A stretch of DNA of 64,000 bases. It comes from Pseudomonadota bacterium. Its GTDB lineage: Bacteria > Pseudomonadota > Gammaproteobacteria > Burkholderiales > Rhodocyclaceae. Of the stretch, positions 1 through 64,000 are shown piece by piece. The stretch lies in assembly GCA_018241725.1 (NCBI GenBank), contig JAFEDI010000108.1:62001-126000 (forward strand), in the 5' to 3' direction. Position numbers and translations under genes: made by a program. The notes under the pieces are model-generated. The model was not told where the DNA came from. It was given only the letters and a program-made list of their open reading frames with translations, and searched no databases. The first letter of the stretch is position 1, and each line of letters opens with the position of its first letter.

Positions 1-171
1 CACGGCCGCGATCTCCGGGTGGGCGTGGCCCAGACTGGTGACCGCGACACCGGCAATGGCGTCCAGGTACTCCACTCCGCGCTCGTCCCAGAGCTGCGCG
101 CCGCGCCCGCGTACGAAGGAAACCGGTTGGCGGGCATAGGCCCGCATCAGGTGGGATGGGGTAGTTTGCAT
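1..171 (-). CDS. argD: Acetylornithine/class III aminotransferase, N-terminal part (runs off window)
   Basis: Only the first 57 residues are inside the window; the gene continues past base 1. They read as the start of a class III PLP aminotransferase (LWDERGVEYLDAIAGVAV, then SLGHAHPEI), typical of the ArgD/acetylornithine transaminase group, which makes N-acetylornithine in arginine synthesis. The ATG at 171 directly follows the TGA of yggS (172-174), so the two are translationally coupled in one leftward operon with benE. Family is fairly sure; ArgD rather than another class III transaminase is inferred from the N-terminal pattern alone, since the catalytic Lys lies outside the window. Confidence 0.65.
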   Translation of the reverse strand, partial: MQTTPSHLMRAYARQPVSFVRGRGAQLWDERGVEYLDAIAGVAVTSLGHAHPEIAAV

Positions 172-975
172 TCAAGACTCCTCAAGTTTGGGTTCGCCGG
201 GCCAGTAGTGGCCGTCGGGCATGGCGCGCGCACCGAAGATGGCTTGTCCGACACGCACCACGGTGGCGCCTTCCTCGATGGCGATCTCGAAGTCACCGGA
301 CATGCCCATCGACAGTTCATCCAGCCCGATTCCGGCAGGCGCGCATTGGCGCAAGCGGTCGCGCAGAGCACGCAGTCGCACGAAACACTGGCGCACCCGC
401 TCGGCTTCGCTGGAAAACAGCGCCAGCGTCATCAGCCCACGCACGCGCAGCGCGCTGAATACCGGCAGCGCCTGGAGAAAGGCCGGAACCTCCTCGGGCG
501 TCAGGCCGTATTTGCTCGCCTCGCCAGAGGTATTGACCTGCACGAACACGTCGAGCCCCCGCCCTTCAATCTGCAAGCGGCGATCCAGCGCTTCCGCGAC
601 ATGCAGGCTGTCCAGTGCCTGGAACTCGGAGGCGAACCGCGCCACCAGCCTGGCCTTGTTGGTCTGCAGGTGGCCGATGACGGACCAGTGCAGGTCGGTC
701 AGGTCCTGCATGGCTTCCCATTTGCGGCAGGCCTCCTGGGGCTTGTTCTCTCCCAGCGTTCTGCACCCCGCCGCGTAAGCGAGGCGCAGGCTGGGCTCGG
801 GCTTGGTCTTGCTCACCGGTAGCAGACGCACGGATGCGGGATCGCGGCCGGCGCGGCAGCATGCGGCTTTGATCCGCGTGTGCACCGCGGCCAGATTGCG
901 TTGAAAGTCCTCGACCGAACGGGCCTCGGGATAGCGGCCATGCAGGTCGTGACGGGTTTGCGTTGTGGATGACAT
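172..975 (-). CDS. yggS: YggS-family PLP homeostasis protein
   Basis: 267 residues, somewhat longer than the usual ~230 because of a ~30-residue N-terminal extension. YggS/PLPBP proteins are single-domain TIM-barrel PLP carriers that buffer cytoplasmic pyridoxal phosphate. Visible landmarks are the PLP-lysine motif PVSKTKP (K56), HWSVIGHLQTNKAR, FVQVNTSGEASKYG, LSMGMSGDFEIAIEEG and the C-terminal phosphate-binding VRVGQAIFG. Its ATG overlaps the benE stop by one base and its own stop abuts the argD start. Location in an operon with a PLP enzyme, beside a PLP-binding MocR regulator, fits a role in PLP supply. Confidence 0.93.
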   Translation of the reverse strand: MSSTTQTRHDLHGRYPEARSVEDFQRNLAAVHTRIKAACCRAGRDPASVRLLPVSKTKPEPSLRLAYAAGCRTLGENKPQEACRKWEAMQDLTDLHWSVIGHLQTNKARLVARFASEFQALDSLHVAEALDRRLQIEGRGLDVFVQVNTSGEASKYGLTPEEVPAFLQALPVFSALRVRGLMTLALFSSEAERVRQCFVRLRALRDRLRQCAPAGIGLDELSMGMSGDFEIAIEEGATVVRVGQAIFGARAMPDGHYWPGEPKLEES

Positions 976-2216
976 CAGTTGGGCCCCGTGCCGGAGGCGC
1001 CGAAGGCAACGGCAGACTTCGGCGCACTCTGCGGCAAGCGACCGTTGAGCGTCGCGTAGGCCACGAGCCCGATCACCAGGCCCCAGAACGCACCACCAAT
1101 GCCCAGCAGGCTGATGTTGGCGGCGGCCGCCAGAAAGGTGATCAGCGAGGCTTCGCGGGTACGGGCTTCACTCAGCGCGCTGGCGAGGCTGCCACCGATG
1201 GTGCCCAGGAGCGCCAGACCGGCCAGCGTGGTGATGAAGGTGCTCGGGAATGCCATGAAAACTGCGGCCAGGGTGACTCCGAACACCCCCACCAGGATGT
1301 AGAACACCCCGGCAGCAATGCCGGCAATCCAGCGCCTGGACGGATCTTCGTGCGCTTCGCGGCCCGTGCAGATGGCCGCTGTGATGGCCGCGATATTGAA
1401 GGCGTGCGAACCGAAAGGCGCCATCAACAGCGAACCCAGCCCGGTGATGGTGACGATGGGGTTGGCGCTGGTTCGGAAGCCATCGTTGCGCAGCACCAGC
1501 ATGCCGGGCATGTATTGGCCGGTCAGCGTGATCAGGAACAAGGGCAGCGCCACACTCAGCAAGGCGTTGAGCGAAAACACGGGCATGGTGAGGATCGGCG
1601 CCGCCAGTGTCAGGGTCAGCCTCGACAGATCGACGCGATCCTGCAGCAGCAGGAAGGCCAGCCCCAGTACCAGGATGCCGACCACCGCGTAGCGTGGGCA
1701 GAGTCGTTTGAGCACCACATAAGTGACGATCAACAAGCCGGCCAGCAGAGGATCGACGCTCATGCCGCCGAAGGCCTTGATGCCGAACTGGAGCAGGATG
1801 CCCGCCAGCAGACCGGCGGCAACACCCGACGGGATCAGGCGGATGACCCGCTCGAACCAGCCCGACAGCCCCAGCACCACGAAGGCGGCGGCCGATATCA
1901 GGTAGGCGCCGACCGCTTCTGCGTAGGACGTCGTCGCCAGTGCCGTGACCAGAAACGCCGCAGCCGGCGTGGACCACGCGGTGATGATGGGCTCGCGGGC
2001 TGTCCAGCTCAGGATGATCCCGGTCACGCCCACGCCGATGGAAATCGACCACACCCAGGAAGCCGTCAATTCGGGGCCGAGACCAGCCACCTTGGCGGCC
2101 TGGAATACCAGGATGAAGGTACCGCCATAGTTGACGATGACCGAGATCAGGCCGGCCACAATGGGATGGGCAAGATCGTTCCAGCGAACGGATGAAGGCA
2201 AGAGGACGGATGACAT
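975..2216 (-). CDS. benE: Benzoate/H+ symporter family transporter (BenE)
   Basis: 413-residue, strongly hydrophobic protein with about 11-12 predicted membrane segments along its whole length, of the BenE family of proton-coupled aromatic acid transporters. Recognisable stretches are IVNYGGTFILVFQAAK near the N-terminus and FGSHAFNIAAITAAICTG near the middle (PFGSHAFN is characteristic of BenE). It heads the leftward benE-yggS-argD set, sharing one base with yggS. The substrate is not proven: no benzoate-degradation genes are in the window, and BenE homologues next to MocR regulators may carry other small acids. It is divergent from the MocR-type gene at 2323 across a 106-bp spacer that probably holds both promoters. 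Confidence 0.9.
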   Translation of the reverse strand: MSSVLLPSSVRWNDLAHPIVAGLISVIVNYGGTFILVFQAAKVAGLGPELTASWVWSISIGVGVTGIILSWTAREPIITAWSTPAAAFLVTALATTSYAEAVGAYLISAAAFVVLGLSGWFERVIRLIPSGVAAGLLAGILLQFGIKAFGGMSVDPLLAGLLIVTYVVLKRLCPRYAVVGILVLGLAFLLLQDRVDLSRLTLTLAAPILTMPVFSLNALLSVALPLFLITLTGQYMPGMLVLRNDGFRTSANPIVTITGLGSLLMAPFGSHAFNIAAITAAICTGREAHEDPSRRWIAGIAAGVFYILVGVFGVTLAAVFMAFPSTFITTLAGLALLGTIGGSLASALSEARTREASLITFLAAAANISLLGIGGAFWGLVIGLVAYATLNGRLPQSAPKSAVAFGASGTGPN

Positions 2217-2322
2217 GGCCTGACGGACCCCCGATCAAAGGGTTAAGTGAGTTGTGAAACGTGTTTATAGATTTAAAATGGACTGATATTCCCCTCCAAT
2301 TTCCTGAAGAGATACCGGCCAA

Positions 2323-3801
2323 TTGTTCAAGCACGCGCAACTCGAATCGGTCAAGGCATGGATCGGCAATCCAGCGCATGGCGCCCTGCCCTTGCATGTG
2401 CGCATTCAGCGCGCCATTCGTCAGCTCATCCTGGATGGCGCTCTCGATGTCGGCAAACCATTGCCCGCGTCGCGTGCCTTGGCAAAGTCTCTGGGCGTTT
2501 CCCGCGATACGGTCGAGTTGTCCTACGGCCAGTTGCATGCGGAAGGCTTCATCGAACGGCGCGTGGGAAGCGGCAGCTTCGTGTCGGAGCGGGCCCAGCG
2601 CTTGCCGGAGCGCGGCACGCTCCTGCCGAAGGGTGAGGAGCACAAGGCGGCACTGCGTCTCAGCTCGCGTGGCAATGCCATGTTTCAGGGCGGCGGCGTG
2701 CGCGACTTTCTGGCGCCGCGCCCATTCGCGCCCGGTGTGCCAGAGACACGCAGCTTTCCGCTGCAAATCTGGGAACGTCTGCATCGGCAGGTGCTGAAGG
2801 AATACGGCGCTCTGGCGTTGCTGCACAGCCCTCCACAGGGCATGGAACCCCTGCGGAAGGCCATCGCCGATTACATCAATCTTGAACGCGGTGCCCAGGC
2901 CACGGCCGAGCGTGTGCTGGTGCTGACCAGTTCGCAGCAGGCCCTGACCTTATGCGCGAACGTGCTGCTCGATGCGGGCGACAGGATTTTTATCGAAGAT
3001 CCTGTTTATCACGGTGCCCGCAAGGCGTTCGATGCCGCCGGACTGGAGTGCGTGCCCGTACCGCTGGATGCCGATGGCCTGCGGGTGGAACACCTGAGTG
3101 AGGCGGCCAGGGCGATATTCCTGACGCCATCGCACCAGTTCCCCACCGGAGCTGCGCTGGCACTGGATCGGCGCTTGGCGATCATCGAATGGGCCAGGCA
3201 ACACCAGAGCTGGATCATCGAAGACGACTATGACAGCGAGTTCCACTACGAGGGCAAACCCACCGCCTGCGTGCAGGGGCTCGACCCATATGAGCGGACG
3301 ATCTACATCGGCACCTTCACCAAATCACTGTTTCCAGGCTTGCGCATCGGCTACATGGTGCTGCCGCCACCGTTGGTCGCGCCCATGACCGTGGCCCGCA
3401 CGCTGCTGGACGGACACAGCGCACCGATTCCACAACTTACGCTGGCGCGTTTCATCGAAGGCGGCCATTTCGGGGCCCACGTACGCACCATGCGCGCCGT
3501 CTATGCCGAACGGCGCAACGTGCTGGCGCGGCTGATTCGCCAGCATCTGGCTGATTTCGTGGAACCCAGGATTCCTGCCGGGGGAATGCAGATGCCTTGC
3601 CTGTTCATCCGTGACATCCCTGAGCACGAAGCGGTCGAATCCGCACGCAGGGAGGGCATCGACTTGTTGGGGCTGACGGCACTGCATGCTTCGAGTCGGC
3701 ACCATGCGGGCTTTCTCATGGGGTTTGCTGCTCATGCCCCTTACGAACTGGAGATTGCCGTCAAGAAGCTGGCCAATGTACTTCGTGCGCTGTGTTGCTG
3801 A
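2323..3801 (+). CDS. MocR/PdxR-type transcriptional regulator (GntR HTH + aminotransferase fold)
   Basis: 492 residues. The N-terminal GntR winged helix (about 24-95) has LPASRALAKSLGVSRDTVEL and GFIERRVGSGSFV; a linker is followed by a fold-type I aminotransferase domain (about 120-490) with the PLP lysine in TFTKSLFPGLRIGY (K334) and the IIEDDYDSEF motif. MocR proteins use the PLP domain as a sensor and are not normally catalytic. The start is TTG at 2323, preceded by GAAGAG at about 2305-2310; no better in-frame ATG precedes the HTH. It is divergent from benE-yggS-argD, so local control of that set, possibly sensing PLP or an amino compound, is likely but inferred. Confidence 0.92.
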   Translation: MFKHAQLESVKAWIGNPAHGALPLHVRIQRAIRQLILDGALDVGKPLPASRALAKSLGVSRDTVELSYGQLHAEGFIERRVGSGSFVSERAQRLPERGTLLPKGEEHKAALRLSSRGNAMFQGGGVRDFLAPRPFAPGVPETRSFPLQIWERLHRQVLKEYGALALLHSPPQGMEPLRKAIADYINLERGAQATAERVLVLTSSQQALTLCANVLLDAGDRIFIEDPVYHGARKAFDAAGLECVPVPLDADGLRVEHLSEAARAIFLTPSHQFPTGAALALDRRLAIIEWARQHQSWIIEDDYDSEFHYEGKPTACVQGLDPYERTIYIGTFTKSLFPGLRIGYMVLPPPLVAPMTVARTLLDGHSAPIPQLTLARFIEGGHFGAHVRTMRAVYAERRNVLARLIRQHLADFVEPRIPAGGMQMPCLFIRDIPEHEAVESARREGIDLLGLTALHASSRHHAGFLMGFAAHAPYELEIAVKKLANVLRALCC

Positions 3802-3852
3802 GCGACATGCACGGCCACCCACCGGTTCCCGGTGAGTGGCTGGTGCCCGGAA

Positions 3853-4539
3853 TCAGGCGAAGCAGGCGTCTTCGAGCAGCAGATCTTCGAAGAAGGCGCC
3901 ATAGGCCTCGCTCGGGTGGCGGATGTGGATCTCCAGGACCCACAGCAGCCTGGACGGGGTGAAGTCCACGTCCGCCAGCGGGCCTTCATGGATTGCCGCA
4001 TGGGGGAAGTCGGCCAGGCGGTGTCCCGACAGATCCATGTTCAGTACCCACCCGCGGGCTTCCGCACACGCCATGGCGTAAGCGTAGAGAGCCCGGCCGG
4101 TGGTGCCTTCATCCCGCCACTTGCCACGTACTTCATGGAAGATGGCGCGGGCGTCGTCGGCGCAACGCTGTTTGTCGGGATCGGTTCCGGTGACGAAGCT
4201 ATCGCCGCCATCGCCCTCCCAGTCTTTCCAGACCGGGCCGATATCGATGAAGAAGATATCGTCTTTACCCAGCACAACGCCCGGATCGGAGGCCGCCCCG
4301 AAGGTCTTGGTGGTGTTGCTGCCGAAGCGGACGTACACGTCGTGCCAGCCGCGCACCATTCCTTCCGCCGCCAGGATGTCACGCGCCATCTCGACGGCGT
4401 CTTCTTCCACCATGCCCGGCTTGACGGCTGCCGCTATGGTCTGGATGGCGGCCCGGGTCTTGTCCCGGACGGCCAGCAGACGTTCCGGGTCGTAAGCCGA
4501 TCCGACGGCTTCCAGGCGGGATTGATCTTGGGTACTCAT
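3853..4539 (-). CDS. M24 (aminopeptidase P/creatinase fold) metallopeptidase-like protein
   Basis: 228 residues from the ATG at 4539, which has AAAGGA eight bases upstream; a longer reading frame to 4602 lacks such a site. Only the M24 pita-bread catalytic domain is present, without the N-terminal domain of prolidases. Putative metal ligands occur in family order: FFIDIGPVW (Asp), GDGGDSFVTG (Asp), GHRLADFPHAAIH (His), LWVLEIHIRHP (Glu) and AFFEDLLLED (Glu). M24 members cleave X-Pro bonds or related C-N bonds such as in creatine and ectoine; the substrate cannot be named. The gene lies 37 bp downstream of the flavodoxin-reductase-like gene and is probably co-transcribed with it. Confidence 0.82.
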   Translation of the reverse strand: MSTQDQSRLEAVGSAYDPERLLAVRDKTRAAIQTIAAAVKPGMVEEDAVEMARDILAAEGMVRGWHDVYVRFGSNTTKTFGAASDPGVVLGKDDIFFIDIGPVWKDWEGDGGDSFVTGTDPDKQRCADDARAIFHEVRGKWRDEGTTGRALYAYAMACAEARGWVLNMDLSGHRLADFPHAAIHEGPLADVDFTPSRLLWVLEIHIRHPSEAYGAFFEDLLLEDACFA

Positions 4540-4576
4540 GGGATTCCTTTCATCAGGACGGGGTTGAGAAAATGAG

Positions 4577-5635
4577 TCAGTCGCAGTCGAACTGAAGGCC
4601 ATCGAGGTCCGCGGTCATGGCGATCTGGCAGGCGAGACGGTGTCCGGGCAGGCTGTCGAGGGCATGGAGAAGCCGGGTCTCCTTGCGTGTCGGCGGCACA
4701 AGCCGTTCGCGCCAGGGAGAGCTAACCCGCACGCGGCACGTCCCGCAGGCGCCCTGCCCACCGCAGACACCGGCGAGCAGACCGGCCTGGGCCAGCGCCG
4801 GCATCAGTGGGCCTCCAGCGGTGACTGCCAGCGGGTGCGCTTCGTCGTTGCGGTGCGCATGAACCGTCAGCGCCGGACGCCCGGAGGCCGATACCGTAGG
4901 CGCGGTGGCGGGCACGAAGGCATCGGCCAGGAAGCGGGATGGCGCCAGCTCGTGCTCGTCGACCAGCAACGCGCGGGCACTGGCCACCATCAGCGGCGAT
5001 CCGCAGGCGTACACCGTGGCCTGGGCCAGGGATGGGCACTCGGCGGCGATGGCGTCCTGCACGAAGCCGCGCTGGCCCTGCCATGTCTCCGCGGGCTCCG
5101 CGAGGACGGGAACGAAACGGAAGCGGGCATGCTGCCGGGCCAGAGCGTCGAAGTGCGCGCGGAGGTATAAGTCGTCCGCCTGGCGGCCACCCCAGTAGAG
5201 GGTGATCGGCTGTTGCCCGTCGATGGACAGGGCGTGCTCCAGCAGGGCCTTGAGGGGGGCGATGCCGGTTCCCGTGCCGAGCATGAAGACAGGTGCATGA
5301 GCGGAACCGGAGGTCTGCCAGACGCACTCTCCATAAGGGCCGCCGAGCGTCACCAGACTGCCGGTGCGATCGCCGCCTTCGAGCCAGGTGGAGAAATGCC
5401 CGCCGCTCAGCAGGCGGATATGCAATTCGATGCGTCCGTCGGCCCGGCACGCACTGGCGGGGGAATAGCTACGCTGAACGCCATCGGGCAGACGGATGCT
5501 GACAAACTGTCCTTCCCGATAGAAAAACGGAGTGCCGTCTGCGGTGTCCAGCACGACGCGCCTGACGTCGGTCGAAAGTGGGTCAATCTCCACGAGGCGG
5601 AAGACCCGCTCGCCGGAGGGAGGGAAGACAGTCAT
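4577..5635 (-). CDS. FAD/NAD(P)H oxidoreductase with C-terminal [2Fe-2S] ferredoxin domain
   Basis: 352 residues. Order: FAD-binding barrel (about 10-105, with RSYS at 55-58), NAD(P)-binding domain (about 110-225, with MLGTGTGIAPLKALLE), then a plant-type ferredoxin domain (about 260-352). The cluster cysteines are C291, C297, C300 and C336 (VCGGQGACGTC then LACQI); the C-x5-C spacing resembles NqrF-like ferredoxins rather than the usual C-x4-C. Such proteins pass electrons from NAD(P)H to an oxygenase or other acceptor. No oxygenase lies beside it; the partner in the apparent operon is the M24 protein, and the pair is divergent from a second MocR regulator. Confidence 0.88.
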   Translation of the reverse strand: MTVFPPSGERVFRLVEIDPLSTDVRRVVLDTADGTPFFYREGQFVSIRLPDGVQRSYSPASACRADGRIELHIRLLSGGHFSTWLEGGDRTGSLVTLGGPYGECVWQTSGSAHAPVFMLGTGTGIAPLKALLEHALSIDGQQPITLYWGGRQADDLYLRAHFDALARQHARFRFVPVLAEPAETWQGQRGFVQDAIAAECPSLAQATVYACGSPLMVASARALLVDEHELAPSRFLADAFVPATAPTVSASGRPALTVHAHRNDEAHPLAVTAGGPLMPALAQAGLLAGVCGGQGACGTCRVRVSSPWRERLVPPTRKETRLLHALDSLPGHRLACQIAMTADLDGLQFDCD

Positions 5636-5681
5636 TGCAGGGGCTCCAGATCAAACGATGTGGCGCATGCTAGGCTTGCCA

Positions 5682-5724
5682 TGGACCCTCAAAAACATCC
5701 AGTTTTGAAAACTCTACTGGTCCA
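5682..5724. promoter_or_regulatory. Inverted repeat between a MocR gene and its divergent target
   Basis: TGGACC (5682-5687) and GGTCCA (5719-5724) form an exact inverted repeat, 43 bp end to end, in the 133-bp spacer between the reductase gene (start 5635) and the MocR gene (start 5769). The stretch between the arms is A/T-rich around a TTTTGAAAA core. Position fits an operator/promoter element for the divergent pair. MocR proteins more often bind direct repeats, so this is only a candidate. Confidence 0.3.
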
Positions 5725-5768
5725 GGATCCCCCCTCCCTTCCGTCACTCCGAGGTTTGTCCGGCAATC

Positions 5769-7241
5769 ATGTTGCGTCCCTGGAAGCTGAATCTGTCCGT
5801 CCGTCGCCGGGAGGGTCTGCCCGTTCATGTGCAGATTGCCCAGTACTTCATCGATGAAATCAGCCGCGGCCGTCTCGCCCCTGGGACGCCCTTGCCCGGC
5901 AGTCGCGTCTTGGCCGAGGAGCTGGGTATCAACCGCAAGACGGTGCAGCTGGCTTATGAGGAGCTGATTGCGCAGGGCTGGTTGCGCTCCGAAGGACGTC
6001 AGGCGACCTTCGTGGCGCTGGAGTTGCCGCACAGGCCGGCCATGGATTCAGCGCTCAAGTCCGACGAGACCCCAGCGCTTGGCTATGCGTTGTACGGAGA
6101 GCGCCATGAAGCCGCACCGCGGGAGAGCGGCGGCGTGTCGTTCTCCGATGGCGTACCGGATACCCGGTTGATCCCTTTCGAAGTCCTCGGTCGTGCCTAC
6201 CGGCGGGCCTTGATTGCGGCCGCACGCGCCAATCGCCTGGCCTATGGAGACCCCCGCGGCGAACCGGCATTGCGTCAGGAACTGGCGGCGATGCTGAGTG
6301 CCGAGCGGGGCTTGCAGGTAGGCCTGGACAACATCTGTGTCGTGCGCGGCAGCCAGATGGGGATCTATCTGGCTGCCCGCCTGCTTGCCCGCAGCGGCGA
6401 CCACGTGGCGGTGGATGCCTTGAGCTACCCGCCGGCCCGGGAGGCCTTTCGCGCAGCAGGCGCCCAGGTACATGGGGTGGAGATGGATGCCTTCGGGATG
6501 CGCCCGGAGGCCCTCGAACGTCTATGCAGGCAGCAGCGCATCCGCGCCATCTACATCACCCCGCATCACCAGTTCCCCACCACGGTGCTGATGCCGGCCG
6601 AGCGGCGCATGCACATCCTGGCCCTGGCCGAGCAGTTCGGCTTTGCCGTCGTCGAGGACGATTACGATCACGAGTTCCATTTCGCCCGGCGCCCGATGTT
6701 TCCGATGGCCAGCGGCGACCGCACCGGCCGGGTGATCTATGTCGGCTCCCTGTCCAAGGTGCTGGCGCCCGGTTTGCGCGTGGGCTATGTCGTCGGCTCC
6801 CGGGAGGTGGTGGACCGCTGTGCCAATGAAATCCAGTGGATCGACCGCCAGGGGAATGCCGTGACCGAACTCGCCGTTGCAGACCTGATGCACAGCGGCG
6901 AACTGCGAAGACATATTCGCCGTGCGTTGAGGGTCTATCAGGAACGCCGACGGTTATTCGCGGAGTATGCATCGGAGCTCAAGCCATGGGCGGATTTCTG
7001 CCTGCCGGACGGTGGCCTGGCGCTCTGGCTGCGATTGGCCCCGATGCTCGACGGAGACCAGCTCCTGAGCAAGGCCCACGAGGAAGGCGTCTCCATCTCG
7101 TCCAGCCGGTCATTCGCGATTGATGGGCGGGCTGTGCCAGGACTGCGTCTGGGCTTCGGCAACCTGACGCCCGAGGCAATGGAGATGGGCGTGCGCGGTC
7201 TTGGACGTGCGTTTGCCAGGACGGTGAATAGCCGGCGCTGA
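5769..7241 (+). CDS. Second MocR/PdxR-type transcriptional regulator
   Basis: 490 residues with the same layout as the regulator at 2323 but clearly diverged. GntR winged helix about 15-85 (LPGSRVLAEELGINRKTVQL, GWLRSEGRQATFV); aminotransferase-like domain about 110-485 with VVEDDYDHEFHF and PLP lysine in SLSKVLAPGLRVGY (K330). It is divergent from the reductase-M24 pair and probably controls it in response to an amino-containing effector or PLP; this is inference from arrangement. Two MocR genes within 3.5 kb, each next to a different leftward set, is unusual and could reflect an old duplication followed by specialisation. Confidence 0.92.
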   Translation: MLRPWKLNLSVRRREGLPVHVQIAQYFIDEISRGRLAPGTPLPGSRVLAEELGINRKTVQLAYEELIAQGWLRSEGRQATFVALELPHRPAMDSALKSDETPALGYALYGERHEAAPRESGGVSFSDGVPDTRLIPFEVLGRAYRRALIAAARANRLAYGDPRGEPALRQELAAMLSAERGLQVGLDNICVVRGSQMGIYLAARLLARSGDHVAVDALSYPPAREAFRAAGAQVHGVEMDAFGMRPEALERLCRQQRIRAIYITPHHQFPTTVLMPAERRMHILALAEQFGFAVVEDDYDHEFHFARRPMFPMASGDRTGRVIYVGSLSKVLAPGLRVGYVVGSREVVDRCANEIQWIDRQGNAVTELAVADLMHSGELRRHIRRALRVYQERRRLFAEYASELKPWADFCLPDGGLALWLRLAPMLDGDQLLSKAHEEGVSISSSRSFAIDGRAVPGLRLGFGNLTPEAMEMGVRGLGRAFARTVNSRR

Positions 7242-7270
7242 CGCACATGAGGGGCCTCTGCCCCCGTCGC

Positions 7271-7609
7271 CTAGACGAACTCGTTCACGTTGGTGCCAAG
7301 TGAGCCGCTTGTCGCCTCCGCTGGAGACTGGGTGGCCGTCGTTTTACTCGTGCCTTCGGACTCCTGCTTCTTCTGGGCCTGAAGCTGCGCGATACGCGCC
7401 TCCAGCTGGGCGACTTGCTGCTGCAGCAGCTTGATCTTCTCCGCGCTCTTGCCGGAGGTGTCCTTCTGCGCGGTCTCCAGCTGCTTCTGCAACGTTTGAA
7501 GTTGCTTTTGCAGCGCCGCAATCTGTGCATCGCCACTACTACTGGTACGACTGCTGGAGCTGGAACCGGACAGGGCCGATGTGCTGGACGATATAGCAAT
7601 GGATGCCAT
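7271..7609 (-). CDS. Small coiled-coil protein, FlxA-like
   Basis: 112 residues. The Ser-rich N-terminus (about 1-28) is followed by a heptad-rich Gln/Lys/Leu coiled coil (about 29-80: IAALQKQLQTLQKQLE, then LLQQQVAQLEARIAQLQAQ) and a Thr/Ser/Ala tail. The layout is like FlxA-family proteins, which are small, often co-regulated with motility genes and of unknown biochemical role. No signal peptide or membrane segment is evident. It is convergent with the MocR gene, with a short GC hairpin (7251-7264) between them. Real coding is supported by strong amphipathic periodicity and absence of a better overlapping frame; function is not known. Confidence 0.7.
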   Translation of the reverse strand: MASIAISSSTSALSGSSSSSRTSSSGDAQIAALQKQLQTLQKQLETAQKDTSGKSAEKIKLLQQQVAQLEARIAQLQAQKKQESEGTSKTTATQSPAEATSGSLGTNVNEFV

Positions 7610-7754
7610 TTCAGGGCCTCATCATGTATGTTTTTCCGTTTGTGTTATCGGCATAAAGCGAAGCGCATTTGAGGGGGCTTGAGGTAAAAGCATGTAAAGA
7701 CCAATGCCATGCATGTGCTGCTGAGGCAGCGCCGCTGGCGGGCTAATACGGGAC

Positions 7755-8516
7755 TCACTTCTTGAGAAACGGCGCAACAACATCCATCGGCAGCGGAAAG
7801 ACAATGGTGGTGTTCTTGTCGGCGCCGATCACGGTGAGCGTTTCGAGGTAGCGCAGCTGGATGGCCTGCGGTTCCTGGGCCAGGATCTTCGCCGCCTGGA
7901 ACAGCTTTTCCGAAGCTTGCAGTTCGCCTTCGGCGTGGATCACCTTTGCACGCCGCTCGCGTTCCGCCTCGGCCTGCCGGGCGATGGCACGGATCATGGA
8001 TTCGGTGAGGTCCACCTGCTTGATCTCGACATTGGAGACCTTGATGCCCCAGGTGTCGGTCTGCGTGTCAAGCGCTTGCTGGATGTCGAGGTTCAGTCTT
8101 TCCCGCTCTGACAGCATGTCGTCCAGCAGGTGCTTGCCCAGTACCGAACGCAGCATGGTCTGCGCCAGCTGGCTGGTGGCGTTCATGAAATCGACGACCT
8201 GGATGATGGCCTTCTGCGGGTCCACCACGCGGAAATAGACGACGGCGCTGACCTTGACCGATACGTTGTCCTTCGAGATCACGTCCTGCGTGGGCACTTC
8301 CAGCACGACGGTGCGCAGATCGACCCGCACGACCTGTTGAATGCCGGGGATGATGATCACCAGCCCTGGCCCTTTGACCTGCTGAAAGCGGCCCAGGATG
8401 AAGACGACGCCCCGCTCGTACTCGCGGAAGATGCGGATGGCCGAGCCAAGGAAGAGAATTGCAGCCAGAATAAGAAGCGGCGTAAAAAGTCCGACACCGA
8501 GTGCATCCCAGAGCAT
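7755..8516 (-). CDS. SPFH/stomatin-family (slipin) membrane protein
   Basis: 253 residues from the ATG at 8516, chosen because AGGAGG lies 7-8 bases upstream. One N-terminal membrane segment (about 6-26) precedes a Band-7/SPFH domain (about 30-190: [36 protein letters not shown]) and a helical tail rich in Arg/Glu/Ala ([17 protein letters not shown]). Slipins oligomerise on the cytoplasmic membrane and are linked to membrane microdomain organisation and protease control. The usual NfeD/ClpP-class protease partner is not adjacent, so this appears to be a stand-alone copy. Identification is firm; cellular role is open. Confidence 0.93.
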
Positions 8517-8914
8517 TTGGAGCCTCCTGTTCTTGAGGACGGCGAACGTCGGACACGGTTGCATCACATGACGTTACGTCAATTGACCAGATACTGATAA
8601 AAATGAAATGCCTTCCATTCATCAAGATTAGGCCACTCCGCACCTGAGCGATACGATCGTGAGGGAGATCACGGGAGCTCTGACCAGGAAACTACCAAAT
8701 ATTCAGCATTTCCCTTAACTTGGATCAATGTAGCTCTATTTTGTGCGTTATATTTTTTTGAATGGCTGATTCCAAAACGGAAAAAAGCGAAATGCTTGAA
8801 CTCCGTCCCTGACCTGAAAGGCAGGTCCTCCGGAAATCGGCAAGCTTCAGCCATGAAGTTGCCGCACATTGAAAAAAGGGGACGAAAACGTCTCGGTCCA
8901 GTTTCGAATCCAAA
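8517..8914. other. 398-bp non-coding stretch with a possible frameshifted N-terminus of the next gene
   Basis: Between the leftward SPFH gene and the GGDEF/EAL frame no gene is supported. The left half is presumably the SPFH promoter. Near the right end an ATG at 8853 opens a frame (MKLPHIEK) that would run into the GGDEF/EAL frame if one base were gained or lost in the A6/G4 runs at 8872-8881. In the current reading the downstream frame begins after a TGA at 8870 and has no ATG and no good ribosome-binding site. Confidence 0.45.
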
Positions 8915-11900
8915 GTGGCACTCGCATTTGTTGCGGCAATGCTGGTCGTGATCGCATTGGCTAGCGCTACGTGGAAAATCGCCGACGATGCCGCGAAGGC
9001 GGCGGGGATGGTGGCACGCAGTGAGGAAGTCCTTCACGACCTGGCCCGTGTCAGAGGCTATTCGCTACAGATCGAGCTGACGACGCAGGGCTTCCGCTTG
9101 AGCGGGGATCCGGCCCTTCTCGTCGAACGGGACGACGCGATAGCTGCGCGGGAGGCCAGCCTCGCAAGCATCCGGCAACTGACGGTCGAGAGCGTGGCGC
9201 AGCAGCAGCGCTGGATGGAATTGCGCAGGGTGCTCGATCAGCGGCTGGCCATCGCGCGGCAGGTGGAGTTGCTGCGCAAGACGCAAGGACAAGACGCGGC
9301 CAACGTCTTTGTGGCCAACGCCCCACTTCGCACGACGCGAGCCCTCACCTATCAGTTGTTGTCGGAAATGGACGCGAATGCACGCCATCATCTGGCGCAG
9401 CGCGAAGCCACCCACGCCCAGGCACGCCAGACCCTGGTGGCTGCGGGAACACTGGTTTCGACGATGCTGGCCGGCCTGCTGACCGGGACTTACCTGTTGA
9501 TCCGCCGCCAGTTGCGCGCCACGGAGGCCGGCCAGCAGGCGTTGGCCGACAGCGAGGAAAGCCTTCGCACGACGCTGCATTCGATTGGCGACGCCGTGCT
9601 GGCAACCGATGCCGATGGACGGATCACGCGCATGAATCCGGTGGCCGAAAGGCTTACGGGCTGGTCGCTGGAGGACGCCAAAGGGCGTGTGGTGGAGACG
9701 GTCTTCCGCATCATCAACGAGGAAACCCGTGAGCCTGCGCCAATCCCCGTGGCGACGGTGCTCGCCACGGGCGAGATCCAGGGACTGGCCAACCACACTG
9801 CGCTGATCGCCCTCGACGGCACCGAATGCCCGATTGCCGACAGTGCAGCCCCGATTCGCGACACTCATGGACAGCTTTGCGGGGTCGTGCTGGTGTTTCG
9901 GGATGTCAGCGCGGAGCGCGACGCGGAGCGGATCATCCGCGAGCAGAATGCCCTGCTCGCGGCCGATGTGCGTCGGCGCACCGAGCAATGGCGCGAGAGC
10001 GAGAGCCATTTGCGCAGCGTGATCAGTGCTGTACCCGCCCTCATTGCTTATGTGGGCGCCGAACGGCGGTATGTTTATGTCAATGACCACTACCGCCAGC
10101 GCTTCGCGCCGGATCGGGAAGACATCACGGGTTGCACGGTACGGGAGATTCTCGGCGAAGACCGTTACGCCGTAGCCTGCCCCCTGATCGACAAGGTCCT
10201 GGCCGGGGAGCCCCAATCCTACGACTGGCAACCTTTTGCAGGCGTCTGGCAAACCATCCAGTACGTCCCGCGGTTTCAAGGCGATGGCAGGGTCGCTGGC
10301 TACTATGTGCTCGGAACGGACATTACCGAACGCAAACGCTCTGAAGAGCGGATCCAGTCCCTCAACACCGAACTCGGACTACGCGTACGGGAACTGGAGC
10401 ATGTCAGCCGCGCCCTGCGCACCTTGAGCGCCGGCAACCGCGCGATGCTGCGGGCCTCCGAAGAACAAAGGCTGCTCGATAGCATGTGCCGGGCCATCGT
10501 CACCGAGGGCGGCTACGGAATCGCCGTGGTGTGGTTCAAGGGCGAAGGCCCCGACCAGGCTCTACGCCCCATGGCGGAATGTGGCTATCCGGGCGGGATG
10601 GCGGCACTCGATGCGCTCGGCCTCAATCTATCGGACGCGGCGCAAGGACAGGGGGTTACATCAACGGCCATCCGCAATGGCCTGGTGGGGCTCGTTCGCA
10701 ACATGCAGACCGACCCGAACCATGCCGTCTGGCGGGACCGGCTTTTCGGTGCGACATCCGGCCTGGCCTGTCCCCTGCGTGTGGACGGCGAGATCATTGG
10801 CGCCCTCTCCATCTACGATCCGGAGCCCGATACCTTTGGGGAGGATGAGATCAGGCTGCTCACCGAGTCTGCCGACGATCTGGCCTTTGGCATTTCGACC
10901 CTGCGTGCGCGGACCGAACAGGAGGGTGTGCGGGCGGCGATGCATCATCTGATGCGCCACGACGCGCTCACCGGGCTCCCGAATGCCATCGAATTCACTG
11001 AAGCCCTCACGGCGGCGATCGACCGCCCCGCTTCACCTGAACCCTTTGCCGTCCTCCAGCTCAATGTCGAGCGGCTCGGGGAAATCAACGACGCACTCGG
11101 CTCCAGCCGCGGGGATGAGATCCTGCAGGCCTTCGGACAGAGACTGCGCGAGAGCGTGCCGCCTGCTGCGCTGGTGGCACGCCTGCGCGGCGACGAATTC
11201 GCTATTCTGACATCCGCCAAGGATGGCATGGCCGCGATGGCCTTGGCCGATACGCTGGAGGCCAGCCTGTCCAGGCCCTTCCCCATCGCCGACATCGAGC
11301 TGGACGTGTCGGCCAAGATCGGCATCGCCCTGTACCCGGAGCACGGAACAACGGCCCAGGATCTACTCCGGCGCATGGGCAAGGCCCTTTATCAGGCGAA
11401 GGCCAGAGGGCTGGATCGGTGCGTCTTCGAGGCGGCCCAACAACAGGATCAGACGGGACGGCTGCACATGGCCGGCGAGCTTCGTCGGGCCATCGGCAGC
11501 GGGGAGTTGCGCCTGTTCCTGCAGCCCAAGGTGGTCTTTTCCTCCGGGCGCGTCTGTGGGGCAGAAGCGCTGGTGCGTTGGCAGCATCCCCGCCTTGGCT
11601 TGATCCCGCCTGGCATGTTCATCGGCCTGGCCGAGCAGACGGGGCTGATCAAGCCCCTGACGGAATGGGTGATCCTTGCGGCGCTCGACTTGCTGCGTGA
11701 CTGGCAGTCGCAGGGATGCGCATTGCCGATTGCCATCAATCTTTCTGCACGGAACTTCCGCGACGACCAGCTGTTCAGCAAATGCCGCAGCTGGCTGGCG
11801 GAACGTGGCGTAGCACGCGGCTTGCTCGAGGCGGAGATCACCGAAAGCACCGTGATGGAAGATGCCGAGTATGCATTACGTGTCTTGCACGACCTGCGTA

Positions 11901-12256
11901 ACGAAGGCATCCCGCTTTATGTGGATGATTTTGGCACGGGGTACTCGTCGCTGAGCTACATGCAGAAGCTCCCGGTCGACTTCATCAAGATCGACCAGTC
12001 CTTCGTGGCCAGCATGCCGGGCAACCGGGATTCCGCGGCAATCGTGCGCTCCACCATCGATCTGGTCCATGACCTCGGCTGCGAGACCGTTGCCGAAGGT
12101 GTGGAAACCCGGGAGCACTGGGACATGCTGGCAGCACTCGGCTGCGATATCGCCCAGGGCTATTTCATCGCCAGGCCCATGCCGGCGGAAGAGTTTCCGC
12201 GGTGGGTTGCTGAATATCGGGCGCCGCCAGCCGTTCCGGATCGATCTGCCGAATGA
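8915..12256 (+). CDS. Membrane PAS-PAS-GAF-GGDEF-EAL cyclic-di-GMP signalling protein
   Basis: At least 1113 residues from a GTG at 8915; the true N-terminus may start further upstream (see 8517-8914). Order: membrane segment (about 1-18), extracytoplasmic helical sensor (about 20-180, CHASE3-like), second membrane segment (about 183-205), two PAS domains (about 215-330 and 370-475), GAF (about 510-665), GGDEF (about 685-840) and EAL (about 860-1100). The GGDEF signature is RGDEF (758-762), with the first Gly replaced, so cyclase activity is uncertain. The EAL core is intact: AEAL (E884), EITES, DDFGTGYSSL and KIDQSF, predicting c-di-GMP hydrolysis. The gene stands alone between slipin and a eutB scrap. 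Confidence 0.9.
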   Translation: MALAFVAAMLVVIALASATWKIADDAAKAAGMVARSEEVLHDLARVRGYSLQIELTTQGFRLSGDPALLVERDDAIAAREASLASIRQLTVESVAQQQRWMELRRVLDQRLAIARQVELLRKTQGQDAANVFVANAPLRTTRALTYQLLSEMDANARHHLAQREATHAQARQTLVAAGTLVSTMLAGLLTGTYLLIRRQLRATEAGQQALADSEESLRTTLHSIGDAVLATDADGRITRMNPVAERLTGWSLEDAKGRVVETVFRIINEETREPAPIPVATVLATGEIQGLANHTALIALDGTECPIADSAAPIRDTHGQLCGVVLVFRDVSAERDAERIIREQNALLAADVRRRTEQWRESESHLRSVISAVPALIAYVGAERRYVYVNDHYRQRFAPDREDITGCTVREILGEDRYAVACPLIDKVLAGEPQSYDWQPFAGVWQTIQYVPRFQGDGRVAGYYVLGTDITERKRSEERIQSLNTELGLRVRELEHVSRALRTLSAGNRAMLRASEEQRLLDSMCRAIVTEGGYGIAVVWFKGEGPDQALRPMAECGYPGGMAALDALGLNLSDAAQGQGVTSTAIRNGLVGLVRNMQTDPNHAVWRDRLFGATSGLACPLRVDGEIIGALSIYDPEPDTFGEDEIRLLTESADDLAFGISTLRARTEQEGVRAAMHHLMRHDALTGLPNAIEFTEALTAAIDRPASPEPFAVLQLNVERLGEINDALGSSRGDEILQAFGQRLRESVPPAALVARLRGDEFAILTSAKDGMAAMALADTLEASLSRPFPIADIELDVSAKIGIALYPEHGTTAQDLLRRMGKALYQAKARGLDRCVFEAAQQQDQTGRLHMAGELRRAIGSGELRLFLQPKVVFSSGRVCGAEALVRWQHPRLGLIPPGMFIGLAEQTGLIKPLTEWVILAALDLLRDWQSQGCALPIAINLSARNFRDDQLFSKCRSWLAERGVARGLLEAEITESTVMEDAEYALRVLHDLRNEGIPLYVDDFGTGYSSLSYMQKLPVDFIKIDQSFVASMPGNRDSAAIVRSTIDLVHDLGCETVAEGVETREHWDMLAALGCDIAQGYFIARPMPAEEFPRWVAEYRAPPAVPDRSAE

Positions 12257-12296
12257 GCTGAAGCATGGTCAGCGTAGCTTCAGGATACCGTTGAGG

Positions 12297-12546
12297 CGGA
12301 CAAATCTGGCGATCGGCGAGTTCCGCAACTGGCTGCTGTCCGCCCTGGCGACTGAGGGCACGCTGGCCGGCGTCGCCCCTGGCCTGACGCCGGAGATGGC
12401 GGCAGCGGTGTCGAAGATCATGCGCATTCAGGATCTCATCCCACCGCCGTCGGCTTGCGCGGCAAGCGGTCCACACGCCTGCAGCCCAACCACCCGACGG
12501 ATGACCCGGCGGGCGTGTCGGCGAGCGTCGTGGACATGCTGCTGAC
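12297..12546 (+). pseudogene. eutB: Internal fragment of ethanolamine ammonia-lyase large subunit (eutB), frameshifted
   Basis: Two adjoining frames together read like an internal piece of EutB. The first (about 12297-12440) gives GEFRNWLLS and then GLTPEMAAAVSKIMRIQDLI, a hallmark of EutB. The second, in another frame (about 12450-12546), gives GLRGKRSTRLQPNHPTDDP and then SASVVDMLL, also EutB. Roughly 15 codons and the reading frame are lost at the joint, and neither end of the gene is present. No eutC or other eut gene is nearby. This is a dead remnant of about 80 codons out of ~450. The match is from memory of the family, not a search. Confidence 0.72.
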
Positions 12547-12682
12547 GCTGCTTGCACTGGCTGACGTCTGCACGCATATCCGCGCAATTCAATCATCCCC
12601 GCAAAATTGATTGACGAAAGTTGGCGGAGGCAGTTCATGACGGGTGATAGCCTTGCCGGCATCGAAATCACCCGAGCCGATC

Positions 12683-13315
12683 ATGGAAAATCCGCAGGCT
12701 GCCGAACCCGTCCGGGACCGCCTGGTCAAGGCGGCGCTGGACTGCTTTCTCGCCGACGACTACCACCGCGTCAGCACCCGGCGCATCGCAGAGCAAGCCG
12801 GCGCCAACGTCTCGATGATCCGTTACTACTTCGGCAGCAAGGAGGGCCTCTACGAGGAGATGATCCGCGAGACCCTCAGCCCGCTGCTGGACGTCCTCGA
12901 CGGGCCGATGCTCGCTTCGACCGATGGCTTCCGGGACTTCCTGAACCTGTATTACCAGACCATCTCGGCGCACCCCGAATTTCCGAAGCTCATCCTCAAA
13001 GTGCTGGCCCTTCACCAGGGGCCGGGCCGACGCTTCATCCAGCAACTGCTCGAACGCGGACGCACCCGCGGCGCGCGCAAGGTGGAGGATCTGAAGAGCC
13101 ACGGCCAGATCGCGCCGGGCATCGACCCCGACATCCTGCGCTTGTCCTTCGTCAGCCTGGCCATGACGCCGATGCTGCTCAAGGACATCTTCGAGGAGCA
13201 GATGGAACGGCCCATGGACGAGGCTTTCCTTAGCAGCCTCGCCGACTTCAACGGCCATCTGTTCGCCGCCGGCCTGGCACCGGCGGGTGCCGACACCACA
13301 GGAGACGAAGCATGA
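12683..13315 (+). CDS. TetR/AcrR-family transcriptional regulator
   Basis: 210 residues from the ATG at 12683; a GTG at 12644 would add 13 residues, and neither has a strong ribosome-binding site. N-terminal TetR HTH (about 10-60: STRRIAEQAGANVSMIRYYF, then GSKEGLYEEMI) and an all-helical ligand domain. The stop overlaps the ATG of the next gene (ATGA at 13312), so the two are translationally coupled and the regulator probably controls its own operon with the O-methyltransferase. The ligand is unknown. The promoter must lie in or just after the eutB remnant. Confidence 0.9.
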   Translation: MENPQAAEPVRDRLVKAALDCFLADDYHRVSTRRIAEQAGANVSMIRYYFGSKEGLYEEMIRETLSPLLDVLDGPMLASTDGFRDFLNLYYQTISAHPEFPKLILKVLALHQGPGRRFIQQLLERGRTRGARKVEDLKSHGQIAPGIDPDILRLSFVSLAMTPMLLKDIFEEQMERPMDEAFLSSLADFNGHLFAAGLAPAGADTTGDEA

Positions 13316-14427
13316 GCTTCCAGATGAACGCCGGCGCGGTGCGCCGCTTTGCCAGGGCCATGAAGTTCGGTGCCTGGCTCCAGGCCATCCCCAACAAGCT
13401 GACGCCCGCCCCTTTCCGCCTGGTGCAGATGGGCAGTGCCTTCTGGCAGTCGCGGGCGCTGTTCGTCGCGGCACAGCTGGATGTGGCCACCTTTCTGGGC
13501 GCGCAAACCTTGAGTGCCCGGAATCTTGCCGACCAGATCGGCGCCGACGGCGATGCCCTCGGGCGCCTGCTGCGCTTGCTGGCGGCCATGGGTGTCTTCG
13601 AAGAAACGGCGCCGATGGTCTTCCGCAACAACGCGCTGTCTGACTGCCTGCGCCGCGACGACGCCCGCAGCGTGCGCGCGATGATCCTGATGCACAACTC
13701 GGAGACCATGAGCCGCCCCTGGTTCGAGCAACTTGAAGCTGGCATTCGCAGCGGCACGCCGCCGTTCCGGCTGAGCCACGGGGAAGACCTTTTCGACTAC
13801 CTGGATCACCATGCAGACTTCGACCGGTCTTTCGCGGCAGCCATGGACAGCGTCGAAGCCCTGGCCGGCGATGGCTTCGCCACCGACATGGACTGGAGCC
13901 GCTTCGAGCGCCTCATCGATGTCGGCGGTGCCCGCGGCAGCAAGGCCCTCGCGATCCTGAGGCGCCATCCCAAGCTGTCGGCACTGGTCGTGGATCGCCG
14001 CCAGGTCGTGGAGGAAGCCGAACGCTACTGGACGCAACATCGCGCCGACGGCGTCGAACGCATGCGCTTCCAGGCTGGCGACCTGTTCAGCACGCTACCT
14101 ACGGCAAACGGCCCGCGGGATATCTACCTGCTCTCCGCCGTCCTCCACGGTTTCGGCGACGAGGCGTGCATCCAAGCCTTCGGCAACCTCCGCAAAGCCA
14201 TCGGGAGCAGCGGCGCGCGTGTCGCGGTACTGGAAATGGTGGTGCCGGAAAGCAGGGCTGATCTTGCCAGCGCCTCCTTCGACATGCAGATGTTCGTCGG
14301 CTCGCGCGGGCGGGAACGCACGCTGGCGGAATGGAAGGCCCTCATCCACAGCGCCGGCATGGCGCTTGGGGAAGTCATCGGCCTCCGCTCCCTCGGCAGC
14401 ATCCTGATCTTGCATTCCCGCCAGTAA
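13312..14427 (+). CDS. SAM-dependent O-methyltransferase (CrtF/plant COMT-like, winged-helix dimerisation domain)
   Basis: 371 residues. N-terminal winged-helix dimerisation domain (about 35-125: FVAAQLDVATFLGAQTLSAR), then a class I SAM fold with the glycine loop as LIDVGGARGSKAL (about 202-214), where the usual DVGGG has Ala in place of the third Gly. The catalytic-base region reads LLSAVLHGFGDEACI, with the His in the expected place for small-molecule O-methyltransferases acting on hydroxylated aromatics or isoprenoid-like compounds. It overlaps the upstream TetR gene by 4 bp. The substrate cannot be deduced. Confidence 0.87.
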   Translation: MSFQMNAGAVRRFARAMKFGAWLQAIPNKLTPAPFRLVQMGSAFWQSRALFVAAQLDVATFLGAQTLSARNLADQIGADGDALGRLLRLLAAMGVFEETAPMVFRNNALSDCLRRDDARSVRAMILMHNSETMSRPWFEQLEAGIRSGTPPFRLSHGEDLFDYLDHHADFDRSFAAAMDSVEALAGDGFATDMDWSRFERLIDVGGARGSKALAILRRHPKLSALVVDRRQVVEEAERYWTQHRADGVERMRFQAGDLFSTLPTANGPRDIYLLSAVLHGFGDEACIQAFGNLRKAIGSSGARVAVLEMVVPESRADLASASFDMQMFVGSRGRERTLAEWKALIHSAGMALGEVIGLRSLGSILILHSRQ

Positions 14428-14466
14428 ACGCCCGGCACCCTGTCCGGAACCGGCAATTCAATTCGG

Positions 14467-15651
14467 TCAGGCCGCGGCTTGCGGCGATGCCCCGGCCAGT
14501 CGGTCGAGGGAGCCTGACCAGGTGGTCAGGCCGAGGGCGACGAGCACGATCAGCGCGCCGATCCACGGGGTGGCCATGATTCCGAGCTGGGCGACGATGT
14601 GACCGCCGGCCCAGGCACCGAACGCAATGCCGACGTTGAAGGCGGCGATGTTCAGCCCGGAGGCCACATCGACGGCATGGGGCGTCGCCCGCTCCGCCTG
14701 TTGCACCACGTAGAGCTGCAGCCCAGCGACGTTGCCGAAAGCGACCGCGCCCCACAGCAGCACGGTCAGCACGACCAGCCACTTCGATGCGGCAGTGACG
14801 GCGAGCAGCAGCAGGACTCCGGCCAGCCCGGCGAAGATGATCTGCAGCGCGCGTACCGGGCCCTTGCGGTCGGCCAGCTTGCCGCCCCAGACGTTGCCGA
14901 CTGCTACCGACAGGCCGTAGATGAGCATCAGCACGCCCGTCGCCGAAGCCTGGAAGCCGCTGATCTGTTCGAGCATCGGCGCCAGGTAGGTGAAGGCGGT
15001 GAACGAGCCGCCGTAGCCAAGCGCGGTCATCGCATAAACGAGCAGCAGGCGAGGCTTGCCGAGCACGGCGAACTGGCTGAGCAGCGGCGCGGGCGCCGAG
15101 CGGGCGATGTCCGCCGGCACCAGCAGCAGACTGCCGACGAAAGCGATCACCCCGAGTCCGGAGACGGCGAGGAAGGTCGCTTGCCAGCCAAAAGTCTGGC
15201 CGATGAAGGTGCCGAGCGGTACGCCGGTGACCAGGGCGACGGTCAGGCCGGAGAACATCTGCGCAATCGCCGTGGCGGCCTTCTCGTTGGGAACCAGGCC
15301 GGTGGCGATGGTCGAGCCGATGGAGAAGAAGACGCCGTGCGCCAGCCCGGTCAGCACTCGGGCAATGATCAGCGCCTCGTAGCCGGGCGCCCGCCAGGCC
15401 ACCAGGTTGCCGATGGTGAACAGGGCCATCAGGCCGAGCAGCAGCAGCTTGCGCGGGACGCGGCCGGTGAGCGCGGTCAGCACCGGCGCGCCGACGGCGA
15501 CGCCGAGTGCATACAGGCTGACCAGCAGGCCGGCGGAGGGCAGCGACACATCGAGGCTAGCGGCAATGGTCGGGATCAGACCCACGATGACGAATTCGGT
15601 GGTGCCGATGGCGAAGGCGCTCAGCGTGAGCGCCCAGAGGGCAAGGGGCAT
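14467..15651 (-). CDS. MFS drug/metabolite exporter (DHA1, AraJ/YdhP-like)
   Basis: 394 residues from the ATG at 15651, which has GGAG six bases upstream; an upstream in-frame ATG at 15690 lacks one. Twelve hydrophobic segments cover the protein. The N-terminus FAIGTTEFVIVGLIPTIA is typical of the AraJ/YdhP/SotB group of arabinose or drug effluxers, and the cytoplasmic loop GRVPRKLLLLGL corresponds to MFS motif A. It is divergent from a LysR regulator across 105 bp, the usual arrangement for a LysR-controlled efflux pump. Substrate unknown. Confidence 0.92.
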   Translation of the reverse strand: MPLALWALTLSAFAIGTTEFVIVGLIPTIAASLDVSLPSAGLLVSLYALGVAVGAPVLTALTGRVPRKLLLLGLMALFTIGNLVAWRAPGYEALIIARVLTGLAHGVFFSIGSTIATGLVPNEKAATAIAQMFSGLTVALVTGVPLGTFIGQTFGWQATFLAVSGLGVIAFVGSLLLVPADIARSAPAPLLSQFAVLGKPRLLLVYAMTALGYGGSFTAFTYLAPMLEQISGFQASATGVLMLIYGLSVAVGNVWGGKLADRKGPVRALQIIFAGLAGVLLLLAVTAASKWLVVLTVLLWGAVAFGNVAGLQLYVVQQAERATPHAVDVASGLNIAAFNVGIAFGAWAGGHIVAQLGIMATPWIGALIVLVALGLTTWSGSLDRLAGASPQAAA

Positions 15652-15756
15652 GGCGGACTCCTGAAGCAGTTTCGGATTGGGAGTCCGCATTGTCTTTGCT
15701 TGCCAAGCCGGGAAAAATGCGTCAGAAAGCCAATATCTTGTGACTTCGGATCAACA

Positions 15757-16650
15757 ATGCTTGCAACCGAGACCCTGCAAGCCTTCGTCGCCGTCATTGA
15801 GGAAGGCTCCTTCTCCGCCGCCGCCGAACGCCTGAAGCTGACGCCCTCCGGCATCAGCCGCAGCATCGGCAAGCTGGAAAGACAGCTCGGCGTGCGCCTG
15901 ATCGCCCGCACGACACGCCGGCTCGACCTCACCGATGAGGGGCGCTGGTTCCTCGACAACGCGCGCGACATCCTCGGCCGCCTGGAGGCCACGGCACTGA
16001 CGCTGCAATCGGCCGCCGAGCACCCTTCCGGTCTGCTGCGCATCAATGCCGCCACGCCGGTGTTCAACCATGTGCTGGCGCCATTGTTGCCCGAATTCTG
16101 CCGCCGCTATCCGCGCATCCGGCTCGAGCTGACGTCCGGCGAAACCATCGTCGATCTGATCGAACAGCGCGCCGACGTGGCGCTGCGTGTCGGCCAGTTG
16201 CAGGATTCGACACTCAACGCCCGGCTGCTGCTGGAGAGCCGTTTGCGCCTTGTGGCGGCGCCCGATTATCTGGCACGCCGTGGCCAGCCGCAGCACGTGG
16301 ACGAACTGGCGACGCACACGCTGCTCGGTTTCACCCAACCCTCGTCGCTGAATCTGTGGCCATTGCAGCACGCCGGCGCCGACGGCTACCCGATCGAGCC
16401 GACCGTTGCCGCCTCCAACGGCGAGACGCTGGCTTTCCTGGCGCGCACCGGCAACGGCATTGCCTGCCTGTCCGATTTCCTGGTCCGCGACGATCTCAGC
16501 GCGGGCAGCCTCGTCGAGGTTCTGCCCGACGCCGTACTGCCATGGAAACAACCCGTCTGGGCGGTGTTCTACCGCCAGGGTTTCCTGGCGGCACGGGTCG
16601 CGCATTTCGTGGATTATCTGGCTGTGCAGCTGCGCGGGCACGCCTGCTAG
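15757..16650 (+). CDS. LysR-family regulator divergent from MFS exporter
   Basis: 297 residues from the ATG at 15757. The reading frame stays open far upstream, but that part is antisense to the MFS gene and is not counted. N-terminal winged HTH (about 1-60: SFSAAAERLKLTPSGISRSI, LERQLGVRLIARTTRRLDLT) and a two-lobed effector-binding domain (about 88-295). It most resembles AaeR/DmlR/YafC-type LysR proteins. It probably controls the divergent exporter. No effector can be named. Confidence 0.93.
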   Translation: MLATETLQAFVAVIEEGSFSAAAERLKLTPSGISRSIGKLERQLGVRLIARTTRRLDLTDEGRWFLDNARDILGRLEATALTLQSAAEHPSGLLRINAATPVFNHVLAPLLPEFCRRYPRIRLELTSGETIVDLIEQRADVALRVGQLQDSTLNARLLLESRLRLVAAPDYLARRGQPQHVDELATHTLLGFTQPSSLNLWPLQHAGADGYPIEPTVAASNGETLAFLARTGNGIACLSDFLVRDDLSAGSLVEVLPDAVLPWKQPVWAVFYRQGFLAARVAHFVDYLAVQLRGHAC

Positions 16651-16685
16651 CGTGATCTGCAACCGCACGGAACCCGGGAGGGATT

Positions 16686-17600
16686 TCAGATCGGCGTGGA
16701 GAATTGCACCCAGAACGAATTTCCCTTGGGCCCGTTCTCCACGTCCACTTCATGCAAGGCCTTGAAGACGATGCCGCTCGCCTTGTCGAAAGCGTAGAAG
16801 AGCTGCGGGCCGAGCCCGAGCTTCTTCAACCGGTTTCCGCCGGCTGCAGCACCGGCCTCGGCGCGGTCGTCGGAGAACTGGTAGGTGTGGTAGCCGGCCA
16901 GGGAGAGTTGCAGTTGCGGCATTGATGCCGGCCGGTAGCCGACGCTGAAATCGGTGTTCAGCACATTGCCGGAACGATAGCCGGTCGCCTTGTTGCGCTC
17001 GTTGAAGGATAGCGTGGGCGACAGGGAGAGCTCCCACGCCGGCGTAATGAACCACGTGAGGCCGAATTCCTGCACATAGGATCGGTAATTGCTGGTGGTA
17101 TTGGCCAGGCCATTACGGTCGAAATTGCCGAGCGGAACGAATCCGCTGAACCCGGTGAGCAGATGCAACGACGGCGACGGGGAATAGGTCAGATAGAGCG
17201 GCGTGAGGTAGACCTGATTGAATCCCGTGGCATCGTCCTGCATGCCGCCGATCCGCAATTTGGTGTAATCCGCCGAGGGAATCATGCCGCTGCTGAAGCG
17301 CACACCGCTTTCGGTCTGGTAATCCCAAGTATGGACGAAACGGAAGGCTTGCGCGTATTGCGTCAGCTTGAAGCCGGGAATGATCGACTTTCCGCCGCCA
17401 TCCACGAAACGGTTCGCGCTGTAGCGCACCGTATAGCTATAGAACTGCGTATTGCCGGGCGGCGGCAATAGCGCGGGAAGAATGGTATTGACGCCGAGAG
17501 GCCAGTTCGTCGCGCCGTTTTCGGTGGCGGCCACGTCGCGCGAATCGATGCTCAATCCCAGCGCCAGCGCGGCGCTGCAAAGCACGAGTTTCTTTTTCAT
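16686..17600 (-). CDS. Outer-membrane protein of the MetA/phenol-degradation transporter family
   Basis: 304 residues from the ATG at 17600 (GGAG nearby; a longer frame to 17636 is less likely). Signal peptide about 1-25 (MKKKLVLCSAALALGLSI), then alternating beta strands to the C-terminus ending FWVQFSTPI, as in a beta-barrel. Layout and strand content match the 'MetA-pathway of phenol degradation' family (SphX-like), which are outer-membrane channels encoded with aromatic or hydrophobic-compound catabolism. It follows the esterase gene by 93 bp on the same strand and probably belongs to its sigma-54 transcript, suggesting import of the BVMO pathway substrate. Confidence 0.8.
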   Translation of the reverse strand: MKKKLVLCSAALALGLSIDSRDVAATENGATNWPLGVNTILPALLPPPGNTQFYSYTVRYSANRFVDGGGKSIIPGFKLTQYAQAFRFVHTWDYQTESGVRFSSGMIPSADYTKLRIGGMQDDATGFNQVYLTPLYLTYSPSPSLHLLTGFSGFVPLGNFDRNGLANTTSNYRSYVQEFGLTWFITPAWELSLSPTLSFNERNKATGYRSGNVLNTDFSVGYRPASMPQLQLSLAGYHTYQFSDDRAEAGAAAGGNRLKKLGLGPQLFYAFDKASGIVFKALHEVDVENGPKGNSFWVQFSTPI

Positions 17601-17693
17601 TCCGTTGTCTCCGTTTTTTTGGTCGTACGGGGCCACGGCAAACGCCTGAAGCCGACGCGTGCCGCCCTGCCCTGCTCTGTCGATGGGTTGCTT

Positions 17694-18641
17694 TTATGAG
17701 TGCGCCAGCGTGGTGGCGAGGACACGGTCGATCTCGTCGGCGATCAGGCGGATGGCCCCGGCACTGGCCGGCAGCACGTTGATCATGGTGGCGAAGATGT
17801 GCATCTGCCCCGCAAAGCGGCGGTGGGTCACCGGCACACCGGCCGCCACCAGCTTCGCCGCGTAGGCATCGGCATCGCTATTGAGCACATCCATTTCCGC
17901 CCCGATGATCAGCGTGGGGGGAAGCTTGGAGACGTCCGCTTCGTGGAGCGGTGACGCATCCGGCTGATTACGCAGGGTCGTATCGGGCAGGTAATGGCTC
18001 CAGAACCAGGCCATGTCTTCCCGCGACAGCAGCAATTGAAAATCAGGATTGAGATAACTGTCGGTATCGAACCGGGCCTGGGTTACCGGATACAGCAGAA
18101 CCTGCATCGCCAGTTCGGGGCCCTGCCCCCGCGCAGCACGATTGGTCAGCACCGCGGCGAGATTGCCGCCGGCGCTGTCGCCCGACACGATGAGCGGCAG
18201 GGATGCCTGGCCAAACAGCCGGTTACGGGCTTCGGCAATCCAGTTCAATGCGGCCTGGCAGTCATCCAGCGCGGCGGGAAACGGATGCTCCGGCGCAAGA
18301 CGGTATTCGACGAGCACGACGGCGCAGCGGGACTGCTCCGCCAGCGTGCGCCCGAAGGCATCGTAATCGTCGATGGACAGCGTCACCCAGCCGCCGCCGT
18401 GGCAATGGAGAATCACACCACAGATGTCGTCGGACGGAATCAGCACGCGCACGCTGCAATGGCCGCCCGGTATCGGCAGCATTTCCTCCACGACGCTGTG
18501 CATTGACGGCCCACTGCCATAGGCGGGCCGGAAGCCGGCCATGAAGCGCCTGGCTTCATCAGGACTCATCTGGTGAAACGGCTTGGCGCCCATTTCTATT
18601 AGTTGTTGCAGCAACTGTGTCGATGCTTGATCGAGTGGCAT
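17694..18641 (-). CDS. Alpha/beta-hydrolase esterase of the HSL (hormone-sensitive lipase) family
   Basis: 315 residues from the ATG at 18641, preceded by AAAGGAGAC; an upstream in-frame start at 18674 lacks this. Oxyanion-hole motif HCHGGGWV and nucleophile motif VSGDSAGGNLAA are clear; the acid lies in IIGAEMDVLNSD and the base in FAGQMHIF, where the usual GMxHGF is altered to GQMHIF but keeps His. HSL-family enzymes hydrolyse short esters and lactones. Divergent placement from the XylR-type gene and shared control with the BVMO suggest it cleaves the ester or lactone formed by the BVMO. It carries its own sigma-54 promoter 45 bp upstream. Confidence 0.93.
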   Translation of the reverse strand: MPLDQASTQLLQQLIEMGAKPFHQMSPDEARRFMAGFRPAYGSGPSMHSVVEEMLPIPGGHCSVRVLIPSDDICGVILHCHGGGWVTLSIDDYDAFGRTLAEQSRCAVVLVEYRLAPEHPFPAALDDCQAALNWIAEARNRLFGQASLPLIVSGDSAGGNLAAVLTNRAARGQGPELAMQVLLYPVTQARFDTDSYLNPDFQLLLSREDMAWFWSHYLPDTTLRNQPDASPLHEADVSKLPPTLIIGAEMDVLNSDADAYAAKLVAAGVPVTHRRFAGQMHIFATMINVLPASAGAIRLIADEIDRVLATTLAHS

Positions 18642-18685
18642 TGTTCTTGTCTCCTTTGGTGATGTGCAAAGCACCCATGCCCATC

Positions 18686-18701
18686 AGCAACGGCCATGCC
18701 A
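18686..18701 (-). promoter_or_regulatory. Sigma-54 (-24/-12) promoter of the esterase transcript
   Basis: On the minus strand the bases read TGGCATGGCCGTTGCT, an exact fit to the sigma-54 consensus TGGCAYR-N4-TTGCW. It ends 45 bp upstream of the esterase ATG (18641), and a putative activator site lies 105 bp further upstream. This orientation and spacing are as expected for a XylR/DmpR-type activator. Confidence 0.85.
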
Positions 18702-18805
18702 CTGGACCCCAATGAAAGCAAAAAGCTATATTGATCATGCAATAACAGGATTTGATGCAATGCATCGAGAAAGGCCTTTCCTTGCGCCGCCACGGTGGGG
18801 GTTTT

Positions 18806-18840
18806 GAGAATTTGATGAAGTCGATTCATGAATTGATGAA
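18806..18840. promoter_or_regulatory. Upstream activator site 1 for the XylR-type regulator
   Basis: A/T-rich 35-bp element made of TGATGAA-like half sites (TTTGATGAAG, GATTCATGAA, TTGATGAA). It aligns without gaps to 20715-20749 in front of the BVMO, with most positions identical, including the AGAATTT and ATGAA blocks. It lies 105 bp upstream of the esterase -24 box and only 27 bp before the regulator's own GTG, so it could also mediate autoregulation. Known XylR/DmpR sites are similar TTGATCAA-type palindromes. Confidence 0.72.
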
Positions 18841-18867
18841 ACGGGCCTCGGCAGAAAGGCGTGATCA

Positions 18868-20577
18868 GTGAGCAAGAGCGGTAGCCCCCAGTACCCATCG
18901 GATGCCGACCTGTTGTCCCAGGTCCGTTTCGACCCGCCCCACGGCAAAGTGTGGTTCAACGAACAGCGCATGCTCCTGTTTCACGCATCGGGCATGGGCC
19001 TCCTGCGCAAGGAGCTCATCGAAACGCTGGGCCTGGAGCGGGCACGCGGGCTGCTGATGCGCTTCGGTTTCCACGCCGGCTTCAAGGATGCAGCGCTCGC
19101 CCGCAAGCTGCGGCCGGAGATCACGACGGCGGACGCCTTCCTGGTCGGCCCGCAACTGGCCTGCATCAAGGGGCTGGTGCAAGTGGAGCCGCTGGAACTG
19201 TCTTTCGACCTGTCCACCGGCGCCTTCATCGGCCGCTTCGAATGGACGGAATCCTACGAGGCCGAGGCCCATCAACAGCAGTTCGGGCTGGCGGCAGAGC
19301 CCGTGTGCTGGACCTTGATCGGCTATTCCAGCGGTTTCACCAGCTATTACATGGGCCGCAAGATCCTCTTCAAGGAGGAGACCTGCGCGGGCTGTGGCGC
19401 CGCCCACTGCCGCATCATCGGCAAGCCCGCCGAGGAATGGGCGGACCGCGCCGAACTGGAGAAATTCTACGAGCCCGATTCGGTAGCGGAAGAATTGCTA
19501 GCCCTGCGCACCCAGGTCTCGGAGTTGCAGGAAACGGTCCGCGCGGCGCGCTCCTCGCCGACCGACTCGGTCAGCTTCATCGGACGTTCGGCCGGCTTCC
19601 TGAAAGCAAAGGATCTCATCGAACGAGGTGCGAAAAGCCGCGCATCGGTGCTGCTGCTTGGCGAAACCGGCGTTGGCAAGGAAGTCTTCGCCCGCAGCCT
19701 GCACGCGCTGTCGGATCGGTCCGCCCAGCCCTTCGTGGCGGTGAACTGCGCTTCGATTCCGTCTGACCTGATCGCGTCGGAACTCTTCGGCGTGGAACGG
19801 GGCGCGTTCACCGGCGCCAATGTCAGCCGCGAGGGCAAGTTCGAACGCGCCGATGGCGGCACGATCTTCCTCGACGAAGTGGTGGAACTGACGCCCGGTG
19901 CCCAGGCCGCGTTGTTGCGAGTGCTGCAGGAGGGCGAACTGGAGCGGGTCGGCGGCACCTTCGTGCGCAAGATCGACGTGCGGGTCGTCGCCGCCACCAA
20001 CGAAGACCTGCAGGAGGCCGTGAAAAAGGGGAGATTCCGCGCCGATCTGTTCTATCGGCTCAATGTGTATCCGGTGTCGATCCCGCCGCTGCGGGAGCGC
20101 GCAGAAGACATACCCTTGCTGGCCCGGCACTTCCTCGGCAAGTTCCACGCGCTGTACAAGAAGACCACACTGGGCATTTCGGACCGGGCCCTGCGCGCAC
20201 TGAAGAACTACGCCTGGCCCGGCAACATCCGCGAGCTCGAGAACATGATCGAGCGCGGCGTGATCTTGACCGACCATAACCGCAGCATCGACATCGACTC
20301 GCTGTTCGCCTCCCCGCCCGATGAAGATACCGGCCATACCCTCGTTTCGCAGACCGGGGCCCTCAAGCTGGACAGGGAACGCCCCCCGACCCGCTCGCCC
20401 TACGACGAGCTGAGCGTCAGATTACTGAACGAGGGCTTCTCCATTTCCGATTTCGAGTCCGCGATCACCCGCAACGCCATGGCCCTGGCCAACGACAATG
20501 TGACACAAGCCGCCCGCCTGATCGGCATGACCCGGGCCCAACTCGCCTATCGGCTGGAAAAAATCAAAGGGGAATAG
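18868..20577 (+). CDS. Sigma-54-dependent activator of the XylR/DmpR/MopR family
   Basis: 569 residues from GTG 18868. Order: XylR-type ligand-binding domain (about 15-125), V4R effector domain (about 130-190, with the CAGCGAAHCR cysteines), B-linker (about 200-235), AAA+ domain (about 236-470) with Walker A GETGVGKE (K271) and the sigma-54 contact loop GAFTGA (312-317), then a Fis-type HTH (NVTQAARLIGMTRAQLAYRL). In this family the N-terminal domain binds an aromatic or cyclic effector and relieves repression of the ATPase. It sits between two sigma-54 promoters and matching upstream elements, so esterase-outer-membrane protein (left) and BVMO (right) are its clear candidate targets. The effector is probably the ketone/alcohol substrate (inference). 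Confidence 0.95.
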   Translation: MSKSGSPQYPSDADLLSQVRFDPPHGKVWFNEQRMLLFHASGMGLLRKELIETLGLERARGLLMRFGFHAGFKDAALARKLRPEITTADAFLVGPQLACIKGLVQVEPLELSFDLSTGAFIGRFEWTESYEAEAHQQQFGLAAEPVCWTLIGYSSGFTSYYMGRKILFKEETCAGCGAAHCRIIGKPAEEWADRAELEKFYEPDSVAEELLALRTQVSELQETVRAARSSPTDSVSFIGRSAGFLKAKDLIERGAKSRASVLLLGETGVGKEVFARSLHALSDRSAQPFVAVNCASIPSDLIASELFGVERGAFTGANVSREGKFERADGGTIFLDEVVELTPGAQAALLRVLQEGELERVGGTFVRKIDVRVVAATNEDLQEAVKKGRFRADLFYRLNVYPVSIPPLRERAEDIPLLARHFLGKFHALYKKTTLGISDRALRALKNYAWPGNIRELENMIERGVILTDHNRSIDIDSLFASPPDEDTGHTLVSQTGALKLDRERPPTRSPYDELSVRLLNEGFSISDFESAITRNAMALANDNVTQAARLIGMTRAQLAYRLEKIKGE

Positions 20578-20624
20578 AAAGCGCAAGCGGGCTCGCCCGC
20601 CCCACACATCAATCCTCCAGCCGT

Positions 20625-20670
20625 CGCGCCCCCGGAAACACAGCATTTGTCTTGTGCGTCCGGGGGCGCG
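20625..20670 (+). terminator. Strong GC hairpin after the XylR-type gene
   Basis: CGCGCCCCCGGA (20625-20636) pairs perfectly with TCCGGGGGCGCG (20659-20670), giving a 12-bp stem and 22-nt loop 47 bp after the regulator stop. There is no T-run after it, so intrinsic termination is uncertain. It may insulate the BVMO promoter from read-through. Confidence 0.45.
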
Positions 20671-20714
20671 TCACGTCCAGCTCCCACAATAGATTTATCC
20701 CTGATTGGCGATTT

Positions 20715-20749
20715 CAGAATTTCATGAAATCGCTTGATGATTTTATGAA
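20715..20749. promoter_or_regulatory. Upstream activator site 2 for the XylR-type regulator
   Basis: 35-bp element aligning without gaps to 18806-18840 (shared AGAATTT, ATGAA, TCG, ATGA and ATGAA blocks in the same spacing). It lies 78 bp upstream of the BVMO -24 box. A second copy before the second sigma-54 promoter of the same module is strong evidence that these are the regulator's binding sites. Confidence 0.75.
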
Positions 20750-20826
20750 TCGACACACAGTCAGCTCGTCGATCCTTATTCATCCATTTTTATTCAAGCC
20801 CCTGTTTTGTCTTGCCTATTTTTCTT

Positions 20827-20842
20827 TGGCACAGGCTTTGCT
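20827..20842 (+). promoter_or_regulatory. Sigma-54 (-24/-12) promoter of the BVMO gene
   Basis: TGGCACAGGCTTTGCT matches the sigma-54 consensus exactly at the -24 (TGGCAC) and -12 (TTGCT) boxes. It lies 128 bp upstream of the BVMO ATG, in the 393-bp gap that otherwise holds only the hairpin at 20625 and the activator site at 20715. Confidence 0.88.
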
Positions 20843-20970
20843 GATTAGCCTTGCGGGCATTTGATGCCCCGCTGCAGGCAGCGGATCGGAATTCAGGCAT
20901 TCCCCCCTTTCCGCTCCGGCAATTCCGAGCGCCTGCATGAATACATATCGACAAGACAGGAGACAAAACC

Positions 20971-22608
20971 ATGACGCAAGCCCTCCCTGAAAACCGGGCC
21001 CCTTCCTTTGCCGACGCGGTTGTCGTCGGCGCCGGCTTCGCCGGGCTTTACATGCTGCATCTGCTCAGGGACACCCTGAAGCTGAAGGCGCGGGTATTCG
21101 AAAGTGCAGATGGTGTTGGAGGGACGTGGTATTGGAATCGCTACCCGGGCGCGCGTTGCGACATCCCCAGCCACCACTATTCCTTTTCGTTCTCTCCGGA
21201 ACTCGAGCAAGAATGGACATGGTCGGAGAAGTACGCCGCCCAGCCGGAGATCCTCGAATACCTGGAATTCGTGGCACGGAAATTCGACCTGAACAAGGAC
21301 ATCACATTCAATACCCGCGTGAAGTCCGCGCATTTCGACGACGGGCAGCAGCGCTGGATCGTCACGACGGATAGCGGCGAAACCGTGATTGCGCGCTTCT
21401 TCATTCCCGCCGTCGGGACCTTGTCGGACGCGAACATCCCCCAATTCAAAGGGCACGGCAGCTTCGAGGGACAGGTGCTGTTCACCGGCAAATGGCCCAG
21501 GGAGGGCGTCAATTTTGCAGGCAAGCGCGTCGGCATCATCGGGACCGGTGCCACCGCCATGCAGGCCATTCCGGTGATTGCCGAACAGGCCGCGCACCTG
21601 ACCGTCTTTCAACGGACACCCAACTACGGCACGCCGCTGCGTAATGAGCCGATGAATCCCGCGGTAGACCGCGAAGTGAAACAGCGCTATCGCACACTCC
21701 GGCAGCAAGCCTGGGACTCCTTCGCCGGCGTACCCTTCGAGCGCCTCAAGCCCTCTGCCCTCGCCGACAGCCCCGAGGCGCGCCGCCAGCAGTACGAGGC
21801 CTGCTGGGAAGATGGCGGCTTCAGCCTGTGGATCGGCTGCTACGGCGACACGCTATTCGACCCGACGGCCAACAGATACGCCGCCGACTTCGTACGTGAA
21901 AAGATCCGCTCGCGGGTCAAGGATCCGGCGGTAGCCGAGCTGCTCTGCCCGCCCGAGAGCCAGGCCTACGGCACCAAGCGCCAGCCCTGCGAAACCAATT
22001 ACTTCGAGACCTACAACCGGGACAACGTGCAGCTGGTCGACATCCGGAAGAGCGCCATCGAGGAGATTCTCCCCACCGGGCTGCGGACCGCCGACGCCGA
22101 ATACCAGTTCGACATCCTGATCTACGCCACCGGCTTCGATGCCTTCACCGGTGCGATGTTCAAGATGGATATCCGTGGCGAGGGCGGCAAAACCCTGAAG
22201 GATTACTGGTCGGCCGGCCCGCGCACTTTGTATGGCCTGAGCGCCCACGGCTTCCCCAACATGTTCTTCATCACCGGTCCGCAAAGCCCGTCGGTGCTGT
22301 TCAACATGCCGCTGGGCATCGAGATGCACTGTGAATGGATCGCCAACTGCATCACCTACATGGATCAGCACGGCTACACGGCGATCAGCGCGAACACGGC
22401 GGAAGAAGATCGCTGGATCCGGCACACCAAGGAGCTGGCGGATGCGACCCTGCTGCCCGAAGCCACCTCCTGGTACCTGGGTGCCAACATCCCTGGCAAG
22501 CCGCGCGTGTTCATGGTGTATCTGGGCGGCGGCAAGCACTACAAGGAGGTGATCAGCCGCAGTGCCGCGGAAGGCTATGCGGGCTTCACGCTGAAACCAG
22601 CGCGCTGA
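20971..22608 (+). CDS. Type I Baeyer-Villiger monooxygenase (cyclohexanone-monooxygenase-like)
   Basis: 545 residues. Two Rossmann motifs frame the fold: VVGAGFAGLYMLHLL (FAD, about 17-31) and VGIIGTGATAMQAIP (NADPH, about 188-202). The BVMO fingerprint between them reads FEGQVLFTGKWP, in which the normally invariant His (FxGxxxHxxxW) is Phe. Other hallmarks are present: GGTWYWNRYPGARCDIPSH, KRQPCETNYFETYNRDNVQL with the conserved Arg, and DILIYATGFDAFTGAM. The enzyme should insert oxygen next to a ketone using NADPH and O2, giving an ester or lactone for the neighbouring esterase. It has its own sigma-54 promoter and upstream element. Confidence 0.93.
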   Translation: MTQALPENRAPSFADAVVVGAGFAGLYMLHLLRDTLKLKARVFESADGVGGTWYWNRYPGARCDIPSHHYSFSFSPELEQEWTWSEKYAAQPEILEYLEFVARKFDLNKDITFNTRVKSAHFDDGQQRWIVTTDSGETVIARFFIPAVGTLSDANIPQFKGHGSFEGQVLFTGKWPREGVNFAGKRVGIIGTGATAMQAIPVIAEQAAHLTVFQRTPNYGTPLRNEPMNPAVDREVKQRYRTLRQQAWDSFAGVPFERLKPSALADSPEARRQQYEACWEDGGFSLWIGCYGDTLFDPTANRYAADFVREKIRSRVKDPAVAELLCPPESQAYGTKRQPCETNYFETYNRDNVQLVDIRKSAIEEILPTGLRTADAEYQFDILIYATGFDAFTGAMFKMDIRGEGGKTLKDYWSAGPRTLYGLSAHGFPNMFFITGPQSPSVLFNMPLGIEMHCEWIANCITYMDQHGYTAISANTAEEDRWIRHTKELADATLLPEATSWYLGANIPGKPRVFMVYLGGGKHYKEVISRSAAEGYAGFTLKPAR

Positions 22609-22649
22609 TCCCCCTTCGGCCGCCGCCAAACCTTCAGTCAGTTTTTGAC

Positions 22650-23714
22650 TCAGGGCTCCGGTCGCAGCGGCCGTTTTTCGCCTCTTCCATGCAATGCATA
22701 ATGAAGCCACGCATCCATGCCGGCCGCTGCCACGTCTGGATTGGCGGCCAGGTACAACTCGGGGTCGAATGCCAGATGTCCCCTCTTCGACTCCTCGATG
22801 AAGTTCTCGGGAAGCTCTCGACCAACATAGCGGCTGGCCATGACTTCACCCCGGGAAATATCGGTGGGGCGCCGGAAATATACATGCCCGTAAAAGGGAT
22901 CCGACCATAGGGGCGTGTAATACGCGCAGTCTTCAAACAGGTAATGGGTAACCTGAGACCAGCGGGTCAGATCCTTGTTCAACTGAATGCTGCCACCATG
23001 CATAAGGTTGGCACACCAGATCAGGGCCTGTCCCTTCTTGCAGACAAAAGTCTCGGGCCTGGCGTGATTGGCTTCGATGAGCGCCCGCCACATCTCCTCG
23101 TAGATACCCTGTCCAGGTCTTTGCGGCATCTCGCTGACGCATTGGCCGATATGTTCGTTGGTGTAGATCGGCCATTTATGGCTGCCAGGGTAATACTCGA
23201 GAGGACCGTTCTCCGCCGTAATATCCTCCAGCGCGACCCACACGCCGCACATGAAACGCTCTGGGTTGCTACTGAAATGGACCGCATCGGTATGAACATG
23301 CTGCTGACTGCCAACCGGAAAATTCAGCGTCTGGAAAGGCCATGCCCGCCGTCCGTACAAGAGGCTCAGCAAATCCATCACCTTTGGATTGGATGCCAGG
23401 CGGCGGACGTTCTGATTAGTCTTCCATGCATCCATGATGCGCAAACTCGCGCCATTCCGATGCCCATGGGAGTGCCACATTTCCCAGTCGAACTGATCGT
23501 GCAGATCCGCCTTGATCGACTCCGCGATTCCATCGAACTCCGGCTCGGGGAAATCGATGACAGCGTAACCCTTCATGAAGAGATCGACAGCGATCTGCCG
23601 GGTCGGTGCATCCAACTCCAGTTGCTCGATGATTCTGGCGAAAAAAGGTGATTCTATGTGCGGGACACCGGGCAACAACCTGGTGTAGTCAATTGACTTG
23701 GCGCTGGCGTTCAT
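22650..23714 (-). CDS. Phytanoyl-CoA dioxygenase (PhyH) family Fe(II)/2-oxoglutarate oxygenase
   Basis: 354 residues from the ATG at 23714; the frame stays open to 23813, but those residues look non-coding. The double-stranded beta-helix core has the iron triad as HTD (VHTDAVHF) and a distal His (ANLMHGGSIQLN). The last ~45 residues contain FDPELYLAANPDVAAAGMDA then HYALHGRGE, a short motif found in repeat-bearing surface or glycan-related proteins and not part of the PhyH fold. PhyH proteins hydroxylate small molecules, lipids or peptides; the substrate is not identifiable. Convergent with the BVMO gene; it may or may not belong to that module. Confidence 0.83.
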   Translation of the reverse strand: MNASAKSIDYTRLLPGVPHIESPFFARIIEQLELDAPTRQIAVDLFMKGYAVIDFPEPEFDGIAESIKADLHDQFDWEMWHSHGHRNGASLRIMDAWKTNQNVRRLASNPKVMDLLSLLYGRRAWPFQTLNFPVGSQQHVHTDAVHFSSNPERFMCGVWVALEDITAENGPLEYYPGSHKWPIYTNEHIGQCVSEMPQRPGQGIYEEMWRALIEANHARPETFVCKKGQALIWCANLMHGGSIQLNKDLTRWSQVTHYLFEDCAYYTPLWSDPFYGHVYFRRPTDISRGEVMASRYVGRELPENFIEESKRGHLAFDPELYLAANPDVAAAGMDAWLHYALHGRGEKRPLRPEP

Positions 23715-23819
23715 TCTCGGCTCGGCGTCTTTTCTGGTGGCTTGCTTGCGATAGTAGCAAAGTTCGCCAAACCAGCCCGCGCCCTCAAGATCGATCCGGT
23801 GTACTTGAAGCAACCGGGT

Positions 23820-24401
23820 CTAATCTGGACGCGGGTTCAGGAAACCCCGCATCACCCGCGTCAGGCGCGGCATCACGACCCAGGTCATGGTCATGACGAT
23901 AAGCCCGGTGAGCAAGGCAACCTTGGGCAGGAAGGGCAGATACGGGCGCACCAACGGCTCGATCAGCCACAGGACCAGCGACACCGTGGGGAAGATGCCC
24001 ATCCACGTCACCAGCGCCATGCGCGCCCGCGGTGGGTGCATCGTCGCAGGCACCACGGCGGGCGTGAACCAGGCCTCAAGCCCCGAAAGGCGCCGATACT
24101 CCGGATCGGTGTCGGCCAGCTCGCGCATCCGGGCCAGCAGACCGGACCGTGCCGCGCTGACATCCCAATTGGCGAGCGCTTGTTCCGATGCAAAGCGGAT
24201 GATGACCTGGTGCTCTCCGTCCGGCTCAGCGGCCGGGATAAGTTCCGCACCCAGAAAGCCCTGGCAGGCCTGCATCTGCTGGAACATCTCGCCGACAAGA
24301 GCTTCATACGCAGCCTCATTTCCTGCCCGGATGTGGCGGCGGTCGACGCGGATAACGGGGTTCGCAGTACCTGGCTGGGTCTTGGTGGCGCTGTTTTCCA
24401 T
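23820..24401 (-). CDS. ABM-domain (antibiotic biosynthesis monooxygenase-like) protein with C-terminal membrane segments
   Basis: 193 residues from the ATG at 24401 (GAGGA upstream; the frame extends to 24515 without a better start). N-terminal ferredoxin-like ABM domain (about 15-105: VIRVDRRHIRAGNEAAYEAL, CQGFLGAELIPA). It is followed by two hydrophobic segments (about 125-148 and 157-178). This matches a family of membrane-anchored ABM proteins of unknown function. It is divergent from the LysR gene at 24519 and lies 105 bp upstream of the PhyH gene on the same strand, so a LysR-controlled pair is plausible. Confidence 0.75.
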   Translation of the reverse strand: MENSATKTQPGTANPVIRVDRRHIRAGNEAAYEALVGEMFQQMQACQGFLGAELIPAAEPDGEHQVIIRFASEQALANWDVSAARSGLLARMRELADTDPEYRRLSGLEAWFTPAVVPATMHPPRARMALVTWMGIFPTVSLVLWLIEPLVRPYLPFLPKVALLTGLIVMTMTWVVMPRLTRVMRGFLNPRPD

Positions 24402-24518
24402 GATCTTCCTCACAATGTTTGATGGCTTTGCGCTGCTCGATTGGAGTATGGCGATCATCGATATATAGTTGAAATCGATTGTTGATATTCGACGAATCCA
24501 GCAGACGGATACCATATC

Positions 24519-25433
24519 GTGGATCTACGCCAGATCGATCTGAACCTACTCGTTTCCCTCGATGCACTTCTGGCCGAATGCAACGTAACCCGCGCCGCGC
24601 GGCGCCTGCATATCAGCCAGCCAGCGCTGTCAGCCCAATTGGCCCGCCTGCGTCATATCTTCGACGACCCGCTTTTGCTGCCTGCCGAGGCCGGCCGCGG
24701 CATGACGCCGACGGCCCGAGCCTTGGCCCTGGGGCCAGTCCTTCATTCCGTGCTAAAGGATCTGGAGTCGGTCGTGCAATATCGGCCGAGCTTCGACCCG
24801 CTCACGGACGAACGCACGTTCCAGATCGCCGCCAACGATACCGCGATGGTCGTGCTGGGGCTGCCGCTGATCGAGAAACTCGCGTCCTGCGCCGGGTCCG
24901 GCGTACGCGTCGCCTTCCGTAACCCCGACGCCAGCCTGATCGCAGCGCAGATGGAAGGCGGTGACGTCGACCTGCTCATTGCGTCTGAGCGCCTCCTGCC
25001 GGCCTCGATGAAGGTCCGGCCCCTGCTCCACGGCGCTTTCGTGATGGCGCAACGGAAAGGTCATCCGCGCGGCACGGCAAGCCTCGACATGGACGCCTAC
25101 TGCGCGCTGCGGCACGTGCTGGTGACGGAGTTCGGCGGACACTTCAGCGGCTACATCGACGAGACACTGGCCGAAAGCGGACGCCACCGCCAGGTCGCGG
25201 TGTCCGTCGAGAAATTCATGCTGGTGCCGGAAATCCTGCGCAATTCGGATTACGTGTGCACGCTGCCATCAATGCTGCAGAGCCGCTTCGCCAACGTGCT
25301 CGACATGTTCGACCTGCCCTTCGACGACCGGGGATTTGGCCTTCGACTGGCCTGGCACCCGCGCAACCACGCCGACCCGGCAGTGGCCTGGTTGCGCGAC
25401 ACAATCACGGGTTTGCTGGATGAGACCGGCTAG
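24519..25433 (+). CDS. LysR-family regulator (NodD/LinR-like)
   Basis: 304 residues from GTG 24519. The N-terminus DLNLLVSLDALLAECNVTRA is typical of the NodD/LeuO/PcpR-like LysR branch. HTH about 8-62 (ARRLHISQPALSAQLARLR), effector domain about 90-300. The spacer to the divergent ABM gene (24402-24518) is A/T-rich with ATTGTTGATATTCGACGAAT, a possible LysR T-N11-A type site. Likely target: the ABM-PhyH pair. Effector unknown. Confidence 0.92.
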   Translation: MDLRQIDLNLLVSLDALLAECNVTRAARRLHISQPALSAQLARLRHIFDDPLLLPAEAGRGMTPTARALALGPVLHSVLKDLESVVQYRPSFDPLTDERTFQIAANDTAMVVLGLPLIEKLASCAGSGVRVAFRNPDASLIAAQMEGGDVDLLIASERLLPASMKVRPLLHGAFVMAQRKGHPRGTASLDMDAYCALRHVLVTEFGGHFSGYIDETLAESGRHRQVAVSVEKFMLVPEILRNSDYVCTLPSMLQSRFANVLDMFDLPFDDRGFGLRLAWHPRNHADPAVAWLRDTITGLLDETG

Positions 25434-25434
25434 C

Positions 25435-26007
25435 TCAGCTTTCGCGCGGCAGCACCGTCAACACCTGCACGATGAAGGCGTGGAACTCCTTCATGTAGTT
25501 GCTCAGGAATTGCTCCGTCGACGGGTCCGTCACCTGCCCGTCTTCGGTGATGAGGCCCGGCTTGAACTGGAGGTAAGCCTCGACGGTATTCATCAGCGGC
25601 GCGTTGCAGAAGCACAGCACGCCGCGCAGGTTCTGCTGCGCCACCGCGGTGCCAATGGCGCCGGGTGAAGTACCGATGACCGCTGCGGGCTTGCGGGCGA
25701 AGGAGTTGTTGCCCCACGGACGGCTTGCCCAGTCGATGGCGTTCTTGAGACCGCCGGGAATGGAGCGGTTGAATTCCGGCGTGACAAAGAGAATCGCGTC
25801 GGAATCGGTGATTGCTTTCTTGAAACCACAGGCGACCGGCGGAAAATCCGCGTCATAGTCCTGGCTGTAAAGCGGTAGGTCGCGGATCGGGATTTCAGTC
25901 AGCTCCAGTTCCGGCGGAGCCAGCCGCACCAGCGCCTTGGCCAGCAATCGATTGATCGAAGTACTCGACAGACTGCCGACGAAATAGCCGACCTTGTACG
26001 TGCTCAT
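25435..26007 (-). CDS. NADPH-dependent FMN reductase
   Basis: 190 residues from the ATG at 26007, which has AAGGAG upstream; a longer frame to 26190 is not used. Flavodoxin-like fold with the FMN phosphate loop GSLSSTSINRLLAKAL and the signature FVTPEFNRSIPGGLKNAIDWASRP characteristic parts PEFNRSIPG and AIDWASRP. These enzymes supply reduced FMN or reduce quinones and azo compounds. Its end almost touches the convergent LysR gene (1-bp gap), so the transcripts must overlap. A candidate small RNA with a terminator lies 164 bp upstream on the same strand. Confidence 0.92.
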   Translation of the reverse strand: MSTYKVGYFVGSLSSTSINRLLAKALVRLAPPELELTEIPIRDLPLYSQDYDADFPPVACGFKKAITDSDAILFVTPEFNRSIPGGLKNAIDWASRPWGNNSFARKPAAVIGTSPGAIGTAVAQQNLRGVLCFCNAPLMNTVEAYLQFKPGLITEDGQVTDPSTEQFLSNYMKEFHAFIVQVLTVLPRES

Positions 26008-26170
26008 GGGGATCTCCTTGCAGCGTAGAACAGGTTCATGTTCTGCCTGCAGCCGATGAGGCTGGGCGCGGGCGGGAGCGTCGGCAACGTCATTACATCC
26101 TGTCCGACATAGATCACCATAGGTGCCACACGCCGCGTTGGCAACGCTCAGTCCGGCAGGAAAAGAGTGC

Positions 26171-26201
26171 AAAAAAAAACCCAGGCTCATTGAGGCCTGG
26201 G
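26171..26201 (-). terminator. Intrinsic terminator
   Basis: On the minus strand CCCAGGC (26195-26201) pairs with GCCTGGG (26180-26186) around an 8-nt loop, followed directly by nine T residues (26171-26179). This is one of the best intrinsic terminators in the window. It does not follow any protein gene on that strand, which is the main reason for proposing a small RNA upstream of it. Confidence 0.8.
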
Positions 26202-26280
26202 CTTAATTCCACACCAAAGGAGGAGGGGTGGAGGAGACGCGTTGAGAATACTGCGACTACGTTTTCGGGTGTTTTGATTG
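26171..26280 (-). ncRNA. Candidate small RNA with repeated anti-Shine-Dalgarno (CCUCC) motif
   Basis: In the 424-bp gap 26008-26431 the minus strand carries a pyrimidine block (26219-26238) with CTCCTCC and CCTCCTCC motifs, followed by GGTGTGGAATT and a good intrinsic terminator (26171-26201). No reading frame accounts for it. CCUCC-rich loops plus a terminator are the layout of the CCUCCUCCC ('cuckoo') sRNA type known from alphaproteobacteria and other sRNAs that pair with ribosome-binding sites. The 5' end is unknown: TATAGA on the minus strand at 26291-26296 could be a -10 box but no convincing -35 is seen. The rest of the gap is A/T-rich with nothing further identified apart from the acuR operator. 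Confidence 0.42.
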
Positions 26281-26407
26281 TTCTTATGCATCTATAAAAT
26301 TTTATTCTTTCATGATTTTTTCATGGGATGAAAACCCATACTCGAAAACGGGGCTCCCCTGAGATGGGCCATGTTCCACTTCTTCACAAGCGGGGGTTGA
26401 TTTTTTG

Positions 26408-26427
26408 AGACGATCAGTCTAATTTAA
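26408..26427. promoter_or_regulatory. AcuR operator 1 (before acuR)
   Basis: AGACGATCAGTCTAATTTAA, containing the palindrome AGAC-N5-GTCT, lies 5 bp before the acuR ATG. The identical 20 bases recur at 27098-27117 before acuI. Position over the translation start fits an autorepressor site. Confidence 0.8.
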
Positions 26428-26431
26428 TTCC

Positions 26432-27079
26432 ATGGACCTTCAGCCCCCCGCCTCCACCGCTACTCCGCGCCGCCGAGGCCGTCCGCCAAAGAGCGCCAAC
26501 GGCTTCAGTGAAACCCGCGAGGCTCTGCTGCGCGCTGGCGTGGAGGTGCTCACCGAAAAGGGCTTTTCCGCCACCGGCATTGACCAGATCCTCTCCCGTG
26601 TGGGCGTTCCGAAGGGGTCCTTCTACCATTTCTTCAACAGCAAGGAAGCCTTCGGCGCCGCGCTGATCGAGCGTTACGCCGGCTACTTCGCCCGCAAGCT
26701 CGACCGCTTCCTGCTCGACGAAAGCCAGCCGCCACTGCAACGCCTGCGCAATTTCGTCGCCGATGCCGCCGACGGTATGGCGCGCTTCGAATTCCGCCGT
26801 GGCTGCCTGGTCGGCAATCTGGGCCAGGAAACCGCCAGCCTGCCGGACGCCCTGCGCCTGCAGCTCTCGGCAGTTTTTGCCGACTGGGAAAGCCATGTGG
26901 CCGCATGCCTGGAAGCGGCGCGGGCAGGTGGCGCGATCGCCGCCGACGCCGATTGCCAACGCCTGGCAAACTGCTTCTGGATCGGCTGGGAGGGCGCAGT
27001 GCTACGCGCCAAGCTGGAAGCATCGAACAGGCCGCTGGAAGTCTTCACCGATTTTTTCTTCGCTGGGCTGCCCCGGTGA
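26432..27079 (+). CDS. acuR: TetR-family regulator, AcuR-like
   Basis: 215 residues. An Arg/Pro-rich lead (RRRGRPPKS) is followed by a TetR HTH (about 30-75: GFSATGIDQILSRVGVPKGS, FYHFFNSKEAFG) and a helical ligand domain containing GCLVGNLGQE, a marker of the AcuR/YxaF-type TetR subgroup. AcuR proteins repress acuI and bind acrylate or 2-hydroxyacids in DMSP-using bacteria. The gene is 51 bp upstream of acuI, and the same 20-bp operator precedes both. Effector identity is inferred from the neighbour. Confidence 0.85.
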   Translation: MDLQPPASTATPRRRGRPPKSANGFSETREALLRAGVEVLTEKGFSATGIDQILSRVGVPKGSFYHFFNSKEAFGAALIERYAGYFARKLDRFLLDESQPPLQRLRNFVADAADGMARFEFRRGCLVGNLGQETASLPDALRLQLSAVFADWESHVAACLEAARAGGAIAADADCQRLANCFWIGWEGAVLRAKLEASNRPLEVFTDFFFAGLPR

Positions 27080-27097
27080 GTTTTTTTGTCTATTACT

Positions 27098-27117
27098 AGA
27101 CGATCAGTCTAATTTAA
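27098..27117. promoter_or_regulatory. AcuR operator 2 (before acuI)
   Basis: AGACGATCAGTCTAATTTAA, base-for-base identical to the site before acuR (26408-26427), in the 51-bp spacer between the genes. It overlaps the expected promoter/leader of acuI, whose GGAGG ribosome-binding site begins two bases after the element. Confidence 0.82.
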
Positions 27118-27130
27118 ACGGAGGGTGAAC

Positions 27131-28114
27131 ATGTTCAAGGGAATCCTGATCGAAAAGGACGAGGCCGGTTACCGCACCGCGCTGCGCGACATCGACGAAG
27201 CCGGTCTGCCTGACGGCGACGTGACCGTGCAGGTCCAATATTCCACGCTCAACTACAAGGACGCACTGGCGATCACAGGCAAGAGCCCTGTGGTGCGGCG
27301 CTTTCCGATGGTGCCGGGCATCGACCTGGTTGGCACTGTCGAGGAGAGCCGCCATCCGGGTTACCGTGCCGGTGACATCGTAGTGCTCAACGGTTGGGGC
27401 GTGGGTGAAGTGCATTGGGGCGGTCTCGCCGAGAAGGCTCGCCTCAACGGCGACTGGCTGGTTCCGCTGCCGACCAGCTTCACGCCGAGCCAGGCAATGG
27501 CCATCGGGACCGCTGGTTATACCGCGATGCTGTGCGTGATGGCCCTGGAGCGCAACGGCGTGACACCGGACCAGGGCGACATCCTGGTCACCGGCGCCGG
27601 TGGCGGCGTCGGCAGCGTCGCGGTCGCGCTGCTGTCCAAACTGGGCTACCGGGTCATCGCCACCACCGGCCGCATGGAGGAAGAGCCTTACCTGCGCCAG
27701 CTCGGCGCCGCCGAAGTCCTGTCCCGCGACGAGTTCAGCGCGCCCGGCAAGCCCCTCGCAAAGGAGCGCTGGGCCGGTGCGGTGGATGTAGTCGGCTCCC
27801 ATGTGCTTGCCAATGTCTGCGCCAGCATGAAGTACGGCGGCACCGTCGCCGCCTGTGGCCTGGCCGGCGGCATGGATCTGCCAGCCAGCGTCGCGCCTTT
27901 CATCCTGCGCGGCGTGACCCTGGCCGGCGTAGACAGCGTGATGTGCCCCCGGCCGCGCCGCCTCGAGGCCTGGCAGCGCCTCGGCCGTGACCTGGACATC
28001 GACAAGCTGGGCCTGATCGCCCACGAGATCGGACTGAGCGAAGCCATCGAACTGGCTCCGGCGATCCTCGCCGGCAAGCTGCGCGGTCGCGTCATCGTCG
28101 ATATCGGTCGCTGA
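27131..28114 (+). CDS. acuI: Acrylyl-CoA reductase AcuI/YhdH (NADPH)
   Basis: 327 residues from the ATG at 27131, six bases after GGAGG; an in-frame GTG at 27125 overlaps the site and is rejected. MDR-superfamily quinone-oxidoreductase fold without catalytic zinc. YhdH/AcuI landmarks: [64 protein letters not shown] (cofactor loop) and [12 protein letters not shown]. The enzyme reduces acryloyl-CoA to propionyl-CoA, detoxifying acrylate from DMSP or other three-carbon acids. Controlled by the upstream acuR. It is convergent with the acyl-CoA dehydrogenase gene. Confidence 0.94.
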
Positions 28115-28192
28115 TTCAGCCTGGCGCAGCACATCCCGATCCGAGTACGCAGGCTGCCTGCCGTGGTGAGGCAGCCTGTCCAATCAATCGGA

Positions 28193-29989
28193 CTACGCGA
28201 ACAGCTCATCTCCTACTTCTGCAATCGCCGCGTCACCGCTCATCACGGTCTCGGCAAAAGCCGCGGCCTGGGGCAGCAACTGGTCCGAGTAGAAGCGGGC
28301 CGTGGCGAGCTTGTTGCGGTAGAAGACCGGATCGCCGTTACCGCTGGCCAAATGGCCGGCAGCGGCCAGCGCGGCCTTGCCCATCATCCAGCCGCCGCAG
28401 ACCGTGACGGCCAGATGCAGGTAGGGCACGGCGGCGGTCAGTACGCCGCCAAGGCCGTGTTTGGCGTTGCCGGCCAGCCACTCGGTGGCAATCGTCCATG
28501 CCTTCAGCGCATTACCGAGCTTGTGGCCGACGGCCTGCAGTTCCGGCTGCCCGGAGGCGCCCAGCGCCTTGGCAATGGCGTGGATTTCGCCGAACACCGC
28601 TTTGACGGTAGCCCCCTGGTCTCGCATCAGTTTGCGGAACAGCAGGTCGTTGGCCTGGATGCCGGTAGTGCCTTCGTAGATCGTCGTGATGCGCGAGTCG
28701 CGCCAGTGTTGGGCGGCGCCGGTCTCTTCGATGAAACCCATGCCACCGTGGATCTGCACGCCGAGTGAAGTCACCTCGATACCCATTTCGGTGCCGCCGC
28801 CCTTGACGATGGGGATCATCAGCTCGGCCAGGTAAAGACTCTGCTTGCGCTGCTCGGCATCCGGGTGCTTGTGGGCCAGGTCAAGCAGGCCGGCGGTGTA
28901 ATAGGTCAGCGCGCGGCAGGCTTCGACGCGGGCCTTCATCAGCATCAACATGCGGCGGACGTCCGGATGCTTGTCGATGCTCACCAAGGCTTCACCGGTC
29001 AGCGCATCGCGGCCCTGCTTGCGGTCACGGGCGTAGGCCAGCGCCTGCTGGTAGGCACGCTCGCCGAGGGCGATGCCTTGCAGGCCTACGCCGAGGCGAG
29101 CCTGGTTCATCATGATGAACATGTACTCGAGACCCCGGTTGGCCTCGCCGAGCAGGTAGCCGACGGCGCCGTCCTTGTCGCCGAAGGCCATCACGCAGGT
29201 CGGGCTGGCATGGATGCCAAGCTTGTGCTCGATCGACACGCAATGGGCGTCGTTGCGTGGGCCCAGCGAGCCGTCGGCATTGACCAGGAACTTCGGCACC
29301 AGGAACATCGAGATCCCCTTCACGCCTGCCGGCGCGTCCGGTAGCCGGGCGAGGACGAGATGCACGATGTTGTCGGTCATGTCGTGGTCGCCGTAGGTGA
29401 TGAAGATCTTCTGTCCGAAGACCCGGTAACTACCGTCGGCCTGCGGCTCGGCGCGGGAGCGGATCAGGGCCAGATCGGAGCCGGCCTGGGGCTCGGTGAG
29501 GTTCATCGTGCCGGTCCATTCGCCGGACACCATCTTTTCCAGGTAGGTCGCTTTCAGTTCATCGCTGGCGCAGGTCAGCAGGGCTTCGACAGCGCCAGTG
29601 GTCAACAGCGGGCCGAGGGAAAAGGCCATGTTCGCCGAACAGATCATCTCCTTGACGGCGATGCCGAGCAGGTCGGGCAGGCCCTGGCCACCGAACTCGG
29701 CAGGCAACGTGATGCCGTTCCAGCCGGCGTCGCGGTACTGCTGATAGGCCGCTTTCCAGCCTGCCGGCGTCGCCACGCCACTGGCGCCGAGGGTACAGCC
29801 CTGCCTGTCACCGATGGGGTTGAGCGGTGCCAGCACCTCGCCGGCAAACTTTGCAGCTTCGTCGAGAATGGCGTTGGCCAAGTCCGGCGTCGCTTCCTCA
29901 CAACCGGGCAGATTGGTGATCTCGTTGAAAGCGGCCAGTTCGTCCATGACGAAGCGCATGTCCTTGATCGGGGCGCGGTAATCACTCAT
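28193..29989 (-). CDS. Acyl-CoA dehydrogenase with extra C-terminal domain (FadE/DmdC type)
   Basis: 598 residues from the ATG at 29989 (AAGGAG six bases upstream). Acyl-CoA dehydrogenase N-terminal, middle and C-terminal domains occupy about 40-465, with GEWTGTMNLTEPQAGSDLAL and FGQKIFITYGDHD as FAD/substrate markers and ITTIYEGTTGIQANDL with the probable catalytic Glu. An additional helical domain (about 470-590) is typical of the ~600-residue subgroup that includes DmdC (3-methylmercaptopropionyl-CoA dehydrogenase) and many fatty acyl-CoA dehydrogenases. Last gene of the leftward fad locus, with a putative PsrA box at its start. General fatty-acid FadE is the simpler call; a DmdC-like role is possible given acuI next door. 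Confidence 0.92.
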   Translation of the reverse strand: MSDYRAPIKDMRFVMDELAAFNEITNLPGCEEATPDLANAILDEAAKFAGEVLAPLNPIGDRQGCTLGASGVATPAGWKAAYQQYRDAGWNGITLPAEFGGQGLPDLLGIAVKEMICSANMAFSLGPLLTTGAVEALLTCASDELKATYLEKMVSGEWTGTMNLTEPQAGSDLALIRSRAEPQADGSYRVFGQKIFITYGDHDMTDNIVHLVLARLPDAPAGVKGISMFLVPKFLVNADGSLGPRNDAHCVSIEHKLGIHASPTCVMAFGDKDGAVGYLLGEANRGLEYMFIMMNQARLGVGLQGIALGERAYQQALAYARDRKQGRDALTGEALVSIDKHPDVRRMLMLMKARVEACRALTYYTAGLLDLAHKHPDAEQRKQSLYLAELMIPIVKGGGTEMGIEVTSLGVQIHGGMGFIEETGAAQHWRDSRITTIYEGTTGIQANDLLFRKLMRDQGATVKAVFGEIHAIAKALGASGQPELQAVGHKLGNALKAWTIATEWLAGNAKHGLGGVLTAAVPYLHLAVTVCGGWMMGKAALAAAGHLASGNGDPVFYRNKLATARFYSDQLLPQAAAFAETVMSGDAAIAEVGDELFA

Positions 29990-30004
29990 TTCATTCTCCT
30001 TAGT

Positions 30005-30020
30005 CAATCGTTCGTTTTAA
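30005..30020. promoter_or_regulatory. Putative PsrA box before the acyl-CoA dehydrogenase
   Basis: CAATCGTTCGTTTTAA lies 16 bp upstream of the acyl-CoA dehydrogenase ATG. It differs by one base from the CAAACGTTCGTTT elements upstream of fadL (38991 and 39063) and resembles Pseudomonas PsrA sites (CAAAC-N2-4-GTTTG). It implies that this gene has its own promoter in addition to any read-through. Confidence 0.6.
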
Positions 30021-30154
30021 TTTGAAGGCGTAATCGGTTCAGCCCTGTGCCGCCATACGGCGGCCAGGAACAAGACATCAAGTTTGTGGGGCTTGCTCAA
30101 TCCCGACCGCCACGCCGACCCGCTCCGGACCGGCTCAGCAAATCGGGCGACGGG

Positions 30155-31102
30155 TCAGAAGGACCTGCCCAACAGGTCAGCCCTGGCAGTCAGGTACTCG
30201 TGCTTCATCCGGGCGATGACATCCGCTGCCGGCAGCACGTCGTCGATGGTGCCGACGCCCTGCCCTGCGCCCCAGATGTCGCGCCAGGCCTTGGCGTCGT
30301 TGTCCTTGCCGAAGCTCATGGCGCTCTTGTCGCGGACCGGCAGATCTTCCGGGTTGAGTCCAGCGGCGAGGATGCTCTTCTTGAGATAGTTGCCATGCAC
30401 ACCGGTGAAGTACGGTGTGTAGACCACATCCTGGGCCGTGGACTCGAGCAGTGCCTGTTTGTAGGCGTCGGCGGCATTGGCCTCCTCCGTCGCGATGAAG
30501 CGCGAGCCGATGTAGGCGAAGTCGGCCCCCAAGGCCTGCGCGGCGAGGATGCTGGCACCATTGGTGATGGCGCCGGACAGGGCGATCGGGCCGTCGTAGA
30601 ACTTGCGGATCTCGCCGACCAGCGCGAAGGGGCTCAAGGTCCCAGCGTGACCGCCCGCACCGGCGCAGACCAGGATCAAGCCGTCCACACCGGCCTCCAG
30701 CGCCTTTTCCGCATGGCGGACACTGATCACGTCATGGAAGACCAGGCCACCGTAAGCATGCACCTGGGGCACGATCATCGTCGGTGCCGACAGGCTGGTG
30801 ATGATCAGCGGCACCTCGTGCTTCACACACAGGGCCATGTCGTGCTCCAGCCGCGTGTTCGACGGATGGATGATCTGGTTCACCGCAAAGGGCGCGGCCG
30901 CCGGGCTCTCGGCCAGCGTGGCGCGGATGCGGGTCAGCCAGTCGTCGAGCAGTTCCTGCGGGCGGGCGTTGAGCGCCGGGAAGGAACCGATGACGCCGCT
31001 GAGGCACTGGGCGATGACCAGATCGGGGTTGGATACGATGAACATCGGCGCGCAGATCACCGGCAGCGCGAGGTTCTTGTTCAACGAAGCGGGAATCGAC
31101 AT
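30155..31102 (-). CDS. Nitronate monooxygenase/2-nitropropane dioxygenase-like flavoprotein
   Basis: 315 residues, TIM-barrel FMN enzyme. Markers: PVICAPMFIVSNPDLVIAQC at the N-terminus, LILVCAGAGGHAG (FMN phosphate and active-site His region) and ADFAYIGSRFIATEEANAAD. These enzymes oxidise alkyl nitronates or act as NADH:quinone reductases. The ATG directly follows the fadD TGA with no gap, so it is coupled to fadD. Frequent linkage of this family with fatty acid genes is known, but the reaction in that setting is not settled. Confidence 0.88.
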   Translation of the reverse strand: MSIPASLNKNLALPVICAPMFIVSNPDLVIAQCLSGVIGSFPALNARPQELLDDWLTRIRATLAESPAAAPFAVNQIIHPSNTRLEHDMALCVKHEVPLIITSLSAPTMIVPQVHAYGGLVFHDVISVRHAEKALEAGVDGLILVCAGAGGHAGTLSPFALVGEIRKFYDGPIALSGAITNGASILAAQALGADFAYIGSRFIATEEANAADAYKQALLESTAQDVVYTPYFTGVHGNYLKKSILAAGLNPEDLPVRDKSAMSFGKDNDAKAWRDIWGAGQGVGTIDDVLPAADVIARMKHEYLTARADLLGRSF

Positions 31103-32767
31103 TCAGGCAGCCTCCTTCAATGCGCGACGCAGGATCTTGCCGACATTGGTGCGCGGCAGGTCATCGCGAAACTCCACATGTTTGGGTACTTTGTAGCCAG
31201 TCAGCACGGTGCGGCAGTGCTCGATCAGCGCTTTTTCGGTCAATGCCGGGTCCTTGCGGACAACGAATATCTTCACCGCCTCGCCGGAATGCTCATCGGC
31301 GACGCCGATCGCCGCCACGTCGCCGACGCCCGGATGCATCGCCACCGCCTCCTCGACTTCGTTGGGATACACGTTGAAGCCGGAGACCAGGATCATGTCC
31401 TTTTTGCGGTCCACCAGGAAGACGAAGCCCTGCTTGTCCACATAGCCCATGTCGCCGGTGCGCAGGAAACCGTCCGGATGAAAGGCGTTGGCGGTTTCTT
31501 CCGGGCGCTGCCAGTAGCCCTTCATCACCTGCGGGCCGCGGATGCAGATCTCCCCGACCTGGGTAATGGGCACCTCGCTCCCCGCTTCATCGCGGATCGA
31601 GATCTCGGTGGACGAGATCGGCAGGCCGATCGCCCCATTGAAGGCGTCCATGTCGAGGGGGTTGATGGTTGCCGCCGGCGAAGTCTCGGTCAGCCCGTAG
31701 GCCTGCAGCAGCGGTGTGCCGGTGATCTGGCGCCAGCGCTCGGCCACCGGGGCCTGCACCGCCATGCCACCGCCGAGGGTGACGCGCATCGTCGAGAAAT
31801 CCAGTTTGGCGAAGTCGGCGTTGTTGAGCAGCGCATTGAACAGCGTATTGACGCCGGTGAACACGCTCACCGGGTATTTCGCCCACTCCTTCACGAAGCC
31901 AGGAATGTCGCGGGGATTGGCAATCAGCAGGTTCGTCGCGCCGATCATCAGAAAGGTCAGGCAGTTCGCCGTCAGCGCGAACACGTGGTACAGCGGCAAG
32001 GCGGTGACGATGATCTCCCGTCCCTCGCGCACCGCCGGACGGATCCAGTTGTAGGCCTGGGTGACGTTCGACGCGATGTTGGCGTGGGTCAGCATCGCCC
32101 CCTTCGAGATGCCCGTCGTGCCGCCGGTGTATTGCAGGAAGGCCAGATCCTGCTGGCCGAGCGGCACTGGCTTGAAGCGCTGGCGCTGCCCCACAGCGAG
32201 GGCAGTGCTGAAGTCGATCGCCGTCGGGATGGACCAGGCCGGCACCATCTTCTTGACGCGGCGGACGACCAGATTGACCAGCGCTCCCTTCAACGTGCCC
32301 AGCATCTCGCCCATCGGCGTCACGATGACGTGGCGCAGCGCGGTCGTTCGGGGCAGTACCTGCTCCAGCGTGTGGGCGAAGTTCTCGACGATGACGATGG
32401 CCGCCGCGCCGGAGTCCTTGAGCTGATGCTCCAGTTCCCGCGGGGTGTACAGCGGATTGCAATTGACCACCACGCAGCCGGCTCGCAAGGTGCCGAACAG
32501 GGCCACCGGGTATTGCAGCAGGTTCGGCATCATCAGCGCGACGCGGTCGCCCTTCTGCAGCCCCCGCGACTGCAGCCAGCCGGCGAAGGCTCGGGAGGCC
32601 TCGTCGAGCTGGCGGTAAGTCATCTCCTTGCCCATGCTGATGTAGGCGACTTTGTCCGCATAGGTCTTGCACGCCTGCTCCAGCAAGGCCACCAGCGACG
32701 GAATATGTTCGATATCGATGTCCGCCGGGATACCTGCCGGATAGCTTTGCAGCCAGATTCTGTCCAT
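31103..32767 (-). CDS. fadD: Long-chain fatty-acid-CoA ligase FadD
   Basis: 554 residues from the ATG at 32767, which has GAGGAGAC upstream. ANL-superfamily adenylating enzyme: AMP-binding P-loop [45 protein letters not shown], the hinge region [20 protein letters not shown] and a C-terminal catalytic Lys in [11 protein letters not shown]. It activates free long-chain fatty acids with ATP and CoA for beta-oxidation, at the inner face of the membrane. Co-directional and tightly packed with the nitronate monooxygenase (0 bp) and CHI-like gene (22 bp). Confidence 0.95.
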
Positions 32768-32789
32768 GTCTGTCTCCTCGGCTGGCCGG

Positions 32790-33365
32790 TCAGTTGCCGA
32801 GCAGCGCTTTCTTGAGCCCGGCATCCGCCGGCTTGTCGCCGAGCCAGACCTTCAGCAAGGCCTTGGCGAACGCGCCGCCGGCAAGCTTGCCGCGGGGTTC
32901 GCCGTTGACGCTCAAGGCCACGCCATCACCACTGAAATCGAGGGCCACGCTGTCGCCCTCGTGCACCTTGCCGAGGCTGCGCATCAGGCTGCCGAACTGT
33001 TCGGACTGAGGCTTCACGGCCTCCAGTTCGGCGGGCGTATTGTTGTGGACCAACCCCTCCTCCAGCGCCGAATGCAGCGTGTCGGCGCTGATGTCGCGCA
33101 GCAGGCGCAGGCTCATGCGGCGCGGCGTGGTGGCGTCGATCAGTGCAGCGGCCGTGCCGCTCTTCTGCGGCACATACAGCGCACCGACATAGAGCTTGAT
33201 GAACAGCTTGCTGCGCAGGCCAGCACCGTTCAGCACCAGCTCGCTGTTGCCGACGCGGGTCCGCTCGTCGATCTTGACGCCGGCCACTTCCGCAGCGTGC
33301 AGCCCGGGCGAGGCCAGCAGGGCCGCCAGCAAGGCGGCCCCGGCGAAACGATGAAATTGACTCAT
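32790..33365 (-). CDS. Secreted chalcone-isomerase-like protein
   Basis: 191 residues from the ATG at 33365 (GGAGGAG upstream). Signal peptide about 1-24 ([18 protein letters not shown]) followed by a chalcone-isomerase-like domain ([46 protein letters not shown]). Bacterial CHI-like proteins are periplasmic and lack assigned chemistry; plant CHI-fold relatives include fatty-acid-binding proteins. Its ATG overlaps the stop of the hotdog gene by 4 bp and it lies inside a beta-oxidation operon, so fatty-acid or acyl-group binding in the periplasm is a reasonable inference. Confidence 0.85.
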
Positions 33366-33874
33366 TGCTCTCCTCCAGCGGATTTCTTCCGGTAGAAATT
33401 TTTCTCGGCGATATAGACGGTGCGCTCCACCACCGTATGCACGACGCCGTGGGCGTCCTTCAACTCGACCTGGAAAGTCCGCTCCAGCTCCGGCTGCTGT
33501 GCCAGCGCAGCTCGGATGTCGGCCAGCTCTTCCGGGCTCAGCACGAAGTCGGCGTACAGGGTCGTATAGCCCGGCTTGCGGTAGCGGATGCTCGCCGCCT
33601 TGTCCCACACAATGTAGCCCTCGCCCAGCGCCGCCATCAGCATCATCGGGTGCGCCCCATCGGTGATGGCGAACAGCGAGCCGCCGTACAGCGAACCGAC
33701 GATGTTGCGGGTCTTCCACGACAGAGGCAGCGCGATGCGGATATGGCGCAGGTCCCGCGCCACATGTACGACCCGTCCGCCTGTGCCACGGAAGGCCGGG
33801 TGCAGGTTGAAGCCCAGGCGCACCATGCGGGCACGCCACGCGGGCGGAAGTTTGGCGAGCCAAGCGGGCTTCAT
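33362..33874 (-). CDS. DUF4442 hotdog-fold thioesterase-like protein
   Basis: 170 residues from the ATG at 33874 (AAGAGCAGAC upstream; the frame extends to 34003 without a better start). DUF4442/YiiD-C-type hotdog fold: HIRIALPLSWKTRNIVGSLY, GGSLFAITDGAHPMMLMAAL, YTTLYADFVLSPEE. Members are thought to hydrolyse or bind acyl-thioesters. Between fadA (80 bp upstream) and the CHI-like gene (4-bp overlap) it probably handles acyl-CoA by-products of beta-oxidation. Catalysis is not demonstrated for the family. Confidence 0.85.
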   Translation of the reverse strand: MKPAWLAKLPPAWRARMVRLGFNLHPAFRGTGGRVVHVARDLRHIRIALPLSWKTRNIVGSLYGGSLFAITDGAHPMMLMAALGEGYIVWDKAASIRYRKPGYTTLYADFVLSPEELADIRAALAQQPELERTFQVELKDAHGVVHTVVERTVYIAEKNFYRKKSAGGEQ

Positions 33875-33954
33875 GTCTGCTCTTCTTGTAATAGGTCGGT
33901 GAAGGTGGATGGGACGGTGGAAGGCCCCGCCAAGCATTGGCGGAGCCTGTCTCG

Positions 33955-35154
33955 TTATACGCGCTCGAAGATGCCGGCGGCGCCCATGCCGGTGCCGATG
34001 CACATCGTCACCATGCCGTAGCGGCCGCCGCTGCGCTGCAGGCCGTGCACCACCGTGGCCGTGCGGATCGCGCCGGTGGCGCCGAGGGGATGGCCGAGGG
34101 CGATGGCGCCACCGAGCGGGTTGACCTTGTCCGGATCGAGGCCGAGCTCCTGCATCACCGCCAGCGACTGGGCGGCGAAGGCCTCGTTGAGCTCGATCCA
34201 GTCCAGCTCGTCTTGGCGGATGCCGGCCTGGGCCAGCGCCTTCGGAATCGCCGCCACCGGACCGATGCCCATGATGTCTGGCGCAACGCCGGCAACCGCG
34301 TAGCCGGCAAAGCGCGCCAGCGGCGTCAGATTGTGTTCCCGCAGGATCTTCTCCGACACCAGCATCACTGCCCCGGCGCCATCCGACATCTGCGACGAGT
34401 TACCGGCAGTGACCGAGCCGCGCACATTGAACACCGGCTTCAATTTGCCGAGCTTCTCCAGCGAGGCGTCGGCGCGCGGGCCTTCGTCCACCTCGACGGT
34501 GCGCTGACGGGCACGGACCTGGCCGCTGGCGAGATCGGGGACATGCTCGGTGAAACTGTAAGGCGTCGTCTCGGCGTTGAAATGGCCGGCCAGGATTGCC
34601 GCGCAGGCTTTCTGATTGGACGCCAGCGCGAACTGGTCCTGCGCCTCGCGGCCGATCTTCCATTGCTGAGCGACCTTCTCGGCGGTGAGCCCCATGCCGT
34701 AGGCGATGCCCAGGTTCTCCTCGTGGGCGAAGATCGCCGGGTTCATCGACATCTTGTTGCCCATCATCTGCGGCATCACGCTCATCGACTCGGTACCGGC
34801 GGCGATCATCACATCGGCCAGGCCCAGACGGATCTGGTTGGCCGCGTCGGCTACCGCCTGCACGCCGGACGAGCAGAAGCGGTTGATCGTCAGCCCCGGT
34901 ACGCTGGTCGGCAGCCCGGCCAGCAGCAGGCCGATGCGGGCGACGTTCATGCCCTGCTCCGCCTCCGGCATCGCGCAGCCGACGATGACATCACCGATCA
35001 AGGCTGGATCGATGCCCGGCACCTGGGCCACGACGGATTTGAGGACCGCCGCCAGCATGTCGTCCGGACGGACATTGCGGAACGCGCCGTTGCGCTTGGC
35101 CACCGGCAGACGGGTCGCGGCGACGATGTAGGCGTCTTGAATCTGTTTGCTCAT
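33955..35154 (-). CDS. fadA: Acetyl-CoA C-acyltransferase (3-ketoacyl-CoA thiolase, FadA)
   Basis: 399 residues, full length. Catalytic residues are in place: acylated Cys in [20 protein letters not shown] (FCSSG), [23 protein letters not shown] (His) and [10 protein letters not shown] (second Cys). It cleaves 3-ketoacyl-CoA to acetyl-CoA and a shortened acyl-CoA, the last beta-oxidation step. It starts 21 bp after the fadN-type gene, the standard order for a bifunctional subunit plus thiolase. The enzyme would work as a complex with the upstream product. Confidence 0.95.
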
Positions 35155-35175
35155 GGTTTTGTCTCCTTGGCCCGA

Positions 35176-37575
35176 TCAGTTGCGCAGCGGCTTGCCGGTT
35201 TCCAGCATGTGCTGGATGCGGGCCTGCGTGAGGGGATCCTTCAGCAGCTCGACGAACAGGCGACGCTCGACGGTGAGCAGCCATTCCTCGTCCACCAGGC
35301 TGCCGGTTTCCACCTCGCCGCCGCACAGGGCAGTTGCCGCGGCCTTGGCGACCTTATAGTCGTGGGCGGAGATCATGCCGCCCACCTTCATGTTCACCAG
35401 CATCATCTCGAAGGTGGCGATACCGTTCTTGCCGGCCACCGGGATGCCGCGTGCCAGCGGCGGTGGCGCATGACCGGCATCGGCCAGCGCGCGTGCTTCG
35501 CGGATGGCAACCCACAGCAGCTCGTGGGCGTTGAACAGGATCGTGTCCGACGGCCGCGCGAAGCCGTAGTCGATGGCTTCCTGGGCGCTCTTGGCGACCT
35601 TCGCCATCGCAATGGTCTGGAACACCGGTTGCAGAAAGTTGAAGACCTCCTGCGGCGTCGCCGACTGGGCGGCCAACCCGGCAGCGCGCAGCGCGAATTC
35701 CTTGCAACCGCCGCCCGCCGGAATCAGGCCGACACCGGCTTCCACAAGACCCACGTAGCTCTCCAGCGCCAGCACGCGCTTGCCTGCGTGCATGACGAAC
35801 TCGCAACCGCCGCCGAGCGCCATGCCCTGCACCGTGGCAACGACCGGGACCTGGGCGTATTTCAACGCCTGCGAGGCGCGCTGGAATTTCTCGACCGTCG
35901 CTTCGAGTACGTCGAAGCGACCGGCGCCGATGGCTTCCGCCACCTGCTGCAGGTTGGCCCCGACGGCAAACGGCGCCTCGTGCCAGACGACGAGGCCGTC
36001 GAGGGTGGTCTCGGCCTGGCGCACCGCGGCGATGACGCCGTCCAGCACCTCGTTGCCGATGGTGTGCATTTTCGACTTGATCGACACGATGCCGATGCCG
36101 GCGTCGACCGCTGGTAGGCGCCACAGGCGCACGCCGTCGTTCTCGTACAAGGTTTCGCCGGACTGGTCCGGAGACGCCGCGTTTTCGCCGAGCACCCGCT
36201 CCGGGAAGAGCTGGCGGCGGTAGACCGGCAGGTCGGAACGTGGCACGTAGGCATTCCGGCGGGCCGACCAGGAACCCTCCGGCGCATGCACACCACTGCG
36301 GCCGGCTTCCAGCGCCCAGGCCGGCAGCGGCGCGGTGCTCATCGCCTTGCCGGCCGCGATGTCGGCGGCCACGGCCTCGGCAATGGCTGACCAGCCGGCG
36401 GCCTGCCAGGTTTCGAACGGACCTTGCGCCCAGCCGAAGCCCCAGCGCATGGCCAGGTCGAGGTCGCGGGCATTGTCGGCGACGTTTTCGAGCTGCGCGG
36501 CGGCATAGTGGAAGATGTCGCGGAAGATCGCCCACAGGAATTGCGCATGCGGATGCAGCGACGCCCGCAGTGCGGCGAATTTCTCGGCCGGGCTCCTGAG
36601 TTTGAGGATCGCGGCGACCTCCTCGGCGATTTCGCCCGAGGAGGTCCGATAGCCCTGCTCAGCCAGGTCGAGCACCTGGATTTCCCTGCCCTGCTTGCGG
36701 AAGATGCCGCAGCGGGTCTTCTGCCCCAGCGCGCCCTGCTCGATCAGCCGCGTCAGCCAGGCCGGCGTCGTGAAGTAAGCGTGCCACGGATCGTCGGGCA
36801 GCGTGTCCTGCATCGTCTTGATGACGTGGGCCAGGGTGTCCAGGCCGACCACGTCGGCGGTGCGGTAGGTGGCGCTTTTCGGCCGGCCGATCTTGGGGCC
36901 GGTCAGCGCATCCACCTCGTCGAAGCCGAGGCCGAAGGCCTGGGTGTGGTGCATCACCGCCAGGATGGAGAAGACGCCGATGCGGTTGGCGATGAAGTTC
37001 GGTGTGTCCAGCGCGCGGATCACACCTTTGCCGAGGCGGGACGTGAGCCAGGTTTCCAGCGCATCAAGCAGCTCGGCATCGGTGTGCTCCGTGGCGATGA
37101 GCTCCACCAGATGCATGTAGCGCGGCGGGTTGAAGAAGTGCACGCCGCAGAAGCGGGAACGCAGCGCTTCCGGCAGGCCTTGTTCCAGCGCATTCATCGA
37201 CAAGCCGGAGGTGTTCGACGCAATCACCGCGTCCAAGGCCAGGAAGGGACTGATCTTCGCGTAGAGGTCGTGTTTCCAGTCCATGCGCTCGGCGATCGCC
37301 TCGATGACCAGGTCGCAGTCGGCGAGCAGCGGCAGGTGCTCCTCGTAGTTGGCGGCGTCGATGTAGCGCAGCGTGTCCCTGCTCGCCAGCGGCGCCGGGT
37401 CGAGCTTCTTGAGGCCGTCGAGGGCCTTCCTTACGACCGCGCTTTTGTCGCCGTCCTTGGAAGGGAGGTCGAACAGCACAACGGGCACGTCGGCGTTGGC
37501 GAGATGGGCAGCAATCTGCGCGCCCATCACGCCGGCGCCGAGGACCGCGGCCTTTCTTACGATCAACTTGTTCAA
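35176..37575 (-). CDS. fadN: 3-hydroxyacyl-CoA dehydrogenase/enoyl-CoA hydratase, FadN type
   Basis: About 799 residues from a TTG at 37575, seven bases after AAAGGAG; an ATG at 37608 would add 11 residues but lacks a site. The order is reversed relative to E. coli FadB: NAD-dependent dehydrogenase first (AAVLGAGVMGAQIAAHLANA, VIASNTSGLSMN, FFNPPRYMHLVELI, GRPKSATYRTADVVGLDT; about 1-400), enoyl-CoA hydratase second (about 500-690, with VQGMALGGGCEFVMHAG). This layout equals Bacillus FadN, here next to fadA and an acyl-CoA dehydrogenase as in fadNAE. It hydrates enoyl-CoA and oxidises 3-hydroxyacyl-CoA. Confidence 0.94.
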   Translation of the reverse strand: MNKLIVRKAAVLGAGVMGAQIAAHLANADVPVVLFDLPSKDGDKSAVVRKALDGLKKLDPAPLASRDTLRYIDAANYEEHLPLLADCDLVIEAIAERMDWKHDLYAKISPFLALDAVIASNTSGLSMNALEQGLPEALRSRFCGVHFFNPPRYMHLVELIATEHTDAELLDALETWLTSRLGKGVIRALDTPNFIANRIGVFSILAVMHHTQAFGLGFDEVDALTGPKIGRPKSATYRTADVVGLDTLAHVIKTMQDTLPDDPWHAYFTTPAWLTRLIEQGALGQKTRCGIFRKQGREIQVLDLAEQGYRTSSGEIAEEVAAILKLRSPAEKFAALRASLHPHAQFLWAIFRDIFHYAAAQLENVADNARDLDLAMRWGFGWAQGPFETWQAAGWSAIAEAVAADIAAGKAMSTAPLPAWALEAGRSGVHAPEGSWSARRNAYVPRSDLPVYRRQLFPERVLGENAASPDQSGETLYENDGVRLWRLPAVDAGIGIVSIKSKMHTIGNEVLDGVIAAVRQAETTLDGLVVWHEAPFAVGANLQQVAEAIGAGRFDVLEATVEKFQRASQALKYAQVPVVATVQGMALGGGCEFVMHAGKRVLALESYVGLVEAGVGLIPAGGGCKEFALRAAGLAAQSATPQEVFNFLQPVFQTIAMAKVAKSAQEAIDYGFARPSDTILFNAHELLWVAIREARALADAGHAPPPLARGIPVAGKNGIATFEMMLVNMKVGGMISAHDYKVAKAAATALCGGEVETGSLVDEEWLLTVERRLFVELLKDPLTQARIQHMLETGKPLRN

Positions 37576-37638
37576 GGGCTGTCTCCTTTGGTGATCAGAA
37601 TTATGCATTAAGAGTAATCGAGAGATCCTCGTGACGGA

Positions 37639-38934
37639 TCAGAAGCCGTAGTTCAGCTGGACGGAAAGCAGATCGACACTGTTTTCAAATTTGCCGCGCA
37701 CGGTCTGCAGCGTCACCGTCTCGGCGGTGTTCGTGACCGCCCGCGCCGTGTGGGTGTCCTTGAGGAACAGGTGGGCGTAGCCGAAATCCAGACTGGTGTT
37801 GGGCGCCACAGTCCACTTGACGCCGAAAGCCAGCCAGATGCGGTCCGCGTCGGGCACCGTCATCGTGCGGCTGGCATCGTCGGGGATCGGGTTCTTGTCG
37901 TACGCGGTGCCGGCGCGCAGCTTCCAGTCCTGGTTGTACTGCCAGGTCGCGCCGACGCCCACGCGCCAGGTGTCCTTGAAGTTGTAGCGCAGCGGTGCCG
38001 TGGCCGATGCGCCGCTGGCAGCCACCTTGGGTGCAAGGGCCTGCAGGCTGCTCCAACCGGTCCAGGTGTAATCGCCCAGCAGGGTCCAGCGCTCGTCAAG
38101 TTTGTGGTGCAGTGCGACGGACAAGGTGTCCGGCGTTTCGATGGAGGCTGTGATCGACCGATCGATCAGGCCGGTGACGGTCTGCGTGCCGTCGAGGTCG
38201 ACCTTGACCTTGGAGCGGTAGCTCACGCCCAGCCGGGTTGCCGGATCGAACTGGTACATCAGGCCGGCGTTGTAGCCCCAGGCCCGGCCGTCCCCTTTCA
38301 GCCGCCCGACAGGCGCACCTACGTAGGGAGTGGCCTGCGTGAATTCGATCTTGCTGTCGACGTAATCGACGCCAAAGCCGAGGGACAGTTGCTCATTGAC
38401 CCGGTAGGCGACGGAGGGATTGACGTTGATGTGGCGAATGCGGGTCTTCTGACCGGAGAAACGTCCGACGAAGGTGCTGTCGTATTCCGTCTCGTCGGCG
38501 AAGGTCGGCCCTATCCCGAGGCCCAGCCGCCAGTCGGGCGACAAGGCATAGGCGTAGTAGATCGCCGGCACCAGGTGCGCACCGCCGCCGTTGCCGCCCG
38601 AGTCACCGATCGGATGGAAGGCGCCGGTGGGGGTGCCGGTCAGTGGATTGATGACCGGCATCGGCGTGGTTCCCTCATTCGTGAAACGCGTGCTGCGGTT
38701 GATCACCGTCGTCACCGCGCTGAAGTTGTGGGTGCCCGACAGCAGCGTCATTCCGGCCGGATTGAAATAGATCGTGCTGGCATCCTCCGCAACTGCGGCC
38801 TGGCCGGCATAGGCCGTCCCAAGGCCCGAGCCGTTCTGCTCCATGAGCTGGAAGCCGGCGGCCGTTGCTGCACCGGAAAATGCCAGCCCTGTCAGGAGGC
38901 AGGGGATCAGGCGGGGCTGCACCATGTTTCGCAT
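37639..38934 (-). CDS. fadL: Long-chain fatty acid outer-membrane transporter FadL
   Basis: 431 residues from the ATG at 38934, with AAAGGAGAC upstream; the open frame to 39132 runs through the operators and is not coding. Signal peptide about 1-25, then the FadL N-terminal plug signature (AAGFQLMEQNGSGLGTAYAG, AEDASTIYFNPAGMTLL) and a beta-barrel ending FENSVDLLSVQLNYGF. It takes hydrophobic acids across the outer membrane. First gene of the leftward fad locus, 63 bp before fadN, and preceded by two putative PsrA boxes. Confidence 0.95.
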   Translation of the reverse strand: MRNMVQPRLIPCLLTGLAFSGAATAAGFQLMEQNGSGLGTAYAGQAAVAEDASTIYFNPAGMTLLSGTHNFSAVTTVINRSTRFTNEGTTPMPVINPLTGTPTGAFHPIGDSGGNGGGAHLVPAIYYAYALSPDWRLGLGIGPTFADETEYDSTFVGRFSGQKTRIRHINVNPSVAYRVNEQLSLGFGVDYVDSKIEFTQATPYVGAPVGRLKGDGRAWGYNAGLMYQFDPATRLGVSYRSKVKVDLDGTQTVTGLIDRSITASIETPDTLSVALHHKLDERWTLLGDYTWTGWSSLQALAPKVAASGASATAPLRYNFKDTWRVGVGATWQYNQDWKLRAGTAYDKNPIPDDASRTMTVPDADRIWLAFGVKWTVAPNTSLDFGYAHLFLKDTHTARAVTNTAETVTLQTVRGKFENSVDLLSVQLNYGF

Positions 38935-38990
38935 CGAGTCGTCTCCTTTTGTACTTTTGTAATAAGCAAGAACATCGAAACCAAATTGCG

Positions 38991-39004
38991 CAAACGTTCG
39001 TTTT
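38991..39004. promoter_or_regulatory. Putative PsrA box 1 upstream of fadL
   Basis: CAAACGTTCGTTTT, 57 bp before the fadL ATG and in the expected promoter region. It shares CAAACGTTCGTTT with the site at 39063 and matches the general PsrA/FadR-TetR operator form. Confidence 0.65.
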
Positions 39005-39062
39005 AATTTCTTGGCAAAAAAACAGCCTTGCGACCTCAAGGCTTTTCCAGTCAACCATAGTT

Positions 39063-39076
39063 CAAACGTTCGTTTA
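39063..39076. promoter_or_regulatory. Putative PsrA box 2 upstream of fadL
   Basis: CAAACGTTCGTTTA, 72 bp upstream of the first box in the gap between psrA (ends 39235) and fadL. Identical in 13 of 14 bases to the proximal box. The two boxes could support cooperative repression. Confidence 0.65.
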
Positions 39077-39234
39077 ATAATAAGGATGCTACTTCGAGCC
39101 GGCAAGTCTTTTTTGTGTGCCTGCACAGACAAGGGTGTCAGGGAAAGGATGGTGGGCCGCCCTTCTCAAAGGCGTTCGCCCGCTCCGCTGCAGGTCCCGG
39201 CTGCAAAAAACATCACGCCGGGACCCAGGCTCCG

Positions 39235-39963
39235 TCAGTCCGCAACGCCCCCAAACTGCGGCAACGGCGCCCGCAGGCCACCGAGCAGGAAGGACATCAG
39301 GCGCGGCAGCAGCCTGTCGAAGCGGTCCATCTCAGCCTCGTCCTCGATCTGCCAGTCCGTCACGACGCGCAACGCGTCGATGCCGGCGATCGCGAACGAG
39401 GTGGCGCCGAGCATGAAGTGGAAACGCCAGACGATCTCGGCCTTGGGCACATCCGGCAGCGCCTTGAACAGCGCTTCCTTGTAGCGCTCGACGACGGTGC
39501 GGTATTCGCGGGCGAGAAAGGTATGGATGAACTCGGTGGGCTCGGTGAGGGTTCGCCCGAGCAGGCGCAGGAAAGTCATGCCGCCGCGGGCCTCGTTGTC
39601 GGCCAGGCGCAGCAGCGTCCCGAAAAAACCATCCACGATCTGCGACGGCTTCAACGGCTTGCCCGCCGATTCCCGCTCCAGCGCGTCGAGGATGCGCATG
39701 CGCTCATCGTTGAGCCAGTCGAGCCGCCGGCGGAAGACCTCCTGCATCAGGGACTCCTTGGAGCCGAAGTGGTAATTCACCGCCGCCAGGTTGACGCCTG
39801 CCCCGCTGGTGATCTGGCGCATCGACGTCCCTTCGTAGCCGTTCGCCATGAAGAGGCGCTCGGCCGCATCGAGAATTCGTTCGCGGGTGTCCGCATTGGG
39901 GGTTTCGACAGCTTTCGGTGCAGCCACTTCTGATACTCCGTCCTCGTACAGTCGTTTGAACAT
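39235..39963 (-). CDS. psrA: TetR-family regulator of beta-oxidation, PsrA-like
   Basis: 242 residues from the ATG at 39963 (AAGGA eight bases upstream). HTH about 35-75 reads TSMRQITSGAGVNLAAVNYH then FGSKESLMQEVF, very close to Pseudomonas PsrA. The ligand domain shows the matching IVWRFHFMLGATSFAIAGID. PsrA proteins repress fatty acid degradation and are released by long-chain fatty acids or acyl-CoA. The three putative boxes in the fad locus fit this. No box is visible in front of its own start. Confidence 0.85.
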   Translation of the reverse strand: MFKRLYEDGVSEVAAPKAVETPNADTRERILDAAERLFMANGYEGTSMRQITSGAGVNLAAVNYHFGSKESLMQEVFRRRLDWLNDERMRILDALERESAGKPLKPSQIVDGFFGTLLRLADNEARGGMTFLRLLGRTLTEPTEFIHTFLAREYRTVVERYKEALFKALPDVPKAEIVWRFHFMLGATSFAIAGIDALRVVTDWQIEDEAEMDRFDRLLPRLMSFLLGGLRAPLPQFGGVAD

Positions 39964-40162
39964 AAATTGATCCTTACGTGGATGCAAGCACCGGAGTCAG
40001 CGCCACGGACAGCAAGCAGGTGTCCCTCCGCACATCCATCGGCCGCAACGCCTGCATCCCCATGGAGGATCAGGTGCGCTCACCCAGCTATACACCCAGA
40101 ACCAAGACCTACTATCGGTTGATTCATCAACCACTCCAATCACTAAATAGCCGATCAGCGCA

Positions 40163-40192
40163 TTGACATCCCCACCAGCCGCCGCCTACACT
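40163..40192 (+). promoter_or_regulatory. Sigma-70-type promoter for the riboswitch-nrdAB transcript
   Basis: TTGACA (40163-40168), 18-bp spacer, TACACT (40187-40192), ending just before the riboswitch. A palindrome GGTTGATTCATCAACC lies about 40-50 bp upstream (around 40117-40132) and might bind a repressor. No NrdR-box pair is obvious, but one cannot be excluded by eye. Confidence 0.55.
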
Positions 40193-40199
40193 CCGCCCC

Positions 40200-40370
40200 G
40201 TCATTGGTTCCCCGCCAGGGGATGAAAAGGGAAGCCGGTGCGAGACCACGGTCTCAATGCCGGCACTGCCCCCGCAACTGTAATCGGCGAGTTTCGTGCC
40301 CCCACAGCCACTGGATGCGCTCCGGGAAGGCCGGCACGACACGCGGACCCGAGAGTCAGGAGACCTGCCA
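40200..40370 (+). ncRNA. Cobalamin (adenosylcobalamin) riboswitch
   Basis: Conserved cobalamin elements occur in order: GGGAAGCCGGTGCGA (40229 on), AATGCCGGCACTGCCCCCGC then AACTGTA (B12 box core region), CCACTGG, GGGAAGGC, and the closing GTCAGGAGACCTGCC (about 40355-40369) that pairs back to the start. It sits in the leader of nrdA, 150 bp before the start codon, with an expression platform of GC hairpins (for example CCGCCGTCGTGCGGCGG near 40426-40442). Binding of B12 would be expected to shut off the downstream RNR. Confidence 0.93.
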
Positions 40371-40519
40371 TGGCCCAATCCTTTTGCGCTTTTGGGGCGG
40401 GGTGTCCCTGAAACGAGGAGTCTTGCCGCCGTCGTGCGGCGGGCCACCCTGCCGGGTTCCCGCCATCGTGCAAAGGCAGCGCCCTCGGCTCTCCGCCCCC
40501 CGGACACGGAGAACCCGCT

Positions 40520-43302
<2,783 letters not shown>

Positions 43303-43306
<4 letters not shown>

Positions 43307-44373
43307 ACGCCCCCTTCAACGACTGGGACGCCCCCCTGCGCCCCGCCGGCGCGCCGCAGTCCGCCGCGCTGGCGCCGGTGAATGCCGCCGACAAGCGCAT
43401 CGTCGGCGGCCACACCGACATCAACCAGCTCGCCCCCTTCAAGTATCCGTGGGCCTGGGAGTTCTTCCTCAAGGCCAACCGCAACCACTGGACGCCGCTG
43501 GAAATCTCCATGGCCCAGGACGTGCACGACTACCACCACAAGCTCACGTCCGCCGAGCGCCACGTTTTCGAGAACGTGCTCGCCTACCTCACCACCTCCG
43601 ACATCCTGGCCATGCGCAACATCGGCCTGGCGGTGATGGAAAAGATGAGCGCCCCCGAGTTGCAGATCTACCAGGCCCGCCAGGTGTACGAGGAAGCCCT
43701 GCACACCTGGACCTACCAGCACTGCATCGAATCCATCGGCCTCGACCAGCAGGAGATCTACAACCGCTACCGGGTCGTGCCGGCCATCCACGGCAAGATC
43801 GCCCTCGCCAACCGGCGCCTGGAAGGGGTCATGCGCCCGGACTTCGACCTCGCCGAGCGGGACAACCTGCACGAGTTCGCACTGTCCTACTTTTTCTTCG
43901 CGGCGATCTTCGAAGGCTGCTGGTTCTACAACGGCTTCTCGCCGATCTTCGCACTGCAGCGCCGCGGCCTCATGAAGGGCGCCGCCGAACAGCTCCAGTA
44001 CATCATGCGCGACGAGGTGCTGCACTGCGCCTTCGGCATCCGCGTGGTGCGCGAACTGCTCAAGGAAGAACAGCTCACCCTCGACCCGGCAGCGCTGCGC
44101 ACCCTGTGGGACGAAGCCGAGGCGGCCGAACGCACCTACGCCGACTACATCCTGCGGGAGCCCATCCTCGGCTACAACGCGGACCTGCACACCGCCCAGT
44201 TCCGCTTCATGGCCAACCGCCGCGCCCGCCAAGTCGGCCTCGCCGAACCCTTCCCCGGCGCCGAAAGCGTGCTGCCGTGGCTCGACGAGCAAGCCAACCT
44301 GCGCAAGGAGAAGAACTTCTTCGAGACCCGCGTCACGGAGTACCAGACCGGCGGTGCGCTGGCCTGGGATTGA
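43303..44373 (+). CDS. nrdB: Class Ia ribonucleoside-diphosphate reductase, beta subunit (NrdB)
   Basis: 356 residues from the ATG overlapping the nrdA stop; the frame stays open far upstream but that is antisense-free overlap with nrdA and not used. Ferritin-like di-iron protein. Ligands and radical site are visible: E131, H134 and Tyr138 (EALHTWTY), E204 (FEGCW), E238 and H241 (DEVLH). The spacing E-x2-H-x3-Y equals E. coli NrdB E115/H118/Y122. It generates the stable tyrosyl radical for NrdA with iron and oxygen. No NrdI, so class Ia rather than Ib. Confidence 0.95.
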
Positions 44374-44436
44374 GCGCCTGCTCCTCGTCGGGCCACTCCG
44401 CCCAGGCAATCCGCCCGGCCAGACCGCTTCCGGAAC

Positions 44437-44807
44437 CGTCCCGACCATCCGGAAGCGCCTCCCGAGGAGCCCGGCGGATGTCCCGACTATCCGGAAGCCC
44501 CTCGCGAGGAGCCCGGCGAATGTCCTGCCCTGTCCGCGAATCTCTCGCGAGTCCCTCCAGGACAGACCACCCCTATCCCGCCGATACTCCTGCCCCATCC
44601 GAAAGCTGCTCGCGAGGCCCACCGGGACAGGGACCGACTGTCCGAGAGCTCCTCGCGAGTATCCCGGAGACAGACCCACCCTATCCCCCGCACCCGATCG
44701 AGGACTTCCGATACAGGACGGACCCCCTCGGCGGGGGGCGCGAGTACCGCCGGGGTACTCGCGACTATCCCGGAGGGGGTCGTGACCATCCCGGAGGTAC
44801 TCGCGAG
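44437..44807. repeat. Degenerate repeat zone with five copies of the palindrome CTCGCGAG
   Basis: In the 636-bp gap 44374-45009 no gene is supported. Exact CTCGCGAG copies start at 44501, 44544, 44609, 44652 and 44800 (spacings 43, 65, 43, 148). They are embedded in related phrases such as GTCCCGACTATCCGGAAG and GAGCCCGGCG; two adjacent ~42-bp units (44437-44478 and 44479-44520) are near copies. Open frames here are simply low-complexity GC-rich shadows. The repeat family, any protein that binds it, and its genome distribution are unknown. Confidence 0.7.
44739..44763. repeat. Perfect 10-bp hairpin within the CTCGCGAG zone
   Basis: CGCGAGTACC (44739-44748) and GGTACTCGCG (44754-44763) form a 10-bp stem with a GCCGG loop. 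It reuses the CTCGCG core of the surrounding repeats. There is no T-tract on either side, so termination is not the obvious role. Confidence 0.65.
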
Positions 44808-44827
44808 CCCCTTCGCCGGGACGGCGA

Positions 44828-44998
44828 TCACCTCGGGGACACGCTCACGCCGCGGCGCTGCAGTTCCGGCACAAGATATTCGACGACGTCCTCGAAGGTC
44901 TCGTGGGACAACGCATAGGCCAGGTTGAACCCGTCCACGTTGGTCTCCTCGACCCACTGCTGGAGGGTGTCCGCGACGGTGACCGGCTCCGCATCGAC
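44828..44998 (-). pseudogene. C-terminal remnant of an LLM-type flavin monooxygenase (NtaA/SnaA/DszA family)
   Basis: Read leftward from about 44998, an open frame without a start codon gives TVADTLQQWVEETNVDGFNL, AYALSHETF and EYLVPELQRRG, then stops at 44828. This is the highly conserved C-terminus of NtaA/SnaA/SoxA/DszA-type FMNH2-dependent monooxygenases. The other ~400 residues are absent. The fragment begins immediately after the Hsp70 stop codon, so it marks a deletion or rearrangement joint between the repeat zone and the Hsp70 operon. Confidence 0.75.
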
Positions 44999-45009
44999 CG
45001 GGAACGGCG

Positions 45010-47775
45010 CTAGATCAGGCGCAGCCCCGCCGGCAAGGCCTCGCCGAAGCTGAGGCGGCTTTCGGCCTCGTCCAGTCGGACGACTTCCCGCAGCATCGTG
45101 ATCCAGCCCTGCGGTGCGCGGATCGCGGTGAGGCGGCGGATCACCTCTTCGCGCAACTCATCGGGCAGATCCCGACTGCGGTCGCCAGTCAGGCGGGCGA
45201 TCTGCGCGGCCGCAAAACCGGCCTGCGGCAGCGCCTTCCAGTCGAGGGCCAGCACGGCCGCCAGCCACTCGGCGCCAATCTCGGGAGGCACCACCTGGTG
45301 CGCGCTGCCGTACAGCGACGCGCGAGCGCCGACGCGGCCGAGCGCCCAGCACGCCTGCGCCCTTTCGGCCGGACGCTGCAGACGCTCCACGAGCCACTTG
45401 CCGACCTCGATGCGGTGCATCACCGGCACCCCCTCCAGCACCGCCGCCAGACGCACCATATCCTCATAGCTGGCCTGCAGCGGCGCACGGGCACGCCCCT
45501 CGGCGGCGGGCTCCAGATGGCCGGCCAGCACCTCCAGCACCTGCAATTGCGCAGCCTCGGGCAGTCCGCCCGCCACGCGGCGCCACAAGGTCCACCAGGC
45601 GCTCCAGTTGCGGCCCTCGTTCACGTACTGGATACCCTCGCCAAACAGCGCCCACAGCCGCTCGATACGCCACTCGTCGAGGGCCGCGCCGAGCCCCGGG
45701 CGCAGGCAGTAGCCCGCCAGGTTCAACCACACCCGCTCGTGCTCCGCGGAACGGCGCCGGCGTCTAGCACGCTCGACGAGGGCGTCGAAGAGAGGGCGCA
45801 GCAGCGCCGTGTCCCATTCATCCCGCGGGCCGAGCAAACGTTCGAGGCGGGTACGCAGCTGGCGCCCCCCTCTCGGGTCTGCACCCTTGCCCTGGCTACC
45901 GAAGACCGCGTCGATGAGCGCGATGGCCTCGGCGAGACCTGGAGCAGCCGGCGGAGGGACTTCGGTGGCCTCGCCGCGCAACGCAAAGTCCAGCTTCCAG
46001 CGCGGGCGGTCCTCGCCGGTGCCGACACAGTTCATCTCCAGAGTGCCAACCTCTGTCATCGTGGCGGCCAGGCTCACGACCACGCTGCTCTGGCGACTGC
46101 CCTGCGACGCGGGCAGCAGCGCGGCGACGGGGGGCAGGTGAATGAAATCCGCCTGGTCAGGATCGACCAGATCGCCGGCCTGCCAGAGACTGTCGCCGCT
46201 GGTCGAGACAAGGTGGAAACGCACCGGCCGGCCCAGTTGCAGCGCAAAACGGCGGTCCGGCAATACGACTTCACGGCCGGATTCCGTACCCCGCGGCAGC
46301 ACGCAGATCGCGCTCCGCCGCCCATCCTCCTCCAGCACCAGGAAATAGCTGCGTGCCGAACCGCCACCGATGGCCGGTCCCAGGCCGGTGCGCGCCTCTC
46401 GCACCAGAGCGAAGGCGACGGCACCGCGCGCCACTGCCACATCGGGGGCGTCGTTGTGCAGTACACGCGGCGCACTGCCGCGCCAGGCGGTGAGCACGTC
46501 CACCAGCCGTCGGCTCAGCGCGTCCGCGCGGAACACACCGCCATTGAGCAATACGGTATCCGGCACCGGGAGCTCACCAGCGGGCAGCGCATCCGGCCCC
46601 AGGGCCGCTCGTGCCGCACTCGCATGGCGCTGCAGGAAGGCCGCCAGATGACGGGTGATCGCCGGATCGGCCGGATAAGGCAGGCCGAATTCGACGATCG
46701 CCGCCCGGCGCCGCTGCGGCGTTTCGTCGGAGCCGCCGACGGGCAGAAAGCCATCGACGACCAGCGCCTCGACCTCCGCGCGGGTCAGCACGACGGAGCG
46801 CGCTGCGCCGATCAGCCGGGAGCCCTCGCCGAGCAGGGTCACACTGAGTTGCTCCGGCCCGTCTGCCGCCAGCAACTGTTCCTTGGCTGCCCGGCAGCGC
46901 TGCACCAGTTGTGCAAAACGCGCAGCAGACAGGCGCTCGGAGCCGCCCAGGCGACGCTCGGCAAGATGAGCGAGAGCCAGGTCCATGTTGTCGCCGCCGA
47001 GCATCAGATGGTCGCCGACGCCGATGCGGGTCAGCCGCGGCACGCCGCCCTCCCCGCTCTGCCCAACCTCCACCTGGACCAGGGTGAGGTCGGTAGTGCC
47101 GCCGCCTACGTCGCAGACCAGCACCAGGCGCGACCCGGCGAGTTCACTGGCGAGTTGCTCACGGTGACGGAACAACCAGTCATGAAAGGCTGCCTGGGGC
47201 TCTTCGACAAGCCGTAGCTGCGGCAGGCCGGCCAGCCGCGCGGCCTCAACGGTAAAGGCGCGGGCACCTTCGTCGAAGGATGCCGGCACCGTGAGCACGA
47301 TGTCCTGGGCAGCCAGCGGGGCATCCGGAAAACGCGCATCCCAGGCGGCGCGCACATGGGCGAGATAGCTGGCGCTGGCGGCCACCGGGGACACACGCGG
47401 CACATCGTCGCCGGCCCCCCATGGCAGGATGGGCGCACTGCGGTCGACGCCCGCGTGGGACAGCCAGCTCTTGGCACTGGCCACCAGGCGCCCTGGCACC
47501 TGGGCGCCCAGATCGCGGGCATAACTGCCGATGATCGCCGGCGGGCCCTCATCCCGTTCCGACGCCACCTGCCATGGCAGGCTCAGCGAAGCCGTATCCA
47601 GCTCACCGGGCGCCGGGTGGTAGCGCAGCGAGGGCAGCAGCGGCCGAGCCGCAACCTCGCCCCGGCCGACGAACTGCTCGATGGCCAGCAACTCGATGCG
47701 GGTCTCGCCCGGCGCCGCGTAGGCAACGACCGTATTGCTGGTACCGAGGTCGATACCGACGGTGTAGCGGCTCAC
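45010..47775 (-). CDS. Hsp70-family protein with long C-terminal extension (second of pair)
   Basis: 921 residues from a GTG at 47775, 10 bp after the previous stop, with GGGAGG just upstream; the frame extends to 47892 inside the upstream gene and is not used. Actin-like ATPase domain about 1-440 with phosphate-1 VGIDLGTSNTVVAYA, phosphate-2 LVCDVGGGTTDLTLV and adenosine motif LLNGGVFRADAL. A divergent substrate-binding-like part follows (about 450-600), then ~300 residues unlike DnaK, helical and Leu/Ala/Arg-rich (ERVWLNLAGYCLRPGLGAAL, WALGRVGARASLYG). No J-protein or GrpE is nearby. It is about 280 residues longer than DnaK. Function unknown. Confidence 0.87.
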   Translation of the reverse strand: MSRYTVGIDLGTSNTVVAYAAPGETRIELLAIEQFVGRGEVAARPLLPSLRYHPAPGELDTASLSLPWQVASERDEGPPAIIGSYARDLGAQVPGRLVASAKSWLSHAGVDRSAPILPWGAGDDVPRVSPVAASASYLAHVRAAWDARFPDAPLAAQDIVLTVPASFDEGARAFTVEAARLAGLPQLRLVEEPQAAFHDWLFRHREQLASELAGSRLVLVCDVGGGTTDLTLVQVEVGQSGEGGVPRLTRIGVGDHLMLGGDNMDLALAHLAERRLGGSERLSAARFAQLVQRCRAAKEQLLAADGPEQLSVTLLGEGSRLIGAARSVVLTRAEVEALVVDGFLPVGGSDETPQRRRAAIVEFGLPYPADPAITRHLAAFLQRHASAARAALGPDALPAGELPVPDTVLLNGGVFRADALSRRLVDVLTAWRGSAPRVLHNDAPDVAVARGAVAFALVREARTGLGPAIGGGSARSYFLVLEEDGRRSAICVLPRGTESGREVVLPDRRFALQLGRPVRFHLVSTSGDSLWQAGDLVDPDQADFIHLPPVAALLPASQGSRQSSVVVSLAATMTEVGTLEMNCVGTGEDRPRWKLDFALRGEATEVPPPAAPGLAEAIALIDAVFGSQGKGADPRGGRQLRTRLERLLGPRDEWDTALLRPLFDALVERARRRRRSAEHERVWLNLAGYCLRPGLGAALDEWRIERLWALFGEGIQYVNEGRNWSAWWTLWRRVAGGLPEAAQLQVLEVLAGHLEPAAEGRARAPLQASYEDMVRLAAVLEGVPVMHRIEVGKWLVERLQRPAERAQACWALGRVGARASLYGSAHQVVPPEIGAEWLAAVLALDWKALPQAGFAAAQIARLTGDRSRDLPDELREEVIRRLTAIRAPQGWITMLREVVRLDEAESRLSFGEALPAGLRLI

Positions 47776-47785
47776 GGCCTCCCGC

Positions 47786-49630
47786 TCAGGCGCCACCTTC
47801 ACCGCGCACGTCGAACTGCACTTTCCAGCGCTCATGGCCGCCGACTGGCAGCGCCTCGAGCTCCAGCGTGCCGGTTTCGGTGATGCGGGCATGCAGCTTC
47901 ACCCGCACGACCTCGCCGGGCACGCGGCCTTCGGCGGGCAGCGTGGCCTCGATCTCCTCCAGCTCCTGCAATTCGTCCGGTGCCCAGAAGTCCAGCGTGC
48001 TGCCGACCTGGTCCTGACGGCGCACGGAGGAACCGAAGAAGCGGAAGCGCACCGGCTCGCCGACAACCAGGCCGAACTCCTGCTCCGGCAGCGCCGCGTC
48101 GGTGCCTTCCTCCATGCCGAAGGGGGCGAGGCACAGGGCCTGCACCGGCGGCTCCATACCGGGGATCGCCGGCATCGCCGATTCCACCGCCACGTAGTAG
48201 GCCTGCGCCGTGCCGCCGCGGATGCGCACGCCGCGCCCGCGCCGGGCATAGCCGTAATAGGCGGCGCCGCGCGCCACGGCCAGATCGAGGTCGGCCCCGC
48301 CGAGCAGCCGTGCCGGCGCCGCGCCTTCCGCAGCCAGCCAGCCGTTGAGGATGTCCAGCACACGGTCGGCGATGAGCCCGGACTTGAGCACGCCGCCATT
48401 GAAGAGCACCGCGGTCGGGTGCAGGAAGCTCGCATTGGCTGCCGACGCACCAGCAAAACCTTCCAGCTCTGCCGTCGCGTCGAGCTGGCGGCCGAGGAAG
48501 GCGGCCAGATGGCGCGTGATCGCCGCATCCTGCGCATAGGGCAGGCCCAGCTGGGTCAGCGCGCCACGGGCCCGCGTCTGCGGCCGGTCGGTGGCCGCAA
48601 CCTGCGGGAAGAAGCCGTTGATCAGGCTGGCCGTCAGTTCGTCGCGGGTGAGCTCGGTGCGGATCGAACCGCCAATCAGCTTCGAACCGCGGCTCGGCAC
48701 GACGATGGGCACGCTCATAACCGTGGAATCGGACAGCAGCGTCTCCTTCGCCGCCCGGCAGGCGTGGGCCAGCGCCCGCGTCTGCCACGGATCGAGCTGG
48801 GAGCCCTGGGCGGCAAGCTTGCGTGCGACGCCGTAGGCCAGCGCCAGGTCCATGTTGTCGCCGCCGAGCAGGATGTGCTCGCCCACCGCCACCCGGTGCA
48901 GCTCCAGATTGCCTTCCTGTTCCAGCACGGCGATCAGCGACAGGTCGGTGGTGCCACCGCCCACGTCCACCACCAGGATCAGATCACCCTTGCGCACTTC
49001 CTTGCGCCATTGCCCGCCGCTCTTCTGAATCCAGCTGTAGAGCGCGGCCTGCGGCTCCTCGAGGAGCGTCATCGGGCCGTAGCCGGCCGCCTGGGCCGCC
49101 TCGGCGGTGAGCTCGCGGGCCGCCGGGTCGAAGGACGCCGGGATCGTGACGGTCACGTCCTGCTCGGCGAAGGGCGCCTCCGGATGGGCCAGGTTCCAGG
49201 CGTCGCGCAGATGGGACAGGTAGCGGATCGAGGCGGTGAGCGGCGAAATGCGCGGCACGTCGGCGGAGGCCTCGGCCGGCAGGATCGCCGCCCGGCGGTC
49301 CACGCCCGCGTGGCACAGCCAGCTCTTCGCGCTCGACACCAGACGGATCGGCGTGGCGGCGCCGCGGCTGCGCGCAAACTCACCAACCGCGAAGTCCTGG
49401 CTGCGCGACCACGGCAGATGGAGATCGCCGTCGGCGAGTTCGTCGGCGTGGGGTAGATACAGGAAGGACGGCAGCAGCGGGCGTTCATCCACCGTGCCCG
49501 GACCGTTGAGCTGTGGAATCGCCAGCACCTGCTGCACGGCCTTTTCGCCGTCACTGGCCTCGATGTCCACGTAGGACAGGGCGCAGTGGGTCGTGCCGAG
49601 ATCGATGCCGATCGTGTAGCGGGCGCTCAC
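47786..49630 (-). CDS. Hsp70-family protein (first of pair)
   Basis: 614 residues from a GTG at 49630 overlapping the DUF2760 stop (GTGA). Phosphate-1 IGIDLGTTHCALSYV, phosphate-2 LVVDVGGGTTDLSLI and adenosine motif LFNGGVLKSGLIAD are intact, so ATP binding is expected. The C-terminal ~130 residues are beta-rich but do not match the DnaK peptide-binding domain closely and lack the EEVD-like or lid ending. It shares with the downstream partner a distinctive VSSAKSWLCHAGVDR-type insert (SAKSWLSHAGVDR there), showing that the two are paralogues of one non-DnaK Hsp70 subfamily. Acts presumably in the cytoplasm; client unknown. Confidence 0.9.
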   Translation of the reverse strand: MSARYTIGIDLGTTHCALSYVDIEASDGEKAVQQVLAIPQLNGPGTVDERPLLPSFLYLPHADELADGDLHLPWSRSQDFAVGEFARSRGAATPIRLVSSAKSWLCHAGVDRRAAILPAEASADVPRISPLTASIRYLSHLRDAWNLAHPEAPFAEQDVTVTIPASFDPAARELTAEAAQAAGYGPMTLLEEPQAALYSWIQKSGGQWRKEVRKGDLILVVDVGGGTTDLSLIAVLEQEGNLELHRVAVGEHILLGGDNMDLALAYGVARKLAAQGSQLDPWQTRALAHACRAAKETLLSDSTVMSVPIVVPSRGSKLIGGSIRTELTRDELTASLINGFFPQVAATDRPQTRARGALTQLGLPYAQDAAITRHLAAFLGRQLDATAELEGFAGASAANASFLHPTAVLFNGGVLKSGLIADRVLDILNGWLAAEGAAPARLLGGADLDLAVARGAAYYGYARRGRGVRIRGGTAQAYYVAVESAMPAIPGMEPPVQALCLAPFGMEEGTDAALPEQEFGLVVGEPVRFRFFGSSVRRQDQVGSTLDFWAPDELQELEEIEATLPAEGRVPGEVVRVKLHARITETGTLELEALPVGGHERWKVQFDVRGEGGA

Positions 49631-50208
49631 AGTTCCACCTCTGCCTGGGCGATGATGGACGTATCGTGGCCGTCGGCCAGGCTGGGCAGGCGGCTCTCGG
49701 TGACCCGCCAGCCCCGGTGGCCGAGGCTGCCGGTGAAGGGAGGACTGCCCACGACATTGCCGGTCAGACGCACCGCAGCGGCGTCGAAGCCTTCGGCCAG
49801 CGTGATGCGGCTGCCCTCGCTCTCCTTGCGTACCGGCTCGATGCGGAAGTGCTCGTTCAGCACCTTGCGGCAGCCTTCATGCACGACCCGCGCGGCGGCA
49901 CCGATATCGGCATCGGAATACGCGGCGATATCCTCCTGCACGAAGTCGATGAGGCGCGCATCCCGTTGCAGCAGGCCCAGGAGCTGCTGCGCCGCCTCGT
50001 GAGGGGCACGTTGCAGCACGGCGGGGGCCACCGGCGCGGCGGGCGCAACCGGAGCTACGGGAGCAACAGGCGCCGGCTGCGGGGCATGACCATGGCCATC
50101 CCGCAGGCCGACGATCCGTGCGGCGAATTCGGGATCGGTCAGTATGGACAGGAAGCTGCCGCAGGCCAGCGCGATGCGACGCGGGAAGGAAAGCGGGGTT
50201 TGAGACAT
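49627..50208 (-). CDS. DUF2760 domain protein, first gene of the Hsp70 pair operon
   Basis: 193 residues from the ATG at 50208. N-terminal helix (about 6-25), a flexible Pro/Ala/Val linker with VAPVAPVAPAAPVAP (about 47-62), then the DUF2760 domain (about 65-193: LLQRDARLIDFVQEDIAAYS, GAAARVVHEGCRKVL, PFTGSLGHRGWRVTES). No catalytic residues are assigned to this family. The gene overlaps the first Hsp70 gene by 4 bp. Consistent linkage of DUF2760 with two Hsp70-like genes is known to me from other proteobacteria and suggests a client or nucleotide-exchange-type partner (inference). Confidence 0.85.
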   Translation of the reverse strand: MSQTPLSFPRRIALACGSFLSILTDPEFAARIVGLRDGHGHAPQPAPVAPVAPVAPAAPVAPAVLQRAPHEAAQQLLGLLQRDARLIDFVQEDIAAYSDADIGAAARVVHEGCRKVLNEHFRIEPVRKESEGSRITLAEGFDAAAVRLTGNVVGSPPFTGSLGHRGWRVTESRLPSLADGHDTSIIAQAEVEL

Positions 50209-50362
50209 GGGAGCACCAGACGGTTGATTTTGTCGCGTCGCAATATAACTCACTCGGGGCCGACGAACGATTCTTCCTCAGTGCCTGGCGCTTCCGCCCC
50301 GGCTTGGCTAGCTTTACAGCAGCACCATGATTTGGCCGTGGTGCGTCCGCAAGGAGTCCGGC

Positions 50363-50788
50363 ATGTCACCCACACGTCCCTCCCCGACCGTCGTCGCGGT
50401 GCGCCCCGACAGCGAAGTCCTCACCAGCCAGCGGCTACCCTATTTTGTCGGTATTTCCGGCGCCACGGCCGGCAGTGGCGGCTTGTCCATGCATCTGGTG
50501 GTGATTCCGCCGGGCGGCATGTCGACGCCCCACCTGCACCGCGGCCACGAGACGGCGATCTACGTCCTCGCCGGGCGCGTCGAGACGCGCTACGGCCCGG
50601 GGCTGCGCGACAGCGTGATCAGCTGCGCCGGCGACTTCCTGTTCATTCCACCGGACGTGCCCCATCAGGCCATCAACCTCAGCAAGGATGAAGCGGCCCG
50701 CGCGATCGTCGCCCGCAACGATCCGGCCGAGCAGGACAAGGTCGAGCCTTACGACCCGGCAGAAGCGGACCCGGCAGAAGCGCCTTGA
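50363..50788 (+). CDS. Cupin-domain protein
   Basis: 141 residues from the ATG at 50363, with AAGGAG seven bases upstream. Single cupin barrel: motif 1 TPHLHRGHETAIYVLAGRVE (metal ligands H-x-H and E visible) and motif 2 GDFLFIPPDVPHQAIN (final His). It ends in an acidic repeat, DPAEADPAEAP. Metal-binding single cupins of this size may be isomerases, dioxygenases or sensors; none can be chosen. Its last 40 bp overlap the 3' end of the convergent quinone-reductase gene, so the two tails are encoded by the same DNA. Confidence 0.85.
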   Translation: MSPTRPSPTVVAVRPDSEVLTSQRLPYFVGISGATAGSGGLSMHLVVIPPGGMSTPHLHRGHETAIYVLAGRVETRYGPGLRDSVISCAGDFLFIPPDVPHQAINLSKDEAARAIVARNDPAEQDKVEPYDPAEADPAEAP

Positions 50789-51495
50789 TGAGCCACGGCG
50801 AGGGGTCTCAGCCGATCGTCGTAATCCGCGAGGCTCGGAAACTGTAGCGGCACGTCGCCCTCGATCGTCTGGAGGCGGGCCTTCCAGTCGTCCATGATCC
50901 CGTTGCGCGCCTCGTCGCTGATGTAGGGAATATGCCAGCCGACGAAAGGCGGCAGCACCTGCAGCCCCGCGTAGCCCAGCGTGCCCTGCAGCAGATGGCG
51001 CAGCATGCCGTCCAGCGGGCCGTGGATGCCTTCCACCCCGAACATGTGTTCCTGGCCGCCCAGCGTAAGGCCGACCAGGGCACGGCGGCCGATCAGCCCG
51101 CCGCGGTCGTACACACGCTTGCCGCCATAGACCTGGCCCGACACGAAGACCCGGTCGATCCAGCCCTTCAGCATGGCCGGCGTCGAGAACCAGAAGACCG
51201 GGAAGACCAGCACCAGCAAGTCGCACCACAACAGCTTGTCGAGCTCGGCCTGGATGTCCGCACTGAGGGTGCCGTTGTCGGCGCCGTGGCGTTGTTCGAG
51301 GGCATAGACGCAGTACTCCGGGTTGGCGCGCGCGCCGAAGTCCTCCGCCGAGGCCACCGGCTGGAAGCCCATCGCGTACAGGTCCGACACCTGCACCTCG
51401 TGGCCCTGGCGCTGGAACTCCTCGACTGCCGTCGACTTCATTGCCGTGCAGAAGGACTTCGGCTCGGGGTGGGCGTGAACGATGAACACTTTCAT
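50749..51495 (-). CDS. NAD(P)H:quinone oxidoreductase, flavodoxin-like (MdaB/KefF/NQO family)
   Basis: 248 residues from the ATG at 51495 (GGAG upstream). Flavodoxin-2 fold: VFIVHAHPEPKSFCTAMKST for the FMN/FAD phosphate region, LVFPVFWFSTPAMLKGWIDR, and GGQEHMFGVEGIHGPLDGML. These enzymes carry out two-electron reduction of quinones and related electrophiles. It is divergent from the GlxA-type regulator at 51611 across 115 bp, which is the likely controller. The C-terminal tail GASAGSASAGS lies over the 3' end of the cupin gene and is probably disordered. Confidence 0.9.
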   Translation of the reverse strand: MKVFIVHAHPEPKSFCTAMKSTAVEEFQRQGHEVQVSDLYAMGFQPVASAEDFGARANPEYCVYALEQRHGADNGTLSADIQAELDKLLWCDLLVLVFPVFWFSTPAMLKGWIDRVFVSGQVYGGKRVYDRGGLIGRRALVGLTLGGQEHMFGVEGIHGPLDGMLRHLLQGTLGYAGLQVLPPFVGWHIPYISDEARNGIMDDWKARLQTIEGDVPLQFPSLADYDDRLRPLAVAHQGASAGSASAGS

Positions 51496-51610
51496 GGACT
51501 GGCTCCGTTTCTGATGGGTAGGTGTTGATGAATGCGGACGCAGTTTAGAAACGGGCCCCTGCTGTGTAGAGTGGCGAAACCGACTATTTCTGTGCGATAT
51601 CCGCCACCCC

Positions 51611-52603
51611 ATGATCCGTGCCGCCATCCTTGCCTTCGACCAATGCCACGCCTCCAGCGTCGGCGGCTTTGCCGACATCCTGCAGGTCGCCAACGCTCAT
51701 CTGCTGCGCCGACAAGGCGCGGCAGCGGAACAGTTCGCATGGCAGTTCGTGTCGATCACGGGTCACCCCGTCGTGGCCAGCAATGGGTTGCCACTGGCAA
51801 CCCGCAGGCTGGAGCCCGGTGAGCACTACGACCTCGTCTTAGTGCCCAGCCTGCACTACGGCGGGCGGCAGGCCTTTGAGCAGATCCTCGCCGCCCAGGC
51901 CGACACCTGCGCCTGGCTGGTCGGCCAGTGGCAGGCCGGCGCATGGATCGCCGCCAACTGCACCGGCACCTTCGTCCTGGCTCAGACCGGCCTGCTCGAC
52001 GGCAAGGCCGCAACCACCACCTGGTGGCTGGAACAGCAATTCCGTGCCCGCTACCCGCAGGTGGACCTGCAGCTGCGCTCGGTGCTGACCGAAACGGAGC
52101 GACTGATCTGTGCTGGTGCCTCAGCCTCCTACCTGCTGCAGGCCATCCGCGTCATCGAGCGCTTCGTCGGGCCGGCCATTGCTTCGCAGGTGGCCCGCAG
52201 CATGCTGATCGACGTCAGCCAGACCAGCCAGGTGCCCTACCTGCCGCTGCTGGCCGAACGGCCCCACGCCGATTCGCTGGTGGAGCGTGCGCAGCAGTGG
52301 CTGCAGCGCCACATGACGCAGGAACTCCGCATTTCGGCGCTTGCCGCTGCACTGGCGGTCAGCGACCGCACGCTGATCCGGCGCTTCAAGGCCGCCCTGC
52401 AGCAAACGCCGCTGGCCTACCTGCAGGATCTCCGCCTCGAAGCCGCCCGCGCCCTGCTCGAAACCGGCGACCTGAGCGTGGACCTCATCGCCGGCGAAGT
52501 TGGCTACACCGATACCAGTTCGTTCTCGCGCCTGTTCCGGCAACGCATCGGCATGAGCCCCGGCGCCTACCGAAACCGTTTCCAGATCAACGCGGCACCG
52601 TGA
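51611..52603 (+). CDS. GlxA-family transcriptional regulator (DJ-1/PfpI domain + AraC HTH)
   Basis: 330 residues. DJ-1/PfpI-like class I amidotransferase domain about 1-185, with the nucleophile-elbow region as AANCTGTFVLAQTGLLDG (Cys present); AraC double HTH about 225-325 (RISALAAALAVSDRTLIRRF, ALLETGDLSVDLIAGEVGYT, DTSSFSRLFRQRIGMSPGAY). GlxA proteins sense small metabolites or electrophiles. Position divergent from the quinone reductase suggests it turns on that gene under quinone or electrophile stress (inference). Confidence 0.93.
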   Translation: MIRAAILAFDQCHASSVGGFADILQVANAHLLRRQGAAAEQFAWQFVSITGHPVVASNGLPLATRRLEPGEHYDLVLVPSLHYGGRQAFEQILAAQADTCAWLVGQWQAGAWIAANCTGTFVLAQTGLLDGKAATTTWWLEQQFRARYPQVDLQLRSVLTETERLICAGASASYLLQAIRVIERFVGPAIASQVARSMLIDVSQTSQVPYLPLLAERPHADSLVERAQQWLQRHMTQELRISALAAALAVSDRTLIRRFKAALQQTPLAYLQDLRLEAARALLETGDLSVDLIAGEVGYTDTSSFSRLFRQRIGMSPGAYRNRFQINAAP

Positions 52604-52928
52604 TGGCTGGCCGCAGCAGAGCCCACGCAACCGACCACGGTTCGTGCTGCCAGGTGTGCGATAGGGCACATTCCCCGACGGTGTGCAGATACCCATATCG
52701 GTGATAATTGTTTCCCGCTTGCTCCGCGCGATCCATCGACCACGCCGCCCCCCGTATGCCGTCAGCCCAAGGCGCCCTGCCCAGGTTTTCATCCGTGACG
52801 GCCGCCGCGCCCGTCCGGTGGACTACCAGCACATCTTCTGTGCGTGAGGCTTGAAGAGACTTCTCCACCGAGCCACCAGCGAAAGCAATGCGCCCATTCA
52901 ATGCCACTCGATTAAACGCACTACGAAC
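52604..52928. other. 325-bp stretch without a supported gene
   Basis: Between the GlxA-type regulator and the histidine kinase. A leftward frame (52943-52587, 118 codons) has protein-like composition in places, for example GIRGAAWSMDRAEQAGNNYH, and might be a decayed gene end, but I do not recognise it and it overlaps both flanking genes. The region presumably also contains the kinase promoter. No hairpin or repeat stands out. Confidence 0.35.
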
Positions 52929-54734
52929 ATGAGTGATTTTCATATCCCGACCGCCTTCCAGCTTGCCGGCATGATCATTCTTGTCATGCCAGCCTTCACC
53001 TGGTGGGCATTGTCCAGATCGCCATCGCAGAAGCTCGGGCTATGGTGTGCCAGCGGAATTCTGATAGGGATCGGGACCCTCCTGTTTGGCTTGCGTTTGC
53101 ACGTTCCGGCCTGGGTAAGCTATCCGCTGGCGAATTTTCTTGTTGTTCTGGGTAGTCTCGTTCGTATTCAGTCGTTGCGTCATGAGGTCAGCAAGCCATG
53201 GCCAACGCCCTGGATTGTGCTCGGAGCCATCGTGTCCATCGTTATCTTCGAGTTCATCAGAGTTGGTCTCGATGATGCTGTCCTTCGCATCGGGTACATC
53301 CATGCGCTACTCCTGGTTCTGTTTGGCTATATAGCTTTCCTTGCCTGGCAGATCGGCCGGAGGCTTCAAAATCGCAGCGCGCGGGTGATCGCTGGTTTCC
53401 ACGGCCTGCTGGTGGCCGGTTTTCTGCTGCGCCTCAGCGAGCTTGCTTATGGTGCAATCAACGCGAACATGATGGCGACGACTTATGGCGGCATCTTGAT
53501 CGCGGTAGTTGGACTATTGACCGGCGCAGTCTCCCACATGGCCTATTTAGGTATGCAATTGGAGCTGACACAGGACAAATTGATTACGGTCGAGGGGGAG
53601 TACCAGGGAATCTTGAACACCACGCCGGACGGTTTCATATTGGCGGATGCGGAAGGCCGCTGTATCGATGTCAATGAAATCTACTGCCGGATGCTGGGCT
53701 ATGCGCGTATGGAAGTACTGCGCATGAACATACGGGACATCAAGGAGATGAGTGGCTCAGAGAGCACTCCAGAGATGTTGCACCAGCTTCGAGAGAAGGG
53801 TTTCGATCGCTACGAAAGCCGGCATCGCTGCTGCGACGGGCGTTTGCTCGACGTTGAGGTCAGCGTTACTTACATACCCGTACCGGTCGACAAATTTGTC
53901 TTCCTCTTTCGCGACATTTCCGAACGCAAGCAGGCCCAAATCGAACTGGAGCGCCGGGTGTTGGTGCGCACTGCAGAACTTGCTACGGCACGTGCGGAGG
54001 CCGAGTCGGCCAATGCAGTCAAGACCCGGTTCATGTCCAACGTGAGCCACGAGATGCGTACGCCCATGCAGGGGATTCTCGGCTTTGTGCAGATCGGCAA
54101 AGGCAGGGTCGGCAACGCACCTCCGGAAAAGCTGCACGAATATTTCGAAAAGATCGAGCAGTCTGGGCGACGGTTGCACCAGTTGATCGAGTCGCTATTG
54201 AAACTCGCCGAGGACGCCTGGACCGAGTATTCAGTCGTGGCAGCTGAAAATCTACGCCAGCTATCGCCAGCGCAATTCGTTCTTCAATGTTGTACCTTGA
54301 TGGACGGAGCGGCACGGAAGCGACAGCAGAATATCGCGATAGAAAATCACTCTTCGCTCCCGGTCATCTTTGCCGATGAAGCACTTTTGCGCCAGGTGCT
54401 GGAGCATCTCATCGGCAATGCCCTGCGCTATTCACCGGAGCAATCGACGGTCATCGTCAAACTCCAAGATAAGCCAGCTCAAATTCAGCTTACCCCGTCC
54501 AGCGCCATGGCCCTGTGCATCCAGATCATTGATGAGGGGTGTGGCATCCCCGAAAAGGAGCTGACTGCCATCTTCGAACCCTTCTACCAGAGTTCGCGCA
54601 CGGCGACCGGCGCCGGCGGCACTGGCCTCGGGCTGGCACTATGCAAAGCCATCGTCGAGCGCCACAAGGGAAAGCTCACGGCAGCGAATCGTCCTGAAGG
54701 CGGATCGATATTTGAAGTGACAATACCGGCTTAA
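52929..54734 (+). CDS. Membrane sensor histidine kinase with PAS domain
   Basis: 601 residues from the ATG at 52929; an in-frame start at 52851 would add 26 residues and neither has a strong ribosome-binding site. Six to seven hydrophobic segments (about 10-215) form an integral-membrane sensor; PAS about 240-350 (ILNTTPDGFILADAEGRCID); coiled coil; HisKA with phospho-acceptor H374 (MSNVSHEMRTPMQG); HATPase with N box (EHLIGNALRYS), G1 (IIDEGCGIPE) and G2 (GAGGTGLGLAL). It has no receiver and no adjacent response regulator, so it is an orphan kinase. Stimulus unknown. Confidence 0.9.
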   Translation: MSDFHIPTAFQLAGMIILVMPAFTWWALSRSPSQKLGLWCASGILIGIGTLLFGLRLHVPAWVSYPLANFLVVLGSLVRIQSLRHEVSKPWPTPWIVLGAIVSIVIFEFIRVGLDDAVLRIGYIHALLLVLFGYIAFLAWQIGRRLQNRSARVIAGFHGLLVAGFLLRLSELAYGAINANMMATTYGGILIAVVGLLTGAVSHMAYLGMQLELTQDKLITVEGEYQGILNTTPDGFILADAEGRCIDVNEIYCRMLGYARMEVLRMNIRDIKEMSGSESTPEMLHQLREKGFDRYESRHRCCDGRLLDVEVSVTYIPVPVDKFVFLFRDISERKQAQIELERRVLVRTAELATARAEAESANAVKTRFMSNVSHEMRTPMQGILGFVQIGKGRVGNAPPEKLHEYFEKIEQSGRRLHQLIESLLKLAEDAWTEYSVVAAENLRQLSPAQFVLQCCTLMDGAARKRQQNIAIENHSSLPVIFADEALLRQVLEHLIGNALRYSPEQSTVIVKLQDKPAQIQLTPSSAMALCIQIIDEGCGIPEKELTAIFEPFYQSSRTATGAGGTGLGLALCKAIVERHKGKLTAANRPEGGSIFEVTIPA

Positions 54735-54821
54735 GACAGACTCATCTCCCGCCCTCCTCGACATCCTCCGTTTCCAAATGGTTTGGTCCCTTTCCCGATA
54801 AAGGAGGTGCAACCCGGCCAG

Positions 54822-55343
54822 CTATCGGGTTGCCGAGCGCACGCACTCCATGATCCACGCACAGTGAATCCCGTGGAACCAGACGTAATCCGCGCACGCA
54901 AAAGCACCAATCCAAGACGCGGCAACGACGAGCAGATCGCAGCGCCCGCTCTTCCACCAATTGAGGGAATGGCGGCAACACAGCCACGGCACACCGAGGG
55001 GGTTGGGCCAATCGGCCAACAGGTGCATCAACCCGCCGATGGCAAAGCCCACGCCCAGCGGCGCCGGCGTGCTTTTGCCGAGTTGCTCATAGGAATAGAA
55101 AAGGAGCGCGATCCAGGCCAGGCCCCAATGCGTCAGGGTGCGATGGGTGATCCATAAACGGCGCGACCTGGACCACCAGGCCACCTCCAGCCAGTCGGGC
55201 GCGGTGCTGCCGATAAAGCCCATCAAAAAGCTCAACGCGCTCCACATCTGATATGGGCCACCCGCGCCGGCGTGGGCGACCACCGCTGCCGCGATTACCG
55301 CTGCGGCCCAACCTGTGGCGTGATGCGCTTTGTTTGAAGCCAT
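54822..55343 (-). CDS. Membrane-bound metal-dependent hydrolase-like protein (YdjM/DUF457 family)
   Basis: 173 residues from the ATG at 55343; the frame extends to 55664 but upstream sequence looks non-coding. Four or so membrane segments. His/Asp motifs typical of the YdjM group are present: KAHHATGW at the N-terminus, GSTAPDWLE, THRTLTHWG and GLMHLLADWPNPLGVPW. Members are SOS- or envelope-associated membrane proteins with a predicted metal site. No LexA box was recognised. Divergent from the exported protein at 55547. Confidence 0.85.
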   Translation of the reverse strand: MASNKAHHATGWAAAVIAAAVVAHAGAGGPYQMWSALSFLMGFIGSTAPDWLEVAWWSRSRRLWITHRTLTHWGLAWIALLFYSYEQLGKSTPAPLGVGFAIGGLMHLLADWPNPLGVPWLCCRHSLNWWKSGRCDLLVVAASWIGAFACADYVWFHGIHCAWIMECVRSATR

Positions 55344-55546
55344 TGCTCGACGACGTGCATTTCCCGCAAGGGAAAATTGGGGGGTCGTATAGTGGCAGAG
55401 TATTGAATAAAAATACAGTTCTGAGCGGTATCGACATCTTATTGACTGGCAGCCCATGCCGGCACCCCGCGCGTCTGGGTGTGAGCCTTGCGCAAGCAGC
55501 ATCGCTCCCCTATAAGGAATGCATGAACGTCCGTGGGGAGGTTGCC

Positions 55547-56065
55547 ATGAACTCGTGCAAGGTGCGGCGTTGGATCCCGGCAACTCTGTGCAAGGCCATC
55601 TTGTGCGCGGCCATCGGTGTGGTCGGCATATCTGCAGCACAGGCGCAACAGCAGACGCCGCCAAAGGCGGCGGAGCTACGGATATACAAGCCCATCGATG
55701 CCAGCAAATTGACGGTCGAGAAACATGAGGCTTTCAAGGCCGATGTGTTCAGGGGCGTCACCTTGTCGCCCGAGCAACAGATGACCGTGATCGGGAATCT
55801 GGGAAGCCTGGGGTGCACCCCGACGAAAATCATGCAGCAAACCTTGCCGACGCCGCCGGGTCTGACCACCGGGGACGCGTGCCGGAGCAACTATGCCGGT
55901 ACGCCGCAAGAATTGCGGGCATTGCGCAAGGTGCTCACAGAGCTGATCCGCAGGAACAACGCCGCCGACCTTGCACCTTTCGAGGCGGGCATTCCGAAGG
56001 ACTGCCCTTACAAGGAGCTGTATTACTACCTGGACCTGCTGGCCCAGGTCACGGGAGGGGTGTGA
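55547..56065 (+). CDS. Exported hypothetical protein
   Basis: 172 residues from the ATG at 55547, chosen for GGGGAGG six bases upstream; an in-frame ATG at 55523 is possible. Signal peptide about 1-36 (AILCAAIGVVGISAAQAQQQ). The mature part has four Cys (for example SLGCTPTKIMQ, GDACRSNYAG, KDCPYKELYYY), suggesting disulfides in the periplasm. No known domain was recognised. It ends two bases before the next gene, so the two form an operon and probably a functional pair. Confidence 0.72.
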   Translation: MNSCKVRRWIPATLCKAILCAAIGVVGISAAQAQQQTPPKAAELRIYKPIDASKLTVEKHEAFKADVFRGVTLSPEQQMTVIGNLGSLGCTPTKIMQQTLPTPPGLTTGDACRSNYAGTPQELRALRKVLTELIRRNNAADLAPFEAGIPKDCPYKELYYYLDLLAQVTGGV

Positions 56066-56067
56066 GC

Positions 56068-56679
56068 ATGTCGGTGGCGATACGAATGCTCGCTGGTGCA
56101 TGCTTGTGCTCGGTACTGCTCGGTAATCCGACGACCACCTTGGGGGTGGTCATCGACGTCAGTGGCACGGCAAAGAAATATGCGGTCGGGGCTCAGGAAA
56201 CGAGCACGCCGACAAGGCCCCAAACCCTGGTGGAACTGGACCAGAAGGACCAGGCGGCCCACATCCGATGGCAACGGGACTACGAGAGGCGCGGCTGGGA
56301 ATGGCATCTGTTCTCCACGCAACTCCTGTTCTGCATCGTGATGGGTATCGTCGCTTTCGGACTGTGGATCACCTACCTGCAGTTCAAGCGCGACTACACG
56401 GGCCGAGCGCATGCCAAAAAGGCGAAAGCTGCCAATGCACAGGCTGGGCAGGCGCCGGCCGCCGAATCCACCAGCGAAGAATCTGCCCCACCCACAACAA
56501 CGAATTCGACCCTCAAGATCGGGCCCGCAGGCATGGAGATGACGTCGCAGATCGTAGGCCTGCTGGTGCTGGCGCTGTCGGTGGCTTTCTTTTACTTCTA
56601 TGTAAAAGAGGTCTATCCCATGCGCGAGATCGAACGCGACAAGGTGACGCCTTCCGCATCCACCACAGCGGAACAGTAG
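56068..56679 (+). CDS. Hypothetical membrane protein with signal sequence and two further hydrophobic segments
   Basis: 203 residues. Signal-like N-terminus (about 1-25), a hydrophobic segment (LLFCIVMGIVAFGLWITYLQ, about 90-110), an Ala/Lys/Ser-rich stretch (about 115-150), TTNSTLKIGPAGMEMTSQIV and a second membrane segment (GLLVLALSVAFFYFYVKEVY, about 170-190). Not recognised. Two bases separate it from the upstream exported protein. The TLKIGPAGMEMTSQ-type segment before a final transmembrane helix recalls small phage/plasmid-borne effector membrane proteins but no assignment is justified. Confidence 0.7.
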   Translation: MSVAIRMLAGACLCSVLLGNPTTTLGVVIDVSGTAKKYAVGAQETSTPTRPQTLVELDQKDQAAHIRWQRDYERRGWEWHLFSTQLLFCIVMGIVAFGLWITYLQFKRDYTGRAHAKKAKAANAQAGQAPAAESTSEESAPPTTTNSTLKIGPAGMEMTSQIVGLLVLALSVAFFYFYVKEVYPMREIERDKVTPSASTTAEQ

Positions 56680-56765
56680 AGGGCATCGACGAGTCCCTGA
56701 ATCCCTCCAACACAAGCTCACGCCCTTCCCTCACAATCCCCCGCTTTCAATCTCAAGCGGTAGTC

Positions 56766-57440
56766 ATGCAAGTCATCATCGTAGGGGCCGGCAAGCTGGC
56801 GAAGGAGCTGCTCGGTTCGCTGGAGTTGGACACGCGCTATCAGGTCGTTTCGTGGGAGCAGCGCGCTGCGGGCGATGGAGAGGCCATCGTGGTCCATGCG
56901 GGGTCGGGGCGGGAGTTGGCGGAGGTGAGTGCGTTCTGTGCAGACACGGGGTCGCCGCTGATCGAGCTGTCCACGGGGTCGGACGTCGAGGGCGGCGAGT
57001 TCGGGTTTCCGGTGGTGTTGTGCCCCAACACGAACATCCTGATGCTCAAGTTCATGGCGATGCTGGAGGCGTCGGGGCCGCTGTTCCACGGCTACAAGAT
57101 CGAGCTGGTGGAATCCCACCAGGCATCGAAGACGTCGGTGCCGGGCACGGCGGTGAGCATGGCCCATGCGCTCGGGCTGGCGCCGGAGGCGATCCAGTCC
57201 GTCCGCAAGCCGTCGGTACAGCACGACACGCTGCACATCCCAGAGAACCAGCTCGCCCGCCATGCCTTCCACCGCATCCGCATCGAGGATGGCGCGTGCA
57301 GCGTGCAGATGGAAACGCGGGTCTATGGGGATACGCCTTACGCCAGCGGCATGGCGCGCATCGTCGAGGCGGTGCATGCGCATCGGCTGGAGAACCGGGT
57401 TTATCCGGTGATGGAGTTCATCACCAAGGGCTGGCTATAG
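56766..57440 (+). CDS. Dihydrodipicolinate reductase (DapB)-like protein
   Basis: 224 residues. N-terminal Rossmann segment (MQVIIVGAGKLAKELLGSL) and a C-terminal DapB-like half with LCPNTNILMLKF and ELVESHQASKTSVPGTAVS, corresponding to the DapB PN- and H/K-x5-SGTA region. The nucleotide loop GAGKLAKEL departs from the usual GxxGxMG, and the protein is shorter than DapB (~270), so a role as housekeeping DapB is doubtful; related proteins act on other amino acid derivatives. A duplicate scrap of its last ~15 codons lies 3.2 kb downstream at 60638-60682. Confidence 0.8.
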   Translation: MQVIIVGAGKLAKELLGSLELDTRYQVVSWEQRAAGDGEAIVVHAGSGRELAEVSAFCADTGSPLIELSTGSDVEGGEFGFPVVLCPNTNILMLKFMAMLEASGPLFHGYKIELVESHQASKTSVPGTAVSMAHALGLAPEAIQSVRKPSVQHDTLHIPENQLARHAFHRIRIEDGACSVQMETRVYGDTPYASGMARIVEAVHAHRLENRVYPVMEFITKGWL

Positions 57441-57698
57441 GTGCTTTCGGGAATCGCATCACGGCGTTGGGGACGCCGGCCGAAGCGACATGTGTCGCCA
57501 AATAAGGTACCTGGATGCAGAAGAAGTTTGCCCGGTCATTCCACACCCGCACGGCTCTACCGTTCCTGTTGAAGCATGGAGTAAGCGGGTCCAGGCTGAG
57601 GCAGTGCAGCACTTCATAGCGACAGCCCATCTTGGGATGAGACGCTCCCTGGCAACGCGGGATGCATACGGACGCCTGCGGTCAAAAAGGGGAGCGCG

Positions 57699-58700
57699 AT
57701 GTGGAAAGCACTGCTGGCCATCACTGCCACGCTGATCATAGCGGGTTGCGACGACTCCACACCATCAAACCCGACCCACACTGCAACGGCAGCGTCCCAG
57801 AAGATGAGGGTTGCCTACACCTACCAACCGCAAAGCACGCTGATCCATGTGGCGGCCGCGCAGCGCTATTTCGCTGAAGAGGGCCTGGATGTGCAGTTGC
57901 TGCAACATACCCATGGCAAGGCAGCGCTGCAGTCGGTTCTGGATGGACAAGCCGACATTGCTACCGTGGCGGAAACACCGGTGATGTTCAGCGTCCTCAG
58001 CGGCGCCAGGATCTTTGTCCTTGCCAATATCGAGTCGAGCACCCTCAACAACGCCATCGTCGCCAACATGGACGCCGGCATCAAGACGGCGGAAGACCTG
58101 AATGGAAAGCGCATCGGCTACACCGCCGGCACCACCTCCGAATTCTTCCTCGATTCGATGCTCACAACCAAAGGTTTGGGCAAAGGTGACATACGGGCCG
58201 TGGCGCTGAAACCCGATGAAATGCAACAGGCGATGCTGAGCCGTCAGGTCGATGCGGTTTCGACGTGGAACTATCCCCTCACCCAGATCAAGCATCGGTT
58301 GGGCACCAGCGGCGTGGTGTTCTATGACCGGCAGATCTACACCGAGACTTTCAATATCGTGGCCAAGCAGGACTTCGTCGACCAGCACGCCGAAGCGGTC
58401 AAACGCTTCCTCCGCGCGCTGATCAAGGCAGAGGAGTTTGTCGAGAAATACCCGGTGGACGCGCAGAACATCGTTGCCGCAGCGGCAAAGATCGACATAC
58501 AGCTGGTTCGGGAGGTCTGGGACGCCTCCAATTACAAGGTCGTTCTGGACCAGACACTGCTGCTGACCCTGGAAGATGAAACCCGGTGGGCGCTGAAGAA
58601 CAGGCTCACCGAACAATCGGACATGCCGGACTATGCGAGCTATGTCTATCTGGACGGGCTCCTGGCAGTGAAGCCGGATGCAGTTTTCATCCACAAGTAG
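57699..58700 (+). CDS. Substrate-binding lipoprotein (NMT1/SsuA-like) paired with a sensor kinase
   Basis: 333 residues. Lipoprotein signal with lipobox IIAGC (C17), then a type II periplasmic-binding fold: VAYTYQPQSTLIHVAAAQRY, AEEGLDVQLLQ, VLDGQADIATVAETPVMFSV and LNGKRIGYTAGTTSEFFLDS. NMT1/SsuA-type proteins bind pyrimidines, sulfonates, nitrate or similar anions. No ABC permease or ATPase is present; instead the hybrid kinase begins six bases after its stop. This suggests that the lipoprotein presents its ligand to the kinase rather than to a transporter (inference). Confidence 0.9.
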   Translation: MWKALLAITATLIIAGCDDSTPSNPTHTATAASQKMRVAYTYQPQSTLIHVAAAQRYFAEEGLDVQLLQHTHGKAALQSVLDGQADIATVAETPVMFSVLSGARIFVLANIESSTLNNAIVANMDAGIKTAEDLNGKRIGYTAGTTSEFFLDSMLTTKGLGKGDIRAVALKPDEMQQAMLSRQVDAVSTWNYPLTQIKHRLGTSGVVFYDRQIYTETFNIVAKQDFVDQHAEAVKRFLRALIKAEEFVEKYPVDAQNIVAAAAKIDIQLVREVWDASNYKVVLDQTLLLTLEDETRWALKNRLTEQSDMPDYASYVYLDGLLAVKPDAVFIHK

Positions 58701-58706
58701 GGTCCC

Positions 58707-60659
58707 ATGAGCGTTTCTGCCAAATTAAGAATCCTCTCGGCCCTTGTGGCAGTGGCGCTGCTGGCGTTGGGCGGAATTCTCGTTGGCGCATTTCGCGAGT
58801 TCAATTTCGCCAAGAGCAATGCGGCGCTGGCCAATACGATCAGCGACAATTATTTCCAGCGCGCCGCATTTCGGGACCAGTATTTCCTGTTCCGCGAAGG
58901 TCGCCTGCGGGCCGCATGGGAGAAGAGGAAACGGATCGCCGATGAATTGCTGTCGGAAGCCGCCGACAGGTTCACGCAGGACAAGGAAAAGCGGCTTATG
59001 GAGCAGCTGCGCAGGAACGCGGACGATGCAACGCAGTTGTTCCAGCGAATCGTGCAGAACACGGAGGCCATGAAAGCGCCGGGCGCCAACAAGCTCATCC
59101 TCGATGAGCTCGACAGGCGGCTGTACAGCCAACTGCTGATGAAGGCCAACGGTCAGCAGAATGCAGCGCTGGCCCTGCAGAACGCGACTGACGAGCGCGT
59201 CGAGGCAACCTACCGACGCTTGTCCATCACAGTGATCCTGTTTGCCTTCACGCTCGGCATCGGCTCCATCCTGATCACCCTTTATCTGAGCAAACTATTG
59301 CGGAACCGCCTGCTGCCCTTGCACGCCGGCGCGCAGAAGATCGCCGAAGGGAATCTGGAATACCGGATCGAGGATGGCGGCAGCGATGAATTTTCCGATC
59401 TGGCCCGGTCGTTCAACGGCATGGCCATCAAGATCGGGGCGATGCAACTGGACCTCGCCAACCGCGCCGAAGCGGCCGAGGCCGCCAATCGTTCCAAGAG
59501 CGCCTTTCTCGCCAACATGAGTCATGAGCTGCGGACCCCCATGAACGGCATCATGGGCATGATCGAGCTTGCGACGCACCGCGCCACCGATCCGAAGCAG
59601 CTCGACTGGCTCAACAACAGCAAGGCGTCGGCCAGACATCTGCTGTCGATCATCAATGACATTCTCGACTTCTCGAAGATCGAGGCCGGCAAGCTCGAGC
59701 TGTCGGAAGAGGAACTGGATGTCCGCGTCCTGCCCTTCAATGTGTGCTCCATGGTCGCCGAGGCGGCCAACGCGAAAGGACTCCAACTCAAGACCGAGGT
59801 TGAGAGCCTGCCGCCGCGATTGCTGGGGGATTCGACTCGCCTGACTCAGGCGCTGCTCAACCTCGTCGGCAATGCCATCAAGTTCACCAGGACGGGCTCC
59901 GTCACCGTGCGCACCGTCCAGGAACACGAGGACGACGACAGCATCGTGCTCCGTTTCGAAGTCATCGATACGGGTATCGGCATCTCCCGGGAGACGATGA
60001 GCCGATTGTTTACTCCGTTCGAGCAGGCTGACGCATCCACCGTCCGCAGTTTTGGCGGCACGGGCCTTGGCCTGGCGATCACCCGGCGGCTGGCCCAACT
60101 GATGGGCGGAGACGCCGGCGTGGAGAGCGTTGTGGGTGAAGGCAGCACCTTCTGGCTTACCGTGCGCCTGCGGAAGACGGACGGCGACAGCCCCACATCC
60201 GTAGCGACTTCGGAGGCTGCGATGGCCGAGCAGTTGCGGGAGCTCCATGCCGGCACGCGGATATTGGTGGTCGAGGATAACGAAGTGAACCAGATGGTCG
60301 CCCAGGCGATGCTCGAAGAGATCGGCCTGGTGTGCGACTTTGCTGAAGATGGAGAGGTTGCCGTGGCGAAGATTCGGGATGCCCCGCCGGGGACATACGC
60401 CCTGGCCCTGATGGACATGCAGATGCCCAGGATGGATGGGGTCACGGCGACAAAGGTCATCCGCCAGCTCGAAAGCGGCAGGAAGATCCCCATCGTCGCC
60501 ATGACTGCCAATGCATTCAGTGATGATGAGGCTCGGTGCATGGCCGCCGGAATGAATGATTTCGTATCGAAGCCCGTAGCCCCGGACAAGCTCTACGGCG
60601 CGCTGTTGAAATGGCTGGCGGTAGTTCCCAGCTGCCGGAGAGCCGGGTCTATCCGGTGA
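58707..60659 (+). CDS. Hybrid sensor histidine kinase/response regulator
   Basis: 650 residues. Two membrane segments (about 8-28 and 172-195) flank a periplasmic helical sensor of ~140 residues; HAMP about 195-250; HisKA with H273 (ANMSHELRTPMNG); HATPase with NLVGNAIKFT, DTGIGIS and GGTGLGLAI; C-terminal receiver (about 515-640) with acidic pocket VVEDN and phospho-acceptor D570 (LMDMQMP). The kinase-lipoprotein pair probably senses one solute. The last residues (VPSCRRAGSIR) are read in a frame overlapping a dapB-like scrap, so the original C-terminus may have been slightly different. No Hpt or output regulator lies adjacent. Confidence 0.93.
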   Translation: MSVSAKLRILSALVAVALLALGGILVGAFREFNFAKSNAALANTISDNYFQRAAFRDQYFLFREGRLRAAWEKRKRIADELLSEAADRFTQDKEKRLMEQLRRNADDATQLFQRIVQNTEAMKAPGANKLILDELDRRLYSQLLMKANGQQNAALALQNATDERVEATYRRLSITVILFAFTLGIGSILITLYLSKLLRNRLLPLHAGAQKIAEGNLEYRIEDGGSDEFSDLARSFNGMAIKIGAMQLDLANRAEAAEAANRSKSAFLANMSHELRTPMNGIMGMIELATHRATDPKQLDWLNNSKASARHLLSIINDILDFSKIEAGKLELSEEELDVRVLPFNVCSMVAEAANAKGLQLKTEVESLPPRLLGDSTRLTQALLNLVGNAIKFTRTGSVTVRTVQEHEDDDSIVLRFEVIDTGIGISRETMSRLFTPFEQADASTVRSFGGTGLGLAITRRLAQLMGGDAGVESVVGEGSTFWLTVRLRKTDGDSPTSVATSEAAMAEQLRELHAGTRILVVEDNEVNQMVAQAMLEEIGLVCDFAEDGEVAVAKIRDAPPGTYALALMDMQMPRMDGVTATKVIRQLESGRKIPIVAMTANAFSDDEARCMAAGMNDFVSKPVAPDKLYGALLKWLAVVPSCRRAGSIR

Positions 60660-60682
60660 AGGCGTTCATCCCGAAAGGCTGA
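60638..60682 (+). pseudogene. Duplicate scrap of the dapB-like gene's 3' end
   Basis: In one frame these 45 bases read ESRVYPVKAFIPKG then stop, against ENRVYPVMEFITKGWL at the end of the DapB-like gene (57393-57440). The DNA shares long blocks, such as CCGGGT-TATCCGGTGA and GTTCATC. The 5' part of the gene is not present here. The scrap begins inside the hybrid-kinase CDS, so the last seven kinase codons are read through it in a different frame. Confidence 0.7.
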
Positions 60683-60770
60683 TTGTGAGTGCAGCCCTGC
60701 CTGCCCCGCAGAGCCGGCTGGATCACGGGCCCGGAGTCCCGCGACCCAGCCGGAGAAGGCTCAATACGCG

Positions 60771-62126
60771 TTATCGATCGGCATCCGCAGCAGCGGCATC
60801 GCCGGTAAAGAAGGACTCATTCTTGCGGGACACCACCTTGTAGGTTTCGTCCTGGAACAGCCCCTGCACCGTGCTCATCGTCCCAGCCTGGAGGTTGTAG
60901 ATGGTCACCGGCTTGGCCAGCACCGCCGGCACTGCAGGCACGAAGAAGGTGGGAACGACAGAGGTCCGCCACAGCTTGCCCTCCGAGTCATAGCCGTCCA
61001 TCAGCACCAGCAGCCAGGTATCCTCGTCGAAGTAGTACTTGCGCTTGGGTACCGCGTGGCGCTTGCCGGAGACGACGGTGGCTTCCACTTCCCAGACGCG
61101 GTGCAGCTCCCACCGGAGCTTGTTCGAGTTCAGATGGAATTTGTCGAAGGCTTCGGATTCCTTTGCCGTGACGAGTTCGTTGTTGTTGTACGGGATATAC
61201 ATCTCCCGCTTGCCTACGAGCTTCCACTCGAAACGGTCCGGGTGCCCCATGAAACCCATGACCTCGTCGAAGTAATTGGCACCCGACGAGACGAAGTCCG
61301 GCGTGTCGTAGGCCACTGTAGGCGCCCGGCGGACGCGGCGTTGCCCGACGAGATACTGCCAGGCCTGTCGCGGGAGCTTGGCGTTGATGCTGTCGCGCAG
61401 AACCAGGGATTCACCCGCCTTGAACGGGGGCGCGGTGGTGTTGAAGCGCTGCAGGAAATACTCCCCTGTCCAGTTCTTTGCCGAGCCATCCTTGTAGTAA
61501 TAGGGATGCTGGAAGAAGTTGTCGGTGCGCGTGGCCATCGTCCGCGCACCGTTCGAGGTCCCGACGATGTTCTTTGAGCCGAATTCGACAGACTCGGGCT
61601 CGATGCGGAGGATGTAGTTCCAGATCACCTCGATACCGGTCTTGGGAATCGGAAACGGAATGCCGCCGAAGCAGCCTTCCACCGACATCCCGGCGTCTAT
61701 CGTCTTGCAGCCGGTGGCGTTCCTGGCCGTTCCATCGTAAACGTACTGCGGCGCGACGGCCGTCCGGTGGGTGGGGAAGACATTGACGTGATAACTGTCC
61801 GGGTATTTCTTCAGCAGCGCCATGGTGCCTTCGGAAAGCTTGCCCGCGTATTGAGCCATGTTCGATGCAGAGATCTGTACAGCGGGCTTTTCTCCCGGAA
61901 ACAGATTGACCGGAATGTCGCCGACCCGGGGGCCACTGACCTTGCTGCTCCCGCCGCCGCTCCAGGCAGGGATGCTGCCGTCCTTGTTGCCGGCCTTCTC
62001 GCCACCAAGGGGCGTCAGCACCGTCTTGAGCTGGGACGCCTCGTCCGCCGAAACGGAGGCTACGGCTAGCTGAAACTGGAACAGCGTGCTGGCTGCGGCC
62101 AGGCAGATCATTGTTTTGCTCTTCAT
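60771..62126 (-). CDS. DUF1329 outer-membrane/periplasmic protein
   Basis: 451 residues with a signal peptide (about 1-23, ending AVASVSA). DUF1329 family landmarks: LTPLGGEKAGNKDGSIPAWS, GCFGGIPFPIPKTGIEVIWN, QRRVRRAPTVAYDTPDF, KRKYYFDEDTWLLVLMDGYD. The fold is related to the LolA/LolB lipoprotein-carrier type. Such proteins are regularly encoded next to DUF1302 proteins, as here (30 bp downstream of it), and are reported with steroid, alkane or other hydrophobic compound use and with RND-type exporters. A joint role in handling a lipid-like molecule at the outer membrane is the likely function. Confidence 0.88.
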   Translation of the reverse strand: MKSKTMICLAAASTLFQFQLAVASVSADEASQLKTVLTPLGGEKAGNKDGSIPAWSGGGSSKVSGPRVGDIPVNLFPGEKPAVQISASNMAQYAGKLSEGTMALLKKYPDSYHVNVFPTHRTAVAPQYVYDGTARNATGCKTIDAGMSVEGCFGGIPFPIPKTGIEVIWNYILRIEPESVEFGSKNIVGTSNGARTMATRTDNFFQHPYYYKDGSAKNWTGEYFLQRFNTTAPPFKAGESLVLRDSINAKLPRQAWQYLVGQRRVRRAPTVAYDTPDFVSSGANYFDEVMGFMGHPDRFEWKLVGKREMYIPYNNNELVTAKESEAFDKFHLNSNKLRWELHRVWEVEATVVSGKRHAVPKRKYYFDEDTWLLVLMDGYDSEGKLWRTSVVPTFFVPAVPAVLAKPVTIYNLQAGTMSTVQGLFQDETYKVVSRKNESFFTGDAAAADADR

Positions 62127-62156
62127 GTTGGGATTCCTATTTTGGCGGGGATGGGA

Positions 62157-63800
62157 TCAGAAGCTGCGCTGAACCGACAGCGACACGAAATCGCGGTCAC
62201 CATGGAAGTTCTGATAGGAGTTGAGGCCGGTCGCCGTGGCGACGGACCCCGCGGAGCCCACGTAATGGGTGTAGTTGAGCCCCAATTGCCAGGCCTTCTG
62301 GTACACCGCCTTGGCGCCGACGCTCACGCTGCCGCCATGCTCTGCCGGGAACAGCACGCCGTTGACCGACGAACGCCCCCACAGGCCATAACTCGCGCCA
62401 ACCGGCAATTGCAGATCCGTCTCAGGCAAGACCTGGAAATACTCCGGCGTGAATACGAACTGCAGCGCCCCCGCATCCCGTGTCGCATTGGGGTCGAGTG
62501 CCTCGGGGTTGTCGGTGACACGCAGCCGACGATTGAAGGCGAACTCGCCGATAAAGGACGCGCCGTCCCACAAGGCATTGGCACCCAGCACACTGATTGC
62601 CGACAGATTCAGATGCAGTGTGTCGCCTTTCGGGAAACGGGCATTCCGGTCGCCATCTGCAGCGGGATCGTTGATCGGAAAGACAAAGCTGCCCGCTGCA
62701 ACCAGCGGCATGTTGGTCCGGTACGACATTTCCCCCGCCACATTGGTCTCGCCGACGAGGGTGCTGAAGCTCCCGCCCACCGTACGGATGTTGCGCCCAT
62801 AGACCATGACGTAATCCTGCGGCACGACGCCGCCGGCCCCGGCATTGAAGCGGGCATAGAACTGGGGCAGCTTCTCGTGGAAAGTCGCCGCGTAAAGCCC
62901 GAACTCGCTGTCGCCGGCCTTGAAGCGAAGCTGCATGCCGCCCTGCCCCGAATTGCCGGGCTCGATGTCCTTGCCGCGCCTGGCTGGCCCGTAGGGGGTG
63001 TAGAGGATTTCTCCGCCGTCATCCACGAAGTCGGCAAAGCTGAAATAGCTGCCTGCCGCCGGCAGCCGGGACTTGCGCCATTCGGGCTGGACGTAGGCGC
63101 CAAAGATCACGTCGGGCGTGATCTGGAGCTGCACTGAGACCTGGCCGACGGGCCGGGCCACCTCCTTGAACTGGGAGTTCGGCACGGACAGCGCACGAGC
63201 GAGATCCAGCGGCGTCTGGGCACCGGCGATGCCGTTGTTGCCGAAGAAAAGGCTCTCCCCATAAAGCTGTGTGAAACGCCCGGCCTTGACGTTGAGGTTC
63301 ATCTCCCCCAGCGATTTCTTCGTATAGACGAAGGCGTCCAGCAGTTCGGCGTTGCGTCCCTGGGCAATGCGGGTGTGCTTGTTGAATTCGTCGTAGGGCC
63401 CGGTCTGGTTCAGGCCGGGAGCATCGGCGGCGCTACGGTCGTTGTGGTGTTGATAGACATCGTCGTACCACCCCGCCGCGCTGATCCGGAAACCGCTGTC
63501 GCGCTTATAGCGCACCCCCAGTTCGGAGAGGATATCGACCCGGTTCGAGATGAGCCCCCGCCCGAAATTGCGGTCACCGTCATTCGTATTGACCTGCGGC
63601 GTCAATCCGGCGGTACCCGCCGGCGCAACGCTCGAATTGACGCTGCGCACGCGCCAGGCCGTGCTGTATTTGAATGTGTTGTCCCAGGAAATGGCGAGGT
63701 CCGGGGAGTCCGTTTCCATATTGAAGGACAATGCCGGAGCGGACAGGGCCATGCCCGCGGAGGCACAGGCGACCGCCCTTGCCATGAGCTTCATTCGCAT
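62157..63800 (-). CDS. DUF1302 outer-membrane protein
   Basis: 547 residues from the ATG at 63800 (GGGAAGG five bases upstream). Signal peptide about 1-25 (ASAGMALSAPALS), then the DUF1302 pattern: DLAISWDNTFKYSTAWRVRS, NDGDRNFGRGLISNRVDILS, ETDLQLPVG and a final aromatic residue (SLSVQRSF) as in beta-barrel proteins. Found with DUF1329 in clusters for hydrophobic substrates. It precedes the DUF1329 gene by 30 bp and follows, by 15 bp, a gene that runs off the window, so this is a three-gene or longer operon. Confidence 0.88.
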   Translation of the reverse strand: MRMKLMARAVACASAGMALSAPALSFNMETDSPDLAISWDNTFKYSTAWRVRSVNSSVAPAGTAGLTPQVNTNDGDRNFGRGLISNRVDILSELGVRYKRDSGFRISAAGWYDDVYQHHNDRSAADAPGLNQTGPYDEFNKHTRIAQGRNAELLDAFVYTKKSLGEMNLNVKAGRFTQLYGESLFFGNNGIAGAQTPLDLARALSVPNSQFKEVARPVGQVSVQLQITPDVIFGAYVQPEWRKSRLPAAGSYFSFADFVDDGGEILYTPYGPARRGKDIEPGNSGQGGMQLRFKAGDSEFGLYAATFHEKLPQFYARFNAGAGGVVPQDYVMVYGRNIRTVGGSFSTLVGETNVAGEMSYRTNMPLVAAGSFVFPINDPAADGDRNARFPKGDTLHLNLSAISVLGANALWDGASFIGEFAFNRRLRVTDNPEALDPNATRDAGALQFVFTPEYFQVLPETDLQLPVGASYGLWGRSSVNGVLFPAEHGGSVSVGAKAVYQKAWQLGLNYTHYVGSAGSVATATGLNSYQNFHGDRDFVSLSVQRSF

Positions 63801-63815
63801 GATCACCTTCCCCGT

Positions 63816-64000
63816 TCAGGCGTGCTCAAGGGCTTGGGAGCTGGACGCGCGCCCTTCGAGAGACGCGACCTCATCGGCGATCACGCTGCGCAAGATCCGG
63901 CGGGCCCGTACCGCCCCCACGTCGCTGGTGAGCAGAACCGGGTTCAGGCTCATCAGGTCGGCGTTGCCGATCGCCACGTACTGCGCATCGACATAGGGGC
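63816..64000 (-). CDS. C-terminal end of an unidentified protein (runs off window)
   Basis: The last 60 or so residues of a leftward gene entering from beyond base 64000 and stopping at 63816. It contains YVAIGNADLMSLNPVLLTSD and RARRILRSVIADEVASLEG, a regular helical pattern with no low-complexity look. I do not recognise the family from this fragment. It lies 15 bp before the DUF1302 start, so it is very probably the upstream gene of the DUF1302/DUF1329 operon. Confidence 0.6.
   Translation of the reverse strand, partial: PYVDAQYVAIGNADLMSLNPVLLTSDVGAVRARRILRSVIADEVASLEGRASSSQALEHA

Follow-up and report, generated by a model that had tools for sequence, protein, structure and literature searches.

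Activators of the XylR/DmpR family mostly control aromatic pathways. In the window, i.e. the whole 64-kb stretch of DNA that was analysed, a gene for such an activator lies between an esterase gene and a gene for a flavin monooxygenase that resembles type I Baeyer-Villiger monooxygenases (BVMOs). The question that this locus raises is whether the activator, the two upstream elements that flank its gene and two sigma-54 promoters form a single circuit in which a ketone would be converted to an acid. The gene families, the promoter boxes, the elements and their conservation can be read directly from the DNA and are described below together with the explanations that compete for them.

The regulator (569 aa, 18868-20577, plus strand) matches XylR_N, V4R, Sigma54_activat and HTH_8 (a Fis-type HTH) above the Pfam cut-offs, V4R narrowly so with 32.4 against 31 bits. 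Its translation contains the GAFTGA loop for sigma-54 contact, its best solved relatives are DmpR/CapR, and sigma-54 promoters with candidate activator sites upstream of them lie near the gene. This XylR_N/V4R/AAA+/Fis HTH architecture, together with 51% identity over 566 residues to the activator encoded beside xylS on the TOL plasmid pWW0, which we take to be XylR, and 58% identity over 462 residues to DmpR, bears out the XylR-type assignment made in an earlier note on this DNA. The NCBIfam model for MobR, NF041906, scores the protein at 679.8 bits, below its curated cut-off of 999.

On the plus strand, the regulator gene is followed by the gene for the BVMO-like enzyme (545 aa, 20971-22608; Pfam Pyr_redox_3/FMO-like), the best solved relatives of which are steroid monooxygenase (4ap1, 53% identity) and phenylacetone monooxygenase (1w4x). 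On the minus strand lies the gene for an alpha/beta-hydrolase of the HSL family (315 aa, 17694-18641; PF07859, Abhydrolase_3, E 6.1e-66); its best solved relatives are HSL-type esterases and it has both the HGGGW oxyanion motif and, in GDSAGG, the GDSAG nucleophile elbow of such enzymes. Its start is most likely the ATG at 18641, which has a GGAG ahead of it and displaces the GTG at 18674 as a candidate start. The gene for an outer-membrane channel-like protein (16686-17600, minus strand; Phenol_MetA_deg, PF13557, E 4.5e-49), with its start at the ATG at 17600 preceded by GGAGACAA, lies 93 bp past the esterase stop codon, and the two genes probably share one transcript. At the sequence level, the Pfam matches and solved relatives support all three families that had been named at the outset, i.e. 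a BVMO-type enzyme, a hydrolase and an outer-membrane channel.

We suggest that the locus is a self-contained sigma-54 catabolic switch consisting of an activator, two elements, two promoters and a ketone-to-acid path, and we consider this explanation as a whole to be likely. In this model, (i) a small hydrophobic effector would fill the V4R sensor pocket of the activator, (ii) the activator would assemble on the elements at 18806-18840 and 20715-20749, and (iii) it would open sigma-54 RNA polymerase at both -24/-12 promoters, the minus-strand promoter serving the esterase and channel genes and the plus-strand promoter the BVMO gene. With one activator acting on two elements, the esterase-channel unit and the BVMO gene would be co-induced. 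The channel would let the substrate in, the BVMO would insert oxygen adjacent to the carbonyl of the substrate to give an ester, and the esterase would split this ester into an acid and an alcohol or phenol in the manner of BpfC/BpfD (PMC12724174). If this model is correct, a single regulator with two promoters would make the locus a compact switch and provide a BVMO with a native handle for induction.

Conservation and distribution of the locus

All four genes are kept in two genomes of the same genus, with 90-98% identity in G020 and 78-90% in G012, and the gene order porin-esterase-regulator-BVMO is the same in both. The 19-kb stretch of G012 yielded no counterpart of the eight flanking window genes, suggesting that the four genes, which stay together without these neighbours, behave as a unit. 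In a genome from a different genus, G121, the esterase (72%), the regulator (77-79%) and the BVMO (81%) are found in the same order, and no match to the channel query was obtained in a 20-kb stretch.

The family and class scans covered samples of genomes, with at most three first-look candidates scored per genome. A BVMO of at least 80% identity is present in five of the 395 sampled family genomes; an orthologue of the regulator is present in four of the 395, all adjacent to the BVMO gene and all among the five with the BVMO. In the fifth, G054, the regulator is a different XylR-type protein (44%), encoded in one cluster with the BVMO (81%) and, next to it, the esterase (57%); its boxes score 10/12 and no shared element was detected beyond the shuffles (268/300). 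A sample of 369 genomes of the class yielded no further orthologue of the regulator at E 1e-200.

In named genomes, BVMO relatives of 48-68% identity were analysed as the best 80 of 588. In 22 of these 80 loci, the BVMO gene has an esterase homologue at a distance of 1 kb or less, and a match to the window activator (E 1e-20) was found in none of the 80 on the fetched flanks, which span 5 kb or more to either side in 48 of them. In a Cycloclasticus bin, the BVMO and esterase genes are adjacent and on the same strand. Given that an esterase stands beside the BVMO in 22 of the best 80 loci, the regulator is the unusual part, and it looks as if BVMO and esterase are a widespread pair to which the XylR-type switch is a local addition. 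The link of an XylR-type regulator to a BVMO had been singled out as notable in the earlier note; the lack of such a regulator on the fetched flanks of the 80 named loci speaks for this, but the wiring idea itself reportedly has a precedent (see below).

Relatives of the regulator were found in 54 plasmid records and relatives of the BVMO in 132; among the matches listed (54 for the regulator and 60 of 132 for the BVMO), no record has both and every best match is less than 60% identical. A scan of viral contigs returned one match of 42 residues. At L061, phenylalanyl-tRNA synthetase genes were named by eye from the open reading frames.

These distributions bear on the strongest alternative, namely that the circuit is real but aromatic, with ring-ketone or benzophenone-type intermediates as substrates of the BVMO and the parent aromatic as the signal for the activator. 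This scenario would be in line with the mostly aromatic roles of XylR/DmpR relatives, and the best plasmid relative of the regulator adjoins genes annotated as aromatic/toluene-type monooxygenase. Similarly, in genus g104 a distance of about 6.5 kb separates a BVMO of 52-56% identity from a different XylR-type gene in four of seven loci, the sensors of these XylR-type proteins being 32-34% identical to that of the window regulator, and in the one g104 locus that was read, L169, Rieske oxygenase-like frames were seen by eye between the BVMO and XylR-type genes. Against this scenario, a Pfam scan of 10 window genes around the module revealed no ring-oxygenase, and G012 keeps the four genes with none of the eight window neighbours. 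We therefore regard an aromatic circuit as possible but doubtful.

The sensor pocket and the flavoenzyme

DmpR holds the phenol hydroxyl between His100 and Trp128, and the position of His100 is conserved in phenol sensors and occupied by Tyr in XylR (passages of PMC7264223); His and Trp are also kept in PheR, PcrS and EtpR (passages of PMC10715001). For comparison of the sensors, matches with E ≤1e-15 over at least 150 residues were aligned and identical sequences removed, giving 43 rows that include DmpR and in which the window protein is present twice, once from the window and once as L009. The His100 position is His in 37 of these rows, Arg in one (the regulator of the G054 cluster) and Ala in five, the Ala rows corresponding to the four orthologues with that of the window counted twice. 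All four orthologues retain Trp128 and the zinc ligands. Of the His/Trp pair that characterizes the phenol-sensing subgroup (DmpR, MopR, PoxR, PheR), the window regulator has accordingly kept the Trp and replaced the His by Ala. In view of this replacement, we reject a DmpR-like mode of phenol sensing as the starting assumption.

With Ala in place of the His that anchors phenol, a simple phenol is an improbable effector. We infer that the effector would not be held through a phenol hydroxyl in the manner of DmpR and that a larger or non-phenolic ligand would fit the pocket better; aryl and alkyl ketones appear more likely, as does a hydrophobic precursor of greater bulk. In a more specific and more tentative form of this idea, a dedicated XylR-family ketone sensor, its pocket opened by loss of the His, may have been recruited as a unit to the BVMO-esterase pair, and the flavoenzyme group may have lost its fingerprint His, perhaps once, and still be active. 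If true, a ketone-linked effector class would be added to a sensor family that is widely used for biosensing.

The first BVMO fingerprint, [A/G]GxWxxxx[F/Y]P[G/M]xxxD, is present in the window enzyme as GGTWYWNRYPGARCD. The second, FxGxxxHxxxW[P/D], reads FEGQVLFTGKWP: Phe171 replaces the His and the remaining motif fits. In an alignment of 100 BVMOs, comprising 99 loci and the window enzyme and including five sequences cut at a terminal stop inside the alignment, Arg337 and Asp64 are conserved in all 100 sequences and the fingerprint His is present in 75. The active-site Arg has a catalytic role in type I BVMOs. The window BVMO falls into a group of 18 members without the fingerprint His (FastTree local support 0.965), which have F, V, L, A, S or M at this position; seven further losses are scattered over the tree. 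The tree requires seven changes between His and non-His, whereas 500 sets of shuffled labels required 22.4 on average and never fewer than 17.

With the fingerprint His absent, Baeyer-Villiger activity is not guaranteed, and mutating this His reportedly weakens a related enzyme. Alternatively, then, the flavoprotein could carry out sulfur or nitrogen oxidation, and the hydrolase could act on an unrelated ester. Phe171 and the lack of the His throughout the 18-member group would be accounted for in this way. However, the enzyme retains Arg337, Asp64 and an unaltered first fingerprint, 22 of the 80 named relatives (best 80 of 588) have an esterase homologue no more than 1 kb away, and the seven scattered relatives that also lack the His suggest that the position tolerates change. 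Given these observations, we consider a function other than Baeyer-Villiger oxidation rather unlikely. For a Baeyer-Villiger enzyme, the closest solved relatives, which act on aryl-alkyl and steroid methyl ketones, provide a guess by analogy at the substrate class, and at this level only: ketones of these kinds, from which an acetate ester would be formed.

The sequences of a BVMO survey were curated for both fingerprints, according to passages of PMC4498894, and surveys that demand FxGxxxHxxxW in this way would omit a whole group. As the His is missing from an entire natural group, its role can be tested in natural variants.

Promoters, upstream elements and reach of the regulon

The box of the esterase-channel unit (18701-18686, minus strand) reads TGGCATGGCCGTTGCT and that of the BVMO gene (20827-20842, plus strand) reads TGGCACAGGCTTTGCT. 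Scored over the 12 fixed positions of the consensus TGGCACGNNNNTTGCW, each box has 11/12 with GG and GC intact, and the two are the only sites in the 64-kb window that score at least 11/12; for each intergenic region, a site this good occurs in 0.54% of 5000 dinucleotide shuffles. Both boxes are retained in all four species, including that of the different genus, with 14/16 identical columns for the minus box and 13/16 for the plus box, and the G012 counterpart of the minus box matches the consensus at 12/12. The sigma-54 promoters that had been described as exact are therefore strong, beyond chance and conserved, but at 11/12 each they are not literally exact. A single match to the DNA-binding family of sigma-54 was found in the genome. 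A scan of the genome for sigma-54 boxes, proposed in the earlier note, gave 26 occurrences of TGGCAC-N5-TTGCW versus five of the reversed control pattern; only the plus box fits this pattern and the minus box does not. A scan for sigma-70 promoters and terminators gave a result no better than shuffles. At other XylR-type loci, a box of at least 11/12 lies within 5 kb of the regulator gene in four of 17 stretches, too few for defining a family-wide element.

The two 35-bp elements, which are the presumed activator sites, both read on the plus strand, although the promoters point in opposite directions. Element 1 (18806-18840) and element 2 (20715-20749) align without gaps, as had been claimed, and are identical at 28/35 positions; when one of them is reversed in the same register, agreement drops to 3/35. 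Among 1000 dinucleotide-shuffled pairs, the best ungapped 35-mer had a mean of 20.8 and a maximum of 25 identities, so that 28/35 was reached in none. Element 1 lies 104 bp from the minus box and element 2 lies 77 bp from the plus box; relative to the "~100-200 bp" given for DmpR-type sites in passages of PMC7264223, the former is at the lower limit and the latter below it. By inspection, TTNATGAA-like units occur three times in each element, at 0, +13 and +21; for both window elements, the best dyad of the region is a different one. Because element 1 is only 27 bp ahead of the start codon of the regulator gene, self-control of the regulator through this element is plausible, and self-control is known for XylR.

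Across the four species, 16/35 columns of element 1 and 19/35 of element 2 are identical, as compared to 54/175 and 60/340 for the remaining columns. Element 1 of the window shares 30/35 positions with its counterpart in G012 and 18/35, near background identity, with that in G121; for element 2 the values are 26/35 and 25/35. The two elements of G012 match best, at 27/35, with one of them reversed (0/300 shuffles), which suits a dyad, and element 1 of G121 has a dyad at 17/22 positions (0/200 shuffles).

A genome-wide scan for the shared element, likewise proposed beforehand, recovered with a two-element pattern and up to three mismatches only these two sites, and none with the control. A profile was built from eight elements of the four species and recovers both window elements by construction, since they are part of it; in the 5.9-Mb genome it revealed no convincing third element (the best other place had E 0.38; 150 of the 362 first-look candidates were scored). 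At the sensitivity of the pattern and profile scans, the regulon thus appears to be local, and we reject a wider one.

The same data address a further possibility, namely that another regulator uses the elements or that they remain from a promoter duplication, with the XylR-type neighbour acting elsewhere. The two elements of G121 would allow this, as they are not alike by themselves (178/300 shuffles reach the observed 21/35). However, the pattern and profile scans found no convincing third element in the genome, the elements flank the regulator gene, and an orthologue of the regulator is there in four of four genomes, making this explanation very improbable. Finally, the sigma-54 consensus is short, but the shuffle tests of boxes and elements and the retention of the boxes in a different genus lead us to reject chance sigma-54-like and AT-rich sequences, to which we give virtually no weight.

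Comparison with known systems

XylR of pWW0 and the window regulator have the same domain order, and both genes are divergent from a neighbour, xylS there and the esterase gene here; xylS is under sigma-54 control. The two differ in their target genes and at the pocket position, which is Tyr in XylR and Ala in the window regulator, and the gap between xylS and xylR contains no site like the window elements (best 21/35). DmpR/CapR, MopR and PoxR have Trp128 and the zinc ligands in common with the window regulator but retain His100 where the window regulator has Ala. They are linked to phenol hydroxylase genes, whereas the window regulator is found beside BVMO and esterase genes.

Closer in wiring is the cpn cluster (CpnR, CpnB, CpnC) of Comamonas sp. 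NCIMB 9872 (Iwaki et al. 2002), in which an NtrC-type regulator and sigma-54 elements reportedly precede genes for a BVMO and a lactone hydrolase. This cluster differs from the window module in serving a cyclopentanone pathway; its reported pairing of an NtrC-type regulator and sigma-54 with a BVMO would give the wiring idea a precedent.

Two further systems share part of the design. EtpR of Aromatoleum aromaticum EbN1 is a sigma-54-dependent one-component regulator with a V4R domain for the p-ethylphenol/p-hydroxyacetophenone pathway, which has a ketone intermediate; unlike the window regulator it keeps His and Trp, and its ketone goes to a carboxylase and not to a BVMO (passages of PMC10715001). 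In Sphingobium yanoikuyae DN12, the BVMO BpfC and then the alpha/beta-hydrolase BpfD catalyse consecutive steps on a benzophenone; the main text of the report has no match for the word "regulator", and BpfC is described as keeping FxGxxxHxxxW, unlike the window BVMO (PMC12724174). The fingerprint His is also present in 4ap1, where the window enzyme has Phe. A literature search, outside of which most subscription papers lie, found no report of a BVMO under an XylR-type regulator. By its structural features as read from the DNA, the module is a putative circuit of the XylR/DmpR type and, judged by the His position, its predicted sensor does not belong with the DmpR-like phenol sensors; the unusual part of this circuit would be its BVMO target under an XylR/DmpR-type regulator.

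An inverted repeat behind the regulator gene

The interval between the stop codon of the regulator gene and element 2, the presumed activator site upstream of the BVMO, contains a GC-rich inverted repeat (window 20625-20670) with 18-nt arms that are 89% complementary. This repeat is the top dyad of the region and was reached by none of 200 shuffles. It is perhaps the terminator of the regulator gene, although no T run follows it. G121, from another genus, has a comparable inverted repeat, but one inside the shuffle range (27/200), and in the regulator-BVMO region of the same-genus genome G012 the stretch holding the repeat is absent.

Genes downstream of the BVMO

A PhyH-type dioxygenase gene (22650-23813) is convergent with the BVMO gene and adjoins a gene for a 231-aa protein (23820-24515) for which a Pfam search returned no match. 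The 231-aa protein is present in the stretch from the same-genus genome G020, and the dioxygenase was not found in the G020 stretch searched.

Related BVMO loci

In a Cycloclasticus metagenome bin, an esterase and a BVMO (68% identity) lacking the fingerprint His adjoin on the same strand (L061 7015-9617), next to frames that by eye resemble phenylalanyl-tRNA synthetase genes; the fetched flanks gave no activator match.

Four loci of one genus (L169, L172, L173 and L174) have BVMOs with Ala at the fingerprint His, XylR-type regulators with Leu for the pocket Trp lying ~6.5 kb from the BVMOs, and sigma-54-like boxes close by.

In the family genome G054 (L055 8893-16990, and L150), a BVMO (81%) is followed by two long minus-strand frames and then by an esterase and a XylR-type regulator that differs from that of the window and has Arg at the DmpR His100 position. 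The predicted logic of this cluster is similar to that of the window module, with another regulator.
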